Shown here: positions 1-33,888 of the stretch, one piece after another
How the letters are laid out: each line of letters begins with the position of its first letter
How positions within the stretch are numbered: position 1 is the first letter of the stretch
The notes under the pieces: generated by a model
What the model saw: the letters and a program-made list of their open reading frames with translations, nothing else
Database searches by the model: none
What the model was told of the DNA's origin: nothing
Position numbers and translations under genes: made by a program
Source: Methanobacteriota archaeon
Lineage (GTDB): Archaea; Halobacteriota; Methanosarcinia; Methanosarcinales; Methanosarcinaceae
Length of the DNA stretch: 33,888 bases
Assembly: GCA_030054735.1 (NCBI GenBank)
Contig: JASGVX010000099.1
Location: 1 to 33,888 of the forward strand
Reading direction: 5' to 3'

Positions 1-216
1 ACAAAATTAGAAGAAGAAAATGAAACGGTTCCAGATCAAAAAGGGAAACAAACAAAAAGACCTACAATGAGATGGATATTTTCTAATTTCCAGGGAATTA
101 CAGAACTTATTACTCAAAAAAAAGGGAGATTTAAGTCAGAAATTTTGAATATGGAGCATATTCATTGGAAGATATTGAGTCTCATGGGGGAGAAATATGA
201 AAATATCTATCTTTAA
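1..216 (+). CDS. IS1634-type transposase, C-terminal 71 residues (5' end outside window)
   Basis: Frame 1 is open from the first base to TAA at 214-216. It encodes a C-terminal tail with RPTMRWIFSNFQGI and ends in GEKYENIYL. The pattern of (R/K)PTxRWIF near the C-terminus followed by a short variable tail is what I know from IS1634-family (IS4 superfamily) DDE transposases, which are common in Methanosarcina. The stop is five bases before a 20-bp terminal inverted repeat (221-240), as expected for the right end of an insertion sequence. The catalytic DDE residues lie outside the window, so activity cannot be judged. The family assignment rests on a short tail and is moderately sure; a transposase of some kind is well supported by the matching left end near 33764. 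Confidence 0.7.
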   Translation, partial: TKLEEENETVPDQKGKQTKRPTMRWIFSNFQGITELITQKKGRFKSEILNMEHIHWKILSLMGEKYENIYL

Positions 217-220
217 TAAC

Positions 221-240
221 GTTAACCTGCCGAATATAGG
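221..240 (+). repeat. Right terminal inverted repeat of the IS1634-type element
   Basis: GTTAACCTGCCGAATATAGG here matches, inverted, CCTACATTCGGCAGGTCGAC at 33764-33783 (17 of 20 positions). The location directly after a transposase stop codon here, and directly before a transposase start at the other site, supports right and left IS ends respectively. Confidence 0.65.
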
Positions 241-344
241 ATATAAGTTTGAAAAATATAAATTTGAAAGATATAACTTTAAAAAATATAACTTTAAAAG
301 ATATAACTTTAAAAGATATAAATTTGAAAAATATAAGTTAGAAA
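240..344 (+). repeat. Seven 15-bp AT-rich tandem repeats (candidate DNA-unwinding element)
   Basis: Seven consecutive units with consensus RATATAANTTTRAAA run without gaps, for example GATATAACTTTAAAA three times or nearly so. They begin at the IS right end and are almost pure A/T. In many origins AT-rich direct repeats beside initiator boxes are the melting site; that role here is inference. The minus-strand reading of this array gives a low-complexity ISNLYFSNLYLLKLY pattern that is not a gene. Confidence 0.8.
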
Positions 345-602
345 TATATATATTATTAATAAAATAGATGGATTCATACAGAAACATAATCAACTTTTTT
401 ATTTTTAATATCTTTTATAAATATAAAGTTTTTAAGTTTTATTTATATTTTATGTCAAACTCTTATTACTTTTTAAGTAATTAGTCTATTTCTATATTTT
501 TATTTACATTAAAATTTTTTAATTTTTAACACAGCTACTTTCGTTTTAATGCAAATGATTACTTCTTCCTAACTTTCATCATATTATTAATATATTAAAT
601 AA

Positions 603-622
603 TTCAATGGAAATAAAAGGGT
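603..622 (+). other. Degenerate ORB-like site
   Basis: TTCAATGGAAATAAAAGGGT resembles the ORB core (TTCCAGTGGAAACAAAGGGGT) with one base missing and a shortened G string. Same orientation as the strong site at 765. Confidence 0.4.
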
Positions 623-641
623 CCAAAAATCATCTTTTTTC

Positions 642-659
642 TTCCATGCGAAAAAGGGG
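642..659 (+). other. Degenerate ORB-like site
   Basis: TTCCATGCGAAAAAGGGG keeps the TTCCA and AAAGGGG halves of the ORB with an altered centre. It lies 19 bases after the previous site and in the same orientation. Weak on its own; supported by its neighbours. Confidence 0.35.
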
Positions 660-764
660 ATTAAAATCTAAACTTCAGGTATTCTGGAATTTTTAATTTT
701 TTTTAAAAATTTTGTAATGTCTGATGATACTGATTTTATTCATGTAATATTTAAGTTAAACAAA

Positions 765-787
765 GGTTCCAGTGGAAACTAAGGGGT
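765..787 (+). other. Origin recognition box (ORB)
   Basis: Contains GGTTCCAGTGGAAAC followed by TAAGGGGT: the imperfect dyad TTCCAGTGGAA plus the G string that Orc1/Cdc6 winged-helix and AAA+ domains contact in characterised archaeal origins. It lies about 640 bp upstream of the cdc6 start codon and points toward it. Confidence 0.8.
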
Positions 788-1077
788 CTTTACCATAACT
801 ATTAATACCGTGTACTTCCATTGCATCTACTGCAAATATGTCTTAAAATTAGAAGTTTATATACAAATTTAATCTCAAATTTTAGCTAAAGAGCATTCCA
901 GATACATATTTAATAAGGGTTTAAGAGATGCCCTAAAGTGCGCAACTAAATTTTCAGTTCGTTCCAAATCAGCCAAAACAAAAATTTCAGGCATTAAAAT
1001 TAAGAAATATCCATTTATCTATCCATCTCCCTTTGTGAATCTACGCCTTGAATGTTTAACTTATCAAGATTATTATA

Positions 1078-1165
1078 CTAATGCCGCGTCAATCCTCAAG
1101 GATTAAGGGATTTTGAAAAGTTATAATCGACTATATGCGACATTTTACTGCTGGCACAACACTAA
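1078..1165 (-). mobile_element. 88-bp small mobile element, family CTAGTGT (copy 1)
   Basis: Reverse-complement relative of the elements at 15681-15852 and 33643-33729. Shared blocks include GCGTCAATCCTCAAGGATTA, TATATGCGACATTTTACTG and a CACAACACTA end. The size and terminal inverted similarity suggest a MITE. It sits inside the putative origin. Confidence 0.65.
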
Positions 1166-1427
1166 GTAAAAACCAGGTTTCTGGAATTACTGAGAACTAA
1201 AAATAAAACACTTTGAAATTTAACAGTTATGGCTTTCAAACCATTATTGCAATCCAAAATTTGGAATTAAAGAAGGAGAAAAATTTTGCAGCCCGTTAAT
1301 TTTCTTAAACGGCTTATTTACTTTGTATATTAAAAAAATATGTTTTACAATATATATTATTTATCTATATCAGCTACCTTAACCCGTTACATCTATAGTA
1401 TTATAACTTTTATCAAGAGGGTCATTT

Positions 1428-2672
1428 ATGATAAAGGCTCAATCATTAGACGGCTTATTCGAAAAATTACTTGACGGAAAGTCAATTTTTAAAAATAAAG
1501 AAGTTCTTCGTCCTTCTTATACGCCGGACCTGTTATTACACAGGAACGACCAGATAAACAGCCTTGCAACTATCCTGGTTTCCGCACTCAGGGGAGAGAC
1601 CCCTTCAAACGTCCTGATTTACGGAAAAACTGGGACAGGCAAGACTGCTGTGACCAGGTATGTAGGAAAAGAACTCGAAAGAGTAAGTGAAGACAAATCA
1701 ATTTTCTGTTCTGTTGTTTATATTAACTGTGAAGTAATCGACACTCAGTACAGGCTTCTTGCAAACCTTGCCAGACATTTCGAAGAAGAGGTCCCTATGA
1801 CCGGGTGGCCCACGGATCAGGTCTTCATGAAATTTAAAGAAGCAATCGATGCAAGAGAGCAGGTCGTTATCATTATCCTGGACGAGATTGACAAGCTGGT
1901 CAAAAAAGGCGATGACGTCCTTTACAACCTTTCAAGGATAAATACCGATCTCAAGAAAGCCAAGGTCAGCATGATAGGGGTTTCTAATGACCTCAAATTC
2001 ACGGAGTTTCTGGACCCTAGAGTAAAAAGTTCTCTGGGTGAAGAGGAACTGATCTTTCCTCCTTACGATGCTGAACAGATCAGTGACATTCTCAAACAGA
2101 GGGCTAAAATGGCTTACAATGACGGAGTACTGGGTGAAATGGTAATCCCGCTCTGTGCAGCCTTTGCAGCTCAGGAACACGGCGATGCCCGCCGGGCACT
2201 TGACCTTCTGAGAGTTTCAGGAGAAATTGCTGAAAGAGAAAATCAGCCCCAGGTTCTTGAAGAACACGTGAGGCGCGCGCAGGAAAAGATTGAAATCGAC
2301 CGCGTGGTAGAAGTTGTACGGACTCTTCCTACACAGTCCAAGCTCGTGCTCTACAGTATCATCCTGCTAAGAAGCAGGGGAAGAGAAGGCAAAAATGTCA
2401 CAACCGGTGAGATGTATAATGTCTACCGCCAGCTCTGCCATCATATTTATGTGGATATTCTTACCCAGCGCAGGGTCACTGACCTTATGTCAGAACTTGA
2501 TATGCTCGGTATAGTCAATGCAGTTGTGGTAAGCAAGGGCCGCTACGGAAGGACAAAAGAAATCTCTTTAAGTGTTCCTGTGGAAAATACTCGCAAAGTT
2601 CTTCTTGAAGATTACAGGCTCAAACCTCTTGTAGACTTCAAAGCCTCAGTCTTCAATAAGATGTTCTCATAA
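1428..2672 (+). CDS. cdc6: Orc1/Cdc6 replication initiator
   Basis: ORC1-type initiator that binds ORB sites and is thought to load the MCM helicase. Length 414 residues, typical. AAA+ features are complete: Walker A GKTGTGKT (66-73), Walker B IIILDEID (148-155), sensor 1 near SMIGVSND (181-188), a candidate arginine-finger segment DPRVKSS (196-202), and sensor 2 GDARRALDLLR (252-262). A winged-helix DNA-binding domain follows from about residue 310. AAGAGGGT seven bases before ATG can serve as ribosome binding site. It is transcribed away from the origin-like region. The RPA and primase genes are also in this window, so several replication functions are near one another. Whether this is the only Cdc6 paralogue cannot be told from the window. 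Confidence 0.97.
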   Translation: MIKAQSLDGLFEKLLDGKSIFKNKEVLRPSYTPDLLLHRNDQINSLATILVSALRGETPSNVLIYGKTGTGKTAVTRYVGKELERVSEDKSIFCSVVYINCEVIDTQYRLLANLARHFEEEVPMTGWPTDQVFMKFKEAIDAREQVVIIILDEIDKLVKKGDDVLYNLSRINTDLKKAKVSMIGVSNDLKFTEFLDPRVKSSLGEEELIFPPYDAEQISDILKQRAKMAYNDGVLGEMVIPLCAAFAAQEHGDARRALDLLRVSGEIAERENQPQVLEEHVRRAQEKIEIDRVVEVVRTLPTQSKLVLYSIILLRSRGREGKNVTTGEMYNVYRQLCHHIYVDILTQRRVTDLMSELDMLGIVNAVVVSKGRYGRTKEISLSVPVENTRKVLLEDYRLKPLVDFKASVFNKMFS

Positions 2673-2705
2673 ACATTCTTTAAATAAACTCTTAGATCTC
2701 TAAAT

Positions 2706-2793
2706 CCCACTTTCCGCAGTAAATTTTCAAAAATCAATATTTTTCCTGATAGCGTTTTTTAAACAAATCAAATTATTTTGGACTTTTAATGAA
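2706..2793 (+). mobile_element. Left half of a CCCACTTT-ended MITE (empty site for the hairpin element)
   Basis: CCCACTTTCCGCAGTAAATT and the following sequence through AATCAATATTTTTCCTGATAG and GGACTTTTAATG match the MITE at 10606-10823, but without the 68-bp hairpin insertion present there. The right terminal repeat is missing, so this copy is truncated. It lies 33 bp after the cdc6 stop codon. Confidence 0.7.
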
Positions 2794-2922
2794 CCTGGTG
2801 AAATTGATTGATATCGTGTAACTATTCAACCTATCAAAACATGTCTATTGATATTGATTCTAACGTAAACTAGGAAGCTGAGAATTAACTTATGAACAAT
2901 TAGAAAACGCAGTCAATCGCCA

Positions 2923-3138
2923 GCAGTCAAAGAAAAGCAAATTACAGAATTTTGTCGATTGGATATTAGTAAAGATGAATATTGAGTTGTTTTATATAGG
3001 CTGAATAATTACAATATCGTTTTTGATCTCTATGATACGCCATATAGGAATGGTTGAAATATTACTTCAAGTTTTCACTTTGGTAATGGCTCTATAATTG
3101 CACTTCCCAATACCAATAATGATAAATATGAGGTATAA
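2923..3138 (+). pseudogene. Remnant reading frame with two in-frame stops, unrecognised
   Basis: One frame reads AVKEKQITEFCRLDISKDEY, stop, then VVLYRLNNYNIVFDLYDTPY, RNG, stop, and continues to an open segment ending in PNTNNDKYEV before TAA. The sustained protein-like composition across two stops suggests a decayed gene. I do not recognise the family. It may be chance. Confidence 0.3.
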
Positions 3139-3522
3139 GTGTTTGAAATTAAATTTTCACCATTCCTAAGTTTTCACCATTCCATAGTTGCTTTACCTCC
3201 TGCATAAAAGTCCAAATAAATCCATGTTTTGTTTTTTGAGAATTATTCGAAAATTTGCAATAATTGTCTCAGTTGTAGCTTTGGTAATGGAAATAGAAAG
3301 TATTTCTATGAAGGCAAAAGGTCGAAAAAATCGGGAAATTCCAAAAATACTTGTTTGAGTAACCCGGGTGTATTTCAGAAAAACGATAGCAGGAAAAATT
3401 GTGAAAAATTGAAGGACATCTACGGAAAGCCGGTTTCAAGTACATATTTACATTATTCAAAGCTCACACTATTGAATGTCGCACTATTCAAGTTTTTATC
3501 AAAATTAATGATCTAAATTTAT

Positions 3523-3639
3523 TAGGACTTACGCAGTTGAATTGAAAACCACGAGCGGAAGTGACTTAACTGTATAAACTCAAATAATGTTGACGAGCCC
3601 GTATGTATCTGATTTTACATTTCAAGTGCGTAAGTCCTA
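3523..3639 (+). mobile_element. 117-bp MITE, family TAGGACTTACGCA (copy 1), with 5-bp target duplication
   Basis: Terminal inverted repeats TAGGACTTACGCA and TGCGTAAGTCCTA bound the element. It is flanked on both sides by TTTAT (3518-3522 and 3640-3644), a clear target-site duplication. It has no coding capacity. Copies lie at 17123-17238 and 30214-30330; the latter is nearly identical in reverse orientation. Confidence 0.9.
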
Positions 3640-3777
3640 TTTATAACTCAAGTTTCGGTTTCTGTGAAAGTGTAATGAAAACTTAATAAGGCTAAAACTT
3701 TATTGAGCTTTTACTCAGATTTATCATTCAGGCTTATAATTAAAATCCAGGTATCAAGGTTTAAAAGGTAATTTTTA

Positions 3778-4338
3778 ATGAAGATTATAGCATTTGTAGG
3801 CATGCCAGCTTCGGGAAAAACCGAAGCTTCCAGGATTGCCGCCGAGATGGGCATTCCTGTTATTATTATGGGTGATGTGATCCGGAAGGAAGTACTGAAG
3901 CGTGGGCTTGAGCCCAATGATTCCAATACCGGAATGGTTGCAACGGACCTCCGCAAGTGTGAAGGCATGGATGCCGTTGCAAGACGCTGTATTTCTCAGA
4001 TAAGGGAAACAGGTTCGGAACTTGTGGCTGTGGACGGTGTGCGCGGGATTGCCGAAGTTGAGTGCTTCAGGAAGGAATTCGGAAAAGGCTTTATCCTGAT
4101 TTCTATTTACGCTCCCATTGAAGTTCGATTTTCCAGGATACAGAAAAGAGGAAGAAGCGACGATATGAACAGCATCGAAGGGCTCCGTCACAGGGACGAA
4201 AGAGAACTCAGCTGGGGCATGGGGGAAGCCATAGATGCTTCGAATGTGGAAATCGAAAACAACTCTACGCTTGAGACTTTCAGAAAAGATGTTATTGATG
4301 TTTTGAGTAACTATTTAAGGTCAGGCCCAAAAAAATAA
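3778..4338 (+). CDS. UPF0200 family P-loop kinase-like protein
   Basis: Small P-loop NTPase of 186 residues related in fold to adenylate and dephospho-CoA kinases; the archaeal UPF0200 family, whose substrate is not established as far as I know. Walker A is GMPASGKT (8-15), followed by a kinase-like GDVIRKE segment and the basic stretch RIQKRGRSDD typical of a lid. The start is the ATG after the AT-rich TTAAAAGGTAATTTTT, in which AAGGT can act as ribosome binding site. UPF0201 follows 162 bp downstream on the same strand, a pairing I recall from other archaea, which suggests a shared role. Function should be left as putative nucleotide kinase. Confidence 0.85.
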   Translation: MKIIAFVGMPASGKTEASRIAAEMGIPVIIMGDVIRKEVLKRGLEPNDSNTGMVATDLRKCEGMDAVARRCISQIRETGSELVAVDGVRGIAEVECFRKEFGKGFILISIYAPIEVRFSRIQKRGRSDDMNSIEGLRHRDERELSWGMGEAIDASNVEIENNSTLETFRKDVIDVLSNYLRSGPKK

Positions 4339-4405
4339 TATCTCAAGACAAAGCTGGCAGTATAAAATCTCAGGAAAAGCAGAATTCAACTGAAAACCTT
4401 ATGGA

Positions 4406-4487
4406 ACAATAACATTTGAAACAATAACATTTGAAACAATAACAGTTGAAAATATAACAGTTGAAAATATAACAGTTGAAAATATAA
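4406..4487 (+). repeat. 15-bp tandem array upstream of the UPF0201 gene
   Basis: Five units plus a partial sixth: ACAATAACATTTGAA twice, ACAATAACAGTTGAA, then AATATAACAGTTGAA twice and AATATAA. The period is 15 bp, as in the array at 240-344, and the AATATAA...TTGAA theme is shared. It ends 13 bases before the UPF0201 start codon, so it lies in the likely 5' leader. Confidence 0.85.
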
Positions 4488-4500
4488 ATGGAGTACACTC

Positions 4501-4998
4501 ATGATAAGTCTAAAGGTTTCAGCATCTGTATATCCTACGGAAGATCCTGAAAAGGTTATTAAAGCAATTTCGGGCCTTTTTATAGGAATAGAACTCCAAA
4601 AAGAAAGTTTTGACTCAATGGAATCCGAAGACTCAATGGAATCCGAAAAAGGAGTATCTCCTTCTTTCCGTATTACAGGCGAGGGAGGGCTTGATCTCCT
4701 TCTTACCCTTCACGGACTTATTCGTAGGGAACAAATCATAGACAGCATCCGTAACAAGGTTTTCAATAAAGGACTGTCCAGAGAAGGGCTTTCGGTCAGT
4801 TTTTTGCTCAACAAACAAGCAGCTTTTGTCGGAGTACCCAGCGTTCCTGCTGAAGAAGAGCCTCTAGGGTCAATCGAAGTCGCTATCAGGGCAGATTCTT
4901 CTGAGGAAATGGAAAGGCTTTTTGAGTGGCTTTTGCCTCTTACCGAAGAAGGAGTGCCTGTTGTTGAAGTAGGAATGGAATATGTGGAAAGGGTCTGA
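4501..4998 (+). CDS. UPF0201 family protein
   Basis: Protein of 165 residues of the archaeal UPF0201 (DUF54) family, thought from its fold to be RNA-binding-like but without an established function. The N-terminus (SLKVSASVYPTEDPEKVIKAI) and C-terminal LPLTEEGVPVVE segment are typical. Residues about 38-49 are a direct duplication, DSMESE twice, coded by an exact 18-bp repeat at 4612-4647; this low-complexity acidic insertion is probably recent. The ATG follows GGAGTACACTC, so GGAG lies at a suitable distance. It is preceded by a 15-bp repeat array in its leader. Confidence 0.85.
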   Translation: MISLKVSASVYPTEDPEKVIKAISGLFIGIELQKESFDSMESEDSMESEKGVSPSFRITGEGGLDLLLTLHGLIRREQIIDSIRNKVFNKGLSREGLSVSFLLNKQAAFVGVPSVPAEEEPLGSIEVAIRADSSEEMERLFEWLLPLTEEGVPVVEVGMEYVERV

Positions 4999-5098
4999 AG
5001 GAATATGTGAAGAGGAGCTGAAGTCTCGAAGCTCAAATATATGAACTTAGCCAATAAAGCTTAAAATAGAAGTGAATTAAAGGGGCTGAATCGTCATC

Positions 5099-5872
5099 AT
5101 GCAACTGCATAAAATTAGTTTCTCATCGCGAGCGGCCGTTGAGGATCCTTTTAATTGGGCGTATACGCTCGAAGACCATGGGTATACTGGTTGGGAAATC
5201 GTGCAGGAAGGCTCCCAATGCCTGAGCAGCAAGACAATTCAGAGCCTTAAGAATATTTATGATACTACCAGCCTGGAGCTTACCCTGCATTTGCCTTTCT
5301 CGGATATGAACCTTGCAGGACTTAATGACTCAATCCGTGCAGAAGTCCTCAGGCAGATGAAGTATTACCTGATTCTTGCCTCTAATTATGTGAATCTGGC
5401 TGTGGTACATCCCGGATATCTCTCTCCTTATGGGGTGCAGGTCCCTCAGCAGGCCTATATGACAAACCTTGCCTCTATCCGGGAATTATGTGACTTTGCA
5501 GCTGATCTCGGGGTTTTGATAGCTGTCGAAAACATGCCAGATTTTCCAAAGATTTTTGGCAAATACCCTGATGAAATACAGGAAATGCTCGATGGAGTCG
5601 GGAGCCACAACGTGGGCTTTACCTTTGACGTCGGGCATGCAAACACTGTTGGACTTATAGATGAATTTCTGGACCAGCTGGGAAACCAGATTTCCCATGT
5701 GCACATCCACGACAACATGGGCAAAAAAGATGAGCATCTTCCCATTGGAGAGGGTAGCATAGACTGGAAGCATGTTATGGAAAAGCTCTCAAACTACAAA
5801 GGAATCTTTGTTACTGAAATGGCTTCGGTTGAAGAGGGGATTAAGAGCCTCGAGTTTTTAAGAAAACTTTAA
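5099..5872 (+). CDS. Xylose-isomerase/AP-endonuclease-2 fold TIM-barrel protein
   Basis: Protein of 257 residues of the sugar phosphate isomerase/epimerase superfamily (TIM barrel related to endonuclease IV). Visible metal-site strands are VVHPGYLSPYG, AVENMPDFP, GFTFDVGHANTVG, HVHIHDNMGKKDEHLPIG and a C-terminal FVTEM; the E, D/H, H and E residues on these strands normally bind divalent metal. The order of motifs is complete, so the enzyme looks intact, but the substrate cannot be assigned: isomerase, epimerase and nuclease activities all occur on this fold. The gene begins 101 bp after UPF0201 and may be cotranscribed. Its last codons and stop lie inside a 19-bp tandem repeat. Confidence 0.85.
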   Translation: MQLHKISFSSRAAVEDPFNWAYTLEDHGYTGWEIVQEGSQCLSSKTIQSLKNIYDTTSLELTLHLPFSDMNLAGLNDSIRAEVLRQMKYYLILASNYVNLAVVHPGYLSPYGVQVPQQAYMTNLASIRELCDFAADLGVLIAVENMPDFPKIFGKYPDEIQEMLDGVGSHNVGFTFDVGHANTVGLIDEFLDQLGNQISHVHIHDNMGKKDEHLPIGEGSIDWKHVMEKLSNYKGIFVTEMASVEEGIKSLEFLRKL

Positions 5873-5908
5873 GGTTTTAAGAAAACTTTAAGGTTTTAAG
5901 AAAACTGT
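5852..5908 (+). repeat. Three 19-bp tandem repeats spanning a stop codon
   Basis: Units GAGTTTTTAAGAAAACTTT, AAGGTTTTAAGAAAACTTT and AAGGTTTTAAGAAAACTGT are contiguous. The first codes for the last residues (EFLRKL) of the TIM-barrel protein and the TAA stop straddles the first junction. Confidence 0.85.
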
Positions 5909-5915
5909 AAAGTTT

Positions 5916-6085
5916 TTATAACCTAACTTCCGCCGTTTTAAGCGCATAAGGCTCTTCTGATATCCTATTATGTGCTTAAACTTAAGCGCATGAATAGTAA
6001 GTTCTAATTTAAAATCACAATCAACTGAGATAGTAGATTGTGAAATTAGATTTATGCGCTTAAATTTTGGGAACTCAGGTTATAA
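5916..6085. mobile_element. 170-bp palindromic element in a convergent intergenic region
   Basis: Terminal arms begin TTATAACCTAACTTCC (5916) and end GGGAACTCAGGTTATAA (6085); at the same register further in, TTTAAGCGCATAA pairs with TTATGCGCTTAAA. An inner pair TCTAATTT...CACAATC and GATTGTGAAATTAGA extends the structure. About 27 of the outer 34 positions pair. It may be a MITE or a bidirectional terminator: it lies between the ends of two convergent genes (5872 and 6139). No target duplication is evident. Confidence 0.6.
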
Positions 6086-6138
6086 CTATTCTGGTACTTT
6101 TAAAAAAAACATCTGGTTTTTGGTACTATTCTGTATTT

Positions 6139-6621
6139 TCATTCAGATGACTCTTTTTCTTTAAGATATCTTACCCAATCTCCATGCTCAATTACTGCAG
6201 TTTCGGGTTTTTCATCATAAACATAAATAAAACCCCTTATTTTCTGATGTTCTATTTCAATGTCCACATATTCCCTGTGGTACCCGCCAAAAAGTTCCAT
6301 GTAATCAATGGATTTTGCAACCTCAAGCTGCTCTTTTCCTGAAAACCTGCGCACTTCTGCAACTACAGAACTGTCATCAACAGGGTAGACAGCCGGGTAA
6401 GGGCCCAGGGGGTAGAGGGCATATCCGTGGATTCTTGTCATCCCCAGAAAGTCCGACCTGTTTGCTAGGTTTAAGCGCCGATTGTTATACAATCCATTTC
6501 TGAGGCTGCCGTAAAGTGCCATTACGATTACTTCGCCTTCCACTATTTCATAAGAACGCTGCCAGCAAACATTCCTGTGAAAGACCCTGCCGTAAAGATT
6601 CCTATCTGTCCCCTGAGCCAT
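6139..6621 (-). CDS. Gamma-glutamylcyclotransferase / AIG2-like fold protein
   Basis: Protein of 160 residues with the GGCT signature: substrate loop YGSLR (37-41), a conserved Asp/Glu region SIDYMELFGGYHREYVDIE with the likely catalytic Glu at 109, and closing strand GFIYVY. The family releases 5-oxoproline from gamma-glutamyl compounds, but many members have unknown substrates. The family usually starts two or three residues before the first strand; here about 32 extra N-terminal residues precede it. An internal ATG at codon 34 is possible, but AAGAAGGAAAAG lies just upstream of codon 1 and supports the longer form. It is on the minus strand, 167 bp downstream of the GTPase-like gene. Confidence 0.8.
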   Translation of the reverse strand: MAQGTDRNLYGRVFHRNVCWQRSYEIVEGEVIVMALYGSLRNGLYNNRRLNLANRSDFLGMTRIHGYALYPLGPYPAVYPVDDSSVVAEVRRFSGKEQLEVAKSIDYMELFGGYHREYVDIEIEHQKIRGFIYVYDEKPETAVIEHGDWVRYLKEKESSE

Positions 6622-6726
6622 GTCTTTTCCTTCTTCATTTATCTTTCTTCATCCGATTATTTTTAGTTCAACTTCTCCTAATCCGGCTCTTTGTAATCTG
6701 GCTCGTTTTTATCTAATTTTTATTTC

Positions 6727-6790
6727 GTTTTAAGTTTATCTTGTTTTAAGTTTATCTTGCTTTAAGTTTATCTTGCTTTAAGTTTATCTT
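6727..6790 (+). repeat. Four 16-bp tandem repeats overlapping a stop codon
   Basis: GTTTTAAGTTTATCTT twice and GCTTTAAGTTTATCTT twice, exactly contiguous. The last unit overlaps the TAA stop of the minus-strand GTPase-like gene at 6789-6791. Confidence 0.9.
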
Positions 6791-7841
6791 ATTTTGAAAA
6801 ACCGCATGCTGCAAAGCGCTGGGTCAGGTCAAGATTTGCGAGCAGGAAACGGTCTTCTTTGCTGTAGGCAAGCTTTTTGTTTCCAGAAAGTTCCAGTACG
6901 CAGGTAGTTCCAGGCTTTGCTTCTTTTACCACATTTCCGTCAACCAGGATTTTTTCAACGCGCACAGGTTCGGACTGAATCCCAACAAAAAGGTGAAGCA
7001 CACTTGCAGGCTCTATTTTTTTAGTAAATTTTGAGATTGTGCATTCCAGGGTATAATCAGTAGTTAAGATTTCTTTATTTGAAATAATAAAGCCCCTCTC
7101 TATTTCCTTTGCCTGGACATTTTTAAGGCGCATCCCTACCCTTGTACCGTTTGGGGCTTCGGTGATGTCTACATCATGGCTCTGGATCGAGCGGATTTCA
7201 ATGTCTCTGTCCAGCGGGAAAATTTTAGTCTTATCCTTTTCCTTTGAGATGCCTTGCTTGACAACTCCGAGGACAACACAGCCTTTGCCTGTCACATTGA
7301 AAGCGTGGTCTATAAAGACTCTTGCAGGCAGATTATTAAGTTCAGCCTGTTCAGCTTCTATTTTCTCTGCCATCCCATATATTCTGGCTTTTAGGTCTTC
7401 CACGCCTTCAAAGGGGTTCTTTGAGCTTTTATTTGTGTTAAGGGAAATAAACTCCCAGTCCTGAAGTGTAGTTCCTGCAGTGATTACTTTTAACTTTGCT
7501 TTCAGCTCATCAATCGCATGAATGTGCGTGCTGTCCGATTTTGTCAGGGCAATAATTCCATGTTTAAATCCGAGCATGTCCAGCGCAATGATACATTCCC
7601 CGGTGTGGGCGTCCAGACCCTGAGGAGGAATGCACAGGACTGCAAGGTCGGAAATATTCAGTGCCGTAATCAGGGATTTAAGAGTTTTCGGATAGGTGTG
7701 AGCATCCACAAAAACCATCTTACGGCTTTCCTTATCGTTGTTATACATTGTTATATCGGAGTAAGTTCCTTTTTTCCCGAGATTTGCGGCAAGGGAAGTC
7801 CTGCCGCTTTTTTCTGTCCCTATAATTGCAACATTTACCAT
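6789..7841 (-). CDS. EF-Tu/SelB-like protein with degenerate GTPase motifs
   Basis: Protein of 350 residues with a translational-GTPase layout: G domain (about 1-165), then beta-barrel domains 2 and 3. I chose the ATG at 7841 because AAAAGGGGA precedes it; an ATG eight codons upstream has no such site and the family begins at MxNVAIIG. The G1 loop reads GTEKSGRT (8-15), with Arg for the invariant Lys. The G3 DxxG loop is replaced by VDAHTYP (45-51). G4 is TKSD (100-103). Canonical GTP hydrolysis is therefore doubtful. Proteins like this are annotated as EF-Tu domain 2 proteins in methanogens. The role is unknown; a tRNA, translation-factor or regulatory function is inference. Confidence 0.8.
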   Translation of the reverse strand: MVNVAIIGTEKSGRTSLAANLGKKGTYSDITMYNNDKESRKMVFVDAHTYPKTLKSLITALNISDLAVLCIPPQGLDAHTGECIIALDMLGFKHGIIALTKSDSTHIHAIDELKAKLKVITAGTTLQDWEFISLNTNKSSKNPFEGVEDLKARIYGMAEKIEAEQAELNNLPARVFIDHAFNVTGKGCVVLGVVKQGISKEKDKTKIFPLDRDIEIRSIQSHDVDITEAPNGTRVGMRLKNVQAKEIERGFIISNKEILTTDYTLECTISKFTKKIEPASVLHLFVGIQSEPVRVEKILVDGNVVKEAKPGTTCVLELSGNKKLAYSKEDRFLLANLDLTQRFAACGFSK

Positions 7842-8352
7842 GCTAAGTCCCCTTTTATGAATCAATTTTTTCTAAACCAATGATATATATGTGAGAATTT
7901 TTAGTTTGTAGAGTTTATTTTGAATGCGGTTTATTGAATTTTAAAGATTAATCAATATTAATGCTTAATATTTCTGAAGCAGCAGCTTTTTGAAAATAGA
8001 ACTAATTATACTCACTTTAAAGCTGCAACTTTTAGAGTATGGCTTTCGCTAACTTTGTATCTGCCACTGGTATTAATATACTACAATATATTTCTTTTCA
8101 CACTGTTAGCAAGAAAACCAGGCAGGAAAAGCACCTTTTAAGATAAAGTAAATCGATTAAGAAAAATAGTTAGGAAATAAAAAGGAAAAACGCATATGAA
8201 ATTCTTCGAATAACAGGCACAAAAAATGAAAGTACCTGGAAGCACTTTCATGCTAAATAACTGTTAAAAAACAAACCAATCTAAAAAGCAAATCGGTTAA
8301 GCAGGAAATCGATTAAAAACAAATGAAAACAGGTATATAGACAGTTAATCTG
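7842..8352. other. Intergenic region between RNA ligase and GTPase-like genes
   Basis: About 510 bp, AT-rich. It contains GCAGCTTT and AAAGCTGC (about 7982-8028) as an 8-bp inverted repeat and hairpin element copy A (8192-8258). No ORF is supported. Promoter sequences for the downstream minus-strand gene must lie here but none stands out. Confidence 0.5.
8192..8258 (+). mobile_element. 67-bp hairpin element, copy A
   Basis: Begins GCATATGAAATTCTTCGAAT after flank AAAAAC and ends in a hairpin ATGAAAGTACC / AGCACTTTCAT followed by GCTAAAT. Read on the minus strand, the hairpin is followed by ATTTTTTG, so it resembles an intrinsic terminator about 100 bp after the RNA ligase stop codon. Confidence 0.85.
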
Positions 8353-9525
8353 TCACCAGAGCTCTCCTTCCCAGATTGCCTGAGTTTTATCACTGGTGCT
8401 TTTATTGACCTTTTTGATGTTTATAAGGTACTCGTTTCCTACAGGCTGCGGTGTTTCGAAGATAGCATCCACTCCAAGCCTTTTGAGGTAATTCGCGAAT
8501 TCTGTTGCAGTTTTCGGGTTCTTTACCCGGATCCTAACCTCTTCATAGAGCCTCTGTCCATTCTTTACAGTCCTGATTGAATCTCTCAGTGGGTTCAGTA
8601 TGCTTTCTCCAAGCTGTATGCAGCGCTTTTTGAACTCAGCTTCATCTTCATCCCATTCTACTGTCTGGAAACCTTCTCTAACAATTCTGGAGAGCATGTA
8701 ATCCCGGCCTGCTTCATTGTAGAACTTGAAGGCGTGCCTGAGGTCAGAAAAGTTGTTCTGGGACGAGGTATATTTCAGGGGAGGAAGAAGCATTTCAGGG
8801 TCCTTAATCACTACACCTTCGTGCCCGGTTTTCCCCAGCTCCCGGATGATGTCTGCGATTTCTTTTGGGGCGTTTTCCAGGGGAACTTCTCCAAAGGACC
8901 TCACCTGCAAAAAGCCGTATTTTTCCATCATCTTCCGCCTTTTTGACGTGGGCAGAGGTTTGCCTGTGTTTTTTTCCCGGATATCGAAAATATAGAACTC
9001 CACAGACTCTATACCGTAGATTTCTTTTGGGACATAAGGGTTATCCGGGCCTACCATTTCCCCGTAGAGCACAAGCTCCGGGAAATCGTCAAAAAACTTC
9101 AGGTTCAGTTTCACGTTTGTCCTTTCAGTTGTGTAAGGGCAGACATAGCCGCTCCGTGTGATTGCTAGGATATTGCCTTTTACATTTGCAACCCTTACGT
9201 TATACCCGTTCATTTTTTCTTCAACAGCTACCTTTTCAAGCCCGTTGAAATGTTTTTTTAGAGTGGGATCCAGCACCATTGCTCTCCTTATTTTGGGAAA
9301 GCCCATAATTACCTCAAAAGAATCTCCTTTTTCATAAAGCACTGTCCCTCTTTCTATGCGGGAAACTTCTTTGTCGAAGCGGAACAAATATTCATGCTTT
9401 CCCCAGTTCCTGGCAAGATAGTTTTTTTCAAAAAGCTGTTGAACTCTTCCTCCATCGGACCCCAAAAAACCAGCCAGCTGTGCAAGAAAGTCAGGACCTA
9501 TTTCTCCATTTTCCCCTTTATTCAT
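8353..9525 (-). CDS. ATP-dependent RNA ligase, archaeal Rnl3 (Pab1020) family
   Basis: Nucleotidyltransferase of 390 residues matching the archaeal homodimeric RNA ligases typified by Pyrococcus abyssi Pab1020 and Methanothermobacter MthRnl. Motif I is EEKMNGYNVRV with the adenylated Lys at 104. Motif III is YGEMVG (154-159), motif IIIa VEFYIFDIR, motif IV HEGVVIKDP and motif V LKYTS. The C-terminal region that forms the dimer and extra domain in Pab1020 is present, so the protein looks complete. No good ribosome binding site precedes ATG, so a leaderless transcript is possible. These enzymes ligate and circularise single-stranded RNA in vitro; the cellular role is unclear. KptA and RtcA lie about 11 kb away. 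Confidence 0.92.
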   Translation of the reverse strand: MNKGENGEIGPDFLAQLAGFLGSDGGRVQQLFEKNYLARNWGKHEYLFRFDKEVSRIERGTVLYEKGDSFEVIMGFPKIRRAMVLDPTLKKHFNGLEKVAVEEKMNGYNVRVANVKGNILAITRSGYVCPYTTERTNVKLNLKFFDDFPELVLYGEMVGPDNPYVPKEIYGIESVEFYIFDIREKNTGKPLPTSKRRKMMEKYGFLQVRSFGEVPLENAPKEIADIIRELGKTGHEGVVIKDPEMLLPPLKYTSSQNNFSDLRHAFKFYNEAGRDYMLSRIVREGFQTVEWDEDEAEFKKRCIQLGESILNPLRDSIRTVKNGQRLYEEVRIRVKNPKTATEFANYLKRLGVDAIFETPQPVGNEYLINIKKVNKSTSDKTQAIWEGELW

Positions 9526-9605
9526 ACTTGTTTATCTGTGTTCAGGCATGAAATAAGTTATCCTTTTTTCACCGGCCTTCAGGAAAGGTCAGTCTGCAAG
9601 AAATC

Positions 9606-9628
9606 GGCTGGTTTATAAATAAGCCAGT
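9606..9628. promoter_or_regulatory. TATA box with overlapping dyad in the divergent ligase/AIM24 region
   Basis: GTTTATAAAT (9611-9620) is a strong archaeal TATA match, 85-95 bp upstream of the AIM24 start codon. It is enclosed by GGCTGG and CCAG, giving CTGG-N12-CCAG across the TATA box. The arrangement could be an operator; that is inference. Confidence 0.4.
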
Positions 9629-9704
9629 CTATCAAAAATCTTTTTAAGTATGTGGCTTCTATTTCTTCTGTACATAAATTTCAAAGTAGCCAGGAGGTTA
9701 CAAA

Positions 9705-10496
9705 ATGGCTGACGAAATCGACTATGAGATTATTGGCGACGATATGCAGATCGTAGAGATTGAGCTTGATCCAGGCGAGGCTGTTCAGGCAGAAGCCGGG
9801 GCTATGGCATATATGGGGCCTGGAATACAGATGCAGACAAGTATGGGAAGCGAAGGCGGGGGACTCCTTGGTGGTCTGAAAAAAGGTCTTAAAAGAGCCC
9901 TGACAGGAGAGAGTTTCTTTATTACAAGCTTTATTCACAAGGGCTCTGGAAAAGGGCATGTAGCTTTTGCGGCCCCTTATCCGGGCAAGATTCTCCCTCT
10001 TGACCTTTCCAAGTTTGGAGGTAGCGTTCTCTGCCAGAAGGATGCTTTTCTCTGTGCTGCCCGGGGCGTGGAAGTGGAAGTAGCTTTTACCCGTAAACTC
10101 GGTGCAGGGCTTTTCGGTGGTGAAGGTTTTATTCTCCAGAGATTGAGGGGTGACGGCATGGCTTTTGTTCATATCGGAGGCACAGTTGTAAGAAAAGACC
10201 TGGCTCCGGGTGAGACCTATAAGGTTGATACCGGCTGTGTGGCAGCTTTTACCGAAAATGTGACTTATGATATAACATGGTCGAAAGATTTTAAAAATGC
10301 CCTCTTTGGCGGTGAGGGTGTTGTCATTGCTACTCTGACAGGTCCCGGTACTGTGTACATTCAGAGCCTGCCCTTCTCGCGCCTTGCCGACAGGATTTTT
10401 GCAGCTTCTGCCTACAGACACAACCGGGATGAACAGACTGGTATTGTTGGCAGCGGCGTACTGGGAGGCTTACTTGGTGGAGACAGGTCATTCTAA
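9705..10496 (+). CDS. AIM24 family (TIGR00266) protein
   Basis: Protein of 263 residues of the AIM24/TIGR00266 family, a beta-rich fold found in all domains, with no defined enzymatic role. Diagnostic features are the N-terminal VEIELDPGEAVQAEAGAMAYMG, a glycine-rich loop GSEGGGLLGGLKKGLKRALTGE, GEGFILQRLRGDG, and the VDTGCVAAF...WSKDFKNALFGGEG segment. The C-terminus is again glycine-rich (GSGVLGGLLGGDR). CCAGGAGGTTACAAA places an excellent ribosome binding site before ATG. It is divergent from the RNA ligase gene. No signal peptide or membrane segment is seen. Confidence 0.92.
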   Translation: MADEIDYEIIGDDMQIVEIELDPGEAVQAEAGAMAYMGPGIQMQTSMGSEGGGLLGGLKKGLKRALTGESFFITSFIHKGSGKGHVAFAAPYPGKILPLDLSKFGGSVLCQKDAFLCAARGVEVEVAFTRKLGAGLFGGEGFILQRLRGDGMAFVHIGGTVVRKDLAPGETYKVDTGCVAAFTENVTYDITWSKDFKNALFGGEGVVIATLTGPGTVYIQSLPFSRLADRIFAASAYRHNRDEQTGIVGSGVLGGLLGGDRSF

Positions 10497-10605
10497 AATA
10501 GAAGCAATCATAGGAGCTTAGAGCCTATCCGAAAAGTCAGTAATGCATGTTGAAAAGTCACAATAGGTCTATAGTATCAGAGAGCAGTTCCGGTTTTGCA
10601 TATTA

Positions 10606-10823
10606 CCCACATTCCACAGTATTTTTTCAAAAATCAATATTTAGCATGAAAGTGCTTTCCAGCACTTTCATTTCTTTGTGCCTGTTATTCGAAGAATTTC
10701 ATATGCATTTTTCCTGATAGTGTTTTTGAAACAAATCAAATTAATTTGGACATTTAATGGAAGCATTGAAAATAGATAGAAGGAAAAATTGTGAATATGC
10801 GAAAATTTACTGTGAAAAGTGGG
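10606..10823 (+). mobile_element. CCCAC-ended MITE, complete, carrying a nested insertion
   Basis: Terminal inverted repeats CCCACATTCCACAGTA (left) and TACTGTGAAAAGTGGG (right) match at 19 of 23 positions over the full arms. Without the 68-bp insertion the element would be 150 bp. The left half recurs at 2706-2793. Confidence 0.75.
10639..10706 (-). mobile_element. 68-bp hairpin element, copy B, inserted in a MITE
   Basis: Reverse-oriented copy, beginning ATTTAGCATGAAAGTGCT and ending GAAGAATTTCATATGC. Deleting it restores AATCAATATTTTTCCTGATAG, found uninterrupted at 2732-2752. This gives both element boundaries directly: no target duplication, and an ATTTTT (minus strand AAAAAT) flank at the CATATG end. 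Confidence 0.92.
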
Positions 10824-10998
10824 ATTAGAGAATTAATAATGGATTAAAGAATTAATTATTTTGGTGAAAACCAATAACGGATAATAATGGAAGTATTAAA
10901 ACAGAAAAAAGTATTAAAACAGTAAATATTGAAAGATCAGTAAGGCCTGTCCCTTAAGAGGCAGACCTTTTCCTTTCTCTCTTTTCTTCTCTAAGTTT

Positions 10999-11775
10999 TC
11001 ATTCCTGAATTGTGTTTATGACGTTCCTGCGTGCGAGGAAACCAACGAGTTCTTCTTCCAGATTGAGGACAGGAACGCCTCCCACATCGTGTTCTAGCAT
11101 GCTATTAACCGCATCTGAAAGAGGGGTATTGGTGTGCACACTGACCACATTGCGGGTCATAATATCTCCAACAAGCAGGTTCTTGATTCTGGAGTCCTGA
11201 TGGTTGTCAGCTACCAGATCCCTGAAAGAACGCATCGCAAAAGCGATATCATCTTCTGCAATGATTCCTACAAGTTTTCCGTTTTCAATTACCGGCAATC
11301 TTCCCACATTTTTATCAAGGATGAGGCGTCTGGCGTGGCTTACACGGTCTGAAGGGCTGATAGTGATCGGGTTTTTTTCCATTATTTCCCCGACAAAGCC
11401 TGTGAAACGGTTTATTTTCATGAACTCCTGAGGGGTCACCCAGCCCATTGCGTTTCCATTATCACTGACAATGATCACGCCCCCTTTATTTTTCATAAGG
11501 ATAAGGGCATCTTTAATGTCAGTGTCTGGTAAAACCTTTACAAAATTGTCGGATATGGCTGTTGCAACATGCAAAGAGGATGCTGGTTTGCTCTTTTTCC
11601 TGCGAGTTCCAAGTTGCTCTGTCAGACTTCTCATGGTAAGCACTCCGAGTACCTGGTTGTCATTGACTACAAGCAGACGCTTTGTGTCTTTCTTTTCCAT
11701 GATATCAAGGGCGTGAGATATGGTTTCTGACTTATTAATCCTGTGTGGTTGTACCATTATGTCTTTAACTTGCAT
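10999..11775 (-). CDS. CBS-domain protein 1 (four CBS motifs)
   Basis: Protein of 258 residues made only of CBS motifs, paired as two Bateman modules. The motifs lie around [56 protein letters not shown] and [18 protein letters not shown]. Such modules bind adenosyl compounds (ATP, ADP, AMP, S-adenosylmethionine) and usually regulate a partner, but no effector domain is attached. The start is ambiguous: GTG at 11784 is in frame, but GAGGTG overlaps it and is well placed as ribosome binding site for the ATG at 11775, which I prefer. It is the last gene of a four-gene minus-strand series, each separated by about 0.3-0.6 kb, so probably with separate promoters. Confidence 0.88.
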
Positions 11776-12097
11776 GCATTTCACCTCATGCGTATCCAGA
11801 ATTTTAATTTTTAATTCTTCACAGTTTTCGTTATTATAGACGTTCTTGCATTTTTACAGACTTTAATACATCCATTTTTCCAAGTTTTATTTGCATCCTT
11901 CTTTTGCTTCAGCGTTCCTCTTTTTGTTCTTTTTACCGTATATACCGTAATACGTGCTGTCGTGGATTTGCTATCATAATTAATTTTACCTTTTTAAAGG
12001 TGCTTTGCTCCTCTTTTATTCTCAATGTTACTGTAATTATGTTCCCAATCCACTTTTAGAGTATCCTTTGTAGGATACGGCTTTTATAATATCCTTT
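11776..12097. other. Intergenic region between CBS genes 1 and 2
   Basis: About 320 bp, T-rich on the plus strand. TACCGTATATACCGTAATACGTG (near 11935-11958) is a short repeated TACCGTA motif, and its minus-strand reading contains TATA-like TATATACGG. AGAGTATCCTTTGTAGGATACGGC near 12058 contains GTATCC/GGATAC, a small dyad. No gene is supported. Confidence 0.4.
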
Positions 12098-12943
12098 TCA
12101 GAGCACGGCTTTCATAATGTCGGTCCTGCTCAGTATTCCTACTATTTCTTCATTTTCACTGACAGGCAGGGCAGTCATTCCTTCTTCAATCAATTTTTTT
12201 GCAGCATTGCTAACGTTCTCGTTTATATCAATGGACATTATTGGAGAAACCATGATGTCTTCTGCTGTTAGGGGCACTTCTTTCACGTACCTGTAAGTTT
12301 TCTGACCTCCAGGTGAGGACTTCCGTGTCATCTTAATACTTTTTGTTGAAAGTTTGCCTTCGTTATCAGTTAAGAGATTTAAGGCAATGCTTCTCCTCGA
12401 AATCAGTCCAACAAGTTTTCCTGAATCGTCTTTAACGATTACTCTCTCAATCTCATTTTTATTCAGTTCATCTATGACGTGGTTGATTGTGTGGTGCCTG
12501 TGAACAGAAACAACATCTTTGGTCATCAGTCTGGAGATCTTGGTTTCTATTTCATCTTCATGTTCTGCAACATAGCGCACGATATCTGTCATGGTAACAA
12601 TACCTATGATATCGTTTTTTACCACCGGAATGTTATGTACCCTGTTCTCAAGCATCAAGGCGACTGCCTGGGAAATGGAGGCCTCGGGATAAATGGTGAT
12701 TACGGAATCAGTCATCAGCAACTTGATAGGGATCTGGTCTATCGGTCGTCTCCTCCAGAGAGGTTCAGCCTGAGCTAGGCGGTTTGTGATGTCTGATTTC
12801 GTGACTATTCCCACCATTTTTTCCTTGTTGAGAACAAGCAATGTACTGATTCTGTGTCTTAACATCAGATTTCTTGCATATGACACGGGTTCATCTACGT
12901 TAATAACGTACACAGGTGAACTCATGATGCCCGCCACATTCAT
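12098..12943 (-). CDS. CBS-domain protein 2 (four CBS motifs)
   Basis: Protein of 281 residues with four CBS motifs: [56 protein letters not shown] and [20 protein letters not shown] 40-residue basic linker (about 190-225, with [19 protein letters not shown]) separates the third and fourth, so the second Bateman module is spread out compared with its neighbours. ATGAAGGAGGTATTC before ATG gives a strong ribosome binding site and fixes the start. There is no attached enzyme, transporter or DNA-binding domain, so it is presumably a nucleotide-sensing regulator of an unknown partner. Confidence 0.9.
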
Positions 12944-13524
12944 TGAATACCTCCTTCATTTTTACAGTATATATATTAATAATTATAGTTTTTGAATTAA
13001 GTGTAAATTTTGAAATTTTTATTGTAAACTTTCCTTTAAATTTCAATATTTTATCAACATCGGCCGTTCTTTTTAAATTATATTCTTTTTAATTTACATT
13101 AAGAAATCATGATAATAAATCATGATACAAGTATGGAGTTACAGGCTGATCAGGAAGTATGCTGGTTGAAGAGAATTTGTCTTCATAATTTGTCTTTAAA
13201 ATTGTATTAAAGGAATATCTAAGGAACTTTTCTGAACCTTTATTTAAGACCAGCTATGCTCAAAGATACATAGATCACTAGAATACAGATTTTATTCTGG
13301 TCTGTCCAGCTAAGAAGTTTACCTCTTTGCACCTTTTTATGAAGTTGAACCCGGATTTCATTTTATGGATTCTTCGGGTTCATTCTGGTTTATCGGTTCT
13401 GGTCTGATTTAACAGAAATTTTTCTGATTCAACAGAAATTTTTCTGATTCAACTGAAGATTTCATGGTTTAGCAGGGTCTTTTCCAGTTTACCATGGTTT
13501 TTATTGACCTTATTTAAACTCCTA
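12944..13524. other. Intergenic region between CBS genes 2 and 3
   Basis: About 580 bp. AT-rich promoter-like DNA lies upstream of CBS gene 2 (12960-13090, with TATATATTAATAATTATAG). A degenerate 20-bp tandem repeat lies at 13404-13463. The rest shows no gene, RNA or element that I recognise. Confidence 0.45.
13404..13463 (+). repeat. 20-bp tandem repeat near the 3' end of CBS gene 3
   Basis: CTGATTTAACAGAAATTTTT, CTGATTCAACAGAAATTTTT, then a degenerate CTGATTCAACTGAAGATTTC. About 60 bp beyond the CBS gene 3 stop. Confidence 0.75.
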
Positions 13525-14526
13525 TTAAAAGTCAAAAGCTCGCAGGAAATCACTCTCTGTAATAATACCGCATAGCATTCCATCTTCCAGAACAGGAAGT
13601 GAACCTATCTTTTTCTCGAGCATGATTTCCATAGCCTCCCCCATATCTGTGCTAGGGCTGGTCCAGATCAGTTCTTTTGAAACAATAGATCCTACAGGCT
13701 GGTCCAGAGCCTCACGAATATTCCCTGTTGTGAGTTTGCTGAACGCATCCCCTCTCCCAAGGAAATGAACAATATCAGTGGCAGTAACTATTCCCGCAAA
13801 GATCCCGTCCTTTACCACAGGAAGCCTTCGGAATCTGTTCTCTACCATTATTTTTGCTGCCTGTCCTATAGTAGAATCTGTTGTTACCATTATGACATTT
13901 TTGGTCATATATTCATCAACAGTTTTATTTGTCACAGGTCCGCCCATCAGTTCCACGGCGTTTCTTTCAGTAAATATTGCGACGACCTGCATTTCATTGT
14001 TTACTATAGGCAGGCCTCCCGTCTCCCTTTCAAGCATTGTTTTAACGGCTTCCTTGAAATCTGCCTGATCATAGATGTATGCAACATCAGTATCCATGAT
14101 CTGCCGTACTTCTTCATTTATTGCAGCCAGAAGGTTGCCTTTGAAGCGGTTTGTGACAAGGAGGTTTCTTTTGCCGCCTCCCAGGAAATCAATGATATCT
14201 ACAGTAGTAATTACCCCTTCCAGTCTCCTTGTTCCTGCGTCTGTGATAGGGATACGCCTGAATTTTCTTTCAGTCATAATCTTTATTGCATCCATGATGG
14301 TTGCAGTGGGAGGGAGAGTTACTACATTTCTTGTAGCGAGAGCAAGAATTTTTCCCTCATGTGCTGAAATTCGGGATTTAAAATCAGGGCCAAATCTCAT
14401 TGTGCCCATGCTGCTGACCATCTGTGGATCTTTTTTCTGTGGTTTTTTGCTTGATTTGTTCACTTTTGGCTGAACATTCTTCTTTTCGACTGGTACAAAT
14501 GACTTATTTTTGCTCAATAGGATCAC
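13525..14526 (-). CDS. CBS-domain protein 3 (four CBS motifs, basic N-terminal extension)
   Basis: Protein of up to 333 residues. A lysine-rich, probably disordered N-terminus of about 60 residues ([19 protein letters not shown]) is followed by four CBS motifs: [57 protein letters not shown] and [19 protein letters not shown]. The annotated start is GTG at 14526. GGTGATCC, complementary to the end of 16S rRNA, ends two bases before an in-frame TTG at 14517, so TTG may be the real start, three codons shorter. The basic tail could contact nucleic acid or a membrane; this is speculation. Partner unknown. Confidence 0.88.
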
Positions 14527-14817
14527 CGAATCGAGTTGCAGTTAATTGTTTTTTCTTCTTCAGCTTTTCTTCTTCCGTTTTTCATCTACCTGCATTTCGC
14601 AGAAATTTCTCATGAGGCATGAATCGCAGCCTCAGAACCTTGGTTAGTGTTGGAGACAGACAAAGCCCTGAAGCAATCTTTTCTCGAATCTTTCTTAACA
14701 CTTATTCTTTTAACATTTACTCTTATTTGCCGATCTGTAATCTTTATTAATTGTAATCTTTAATTGTTATAATCCTTTTGTGTGAGAACATAACTTTTAT
14801 TTTCTTGTGCCTCAGGA

Positions 14818-15612
14818 TTAGTCATTCCATCCTTTAACTATGGCCTCCAGAAGATCTTGCCTATCAACGATCCCAGATATTTTGCCCTGCTCATTTACTA
14901 CAGTAACTCTTCCTATATCGCGCTGGACAATCATTTTAATAGCATTTCTGATGGAATCATTCTCTGAAAGAGTATAAACGGGAGTGGACATAATCTTCTC
15001 AACTTTGGGACTTTCGTTTGGCCTTGTTGCCCGTTCGTCTTCTACGGACATTCTTAAAATGCCTGATTTAATTATGTCCCTTCTTGTTATCATTCCAATA
15101 GGGTCCTCTTTCTTTGAAATTACTGGAATGCCGGTATAATCTGTTTCTATCATATAGTTCCAGATCTTGGAGACCCTTTCATCTGGAAAACAGGTTTTGA
15201 CTTTTTTAGTCATAATGGCTTCTATTGTTTTCGAAGTGCTTTTGGGGAGTTCCACGTTCCTGAGAATATCCACATCACTGAGAATTCCCACGACCAAACG
15301 GTCTGTTGTTGATTTGACAACCGGAACCCTGTTCTGTTTCGATTGCACCATCAATTTTGCAGCTTTCACAACATCCATATCCGGAGTGACTGTCGGGGAC
15401 TGCCTTGCATACCCACCAACCGTGACATCCGAACGTGTGGACGTAATCCTCATGATATCCTGGTCATTTAGCATTCCAACAAGCCTGTTTCCTTCATCAA
15501 CAACAACAACACCCCGAAGGAAGTGGTCACGCATCAGCTGACGGGCACGAGTTGCAAATTCTCCTTCTTTGATACTTACAGGCTTATTTGTCATAATCTC
15601 GCTGACATTCAT
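14818..15612 (-). CDS. CBS-domain protein 4 (four CBS motifs)
   Basis: Protein of 264 residues with two Bateman modules: [56 protein letters not shown] and [35 protein letters not shown] before ATG is a strong ribosome binding site. It is the first gene of the minus-strand CBS series. About 70 bp upstream lies a double insertion of small mobile elements, beyond which a decayed further CBS gene is found. As with its neighbours, no effector domain is fused. Confidence 0.9.
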
Positions 15613-15680
15613 TATTTACCTCCCTGTCTTTTCTTTAAAATAGAAATTTGAAAGTTAGGATCTCAAACTTATATCTCACT

Positions 15681-15768
15681 CTAGTGTTGCGTCGGCGTTA
15701 AGATGTCGCATATGATAGATTACACCGATTCAAAATCGTATAATCCTTGATGACTAACACGACACTAG
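15681..15768 (+). mobile_element. 88-bp small mobile element, family CTAGTGT (copy 2)
   Basis: Bounded by CTAGTGTTGCGTC and ACACGACACTAG. The interior shares AAGATGTCGCAT and CGATTCAAAATCGTATAATC with the copy at 33643-33729. The terminal CTAG is shared with the adjoining copy 3. Confidence 0.8.
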
Positions 15769-15852
15769 TGTTGCGCCATCAGTAAAATGTGGCATATAGT
15801 TGGTTACAACTATTCAGAATCCCTTAATTCTTGAGGATTGACGCGACACTGG
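15765..15852 (+). mobile_element. 88-bp small mobile element, family CTAGTGT (copy 3)
   Basis: Begins CTAGTGTTGCGCC, abutting copy 2 through a shared CTAG, and ends GACGCGACACTGG. More diverged from copy 2 than from the origin copy at 1078. It cuts off the reading frame of the decayed CBS gene that follows. Confidence 0.75.
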
Positions 15853-16085
15853 TGATTATATCCTTATCTGTGATAATAACGCTTCCTGTATCACGATTTA
15901 CAATTTACTTTGCAATAGCAGGAATATCTGAGTTAATATCCATTGCTATGACTGCTTTATTCATGACTTCAACAACTGAGACCTCTTCTCAATATCTCTG
16001 TTGTGAATATCAGTACCTGTTTCCCTTTCAGGGTCTTGCACCATTGGTTGTTGCAGTTCACTTTATGCCTGTTCAACTCCCAAAT
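15853..16085 (-). pseudogene. Decayed CBS-domain gene, truncated by mobile elements
   Basis: On the minus strand one frame reads EEVSVVEVMNKAVIAMDINS, then DIPAIAK, stop, IVNRDTGSVIITDKDIIT, ending at the CTAGTGT element. This is a recognisable CBS motif (VMxxxVxxxD...VITDKD) with an in-frame stop. Upstream, a second frame (VQDPERETGTDIHNRDIEKR) would join through a frameshift. The gene is thus broken by a stop, a probable frameshift and an insertion that removed its 3' part. It lies next to four intact CBS genes on the same strand and was probably a fifth member or a related CBS-pair gene. Confidence 0.65.
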
Positions 16086-16450
16086 TCGGCAAATTCGTTC
16101 TTAAAAATCCATTCAGGTTTTAAATTTCCTGTGGAAAAATCTTCCATATTCTTTTAAACTTCCCCGTTTTTATACAGCTCTGGAAGGAAATCCTGAAAAG
16201 CCGGTTATCGGTAAAATTTTCGTTCGAATATCTTTCCAGCTTTTTTTCCTTTAATTACCGCACATCTGAGACTTTTTTTCTAATTTTAGTATATACGAGT
16301 CAATGGTACATAATGCTAACGGCATTTCCTTTTAGTAGCCTTTTAGTAGGGATCTATTTTTTCTCAAAGTAGGCGCATTAACTCTTTTTTAAAGCCGAGC
16401 CTTCCGTCTTCTTCGCGAGGTGTTTCTGAAAGTTCGGCAGGAATTTTTCA

Positions 16451-16473
16451 AACCCCTTTATTTCCACTGGAGG
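16451..16473 (-). other. Origin recognition box (ORB), rpa-proximal copy 1
   Basis: The minus strand reads TCCAGTGGAAATAAAGGGG followed by TTTGAAAAATTCCTG. The dyad and G string match the origin copy at 765. Similarity with the next copy (16699-16721) continues past the box through the A-rich tract and CCTG. Confidence 0.7.
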
Positions 16474-16492
16474 TTTTTGTTCCAGATGAAAC

Positions 16493-16559
16493 GCATATGA
16501 AATTCTTCGAATAACAGGCACAAAGAAATGAAAGTACCTAGAAACACTTTCATGCTAAA
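16493..16559 (+). mobile_element. 67-bp hairpin element, copy C
   Basis: GCATATGAAATTCTTCGAAT after flank GAAAC. The hairpin arm here is diverged (AAGTACCTAGAAACACTTTC) and the end reads GCTAAAA rather than GCTAAAT. It starts 20 bp from the ORB at 16451-16473. Confidence 0.85.
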
Positions 16560-16698
16560 AATATCTAATTGTCTATAAAAAATATTAAGGAGAAGCAACT
16601 GAAGGAAAGTATACTTCTGGAAAAAATATTAATAAGAATAAAACATTCCTAATTATATTTAGAATACTATTGATTTTTCTCACAGGAAATTTTTTTAA

Positions 16699-16721
16699 AC
16701 CCCTTTGTTTCCACTGGAACC
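16699..16721 (-). other. Origin recognition box (ORB), rpa-proximal copy 2
   Basis: The minus strand reads GGTTCCAGTGGAAACAAAGG GGT, the best ORB consensus in the window, followed by TTAAAAAAATTTCCTG. It is a direct repeat of the box 248 bp away, and points away from the RPA gene toward the CBS cluster. Confidence 0.8.
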
Positions 16722-17000
16722 AACTTTTCTACTTTTTTGCTTGAAATATGTGGGTTTAGAACTGACTATATTTTCCTGAAAAAACTAATCTTTTTCAAAA
16801 AGAAGAAAAGAGAAACCAGAAAGGGACTATATAATAAATAAAATATGAATGTAGTAAATGTCAGGTAAATGTAAAATCAAAATTCGACAAATTCAGTAAA
16901 ATCCAGACCCTGACATAATGTAAAAACATTAACAGAATTTGATAGTAATCCAGCAAAAAATAAGTATAAAATTAAGAGCGGTAAAAAGTTAATATAAAAC

Positions 17001-17068
17001 ACATATGAAATTCTTCGAATAACAGGCACAAAGAAATGAAAGTGCTGGAAAGCACTTCCATGCTAAAT
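17001..17068 (+). mobile_element. 68-bp hairpin element, copy D
   Basis: Flank AAAAC, then ACATATGAAATTCTTCG, hairpin GAAAGTGCT-GGAA-AGCACTTCC with a GNRA-type loop, end GCTAAAT. Nearly identical to copy E. Confidence 0.9.
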
Positions 17069-17122
17069 AAATACAGTATTAGGCAGATAAATAATGCACC
17101 GAAAATAAATAAACAGATAAAT

Positions 17123-17238
17123 TAGGACTTACGCAGTTGAACTAAAACCATAAGCGGAAAAGACTTAACCGTATAAATCAGACTAAAGTTGACGAGCCTG
17201 TATGTGCTTGATTTTACTCCCCAACTGCGTAAGTACTA
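17123..17238 (+). mobile_element. 116-bp MITE, family TAGGACTTACGCA (copy 2)
   Basis: Left end TAGGACTTACGCAGTTGAA, right end CAACTGCGTAAGTACTA (one change in the terminus). Flanks TAAAT and AAAAT are an imperfect 5-bp duplication. More diverged than copies 1 and 3, so probably older. Confidence 0.85.
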
Positions 17239-17261
17239 AAAATAAACAAGAGATATAAAAC

Positions 17262-17329
17262 TCATATGAAATTCTTCGAATAACAGGCACAAAGAAATGA
17301 AAGTGCTGGAAAGCACTTCCATGCTAAAT
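17262..17329 (+). mobile_element. 68-bp hairpin element, copy E
   Basis: Flank AAAAC, TCATATGAAATTCTTCG, hairpin as in copy D, end GCTAAAT. On the minus strand the hairpin is followed by ATTTCTTTG, about 90 bp after the RPA stop codon, so it could act as a terminator for RPA. Confidence 0.9.
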
Positions 17330-17365
17330 AAAATAATGAGAGAGCTTAAGTAAATAGAAACAGGG

Positions 17366-17429
17366 GAATGATCAGGGAATAGAATGATCAGGGAATAGAA
17401 TGATCAGAGAATAGAATGATCAGAGAATA
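17366..17429 (+). repeat. Four 16-bp tandem repeats overlapping the RPA stop codon
   Basis: GAATGATCAGGGAATA twice and GAATGATCAGAGAATA twice, contiguous. The last unit supplies the TGA stop (minus strand, 17420-17422) and the last codons of RPA. Confidence 0.9.
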
Positions 17430-18874
17430 ATCACTCTACTCCTGTTTCCAACACTTAATTCTATTTCTTCATTCAGCCCATACCTGGCATACGCGTCAAT
17501 TATCTGGATTTCGGAATCGATATCCAGGTCTTCTATCACATAGGCCTGTTCTCCCCAGAGGGTTACCCGGATGCTGCCTGTTTCGTCCTTAAGTTGCAGG
17601 TTTGCTAGCACATTTCCGGTTCCGTCTTCTTTTTCAAACTCTCTGAGTTCCCCTATCTCGGAGACATTTCCCTGTACAGAATAACTTTCTCCAGGGCTGA
17701 TTTCAGCTATGTCAGTAAATTTCTCTCTATAATCAACCTTTTTTTCACTTCTTTGAATTATTCCTCTGGCTCCCAGACTGAGTTCAACCTGCTGGCTGAA
17801 AGTATTTTCCCGAGAATAAGCGTTAAGGACTTCAACGGTCTCATCAAAATCAATTTCTTCAAGAAAATCGGTTTTTTCATCCCAGATGGTCAGTCTTATT
17901 TTGCCTGTAGAATCGCCCAGAAGGATATTTCCTACTCTTCCAACAGACCCATCTTTTTTCTCGAAGGTTCGGACTTCTGATATATCAAGCACCCTTCCTG
18001 AGACATTAATATTATTCATATCAGCCTTTATATCTTCAATAGGGGTAAACTCCTCTTCGTATTCAACTTTCTTTTCACTTTTCCTGATCATGCTCCGGTT
18101 TCCTATCTGCAGCTCTACTTTCTGGGTAAAGGCATTTTCCCGAGCATAAGCATTGACAAGCTCAACAGTATCCCCATACTCAATCTGATTTAGAATATCA
18201 GTTTTTTCGTCCCAGAGTGTTACTCTAAGCGTACCTGTTTCGTCTCCTATCAACAGGTTTCCCACCCTTCCACTGTTGCCGTCTTTGCGCTGGAAGGTCC
18301 TGACTTCGGAGACCTCCAGTACCTTTCCGGTAACGTTGATGTCTCCCATACCATCTTTTATGTCCTTTATTTTCTGGCTGCTCGAGACCACATCGACTTC
18401 TTCTTCACTTTCGGTTAGAACTCCATTGTTGCCGATGTTAACTTCCACTCCGGAATATCCCTGCTTGGAAAATCCGCTGACCTGAATGGTTTGCCCTGCA
18501 TTTATTTTTCCTGTCTTAATCAGATCTGCCATGTTGTCCCAAAGGGTTAACTTTACTTTCCCTGTCTCATCTCCGACGATAAGGTTTCCCACCCTGCCTA
18601 TAGTCCCGTCGTTCCTTGTGAACTCTTTAACATCGAAAACCGAAATAATTCTTGCAATAAAATTAACAGGTCCGCTCTCGGGGGTAATATTTTCTATTTT
18701 TATGCTGTCTCTGCCTAGATCCGAGAATCCCAGTTCATTAGCAACCAGCATGGCAGCCATTTCCTCATCACAAAGCCCTCCCATGTTCTCGACCTTTTCC
18801 TGTGTGCGCTTCAGGAAATCCTCTTTACTTATGAAGTGGCTGAGCTTCTTATAAATAGTTTCAATATCGGTCAT
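17420..18874 (-). CDS. rpa1: Replication protein A with four OB folds (RPA1 type)
   Basis: Single-stranded DNA-binding protein of 484 residues. Four OB-fold units lie at about 65-155, 170-265, 280-375 and 390-484. Each carries the repeated core GRVGNLLIGDETGTLRVTLW or a variant (the fourth diverged: VLANLQLKDETGSIRVTLWG), and the first three end in an ALNAY/VNAYARE-like strand. No zinc finger is present. This architecture and length match the M. acetivorans RPA1 described with four DNA-binding domains, as distinct from RPA2 and RPA3. The first about 50 residues are helical. AAGGGAATAAT precedes ATG as ribosome binding site. Downstream lie a tandem repeat at the stop codon and terminator-like hairpin elements; two ORB matches are within 1 kb of its 3' end. 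Confidence 0.93.
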   Translation of the reverse strand: MTDIETIYKKLSHFISKEDFLKRTQEKVENMGGLCDEEMAAMLVANELGFSDLGRDSIKIENITPESGPVNFIARIISVFDVKEFTRNDGTIGRVGNLIVGDETGKVKLTLWDNMADLIKTGKINAGQTIQVSGFSKQGYSGVEVNIGNNGVLTESEEEVDVVSSSQKIKDIKDGMGDINVTGKVLEVSEVRTFQRKDGNSGRVGNLLIGDETGTLRVTLWDEKTDILNQIEYGDTVELVNAYARENAFTQKVELQIGNRSMIRKSEKKVEYEEEFTPIEDIKADMNNINVSGRVLDISEVRTFEKKDGSVGRVGNILLGDSTGKIRLTIWDEKTDFLEEIDFDETVEVLNAYSRENTFSQQVELSLGARGIIQRSEKKVDYREKFTDIAEISPGESYSVQGNVSEIGELREFEKEDGTGNVLANLQLKDETGSIRVTLWGEQAYVIEDLDIDSEIQIIDAYARYGLNEEIELSVGNRSRVIIL

Positions 18875-19797
18875 ATTATTCCCTTGAATCGTTGATGCTT
18901 ACTTTCAATGTTTGGTGGTGCTTTTATTTGATGTATCTACCTGCCTTAAAATCAGGTATTTATTCCTGAAAGAGTGTTAATGAGAGCTTTAATTTCAGGA
19001 CGCAAAGCGTTTTGATATGTGAAGTATTTTGGAAATTCAATATATTCAGGTTAAGGCCTGATATAAAACTAAGATTAAATATTTTTAAGTTTAAGATAAA
19101 ATATTTCTCAATCTTATAAGAGAAATAACCAGATTCTATACGTCCTTTCTCTAATGCATAATAAGAATATCCCCGAAAATTAAATATTATTTGGTAAGTC
19201 TATTCTTTTTCGGTTATTTTTAAAGATCAATACTTTTTAAATATCCCTTGATACGGTATGTAAGGTGTCTTACTAAAGATTACCGGATGCAGGGTGAAAG
19301 TATTAATACACACGAAGTAAGAATACTTTTGCTGATATACAGCGAAGTGAGATTATTTTTGCTAATCGTTTATCTTAAGTAGTGTTTTGAGGTAGTGCCT
19401 TAATAGAGTGGTTTCTATATTAAATAACGTTCAGTTCTTTTCAAACATGGCAAATACCTGCGGAGTTAAATGAAAGGAGGGGTCGGAAATTTACGGTAGA
19501 GATTCAAACTCTCTTTTCAAAAACCAGTTTTAAGAAATAAATTTAATTAAAACCCAAAATTGACAGAAGCGTAGGGTTTATAATGTTTAAATGGGCTTCA
19601 TGCTTCTGTTTTCATCTTACAATTCAATGTTTTGTCTTGAATCTTATGATTATTTGACATTTACCATATTACTTAAATGTAATGTGTCAATGGGATGTGT
19701 TTTGTGTAATAAAATACTTATTAATTAATAGTACCTGTTAAATTAGGGTTAAAACAAAACCTTATTTATAGTAAAGTTTCATTATGTACGTGATATC
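18875..19797. other. Divergent intergenic region between rpa1 and kptA
   Basis: About 920 bp without a supported gene. It includes two imperfect 30-bp tandem units beginning CGAAGTAAGAATACTTTTGC (19313) and CGAAGTGAGATTATTTTTGC (19343). CAGAAGC and GCTTCTG form an inverted repeat across about 19563-19608. TTATTTATAG near 19763, about 30 bp before the kptA start, could be a TATA box for a nearly leaderless transcript. GAAAGGAGGGG near 19471 looks like a ribosome binding site but is followed only by a very short frame. Confidence 0.5.
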
Positions 19798-20421
19798 ATG
19801 ATTCGAAAATGCACTGATCACGGCTATTTTAGAGGAGGCAGCTGTCAGCAGTGTAAACGCCCTGGTAGATACGTGCTTGACGACAGCAGAGAGGAAAAGC
19901 TTGGCAGGTTCGTATCGGGTACTCTTCGGCACTTTCCGGCATCGGTAGGGGTTAATATGGATATGTGCGGCTGGGTGGACCTTAATGATTTCTGCGAGGT
20001 TATGAAAAGGCGTTATAACTGGATGAGAAAAGAATATCTTTATGCCCTTGTAGAGTCCGATGAAAAGGGAAGATATCAGATCAGCGGGTCCATGATCAGA
20101 GCGCGTTATGGACATTCAGTTAATGTTGACCTTGACTATGAAGAAAGTGATACTCCGTATGTGTATTATGGGGCAAGTCCTGAGGAAGTCGACGTCCTGC
20201 TTGAGAATGGAATTTTCCCTATCAAACAGCGCTATGTACATCTCAGTACTACATATGAAAAGGCAGCTGAAGTTGCCCAGATTCATACTGAAAACCCTGT
20301 GATCTTGCAGGTTGATGCCTTTAGAGCTCAGGACGATGGAATTTCCCTAAAGCTTGCAACGGATTACATAGTACTTGCAGAAGAGATACCTCCAGAGTAC
20401 CTGATTGTACTCGAGGACTAA
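19798..20421 (+). CDS. kptA: RNA 2'-phosphotransferase (Tpt1/KptA family) with N-terminal zinc-binding motif
   Basis: Enzyme of 207 residues that transfers an internal RNA 2'-phosphate to NAD+, giving ADP-ribose 1'',2''-cyclic phosphate and nicotinamide. Family landmarks are LRHFPASVG (43-51), IRARYGHSVNVDL, the NAD-site VYYGAS, and RYVHLSTTYEKAAEV. The N-terminus has CTDHGYFRGGSCQQC, a C-x2-H-x7-C-x2-C pattern (Cys5, His8, Cys16, Cys19) that would bind zinc and is absent from the short bacterial KptA. ATG lies about 30 bp after a TATA-like sequence, so the mRNA may be leaderless. It is convergent with rtcA, 62 bp apart. What makes 2'-phosphate ends in archaea is an open question. Confidence 0.93.
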   Translation: MIRKCTDHGYFRGGSCQQCKRPGRYVLDDSREEKLGRFVSGTLRHFPASVGVNMDMCGWVDLNDFCEVMKRRYNWMRKEYLYALVESDEKGRYQISGSMIRARYGHSVNVDLDYEESDTPYVYYGASPEEVDVLLENGIFPIKQRYVHLSTTYEKAAEVAQIHTENPVILQVDAFRAQDDGISLKLATDYIVLAEEIPPEYLIVLED

Positions 20422-20483
20422 TTTCTCCTTGTTGTTTATTATTTTCTAAGTGCTATTTTTTCTCATTCTTATTTTTCCTTTTA

Positions 20484-21545
20484 TCAGTCTACCGATACTT
20501 CAAAAAGGCCTTCTTTTTCTTTTATCCTGAACTTAACACCTAGAAACTGCTCTGTGACCCAGATATTTGTTGCGGCATGCGGTGTCAGCTCTCGGACTGT
20601 GTAGGAACTGTTGCCTGCAAGTGCCATATATGGGATTAACTGGTCTGCCAGATACATATCCACAGCAGCTCCTGCTTTGAGTTCTGCAATAATTTCTTCT
20701 GCAGCGCGCTTGCCTACTTTCTCAGCAGGCAGCCCCTTCTCTCCAGGAGCGCTTCCCCCATAGTAACCAGTCCAGAGAGTTATCCCGCTTCCTGTGGAAA
20801 AAAATTCACAGGATCGGACATCAATCTGGGAAGCATATCCAGCTTCAAGAAGAAGGGATTTAGCAGCTTCTGCCTGGCGAGATGGCACATGGTCCGGAAG
20901 GTTCGATGCATGTGATAATCCCATGATTTTTTCCTTCTCGCTCGGCCCTCCTTTCAAACCTTCTCCATCTGTCAGTTTTTCCCCTGTGCTTTTATTTTCT
21001 TCAGTCTCCTGAAAATGAAAACCACGTATCTTGCATGGTTCAAAAACAGCTGAGACATTTCCTCCTCCCCTGGGATAGTAGCCGCGTTCTTCAAGGGTTA
21101 CACTTCCCGCATATCCAAACTGTTCAAGTGCCCTGAGAGTTATATGCTGCAGGTAGTCTATTGTTGGAGACCAGGCAACGTCAGTCCCACCTCTAATTAT
21201 TAACTCGACCTTTTCTTTTGCAAAAGGCAGGGCTGGCATAATGCATTGCAAAAGCAGAGTAATGCTTCCTGCGGTTCCGATATCAATATTATACTTTCCC
21301 CCCTTTATTTCCACTGGAGCAAAATATAACTCCTTAGAACCTGGAAAAAGACCTGAAACCCGTGCTCTGCAGATCTTTGCTGCAGTTTCCAGAGCTTTAA
21401 GGTGCTGCTGTTTCAGGCCTGGATTTGGCCTGTTTTTCCTTATATTCGTAATCTTTATTTCTTCTCCAGTAACTGAAGAAAGGGCAACAGCGGTTCTGAC
21501 TACTTGCCCGCCTCCTTCTCCATAAGAACCGTCAATTTCTATCAT
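20484..21545 (-). CDS. rtcA: RNA 3'-terminal phosphate cyclase
   Basis: RtcA converts RNA 3'-phosphate to a 2',3'-cyclic phosphate with ATP, via a covalent histidyl-AMP. Length 353, slightly over the usual 340. Visible landmarks are the N-terminal IDGSYGEGGGQVVRTAVALS, IRKNRPNPGLKQQH, DIGTAGSITLLLQ, RGYYPRGGG, SHASNLPDHV and the C-terminal ELTPHAATNIW whose His323 should be the adenylated residue. A hydrophilic insertion at about 179-206 (TEENKSTGEKLTDGEGLKGG) precedes the SHASNLP motif and accounts for the extra length. The gene ends toward kptA. Codons 76-82 contain a 19-base exact match to the ORB at 16451. Confidence 0.95.
   Translation of the reverse strand: MIEIDGSYGEGGGQVVRTAVALSSVTGEEIKITNIRKNRPNPGLKQQHLKALETAAKICRARVSGLFPGSKELYFAPVEIKGGKYNIDIGTAGSITLLLQCIMPALPFAKEKVELIIRGGTDVAWSPTIDYLQHITLRALEQFGYAGSVTLEERGYYPRGGGNVSAVFEPCKIRGFHFQETEENKSTGEKLTDGEGLKGGPSEKEKIMGLSHASNLPDHVPSRQAEAAKSLLLEAGYASQIDVRSCEFFSTGSGITLWTGYYGGSAPGEKGLPAEKVGKRAAEEIIAELKAGAAVDMYLADQLIPYMALAGNSSYTVRELTPHAATNIWVTEQFLGVKFRIKEKEGLFEVSVD
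21297..21319 (-). other. ORB-identical sequence inside rtcA
   Basis: The minus strand reads CTCCAGTGGAAATAAAGGGG. Nineteen bases are identical to the box at 16451-16473. Here it codes for PVEIKG in RtcA. Binding by Cdc6 is possible by sequence but not shown; chance convergence with a coding constraint is the alternative. Confidence 0.4.
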
Positions 21546-21661
21546 TTCCCTCTCCCAGTTGTTTCACTTAATTTTTCACTCAGCTTTTCATTCAGTTGCC
21601 TTCAATTTGTGATTTAACCGTATCTTTAATCTAATTTCTCATCAGGGCCCTTTTCATTTGC

Positions 21662-23128
21662 CTAAATTTCCTTCATATTCCTGACTGCGTTTTTTATAGC
21701 TGGGATCAGAGGATCAACAAGCATGGAAACCGGAGGAGCATAGCAGGTTTCGAGGCTGAGAAAGTCTTTAATTGTTGTTTTCTTTCTTATCGCAAGAGAA
21801 AGGGCGTCGATCCTTTCTTTTATGCCTTCTCCTCCTGCAAGCTGCGCTCCTGCAAGGCAGTTGTCTTTAAAAAGAAGTTTTATGTAGATGTCTTTTCGCC
21901 CCGGATAGTAAGAAGCTCTGGTGCGTCCACTGGAAAAGCCTGTTACAACCCTTATCCCCAGTTTTTCGGCCTGAGCAGATGTGAGCCCTACTCCTCCGAA
22001 CTGCAAGTCTCCGGCAACGGCTACCCAGGGATCAAGAAGGGGCCCGAAAATAGAATTTTTGCCTGTTATATTATTTCCGATCACGTCTGCCATACGCCGT
22101 GCAGTTGTGCCCAGCTGGCTCAGCTTTTTTTCTCCGGTTATAAGGTCGGTAACTTCAGCGCATTCGCCTCCTGCGTAGACATGGGAGAGAAACTTCCCCC
22201 CTGCATTTACCTGAAGCATTTCATTTACGACTATTCCTCCCGCTTTTCCAATAGTTATTCCTGCTTCTCTGGCAAGCCAGGTTTCGGGCTTTACACCTGT
22301 TGCCAGGAGCACAAGGTCTGCAGGGAGCGTCCGGTCATTTACAAATACGGTTTTTTGTTTCCAGAAGTTTTCAGGTAAAACTAAAGGTTCCCCTGTGATA
22401 ACTTCCACACCGAGAGCTTCAAGCCGTGCCCTGACAATCGAAGACATATCAGAATCAAGCTGCCTGGAAAGCAGGTCCTTAGCTCGGGTTATAAGGATAG
22501 TTTTAATTCCCCGCTTTGTAAGGGCTGAAGCACATTCGATTCCTATTGTGCCCCCACCTATGATGCAGACTGTCCGGGCAGTTTCCAAAGCTTTTCCAAA
22601 GAGCTTTCCGTCAGCAAGGCTTCTGAGCGTAAAGATACCATACGGTAAAATATTTGCCTGGCTTTCGCGAGATATGAAGGGCAGGCTTCCTGTAGCAATT
22701 ACCAGCTTGTCAAAAGGATAGGCCCTTTCCCCTGTCATAACGACCTGTCCGGTCAGGTCTATTGACTTGACCTTCTCGTTCAGCTTTACATCGATTTTGT
22801 TTTCCCTGAAAAAACCTGGAGGTTTTACAATCAGTTTTTCAAAACTCTCAATTTCCCTACTCAGGACGAAAGGAATTCCGCAGTGACTGTAAGCTGTGTG
22901 GGAGTCCCATGAAAGTACAGTTATATTGAAATCACTTTGCCTTCGAATTTTGGTGGCAGCTGCCATCCCACAGGCTCCTCCTCCTATAATAACCACTTTT
23001 ATAAGCTCTTTCTCTTTCCGGGTATGTGAGGGGGTATTTTCAGATATTTTTTCCTGAATTTCACCTGCTGTTCGAGAAATTCCACTTTCAGTATCTTTTG
23101 CACCAGAATTGCTTCCCATGCTTTTCAT
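21662..23128 (-). CDS. FAD-dependent NAD(P)H oxidase / CoA-disulfide reductase-like protein
   Basis: Flavoprotein disulfide reductase of 488 residues. FAD-binding VVIIGGGACGMAA begins at about 45. The active-site segment is AYSHCGIPF with a single Cys83, as in CoA-disulfide reductases and NADH oxidases. VIATGSLPF is the second FAD motif, and VCIIGGGTIGIECASAL the NAD(P)H-binding fold. LLATGVKPE closes the FAD site, and the C-terminal dimerisation domain (about 365-488) is complete. The first 43 residues are a hydrophilic extension absent from most relatives; a shorter start near the GTG codon at KVVIIGGG is possible. The substrate cannot be told: CoA disulfide, polysulfide or oxygen are used by relatives. 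It is upstream of rtcA on the same strand with a 116-bp gap. Confidence 0.88.
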   Translation of the reverse strand: MKSMGSNSGAKDTESGISRTAGEIQEKISENTPSHTRKEKELIKVVIIGGGACGMAAATKIRRQSDFNITVLSWDSHTAYSHCGIPFVLSREIESFEKLIVKPPGFFRENKIDVKLNEKVKSIDLTGQVVMTGERAYPFDKLVIATGSLPFISRESQANILPYGIFTLRSLADGKLFGKALETARTVCIIGGGTIGIECASALTKRGIKTILITRAKDLLSRQLDSDMSSIVRARLEALGVEVITGEPLVLPENFWKQKTVFVNDRTLPADLVLLATGVKPETWLAREAGITIGKAGGIVVNEMLQVNAGGKFLSHVYAGGECAEVTDLITGEKKLSQLGTTARRMADVIGNNITGKNSIFGPLLDPWVAVAGDLQFGGVGLTSAQAEKLGIRVVTGFSSGRTRASYYPGRKDIYIKLLFKDNCLAGAQLAGGEGIKERIDALSLAIRKKTTIKDFLSLETCYAPPVSMLVDPLIPAIKNAVRNMKEI

Positions 23129-25068
23129 AATGGTGCTTCGTGCCTATTATAAGTTTTTAAATGCAAAAAAGGCTTTTAGAAACTCTTTAAAAGGGATTAC
23201 TTTGAAACAAGTCCCTTTGAAAATATACTTTTTTTACTTAAAATATCCATTTTAAGAGATTTTAAGAGATTTTAATAGATTTTAAGATGAGTTTAAGATG
23301 ATTTTAAGAGATTTTAAGAAAAATAATCGGGACAAAAATGATTTTAAGTGGGTCTGAACGAGCGAGTTGGGAGTGGGGGGGGGTTAGTACATAAAACAGT
23401 GTATTTGTCTCGCTCGTTCAAATTTTTAGACGTCTTTTGTTTATATATACTTTTCTAAATTTTTCTAACAAAGTATTTGAGGTTTTACTATTTTCCATTA
23501 AATTCCTTATTTTTCAATAATATTCGGTTATAATATTTATTTTGTAAAAAAATTTATTTAAGATAATTTAAAACCAATTTAATATGATATTATATTATTA
23601 ATTATAGTTAGGGTCATTTTTACTCTTATAATATAGAAAAAAATTCTATTTAAATTTTTAACACATAATTAATATTAATAATTTTATGTGATCTATAGAA
23701 AGAGATTATATTAAATGCTAATTCTTAAAGTATATATAACATTTATTAGGTCCTCATTATGGGTTCCGTATTCAGCGGCATTTAATTGTGAAATTTAAAA
23801 GATACTAAATATAATTTTGTGACAAAATAAGCAATTTTAGGCAATTTTTTTACATTTAAAGTATTATTGTCAATTTTGGCAAAACCTCATTTTTTATTAC
23901 CTTATAATTCTTTTACGAAAGCTACCATCCTTAAATTTATCCATAATTAATTAAAATATTCAGGTTTAACTAACTCCATTAAGAACCACAAAGTTCTTAA
24001 ATCCTGCAAGCATTAGATATATGAATTTAAGACATGTGATGCACAGAATTCCTGTTTTGCCGAGCTTGCTTTAAGGCGGACCGGAGCTGTTCTGTCAGGT
24101 CATCCATATATTAATAATTTCATCCATTCATCACTACTGGATTCGTAAAGAATTTCACGTAATTAACGTATGCAAACTTAATAGAAACTTCAGATTATAT
24201 ATTACCAATTCAGGGTTAATGTCCTTAAACCTAAAAATAAACCTTATACATTAATATACCCACGAAGTGAAAGTCAAAAAGTGCTTTCAATAAACCTGAT
24301 GCATTCAATTCACTGCTTTACCACTTATCGTTTATAGATACTTGTTTAAGACAAAAAAGGCGTCAGGGACAGTTAAATCACTTACGCCTCAGGTTTATTC
24401 CATCTATGGGAATATCTCTGGAAATCTTCAAACATCAGGAGATTGAATCTAAAGACATAATTTGACTTACGGTTCTGAGAGTTATTTCAGATCCATCAAT
24501 AAGCTTATGTTAGGGCGAGAACTTCGGGCAGGTACAGAAAATCTCTCTAGATATCGCAGTGTCTGTTTACTCTGGTCGCAAGTCAAAGAGTAGCTCTATC
24601 TGTGAGAGATTTAATGCCAGACCGGAGTTTGGCGATTTACCTTGCAGGTAAGAACTTTCATCAAAGAAAAGTCAGGAAGTATTCTGCCAGTTTAATTCTC
24701 CTGGCATAAGCATAAGAGGCAGTTGCAGCGGTCCGGGACTTTTCTTTCCGGCTCAAATAAGTCTTTAATTCTGAAATCTGCCTTTTCAAGGGTGTATTAT
24801 CCCTGATACGGTCTTAAATCTGATTTTGCTATTATTTTTGTGTTATCTGGTACTTTATGGTTTCCAGCACGTATTCAGGGATATAAAGGATAGGTTTTGT
24901 ACTGTAGAAATAATGCTGGGCTTGAAGCCGGTAAAAAAATTATATGCCGGATACTGGTGTATAAAAGACCATTCCTGTCAATTAGCCAGAGATATCACTT
25001 TAAAGAAAAAAATCTTTCATAATAAATACTTCATGATAATTCGTTATAATAGTTCTGGGAGAATTCAC
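23129..25068. other. 1.9-kb gene-free region upstream of dnaG
   Basis: From 23240 to 23330 a loose repeat of GATTTTAAGA occurs. At 23355-23420 a 12-bp perfect inverted repeat encloses a run of nine Gs. From 23430 to 24000 the DNA is extremely AT-rich. From about 24050 to 24800 composition becomes balanced and looks like decayed coding or RNA-coding DNA, but I find no sustained frame or known RNA. The open frame from 24826 that reads into dnaG lacks primase homology before 25069 and may be untranslated leader. Confidence 0.5.
23355..23420. repeat. 12-bp inverted repeat enclosing a G9 run
   Basis: TGAACGAGCGAG (23355-23366) and CTCGCTCGTTCA (23409-23420) pair perfectly across a 42-base loop containing GGGAGTGGGGGGGGG. 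Nine consecutive Gs stand out in an AT-rich region. It could be a mobile-element relic, a hairpin or a quadruplex-forming site. Confidence 0.7.
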
Positions 25069-26634
25069 ATGCAAAATACGGATACCACAAAATACATTAT
25101 TCACTCTAAAATCAATGCTGACGGGGTTATTGAGCGCCCTGATATTGTAGGCGCAATTTTTGGCCAGACTGAAGGACTTCTTGGAGCTGATCTTGATCTG
25201 CGCGATCTGCAGAAAACAGGACGGATCGGAAGGATTGAGGTAATGGTTACCGCTAAAGGTGGAAAGACCAAAGGAAATATTTTCGTTCCTTCCAGCCTTG
25301 ATAAGGTAGAGACATCCATTCTTGCAGCGTCTCTGGAAACAATTGACAGGGTAGGTCCCTGCAGTGCTAAAATCGAGGTTTTCCAGGTAGAAGACGTAAG
25401 AGCTGTAAAGAGAAAGAAGATTATTGAAAGGGCAAAACTCATCTTTACGAAAATGTTTGATGAGACAGTGCCCGAATCTCAGGAACTTGCTGATGAGGTC
25501 AGGCAGTCTGTCAGAGTTGACGAACTGACTTATTACGGTAAGTCAAGAATACCCTGCGGGCCGAATGTGCTTATTTCGGATGCTATCATTATTCTTGAAG
25601 GCAGGGCTGACATCCTGAACCTGCTTCGTTACGGCATAAAAAACACCATCTGCGTGGGTGGAACTAACATTCCTCCTGAGGTTGCTGAACTTACTAAAAA
25701 GAAAACAGTAACCGCTTTCACGGACGGAGACCGGGGTGGAGAACTTATTATACGTGAACTTCTCCAGGTGGCAGACATCGACTATGTTGCCCGTGCTCCA
25801 GATGGCAAATGTGTAGAAGACCTGGTTCAGAAAGAGATTATTAGAGCCCTCCGCCGCAAGATTCCAGTGGAACAGATTATCGAGAAATACGGGATTCAGG
25901 AAAAAGAAATTGAAGACAGTGCCTTCAGGTTGGAACGTGTTTCCATGAGAAAAATGAGAGCACCGGAAATCGTTCCCAGGATTGCTGAAAAGAAACTGCA
26001 CAAACGTGTAAAGGTTCACAGGGTATCTCCAAAGACAGAGATTCATGAAGAGGACTTCCCTGAAGAAATAGAAGAAAGGGGTCCTGAAAAATCTTCGGAA
26101 AAAGTTTTCGAAAAGGTTACAGAAAGAATCCCCGAAAGAAATACTGAAAAAACTCCTGCCTTTGCAGAAAAAGTCGAGACAAGATCGGTTGTAAAGCCTG
26201 CAGTTATGGCAAGGGCAGTTCCAGTTGCCAGAGTTCCACGAGGAAAGCCTGTAGCTGAGAAAATTCAGGCTGTGAAGGTTCCTGGGGGAGAGGCAGTAAG
26301 GGTTTCCCCAGCTCCTGCTAGAACGGTTCCAGCTCCAATTTCTCCGGAAGCTGCAAGGTTCAGACAGCACTCTGACGCTCTTAAAGGTACATTGACAGCA
26401 AGGATTCTGGACTCCGAAGATAAGGTGATAGAGGAGATTGCAGTCAGAGGTCTTGTAAGCAGGTTAAAAAACTACAGAAACAATGTGAAAAGTGTAGTTT
26501 TTGATGGTGTAATTACACAGAGGCTTGTTGATATCGCTTCGAGCAACGCAATCAAAAATCTTGTTGGAGTTAAAATAGGAAACCTCGCTAAAGTTCCTGC
26601 AGATATGGAAGTTTTGACTTCCAGCATGCTCTAA
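25069..26634 (+). CDS. dnaG: Archaeal DnaG-type primase (TOPRIM)
   Basis: Protein of 521 residues from the ATG at 25069. The frame is open for 81 further upstream codons, but only from [20 protein letters not shown] does it match archaeal DnaG, and GGGAGA lies eight bases before this ATG. The TOPRIM domain at about 170-255 has EGRAD (177-181) and DGDRGG (219-224), the metal-binding acidic residues. A long charged Pro/Lys/Glu-rich linker (about 330-430) with several PERNTEKTP-like repeats leads to a conserved C-terminal domain (about 430-521). Archaeal DnaG has primase activity in vitro and is also a component of the RNA exosome, so both roles are possible. A pyrimidine-rich tract follows the stop codon (26641-26668), a likely terminator. 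Confidence 0.94.
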
Positions 26635-26640
26635 AGAGGT

Positions 26641-26715
26641 TTTTCTACTTTCTTTTTTCTTCTTTTCTATTAGTAACCATTCAGGAAGCCTTTTAAAAGC
26701 TGCCTGAATAGTTAC
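26641..26715 (+). terminator. U-rich tract and strong hairpin after dnaG
   Basis: A 29-base C/T tract (to 26669) resembles an archaeal U-tract terminator. It is followed by GTAACCATTCAGGAAGC (26673-26689) pairing with GCTGCCTGAATAGTTAC (26699-26715) at 15 of 17 positions across a nine-base loop. The hairpin could be a terminator part, or a leader element of the leuA side. Confidence 0.5.
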
Positions 26716-26772
26716 CCTAAAAGTTAGGTACAAATACTATGTATTATTTCAAAATCGGCATCAACAAAAATT

Positions 26773-26805
26773 ATGAAAAATTAAATGTCGACCTGCCAAA
26801 GAAGG
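26773..26805 (-). mobile_element. Relic of an IS1634-type left end next to the leuA promoter
   Basis: TTAAATGTCGACCTGCC and the following bases to AAGG resemble the reverse complement of the IS left end at 33764 (TTTAATGTCGACCTGCCGAA...AGG). No transposase is attached. The outer end abuts the leuA TATA box. Confidence 0.45.
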
Positions 26806-26857
26806 TTTATATACTAGAAGTGTACATCCCTTGATGATCACTATGAATGTACACACT
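26806..26857 (+). promoter_or_regulatory. leuA TATA box and overlapping palindrome (candidate operator)
   Basis: TTTATATA at 26806-26813 is a consensus TATA box. About 5 bp downstream AGTGTACAT (26819-26827) pairs with ATGTACACACT (26847-26857, one 2-base bulge), spanning the expected transcription start and the start codon. A repressor or leucine-responsive regulator binding here is inference. Confidence 0.45.
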
Positions 26858-28394
26858 GAAAGAAGGGATCGATTTTTACATCGAACCCATGCAGGATAAG
26901 AAAGTAACTGTTTTTGACACAACACTGCGTGACGGAGAACAGACCCCGGGCGTATCCCTGACTTCTACTCAGAAGCTGGAAATTGCTCGTCAACTTGACA
27001 AACTCGGGGTAGACATAATAGAAGCTGGATTTCCTATATCTTCAGAAGGAGATAAAGAATCCATAAAATCGATTTCTAGTGCCGGGCTTGATACCACAGT
27101 CTGCGGGCTTGCTCGTGTGCTGAAAAAAGACATCGATGCCTGTTTTGAAAGTGATGTTGCTCTTGTGCACACATTCGTTCCGACTTCGGATGTACAGCGG
27201 AACTATACAATTAAAAAGAGCCAGGAAGAAGTCATCCATCTGGCTGTAGAAGCTGTCCAGTACATCAAAGACCACGGACTGAAGTGCATGTTTTCTGCAA
27301 TGGATGCCACAAGAACCGACCCTGCATATCTCATAGAGGTGTTCAAGGCGGTACAGGAAGCAGGCTGCGACATCATTAACGTACCGGATACTGTCGGTAT
27401 CATGGTCCCATCTGCAATGTACAGACAGATAAAAGACATTGCAGCCGAAATAACAATTCCGATAGACGTACACTGCCACAATGACTTCGGACTTGCAGTA
27501 GCAAACAGCCTTATGGCCGTTGAAGCCGGAGCATCTCAGGTACAGGTCACGGTAAACGGCATAGGAGAAAGGGCAGGAAATGCTGACATTTCCCAGACAG
27601 TAATGGGCCTGACGTCAATCTACGGTGCAAAAACCAATATACGGACAGAATACCTCGTAGAAACCTCGAAAATGGTCGAAAATTATACCGGAATCAGGCT
27701 CCCGCCAAATACACCTGTAGTCGGGCAAAATGCCTTTTCCCACGAGTCGGGAATCCACAGTCAGGGAGTGCTTGAAAAATCCGATACTTTCGAACCCGGT
27801 ATTATGACCCCGGAAATGGTCGGGCACAGACGGCGCATTGTCCTTGGGAAACACACAGGCAAACATGCAGTCAAACAGTCCCTTGAGTCTGCTGGCATAA
27901 AAACCAACGAAAAGCAGCTCGACGAGATTGTGTTCAGGATCAAAGAAATAGCAGATAAAGGAAAACAGATAACAGATGCTGATCTCTATGCAGTTGCCTC
28001 TGCAGTACTCGGAAAAGCAAGCTCTGATGAAGAGCTGATCAAACTCAAAGAAGTATCCGTCATGACAGGAAACATTATCACACCTACGGCTGTGGTCAAG
28101 GCAGATATTGAAGGAAAAGAAATAATTGCAGCAAAAACCGGAGTTGGACCTGTAGATGCCGCCCTCAAAGCTGTAAGGTATATCCTGGGCGAGAGCAACC
28201 ATTTCAAACTTCAGGAATTCAGGATCGATGCTATCACAGGAGGAGCTGACGCTCTTGCCGATGTGTACATCGGCCTCGAAAACGAGAAAGGCAGAATTGT
28301 AACAGCACGGTCCGCAAACCCGGATATAGTTATGGCTTCCGTGGAAGCCCTTGTAAACGCTATGAACCTGCTGTATAAAAAAGAAAAAGCTTAA
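26847..28394 (+). CDS. leuA: 2-isopropylmalate synthase family protein (LeuA; citramalate synthase possible)
   Basis: Protein of 515 residues condensing acetyl-CoA with a 2-oxoacid, probably 2-oxoisovalerate, the first step of leucine synthesis. The catalytic barrel has FDTTLRDGEQTPGV with Arg28 and Asp29, the metal-binding HCHNDFG (209-215), GIGERAGN, and NAFSHESGIHSQGV. A C-terminal regulatory domain (about 370-510) with a conserved GPVDAALKA segment is complete, so feedback inhibition is expected. The family also includes citramalate and homocitrate synthases, which motifs alone do not separate. ATG at 26847 lacks a strong ribosome binding site and is about 20 bp from the predicted transcription start, so the message may be nearly leaderless. 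An internal ATG at codon 15 would also preserve the barrel. Confidence 0.88.
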   Translation: MYTLKEGIDFYIEPMQDKKVTVFDTTLRDGEQTPGVSLTSTQKLEIARQLDKLGVDIIEAGFPISSEGDKESIKSISSAGLDTTVCGLARVLKKDIDACFESDVALVHTFVPTSDVQRNYTIKKSQEEVIHLAVEAVQYIKDHGLKCMFSAMDATRTDPAYLIEVFKAVQEAGCDIINVPDTVGIMVPSAMYRQIKDIAAEITIPIDVHCHNDFGLAVANSLMAVEAGASQVQVTVNGIGERAGNADISQTVMGLTSIYGAKTNIRTEYLVETSKMVENYTGIRLPPNTPVVGQNAFSHESGIHSQGVLEKSDTFEPGIMTPEMVGHRRRIVLGKHTGKHAVKQSLESAGIKTNEKQLDEIVFRIKEIADKGKQITDADLYAVASAVLGKASSDEELIKLKEVSVMTGNIITPTAVVKADIEGKEIIAAKTGVGPVDAALKAVRYILGESNHFKLQEFRIDAITGGADALADVYIGLENEKGRIVTARSANPDIVMASVEALVNAMNLLYKKEKA

Positions 28395-28439
28395 AAAAGT
28401 ACGAAAAAGGGCTGAAGAGCCGGAAACTAATTCTGGAAA

Positions 28440-28503
28440 TCCGAAAAACAATTTCGGACATATCAGCTCAAAACCGGATGAGGTCTGATGCCGGTTCATT
28501 TTT
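28440..28503 (+). terminator. Terminator-like hairpins after leuA
   Basis: TCCGAAA-AACAA-TTTCGGA (28440-28458) is a perfect 7-bp stem. AACCGG (28472-28477) pairs with CCGGTT (28491-28496), followed by CATTTTT. The second with its T run is a plausible terminator before tatD. Confidence 0.5.
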
Positions 28504-28547
28504 CGGGTTTGTATTCCTCAAGTATGTATAAAGTGAAATAAAATGAA

Positions 28548-29330
28548 ATGGAATACAAACCCATGCCTTATCCAATTTATCCAATCATTGATTCCCATTG
28601 TCACCTTGATTTTCCTAAATTCAATCCTGACCGGGAGGAGACTATCCTCCGCGCACGGAAAGCAGGAGTTATAGGGATGATCAACTCCGGGATCTCACTC
28701 AAAGGAAACCGCATAAGCCTTGAACTTGCAGAGAAGAATGATGATATCCATGCCGCCCTGGGCTTAAGCCCTGATATCGGCAGGGAAGGCAGCGATAAAG
28801 ATATAGAAGTTATCCTTGCCCATATTGAAGCTAATGCCGGAAAAGCAGTAGGTATCGGAGAAGCTGGCCTGGACTTTCAGGACTGCAAAACAAATGAAGA
28901 ACGTGAGAGGCAAATAGCAGCGTTCAAAAAAGTAATCGAGATTGCAAAAGACCTGGACAAACCTCTTGTGGTGCACGCCAGGCTGGCTGAAGCTGAAGTC
29001 CTGGAACTTGTCAGAGGTGTGGACAGCGTAATTTATCACTGTTACAGTGGTTCTGTTGAGACAATGAAGGAAATTGTGGACTCAGGATATTATATTTCTC
29101 TGGCAACACTTGTCTGTTTTTCCGAACACCACCAGACCCTTGCAGCAGAACTGCCTCCTGAAAACCTGCTTCTGGAAACCGACAGCCCTTTCCTTTCCCC
29201 ACGCAGGGGCAGAAATGAGCCTGCTTTTATTGTGGATTCGATTCCTATAGTAGCGAAAATTAAGGAAATGGAACCTGCAGAGATTGCTAAATTCGCAAAC
29301 GAAAACGCACGCAGGGTTTTCGGCATATAA
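28548..29330 (+). CDS. TatD-family metal-dependent hydrolase
   Basis: Protein of 260 residues of the TatD DNase family (amidohydrolase TIM barrel). Metal ligands are visible: IDSHCHLD (14-21), GEAGLD, VVHARLAEAEVL, YHCYSGS, and LLETDSPFLSP with the catalytic Asp. The barrel is complete. Relatives have 3'-5' exonuclease activity on DNA or RNA; archaeal members are poorly studied. It follows leuA after terminator-like hairpins, so a separate promoter is likely. A start a few codons downstream (MPYPIYPIID) is possible, because no clear ribosome binding site precedes the first ATG. Confidence 0.92.
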   Translation: MEYKPMPYPIYPIIDSHCHLDFPKFNPDREETILRARKAGVIGMINSGISLKGNRISLELAEKNDDIHAALGLSPDIGREGSDKDIEVILAHIEANAGKAVGIGEAGLDFQDCKTNEERERQIAAFKKVIEIAKDLDKPLVVHARLAEAEVLELVRGVDSVIYHCYSGSVETMKEIVDSGYYISLATLVCFSEHHQTLAAELPPENLLLETDSPFLSPRRGRNEPAFIVDSIPIVAKIKEMEPAEIAKFANENARRVFGI

Positions 29331-29365
29331 GGTTTGATTCAAGGTCTAAGGTTTTAAAATAATTC

Positions 29366-29466
29366 TGAGAAAAAGAGAAAGGAAAAAAGGGAAGAAAAAG
29401 AGAGAGAAGGTAAGAAAAAAGGAGAAAGACAAGAGCAAACAAAAATAAAGCAAAAGAGGAAAAAAT
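29366..29466 (+). other. 100-bp polypurine tract before the MBL-fold gene
   Basis: Almost uninterrupted A/G (GAGAAAAAGAGAAAGG and similar) up to the start codon of the next gene, with only scattered pyrimidines after 29410. It includes GGAGAAAG and AGAGGAAAAAAT, the latter a usable ribosome binding site. Long purine leaders may influence translation or form triplex DNA. Confidence 0.6.
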
Positions 29467-30108
29467 ATGGAAGTCCGGTACATTTGCCCTACAGCTTACG
29501 ATTCCAGTGTCTACCTTGTAAACGGAAGAGTCCTTATCGATGCAGGAATGAACAGCGACCTGATAATTAAACAACTTGAGAAATACATCAAGCTTAGAGA
29601 CCTGAAACTTATAGTTCTTACTCACTGCCATTATGATCACACAGCAGCAGCAGCAGCAATTGTAGAAAAGAGCGGAGCAGAAGTCGGAATACATAAAGCA
29701 GATCTTGAAGGTGTAAACGATGAATATCTGAGTGTTTCCGTGTTTTTTGGAGAACGCCCACCTCTTGTCAAACCCACGATTACATATGAAGAAGGGGACA
29801 AAATTGACATAGGAGATGGGGAATACCTCGAAGTTATTCACACTCCGGGCCACACAAAAGGAAGCATCTGTCTCTATGAGCCAGTTTCAAAGAGCCTCTT
29901 TTCCGGAGATACTGTATTTCCGGGAGGGGGATTTGGGAGAGTGGATTTTGAAGGCTCAGTGCCTGACAGGATGCCTGGTTCTGTGGAAAAGCTTACAAAA
30001 ATTGATGTAAAAACCCTGTACCCCGGTCACGGAGCTCCTACGGACAGGGATGGAAACAAACAGATTATGGCATCATACACGATGTTGAAAATGATGATGG
30101 GAGTATAA
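29467..30108 (+). CDS. MBL-fold metallo-hydrolase (glyoxalase II-like)
   Basis: Protein of 213 residues with a complete metallo-beta-lactamase metal site: THCHYDH (His53, His55, Asp57, His58), His129 in HTPGHTKGS, Asp148 in FSGDTVF and His188 in LYPGHGAPT. This is the two-metal site of glyoxalase II and related thioesterases, but it lacks the C-terminal helical domain of true glyoxalase II, so the substrate is unknown. AGAGGAAAAAAT supports the start. It lies 136 bp after tatD on the same strand. Confidence 0.92.
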   Translation: MEVRYICPTAYDSSVYLVNGRVLIDAGMNSDLIIKQLEKYIKLRDLKLIVLTHCHYDHTAAAAAIVEKSGAEVGIHKADLEGVNDEYLSVSVFFGERPPLVKPTITYEEGDKIDIGDGEYLEVIHTPGHTKGSICLYEPVSKSLFSGDTVFPGGGFGRVDFEGSVPDRMPGSVEKLTKIDVKTLYPGHGAPTDRDGNKQIMASYTMLKMMMGV

Positions 30109-30213
30109 AGGTTTCGCAGTTTCTAGAAAGAAAATTCTAGCCTGAAAACAATAGCGGATGTTTAAACCAGGTATGGGTAAAAATTTTAGATCTTGGAGAG
30201 ATATTGAATAGAT

Positions 30214-30330
30214 TAGGACTTACGCACTTAAAATGTAAAATCAGATACATACGGGCTCGTCAACATAATTTGAGTTTATACAGTTAAGTCACTTCCGCTC
30301 GTGGTTTTCAATTCAACTGCGTAAATCCTA
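30214..30330 (-). mobile_element. 117-bp MITE, family TAGGACTTACGCA (copy 3), with perfect 5-bp duplication
   Basis: Begins TAGGACTTACGCACTTAAA and ends CAACTGCGTAAATCCTA; flanked by TAGAT on both sides (30209-30213 and 30331-30335). Nearly identical in reverse orientation to copy 1. It lies between the MBL-fold gene and the radical SAM gene. Confidence 0.92.
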
Positions 30331-30380
30331 TAGATGTTCTATACTGGAAATTAAAAAGGGCAGGAGCCCGGAAACAGAAT

Positions 30381-32660
30381 ATGGCAAAAGACAGCTCAAT
30401 AAAAAATACATCAGCTTCTGAAGGAAATAAAAAGTTTAGCAGGAAAAAACCAGATCGTGAAATAAATAAGAAGCAGAAGATAGAGACGGATAGAAAACCG
30501 ACTGTAGAAATGCATGGCAAGAAAACCAGCTCTTTTATCCCGAAAAAAGTAGAAATAGGAAATGAAGTAAAATCCGGAGCAAAAGCTGCAAGAAAGCCCA
30601 AAAAAACAGAGCCGATGAAAGCCACAGCAAGAAAGGGGAAGAGACCAGAATTGAGGCCTGAAACCAGGGCCGAAAAAAAAGAAAAAAAGCAGAAAAAAAG
30701 TTTTTCTCCACCTCTTCCTCTATCGAAATTCCTCCCTATGAGCCCTGAAGAAGTAAAAGCTCGCGGCTGGAAGGAACTGGATATAATTTTGCTTACAGGA
30801 GACGCCTATGTAGACCATTCCAGTTTTGGGACTGCAATAATAGGAAGGGTCCTTGAAGACGCCGGCTTCAGGGTAGGAATAATTACCCAGCCGCGCTGGG
30901 ACAGCCCTGAAGACTTCAGAAAACTTGGAAAACCCAGGCTCTTTTTTTCCATAAGCGCAGGAAACACTGACTCCATGGTAAGCAACCTGACCCCTGGACT
31001 TAAACCCCGGGATAAAGATGCATACTCCCCAGGAGGCAAAACAGGACTTCGCCCTAATCGCGCAACGATCATATATTCAAACAGGATAAAAGAAGCCTTT
31101 CCTGATGTGCCTATAGTGCTCGGAGGAATTGAGGCTTCCTTAAGGCGCTTTGCTCATTATGATTATCTTTCGGATAAAGTAAGACAATCGGTTCTGGCTG
31201 ATGCCCCTGCAGACCTTATTGTATACGGCATGGGAGAACTCCAGATTGTAGAAATTGCAAAGCGCCTTCAGGCTGGGGAAGATATTAAGGAGATCAGAGA
31301 TATCCCGGGCACGGTCTGGAAGATGGAAGTCAAAGCCTGGAAAGAGCTTAAAGAAAAGAGCAAAAGGACAGCTGAAGACCAGGATAGAAGGGAAGAGGGT
31401 AAACAAGAACAAAAAGAATCAGATGAGGGTGAATCTGAGAATACGCTTGAGGATATAGTTCGGTATACCGCCCTAGATGCAGGCAAATTTTTCAAGGAAT
31501 ACATCGAAATCTCTTCGTTTTCTGAAGTTTCTCAGGATAAAGCGGCTTTTGCAAAGGCTTTCCGCACATACTTCCTGGAACAGAACCCGGTTAGTGGAAA
31601 AGGCATTGTCCAGCCTCACCCGAAAACCATTATTGTACAGAACAGGCCAATGCGTCCCCTGACAGAAGTGGAACTTGACCATGTGTATGAACTGCCATTC
31701 ACAGGCGAAGCCCACCCTTCCTATACTGAACCCATACCTGCCCTTGAAATGGTGAAATTTTCCCTGACAACGCACAGGGGCTGTTTTGGGGGCTGTGCCT
31801 TTTGTGCCATTACACAGCACCAGGGGCGCATGATTGCGAGCCGCAGCATTGAGTCTGTCCTTCTGGAGGCAAAAAAGCTTACGGAAAAGCCGGACTTTAA
31901 AGGTATAATTAACGGAGTAGGAGGGCCCACTGCTAATATGTACGGTATGACGTGCAGCTCCTGGGAAAAGACGGGAGCCTGCCTGGATAAAGCCTGCCTT
32001 TACCCCCGCGTATGCCCTGCCCTTGATACGAGCCATAAAAAACTGCTCGAATTGATGCAGCGCCTGCGCGAACTTCTAGGGGTCGGGCATGTCTTTACAG
32101 GTTACGGTGTACGCTACGACCTGGCTCTTGAAGATGAGGAATATTTGGAAAAACTCTGCGCCCAGCATATCAGCGGGCAGCTCAGGATTGCGCCTGAACA
32201 TTTCTCAAAGCGAGTAAGCGATGCAATGTCCAAACCCGGAAAAGAAGTTTATGAGAAATTTGCAGACAGGTTCAATGCATTTAACAAAAAATACGGCAAG
32301 GAACAGTACATAGTAAACTACCTGATGTCTGGACACCCGGGCTGCACTCTTAAAGATATGATCGAGATGGCAGAGTATGTGCGGGACCATGGAGGCTATA
32401 CTGAACAGGTACAGGACTTCACTCCAACCCCAATGACAGTGTCAACCTGTATGTATTACACAGGGCTTGACCCGTTCACAGGCAAAAAAGTGTACGTTGC
32501 AAAGGACAAAAAAGAAAAAGCAATGCAAAGATCCCTTATGCATTACAGGAACCCTGCAAATTACGAGCTTGTGTATGAGGCTCTGGAAAAGGCAGGAAGG
32601 CTTGACCTTGTTGGAAATGCTCACAAGTGTTTGATAAGGAGAAAAAATAAATTTTATTAA
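30381..32660 (+). CDS. YgiQ-type (UPF0313) radical SAM protein
   Basis: Protein of 759 residues. The radical SAM cluster motif is HRGCFGGCAFC, with Cys468, Cys472 and Cys475, preceded by the UPF0313-typical N-terminal domain (LTGDAYVDHSSFGTAIIGRV, GGIEASLRRFAHYDY) and followed by VGGPTANMYG and PEHFSKRV. The C-terminal QDFTPTPMTVSTCMYYTGLD segment is also family-typical. The reaction is not known. The first about 110 residues are an extra Lys/Glu-rich extension, probably disordered and possibly nucleic-acid binding, and a second charged insertion lies at about 315-365. These make it longer than many relatives. Start at the ATG after GGAGCCCGGAAACAGAAT. Confidence 0.92.
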   Translation: MAKDSSIKNTSASEGNKKFSRKKPDREINKKQKIETDRKPTVEMHGKKTSSFIPKKVEIGNEVKSGAKAARKPKKTEPMKATARKGKRPELRPETRAEKKEKKQKKSFSPPLPLSKFLPMSPEEVKARGWKELDIILLTGDAYVDHSSFGTAIIGRVLEDAGFRVGIITQPRWDSPEDFRKLGKPRLFFSISAGNTDSMVSNLTPGLKPRDKDAYSPGGKTGLRPNRATIIYSNRIKEAFPDVPIVLGGIEASLRRFAHYDYLSDKVRQSVLADAPADLIVYGMGELQIVEIAKRLQAGEDIKEIRDIPGTVWKMEVKAWKELKEKSKRTAEDQDRREEGKQEQKESDEGESENTLEDIVRYTALDAGKFFKEYIEISSFSEVSQDKAAFAKAFRTYFLEQNPVSGKGIVQPHPKTIIVQNRPMRPLTEVELDHVYELPFTGEAHPSYTEPIPALEMVKFSLTTHRGCFGGCAFCAITQHQGRMIASRSIESVLLEAKKLTEKPDFKGIINGVGGPTANMYGMTCSSWEKTGACLDKACLYPRVCPALDTSHKKLLELMQRLRELLGVGHVFTGYGVRYDLALEDEEYLEKLCAQHISGQLRIAPEHFSKRVSDAMSKPGKEVYEKFADRFNAFNKKYGKEQYIVNYLMSGHPGCTLKDMIEMAEYVRDHGGYTEQVQDFTPTPMTVSTCMYYTGLDPFTGKKVYVAKDKKEKAMQRSLMHYRNPANYELVYEALEKAGRLDLVGNAHKCLIRRKNKFY

Positions 32661-32668
32661 CCTTCTTT

Positions 32669-32697
32669 CGGGATATGGAAAAAGACTCCGTATCCCG
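32669..32697. terminator. Hairpin between convergent genes
   Basis: CGGGATATGG pairs with CCGTATCCCG (9 of 10 positions plus one G-U) across a nine-base loop. Nine bases after the radical SAM stop codon; it could end transcripts from both sides. No T run follows directly. Confidence 0.45.
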
Positions 32698-32808
32698 GAC
32701 TTGAATTAAAACCTGAGCAAAATATTAAAAATAAAAATTTTGTTATATTATAAATCTGTAATTTTCAAATAATAAAACCTGGTTGTAAACTTTTCCTAAC
32801 TCTTTCTA

Positions 32809-33063
32809 TCAAGCTCCACACTTGTGTACAAAGTCCTGAATCATTTCTGTTGCTTTCTTGCAACTGATGATAAAAGGCTTGTCTTTAACAGTAATGGTAA
32901 GATTTGCCTTACCATCCCAATCAAAACTGGCTACAACTCCACGACCTGAGATCTCTCCTTGATTTCCTGGAGGCACGTGAAGACCTTCAGCTTCAAGTTT
33001 TTTCTTCATGCAATTGAATACATTTGGAGTAACGTTACGAAACGTTACAGGGCCACATCCCAT
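32809..33063 (-). CDS. Small conserved-looking protein of unknown function
   Basis: Protein of 84 residues. AATAGGAGGAAAAAAT before ATG is an excellent ribosome binding site, which is the main reason to accept it. The sequence starts MGCGPVTFRNVTPNVFNCMK and has a beta-rich centre (GRGVVASFDWDGKANLTITV) and a helical, Cys-containing C-terminus (FIISCKKATEMIQDFVHKCG). Four cysteines are present but not in a standard metal motif. No signal peptide or membrane segment. I do not recognise the family. Confidence 0.7.
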   Translation of the reverse strand: MGCGPVTFRNVTPNVFNCMKKKLEAEGLHVPPGNQGEISGRGVVASFDWDGKANLTITVKDKPFIISCKKATEMIQDFVHKCGA

Positions 33064-33254
33064 ATTTTTTCCTCCTATTATTATTTAAAGATTTATATTT
33101 AGGCTGAAATCGCAATGAAGTGACATTATTTGAGATAAAATTTATGAGGCAACAATCGCAATGAAATGTCACCCAAAAACAGCCCAAATTAATAACAACA
33201 AATTGGTTATTACTGTATAAAAAATTTTTCCACTGACTGGGAGATATATAAAAC

Positions 33255-33321
33255 GCATATGAAATTCTTCGAATAACAGCCACAAAAAATGAAAGTACCC
33301 AGAAGCATTTTCATGCTAAAT
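33255..33321 (+). mobile_element. 67-bp hairpin element, copy F
   Basis: Flank AAAAC, GCATATGAAATTCTTCGAAT, a slightly diverged hairpin (GAAAGTACCCAGAAGCATTTTC), end GCTAAAT. GCCACA replaces GGCACA of the other copies. Confidence 0.88.
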
Positions 33322-33400
33322 ATGGAAATAGCTTTTAAATTAGCTTTTTAATTAGAAACAAAATAAAAAGATATAGAAGAATTTAAGAAATAGATTACTA

Positions 33401-33560
33401 CAGACTGTCTCAAAAACAAAGTTAATTCCACACAAGTGTCAATTTTTCCACAATAAGGTTAATTTATATCTAAACTTCTCTATTTTAAGTTTGTTTGTTT
33501 TTAAAGTTAACATATCTCATAATACAATTGTAGAAGTAGTTTGAGTTGTGAGACAGCCTG
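33401..33560. mobile_element. 160-bp element with CAGRCTGTCTCA terminal inverted repeats
   Basis: Left end CAGACTGTCTCAAAAAC; right end TTGTGAGACAGCCTG, whose complement is CAGGCTGTCTCACAA. The interior is AT-rich and non-coding. GRCTGTCTCA-type ends are common in IS and MITE families; the parent is not in the window. No target duplication seen. Confidence 0.65.
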
Positions 33561-33642
33561 AATAACTGTGATTTCATATTCTTATGTGAAAATTCAATAA
33601 AAAGTTAATAAACAAAAGATAACAGATTTTCCATTTTTGTCC

Positions 33643-33729
33643 CTAGGTCGCGGCAGCGTTAAGATGTCGCATTTAATCGATTACAACGATTCAAAATCGT
33701 ATAATCCTTGATGACTGACACGACACTAG
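33643..33729 (+). mobile_element. 87-bp small mobile element, family CTAGTGT (copy 4)
   Basis: Begins CTAGGTCGCGGCAGCG (first bases diverged) and ends ACACGACACTAG. The interior AAGATGTCGCAT and GATTCAAAATCGTATAATCC are the same as in copy 2. Confidence 0.75.
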
Positions 33730-33763
33730 TGTCAAGAATGTTTAATTGTTGATCACCTATTAA

Positions 33764-33783
33764 CCTACATTCGGCAGGTCGAC
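33764..33783 (+). repeat. Left terminal inverted repeat of a second IS1634-type element
   Basis: CCTACATTCGGCAGGTCGAC, inverted match to 221-240. The element reads rightward out of the window, in the same orientation as the one at the left edge. Confidence 0.65.
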
Positions 33784-33823
33784 ATTAAATATCATTAATA
33801 TTATATCTCTTCTCTGATCTCCC

Positions 33824-33888
33824 ATGGTAGAAAAAAACATCAGTAGAAGAGTTGAATCCTCCTTAAAACGTACAAAATTCTTAGGTCA
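33824..33888 (+). CDS. Transposase N-terminus (3' end outside window)
   Basis: ATG at 33824 opens a frame reading MVEKNISRRVESSLKRTKFL to the window edge, 41 bp after the IS left end. The short sequence does not identify the family; the position and inverted-repeat match to the left-edge IS1634-type element make a transposase the best call. Confidence 0.5.
   Translation, partial: MVEKNISRRVESSLKRTKFLG

Follow-up and report, generated by a model that had tools for sequence, protein, structure and literature searches.

What a protein built like a translational GTPase does when its GTPase motifs depart from the consensus is the question raised by this locus. The window (the whole stretch of DNA analysed, 33,888 nucleotides from a Methanosarcinaceae genome) encodes such a protein on its minus strand, in a frame that opens with an ATG at 7841 and whose stop codon ends at 6789; a TTG start 24 nt further upstream would add 8 residues, but the ATG is favoured by the end-to-end agreement of the translation with a Methanosarcina mazei protein, MM1309. 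The gene and its parts are:

6789..7841, minus strand: predicted aSelBL / aEF-X coding sequence, 350 amino acids plus stop (translation; full-length match to MM1309)
7797..7820, minus strand: G1 / P-loop, residues 8-15, GTEKSGRT, with Arg14 for Lys (translation)
7689..7706, minus strand: G3 region, residues 46-51, DAHTYP, without DxxG and with Tyr50 for the catalytic His (translation)
7533..7544, minus strand: G4, residues 100-103, TKSD (translation)
7335..7841, minus strand: domain 1 (G domain), residues 1-169 (boundaries from MM1309, PMC4329189, and a gap-free alignment)
7071..7334, minus strand: domain 2, residues 170-257, with the aminoacyl pocket D178, H179, F181, L191, R234 (PMC4329189; conservation; Pfam GTP_EFTU_D2 at 188-253)
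6792..7070, minus strand: domain 3, residues 258-350, with no SelB domain IV after it (PMC4329189; the translation ends at residue 350)

Pfam by itself cannot name this protein with confidence, since GTP_EFTU_D2 matches with 27.7 bits (E 3.7e-06) and GTP_EFTU with 20.1 bits (E 5.3e-04), each under its gathering score. The identification comes instead from the sequences of solved structures, among which the top phmmer match, 3wnb_A, covers residues 1-350 without gaps (E 2.8e-209), far above chance. The entry is titled 'Protein translation elongation factor 1A' and belongs with 3WNC and 3WND to the crystal structures of M. mazei MM1309 (PMC4329189); judged by sequence, the window gene is thus orthologous to aSelBL (also called aEF-X, formerly EF-Pyl) and represents it in Methanosarcina. 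This family was named aSelBL in 2011 and described as having disrupted G1 and G3 motifs, as having lost the catalytic His and domain IV, and as conserving tRNA and ribosome sites, with Cys-tRNA proposed as the ligand (PMC3037878); in 2015 the name aEF-X was introduced and Arg14 and Tyr50 of MM1309 were highlighted (PMC4329189). The window protein shares with MM1309 both of these residues, the three domains and the lack of domain IV, and differs from it at residue 49 (Thr vs Ser), residue 27 (Tyr vs Ser), in G4 (TKSD vs TRSD) and otherwise by scattered substitutions. It is, in short, an ordinary orthologue with nothing unusual beyond the published family. Earlier readings of the P-loop substitution, and of TKSD and the EF-Tu-like barrels as retained, are borne out by the translation, the domain matches and the MM1309 alignment.

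Two better-known factors are related to it. Archaeal SelB (4ac9_A, an MJ0495-like protein) is the second phmmer match (E 1.3e-26) and can be aligned through domains 1-3 (residues 23-347), the DH of its aminoacyl pocket among them. Window residue 23 stands opposite SelB residue 56, which would agree with the deletion of some 15 residues from the G domain that sets aSelBL apart from aSelB, although this pair is also where the local alignment begins. The window protein nevertheless ends after 350 residues, whereas 4ac9 has 482 and is aligned up to 386, and it lacks domain IV, the catalytic His and regular G1 and G3 motifs. EF1A and EF-Tu share the three-domain EF1 architecture, and over residues 24-253 the window protein is 27% identical to a putative EF1A that its genome encodes in a frame of 422 codons; unlike these factors, it does not have intact GTPase motifs and scores far under the EF-Tu and EF-1 alpha cut-offs. 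A selenocysteine factor was also considered, the best NCBIfam match being selB TIGR00475 (E 5.6e-36), and was rejected: the score of 124 bits does not reach the cut-off (242), and the protein has neither intact G1 and G3 motifs nor the catalytic His. Neither tRNA-Sec (best 39.1 bits, cut-off 47) nor SelD (best 101.6, cut-off 125) reaches threshold in the genome itself, and such sub-threshold matches occur in control genomes too. True SelB is encountered elsewhere in the phylum: in family f35, single frames of 706 and 720 residues (L175:583-2703 in genome G378 and L176:424-2586 in G370) fuse an L-seryl-tRNA(Sec) kinase (PSTK) part, under its own cut-off, to a SelB part over its cut-off. In both of these genomes tRNA-Sec exceeds its cut-off. 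SelD does so in G378, where it lies about 2.3 kb away from the fusion, and falls short in G370. PSTK-SelB fusions are known from Bathyarchaeota and one Archaeoglobus (PMC8762117, PMC9499178).

How far the motif deviations belong to the family can be asked of orthologues drawn from the same class and phylum as the window. They comprise 136 distinct full-length proteins, or 135 once L030, which ends at a contig edge, is removed; 114 of them retain G1, and in the other 21 (22 with L030) it is deleted. Two partial loci (L159, L106) and the two SelB fusions, matched over their SelB part, were left out. Changes were counted on a tree of 113 of the 135 sequences (thinned at 95% identity, columns 14, 49 and 179 omitted), a quick build with no mixture model on which change numbers are minima and which, given its long branches, chiefly those of G1-deleted proteins, is used for these counts only.

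At position 14 the 114 G1-retaining proteins have Arg (85) or Lys (29) and never anything else, with at least five switches between the two on the tree; the named loci, which lean to near relatives as the best 80 of 286, give a similar picture in the 78 that entered the set (L085 and L106 out), with Arg14 in 57, Lys14 in 21 and Tyr50 in 78/78. The DxxG motif, absent from the window protein as the earlier note had observed, is not generally missing: D46 is found in 112/114, G49 in 87/114 and both in 85/114, with at least five changes of G49 on the tree. Gly49 is lacking in 22 of 30 Methanosarcina/Methanimicrococcus sequences on the tree and kept in eight Methanosarcina sequences of one subclade (DPHGYP, DSHGYP and similar), and many other genera have DATGYP or DANGYP; its loss is therefore a trait of much of this clade and not of the family. 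Lys14 and DxxG even occur together in 29/114 (for example in Methanolobus profundi, L124, and Methanococcoides vulcani, L109), so that orthologues with intact G1 and G3, whose existence the earlier note regarded as incompatible with its reading, do exist. What is constant is the replacement of the catalytic His by Tyr50, His50 being found in 0/135. As all 114 have Tyr50, GTP would accordingly still not be hydrolysed in the usual way.

The site nevertheless looks maintained for binding. T100 and D103 are invariant (114/114), and ten nucleotide-contact columns, adapted from PMC4329189 where residue numbering in the text is not uniform, average 0.57 bits of entropy, compared with 1.21 bits across domain 1; 64 of 20,000 random sets reached so low a value. 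Together with the restriction of residue 14 to Arg or Lys, this fits a site selected for nucleotide binding. The nucleotide motifs had been called disabled in the earlier note; as regards binding this does not stand, because MM1309 is reported to bind GTP with a Kd of 0.43 uM (GDP 26.2, GMPPNP 222.2 uM) and its Arg14 to touch the beta and gamma phosphates (PMC4329189). The suspected loss of GTP hydrolysis agrees with the same report, in which no GTPase activity was detected in an assay without ribosomes (PMC4329189).

The tRNA-adaptor idea is likewise already in print: the M. mazei orthologue binds aminoacyl-tRNA, and the half-life of Cys-tRNACys, the only aminoacyl-tRNA described as tested in the text consulted, rises from about 80 min without MM1309 to about 300 min with it (PMC4329189). 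Taking together orthology to MM1309, its Kd values, its lack of GTPase activity without ribosomes and the protection of Cys-tRNACys with the Arg/Lys-only residue 14, the conserved contact columns, the absence of His50, an invariant pocket and purifying constraint on the window gene (dN/dS 0.05-0.11 against 7 orthologues), we consider that aSelBL is probably a GTP-loaded, hydrolysis-incompetent holder of aminoacyl-tRNA, by the published assay Cys-tRNACys. Binding of GTP would shift the protein towards a closed form competent to bind tRNA; the aminoacyl end would be seated in the pocket between domains 1 and 2, and the tRNA would be released without need of GTP hydrolysis. We infer that in the cell tRNA binding is gated by GTP, Cys is the amino acid actually carried and the charged tRNA is protected or channelled. 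Some observations run against this. No GTP-dependent conformational change was seen, the reported structures of MM1309 with GMPPNP, GDP or no nucleotide being nearly identical (PMC4329189). Nor can GTP be indispensable throughout the family, because the 21 G1-deleted proteins (residues 13-14 deleted in 21/21, D46 in 0/21) keep the tRNA-pocket residues without the nucleotide site.

The most serious alternative, possible although we doubt it, is a non-canonical elongation factor that brings aminoacyl-tRNA to the ribosome, either independently of GTP or with a ribosome-activated hydrolysis through Tyr50. The ribosome patches of domain 2 are reported as conserved (PMC3037878), the published GTPase test lacked ribosomes and Tyr50-Pro51 is fixed in 114/114 G1-retaining proteins; on the other side, the catalytic His is absent from every sampled protein, and Tyr50-Pro51 also persists in 19/21 proteins whose P-loop is deleted, showing that it is not conserved for catalysis alone. 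Pro51 is reported to contact Arg342 (PMC4329189), which is about equally conserved (114/114, and His in 2 of the others) and so points to domain packing. The persistence of Tyr50-Pro51 without a P-loop would favour a packing or tRNA role. Among P-loop-less relatives, L172 and L174 (genomes G414 and G259) have Asp-Lys aligned at this position. That the protein regulates a true elongation factor, as the earlier note also suggested, found nothing in its favour.

The aminoacyl-tRNA holder reading also rests on the pocket, where D178, F181, L191, Q220, R234 and R249 are invariant (135/135). Residue 179, the position of the His in the selenol pocket of aSelB, is less constant: the Asp and His of that pocket were described as universal, His being absent only in Sulfolobales and M. 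acidiphilum (PMC3037878), whereas our set of orthologues has Gln there in 44/114 G1-retaining proteins, for example in Methanolobus, Methanococcoides and Methanohalophilus, with at least five His/Gln changes on the tree. Pocket residue 27 takes ten different identities among the 114 (Tyr in the window, Ser in M. mazei). The two observations weaken a strictly Cys-specific pocket without refuting it. The genome encodes CysRS (473 bits), SepRS (770 bits) and SepCysS (633 bits), all above cut-off, so Cys-tRNACys could in principle form by both routes. Co-distribution with SepCysS, tried as support for the Cys-tRNA idea by comparing the lists by eye, proved uninformative: family by family, the two overlap broadly in the phylum, but SepCysS is also strong in genomes where the aSelBL profile reaches EF1A level only (for example G263, G268, G221 and G230), which counts against a Cys role, and one metagenome-assembled genome (G282, 89% complete) has a clear aSelBL (1.9e-160) and a weak SepCysS match (3.5e-10).

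The neighbourhood raises a further possibility. The adjacent genes are:

8353..9525, minus strand: putative Pab1020-type ATP-dependent RNA ligase, upstream, 511 nt before the aSelBL start (TIGR01209, 399 bits, cut-off 137)
6139..6621, minus strand: GGACT (gamma-glutamyl cyclotransferase, AIG2-like) protein, downstream (PF06094, 60 bits)

The upstream neighbour was called a DNA ligase in 2011 (PMC3037878); by family score it is an RNA ligase, with PF18330 Lig_C and PF09414 RNA_ligase above the gathering score and the PF01068 DNA ligase domain weaker (33 bits). The GGACT protein is the first same-strand downstream gene in 46 of 149 loci analysed. Window-wide, KptA/Tpt1 2'-phosphotransferase (19798-20421, plus strand) and RNA 3'-phosphate cyclase, RtcA (20484-21545, minus strand), both about 12 kb from aSelBL, lie with the RNA ligase within about 13 kb, perhaps as a dispersed RNA repair set. 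Four same-strand proteins with four CBS domains each (10999-15612, minus strand) are also present, and in many loci of Methanosarcinaceae matches to the three tested precede the ligase and aSelBL genes.

aSelBL could then be a partner of the ligase, acting for instance on tRNA or RNA ends in RNA repair or circularisation, which we regard as unlikely. In 47 of the 77 named loci that could be assessed (3 of 80 being too short), a ligase match precedes aSelBL on its strand by at most 900 nt, with about 60 nt between the matched ligase and aSelBL segments in many non-Methanosarcina genera, and RNA-end enzymes such as KptA and RtcA are at hand in the window. No ligase was found there in the other 30 loci by tblastn with the window ligase, a search that a diverged ligase could escape, and the neighbours in these differ by lineage; the 511-nt gap in the window, moreover, leaves room for a separate promoter. 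With little more confidence, we speculate that (i), G1-retaining aSelBLs are switchless GTP sensors that clamp Cys-tRNA only at high GTP:GDP, given a published Kd ratio of about 60 (PMC4329189); (ii), Arg14 and Lys14 would be interchangeable as only phosphate binding is selected; (iii), Tyr50-Pro51 would be a domain lock and not a catalytic element; and (iv), in Methanosarcinaceae the protein would act jointly with the upstream Pab1020-type ligase, keeping charged tRNA out of RNA-end repair or passing damaged tRNA to it.

Distribution bears on the remaining alternatives. A pyrrolysine factor (EF-Pyl) fits the occurrence of the protein in Methanosarcinaceae, which use pyrrolysine (PMC3037878), and is very improbable, being contradicted by the published structure, whose pocket is too small for the pyrrolysyl group (PMC4329189), and by a distribution reported as broader than that of PylRS (PMC4329189, PMC3037878); we too find aSelBL in several families of the phylum besides that of the window. 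The tallies of aSelBL-profile matches (196/199 and 259/392) include EF1A and are not aSelBL counts. Two genomes of the class, a genus mate (G063, 99% complete, 140 contigs) and a single-contig assembly (G118, 94% complete), have matches at EF1A level only, so that loss of aSelBL seems tolerated, with assembly gaps possible in both, and this apparent dispensability counts against the holder reading. Decay into a functionless pseudo-GTPase, suggested by the off-consensus G motifs and these two absences, is scarcely credible against the purifying constraint and the greater conservation of the nucleotide-contact and tRNA-pocket columns. Three loci labelled Methanophagales (L101, L103, L107), apparently from genomes of family f11, have a G1-retaining aSelBL; on the tree they group as a single starred clade, surrounded by sequences of the ANME-2 and GoM-Arc1 types. 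Many other genomes of that family, among those listed, are at EF1A level only; gene transfer and binning error are both possible.

The window thus re-discovers a known family, and the note's title and tRNA-adaptor hypothesis are already covered by PMC3037878 and PMC4329189. A 2015 superfamily survey gave the function of aSelBL as unknown (PMC4342817), and in the literature searched, which covered few subscription journals, we found no later functional study and no established cellular role for a protein that is widespread in methanogens. The comparison does correct the picture of this family: its constant lesion is Tyr50 in place of the catalytic His, many members carry Gln where the selenol pocket has His, the DNA ligase neighbour is by family score an RNA ligase, and orthologues with the standard Lys14 and DxxG are available for a direct comparison of hydrolysis.

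Follow-up and report, generated by a model that had tools for sequence, protein, structure and literature searches.

Little is known of how replication initiation is restricted in archaea, and the only archaeal titration element with a characterised function that was found is haloarchaeal. In Haloarcula hispanica, oriC2D is a region downstream of oriC2-cdc6E that is rich in ORBs, the recognition boxes of Cdc6/Orc1; it has no origin activity and restrains the adjacent origin (PMC3936714). In bacteria, the Escherichia coli datA locus combines a few initiator boxes with an IHF site and promotes DnaA-ATP hydrolysis (PMC10950094), and removal of all six oriC-proximal DnaA-box clusters of Bacillus subtilis advanced initiation (reviewed in PMC5295017). 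Canonical archaeal origins are exemplified by Sulfolobus oriC1, which is abolished by loss of either inverted ORB (PMC12141716). The prediction program Ori-Finder 2 assigns oriCs to intergenic regions that contain ORBs and adjoin replication-related genes.

The locus considered here lies in the window, the whole of a ~34-kb contig that makes up 1.2% of a 2.88-Mb Methanosarcina-type genome; the closest named matches of its RPA1 are from Methanosarcina species. A pattern search for ORBs that allows up to three mismatches identifies four matches in the window, at 766-787 on the plus strand and at 16452-16473, 16699-16720 and 21299-21320 on the minus strand. None of 100 dinucleotide shuffles of the window yields a match at this threshold, and 2 Mb of Markov sequence contains no ORB match that reaches 15 bits; the boxes beside rpa1 score 37-39 bits. 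Genome-wide there are seven strong ORBs (one mismatch at most), four of them on this contig, and reversed-pattern controls give none in the genome. The pattern search and the shuffles bear out the first-pass annotation, which had described two near-perfect ORBs in direct repeat next to rpa1, similar to the cdc6-side ORB and opposite to it in orientation (Table 1). Two further parts of that description hold as well: the similarity runs on past each box through an A-rich tract and on into TTCCTG, and the DNA between the boxes is AT-rich (26% GC). The pair is located between the rpa1 stop and a decayed CBS-domain gene, ~15 kb from the predicted oriC.

Table 1. Features at and around the ORB pair beside rpa1, with positions in the window
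Feature	Position	Strand	Remarks
Weak ORB, second member of the cdc6-side tandem pair	604-622	+	12 bits
cdc6-proximal ORB	769-787	+	35.8 bits; opposite to the rpa1 boxes; conserved block behind it (TGTACTTCCATTG at 811)
cdc6/orc1	1428-2672	+	Product presumed to bind the boxes
Remnant of a 209-aa CBS-domain/zinc-ribbon gene	15866-16044	-	Intact in relatives
32-bp block CCGTTAGCATTATGTACCATTGACTCGTATAT	16291-16322	-	Upstream of the CBS gene; TATA-like end; single copy per genome searched
Box 1 tail (GAAAAATTCCTGCC)	16433-16451	-	Conserved in the alignment
ORB box 1 (CCAGTGGAAATAAAGGGGT)	16452-16470	-	39.0 bits; kept genus-wide
Box 1 leader (TTCATCTGGAACAAAAACC; TTCATTCTCAGCAAAAATC in many relatives)	16471-16490	-	Conserved in the alignment
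Inserted copy of dispersed ~75-bp repeat	16491-16559		Between the boxes; repeat match 16484-16563
AAATATAATT motif between the boxes	16651-16660	-	Identical in 21/21 aligned genomes
Box 2 tail (AAAAATTTCCTGTGAGAAAAATCAATAG)	16668-16698	-	Conserved in the alignment
ORB box 2 (CCAGTGGAAACAAAGGGGT), rpa1-proximal	16699-16717	-	37.4 bits; kept genus-wide
rpa1 (OB-fold replication protein A)	17420-18874	-	3' end (stop at 17420) toward the two-box element
Third ORB, inside rtcA (20484-21545)	21299-21317	-	Same orientation as the rpa1 boxes

The same pair in the same orientation is present past the rpa1 stop in all 20 relatives in which the cdc6-rpa1 interval was compared, and it follows rpa1 in 27 of 27 Methanosarcina loci with intact flanks. 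Outside these 27 loci stand two that are cut by contig ends (G090 and G091), one with a single recognisable box (G092), and one with no full rpa1 (G101). The comparison with close relatives proposed in the first-pass annotation, for which absence of the boxes would have spoken against them, thus finds them present. Wherever the pair occurs, its boxes are arranged in tandem, and an inverted ORB partner at the boxes is found in none of these genomes. In 24 of the 27 loci the boxes are spaced 177-180 bp apart; the remaining three have 168, 173 (G094), and 247 bp (the window). Two sister genera also carry the pair, g5 in three genomes with a spacing of 167-168 bp and g4 in one genome with a spacing of 135 bp, and the 1.5 kb around the rpa1 homologue did not show it in several genera of the family that are more distant. 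The standard deviation of the spacing, with the window excluded, is 2.2 bp, compared with 213 bp for the box-to-rpa1 distance; hence the two boxes are kept as one unit whose position is not fixed relative to rpa1. The distance from box to rpa1 stop varies from 83 to 832 bp among the genus loci, and in some species box 2 is only 83-96 bp from rpa1. Helical phasing (177-180 bp is ~17 turns and 168 bp ~16) is suggestive only and was set aside, as the 173 bp of G094 and the 247 bp of the window are out of phase and the spacings are not independent.

Conserved sequence in and around the boxes amounts to ~220 bp, with a mean column identity of 83% across the element in an alignment of 12 species. 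Beyond the boxes, conservation extends over the A-rich/TTCCTG tail after each of them and the leader before box 1 (alignment of 21 genomes). The pair is neither a product of chance, nor coding, nor private to the window genome; conservation at near-fixed spacing supports the earlier claim that the boxes are ORBs forming one unit, and they are almost certainly under selection as ORBs. A structured RNA was considered and rejected, since covarying helices are absent: none of the 27 pairs predicted in the element shows compensatory changes. An Rfam search of the window gave no match.

The 247-bp spacing in the window is derived, because an insert of ~70 bp, a copy of the dispersed repeat, lies between the boxes. 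This insert is confined to the window genome, where it widens the spacing from 178 to 247 bp, and the rest of the alignment between the window and the sister genome G099 has no gap of that size. The repeat has at least 42 copies in the window genome, occurs in relatives too, and has no Rfam match within the window. The intergenic copies in the window, which share a GAAATTCTTCGAATAACAGGCACAAAGAAATGAAAG core, are located at 8187-8260, 10638-10711, 16486-16559 (the one between the boxes), 16992-17071, 17253-17332, and 33246-33322.

The predicted oriC of the relatives has the canonical inverted-ORB layout (-/+/+) and is located 1.4-6.7 kb upstream of cdc6. It consists of a minus ORB, an AT-rich spacer of ~200-450 bp, and two plus ORBs 39 bp apart, and the plus-ORB region carries a G-rich/TATATAAAC stretch. 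In G099, the oriC plus ORB is ~1.9 kb upstream of cdc6; the window contig extends only 1.4 kb upstream of cdc6, and its own oriC is therefore taken to lie off the left contig end. Since a complete oriC is present upstream of cdc6 in the relatives, the pair beside rpa1 is an extra site. The gap between cdc6 and rpa1 is ~14-19 kb in every relative measured. A further plus ORB, nearer to cdc6 than the oriC array, is the cdc6-side ORB; its weak partner is present in many genomes, and the tandem spacing is ~164 bp in close relatives that have it and 123-127 bp in another clade. The strongly conserved block that follows the cdc6-proximal ORB (CTTTACCATAACTATTAATACCGTGTACTTCCATTGCATCTACTG; 769-1000 in the window) precedes the start of cdc6 by 0.5-1.4 kb in relatives, and this leader block may be a long-leader promoter.

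The likeness of the rpa1 pair to oriC2D, the DnaA-box clusters, and datA is one of anatomy. Like oriC2D, the pair is an archaeal ORB cluster near but outside the origin, on the downstream side of cdc6, and is not itself a canonical origin. Unlike oriC2D, which is ORB-rich and directly follows cdc6E, it has two boxes with a fixed spacing and a conserved middle, and lies ~15 kb away beside rpa1. Function was shown for oriC2D; for the rpa1 pair we infer it. The presence of several initiator-box clusters outside the origin recalls Bacillus, whose clusters differ in that the initiator is the bacterial DnaA, the boxes are unrelated, and redundancy was shown experimentally there only. With datA, the pair shares the form of a small non-coding element with few initiator boxes, conserved in place. 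Where datA has an IHF site, the rpa1 pair has the invariant AAATATAATT between the boxes, a candidate site for a second protein, possibly a DNA-bending or nucleoid protein. To our knowledge, no datA-like hydrolysis-promoting activity is known for Cdc6 here. As at canonical archaeal origins, the ORB sequence is that of the Methanosarcina oriC and the initiator is presumably the same, but the pair has no inverted partner, no adjacent cdc6, and no skew switch.

The best explanation of the pair is a conserved non-coding two-ORB element that acts mainly in initiator control outside the origin via Cdc6/Orc1, a reading based on sequence to which a probability of roughly 0.5 is assigned. Cdc6/Orc1 would bind both boxes outside the origin, perhaps only after a second protein has occupied the invariant region between them. 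The pair would then hold or reshape initiator molecules, as a titration or remodelling site, so that initiation at the nearby oriC would be controlled and its timing affected, and replication would not start at the pair. The pair shows two features expected of an extra-origin control element, in that its initiator boxes are clustered outside the origin and are conserved in place and arrangement. The reading draws on the retention of the pair in all intact genus loci and in g4 and g5, its near-fixed spacing and column identity with an invariant motif, the lack of RNA covariation, the complete oriC upstream of cdc6 with a T/A switch there, the ORBs at rtcA and past a radical-SAM gene that suggest a distributed set, and the characterised precedent of Haloarcula oriC2D. 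Against it, two boxes are sparse for simple titration, as oriC2D and datA carry more; the window genome tolerates an altered spacing, and G092 has kept one recognisable box. The element is conserved in Methanosarcina, a genus with genetically tractable species such as Methanosarcina acetivorans and Methanosarcina mazei, which makes initiator control directly testable.

A conserved CBS promoter block also lies downstream of both boxes, which makes a transcriptional role possible: bound Cdc6 would regulate the CBS gene, or rpa1 read-through, in parallel to cdc6 autoregulation through the ORB upstream of that gene. This explanation is unlikely. The block is the 32-bp segment with a TATA-like end, whose distance past box 1 is 118-142 bp in 20 of the 21 genomes and 177 bp in the remaining one; it is probably the CBS-gene promoter. 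The cdc6 leader has an ORB and a similar TGTAC-N0-3-CATTG motif, leaving room for shared regulation. Opposed to this is the draft genome G092, in which a stretch of ~5 kb separates box 2, which stays with rpa1, from the intact block, which stays with the CBS gene. The promoter block thus exists there without nearby ORBs, and this argues against the ORBs as an essential component of the CBS promoter. The CBS gene is dead in the window genome, yet both ORBs score 37-39 bits; this argument is weak because the copy in G099 is intact and the decay is recent. In addition, the rpa1 promoter is far from the element, which is located past the 3' end of that gene. The 32-bp block had been considered as part of the ORB element and was dropped, as it travels with the CBS gene in G092.

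The first-pass annotation had placed the first box in a possible decayed reading frame, which is not the case: the CBS gene, intact in G099, begins ~400 bp from the box, and the first box is therefore intergenic, with the CBS remnant confined to the interval given in Table 1. The TGTAC-N0-3-CATTG motif has exactly two copies in the window, at 811 by the cdc6 ORB and at 16301 beyond the rpa1 pair, both in strongly conserved blocks; it may be a transcription factor site that cdc6 and the CBS gene have in common. The window also contains a run of four CBS-domain protein genes with the decayed fifth beside rpa1 (10999-15612) and a tandem 84-bp repeat at 15678-15845.

The suggestion of a second or auxiliary origin at 16-17 kb, firing from AT-rich sequence that separates or adjoins the boxes, is unlikely. 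Two high-scoring and strongly conserved ORBs that match the genus consensus, AT-rich inter-box DNA with an invariant motif, and the adjoining rpa1 are all consistent with such an origin. However, the boxes are tandem everywhere, whereas an origin as a rule has inverted ORBs on either side of an unwinding region, a layout that the oriC upstream of cdc6 follows and that Sulfolobus oriC1 illustrates by its dependence on both ORBs; cdc6/orc1 is 14-19 kb away, and box 2 comes within 83 bp of rpa1. A Z-curve study, as cited in PMC4164010, finds a single oriC in M. mazei. Strand composition also places the switch at oriC/cdc6 and not at rpa1. In four complete relatives, pooled, the fourfold-site T/A skew in minus-strand genes amounts to -0.205 left of oriC, -0.036 from oriC to the pair, and +0.011 beyond; for plus-strand genes the values are 0.033, 0.165, and 0.125. 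The segment between oriC and the pair is therefore right-arm-like, with bootstrap support for a left-like segment of 0.001 and 0.000. GC skew failed to discriminate, and T/A skew alone is informative. An origin at rpa1 may still exist in a weak or dormant form. An ORB pair beside a replication gene is by itself no proof of an origin, which is a caution for origin predictors.

Quite unlikely is an architectural site, at which Cdc6 on the cdc6-side and rpa1-side tandem pairs would bridge them (handcuffing), or would mark or slow the outgoing fork, with the oriC-rpa1 segment as a domain. The cdc6-side ORBs and the rpa1 pair do face each other across 14-19 kb in relatives, and the near-origin ORBs at rpa1, in rtcA, and at about -20 kb each have the G-run toward oriC. 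The constant distance may merely reflect conserved gene order, and the ORBs at about -45 kb seem to lack that polarity. A rule by which every outer ORB would be directed toward oriC was abandoned, since the sites ~45 kb to the left seem to be directed away from it. The first-pass annotation offered the alternative that inserted genes had split an ancestral origin, of which the rpa1 boxes would be the far side. Their orientation opposite to the cdc6-side ORB speaks for this reading, but it is very improbable: relatives retain the complete -/+/+ oriC upstream of cdc6, the same ~14-19-kb gap is present genus-wide, rpa1 is ~17 kb into the chromosome record of one sister-genus genome, and the G-runs of the boxes face inward, the reverse of the oriC arrangement.

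Initiator control outside the origin, the preferred reading, may involve further sites. The rtcA ORB (codons CCA GTG GAA ATA AAG GGG) coincides with the best synonymous-conservation window of the gene among 26 relatives, which is suggestive as it is the top of ~340 windows. Past a radical-SAM gene, a second cluster is present genus-wide (L107, G000:C66 256-274; L241-L255 in relatives), with one to three ORBs that share one orientation. Its distance from oriC varies and is often large, and no cdc6 match adjoins it. Contig C66 of the window genome, with a strong ORB near its end, had been considered as the missing left half of oriC; this was dropped, as synteny identifies it as the separate conserved radical-SAM locus. 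Together, the radical-SAM cluster and the rtcA ORB suggest a distributed genus-wide set. By analogy with datA/DARS and the DnaA-box clusters, it is a tentative possibility that the dispersed same-orientation ORBs (rpa1 pair, rtcA ORB, cdc6 leader, and radical-SAM cluster) constitute an archaeal initiator-control network, in which the two-box element, with its fixed ~17-turn spacing and co-factor site, would inactivate or recycle Cdc6.

Additional ORBs occur in several other contexts. One is inside a gntP-like permease gene left of oriC (L109, G000:C52, position 3667; around -20 kb in G083, G103, G079, and G081); the gene looks decayed in the window genome, and the ORB within it survives. An ORB-like site is present inside aroE at +57 to +74 kb in G103 and G079, and an isolated strong ORB is found at 5340-5358 of L256 (G000:C104:28000-38000).
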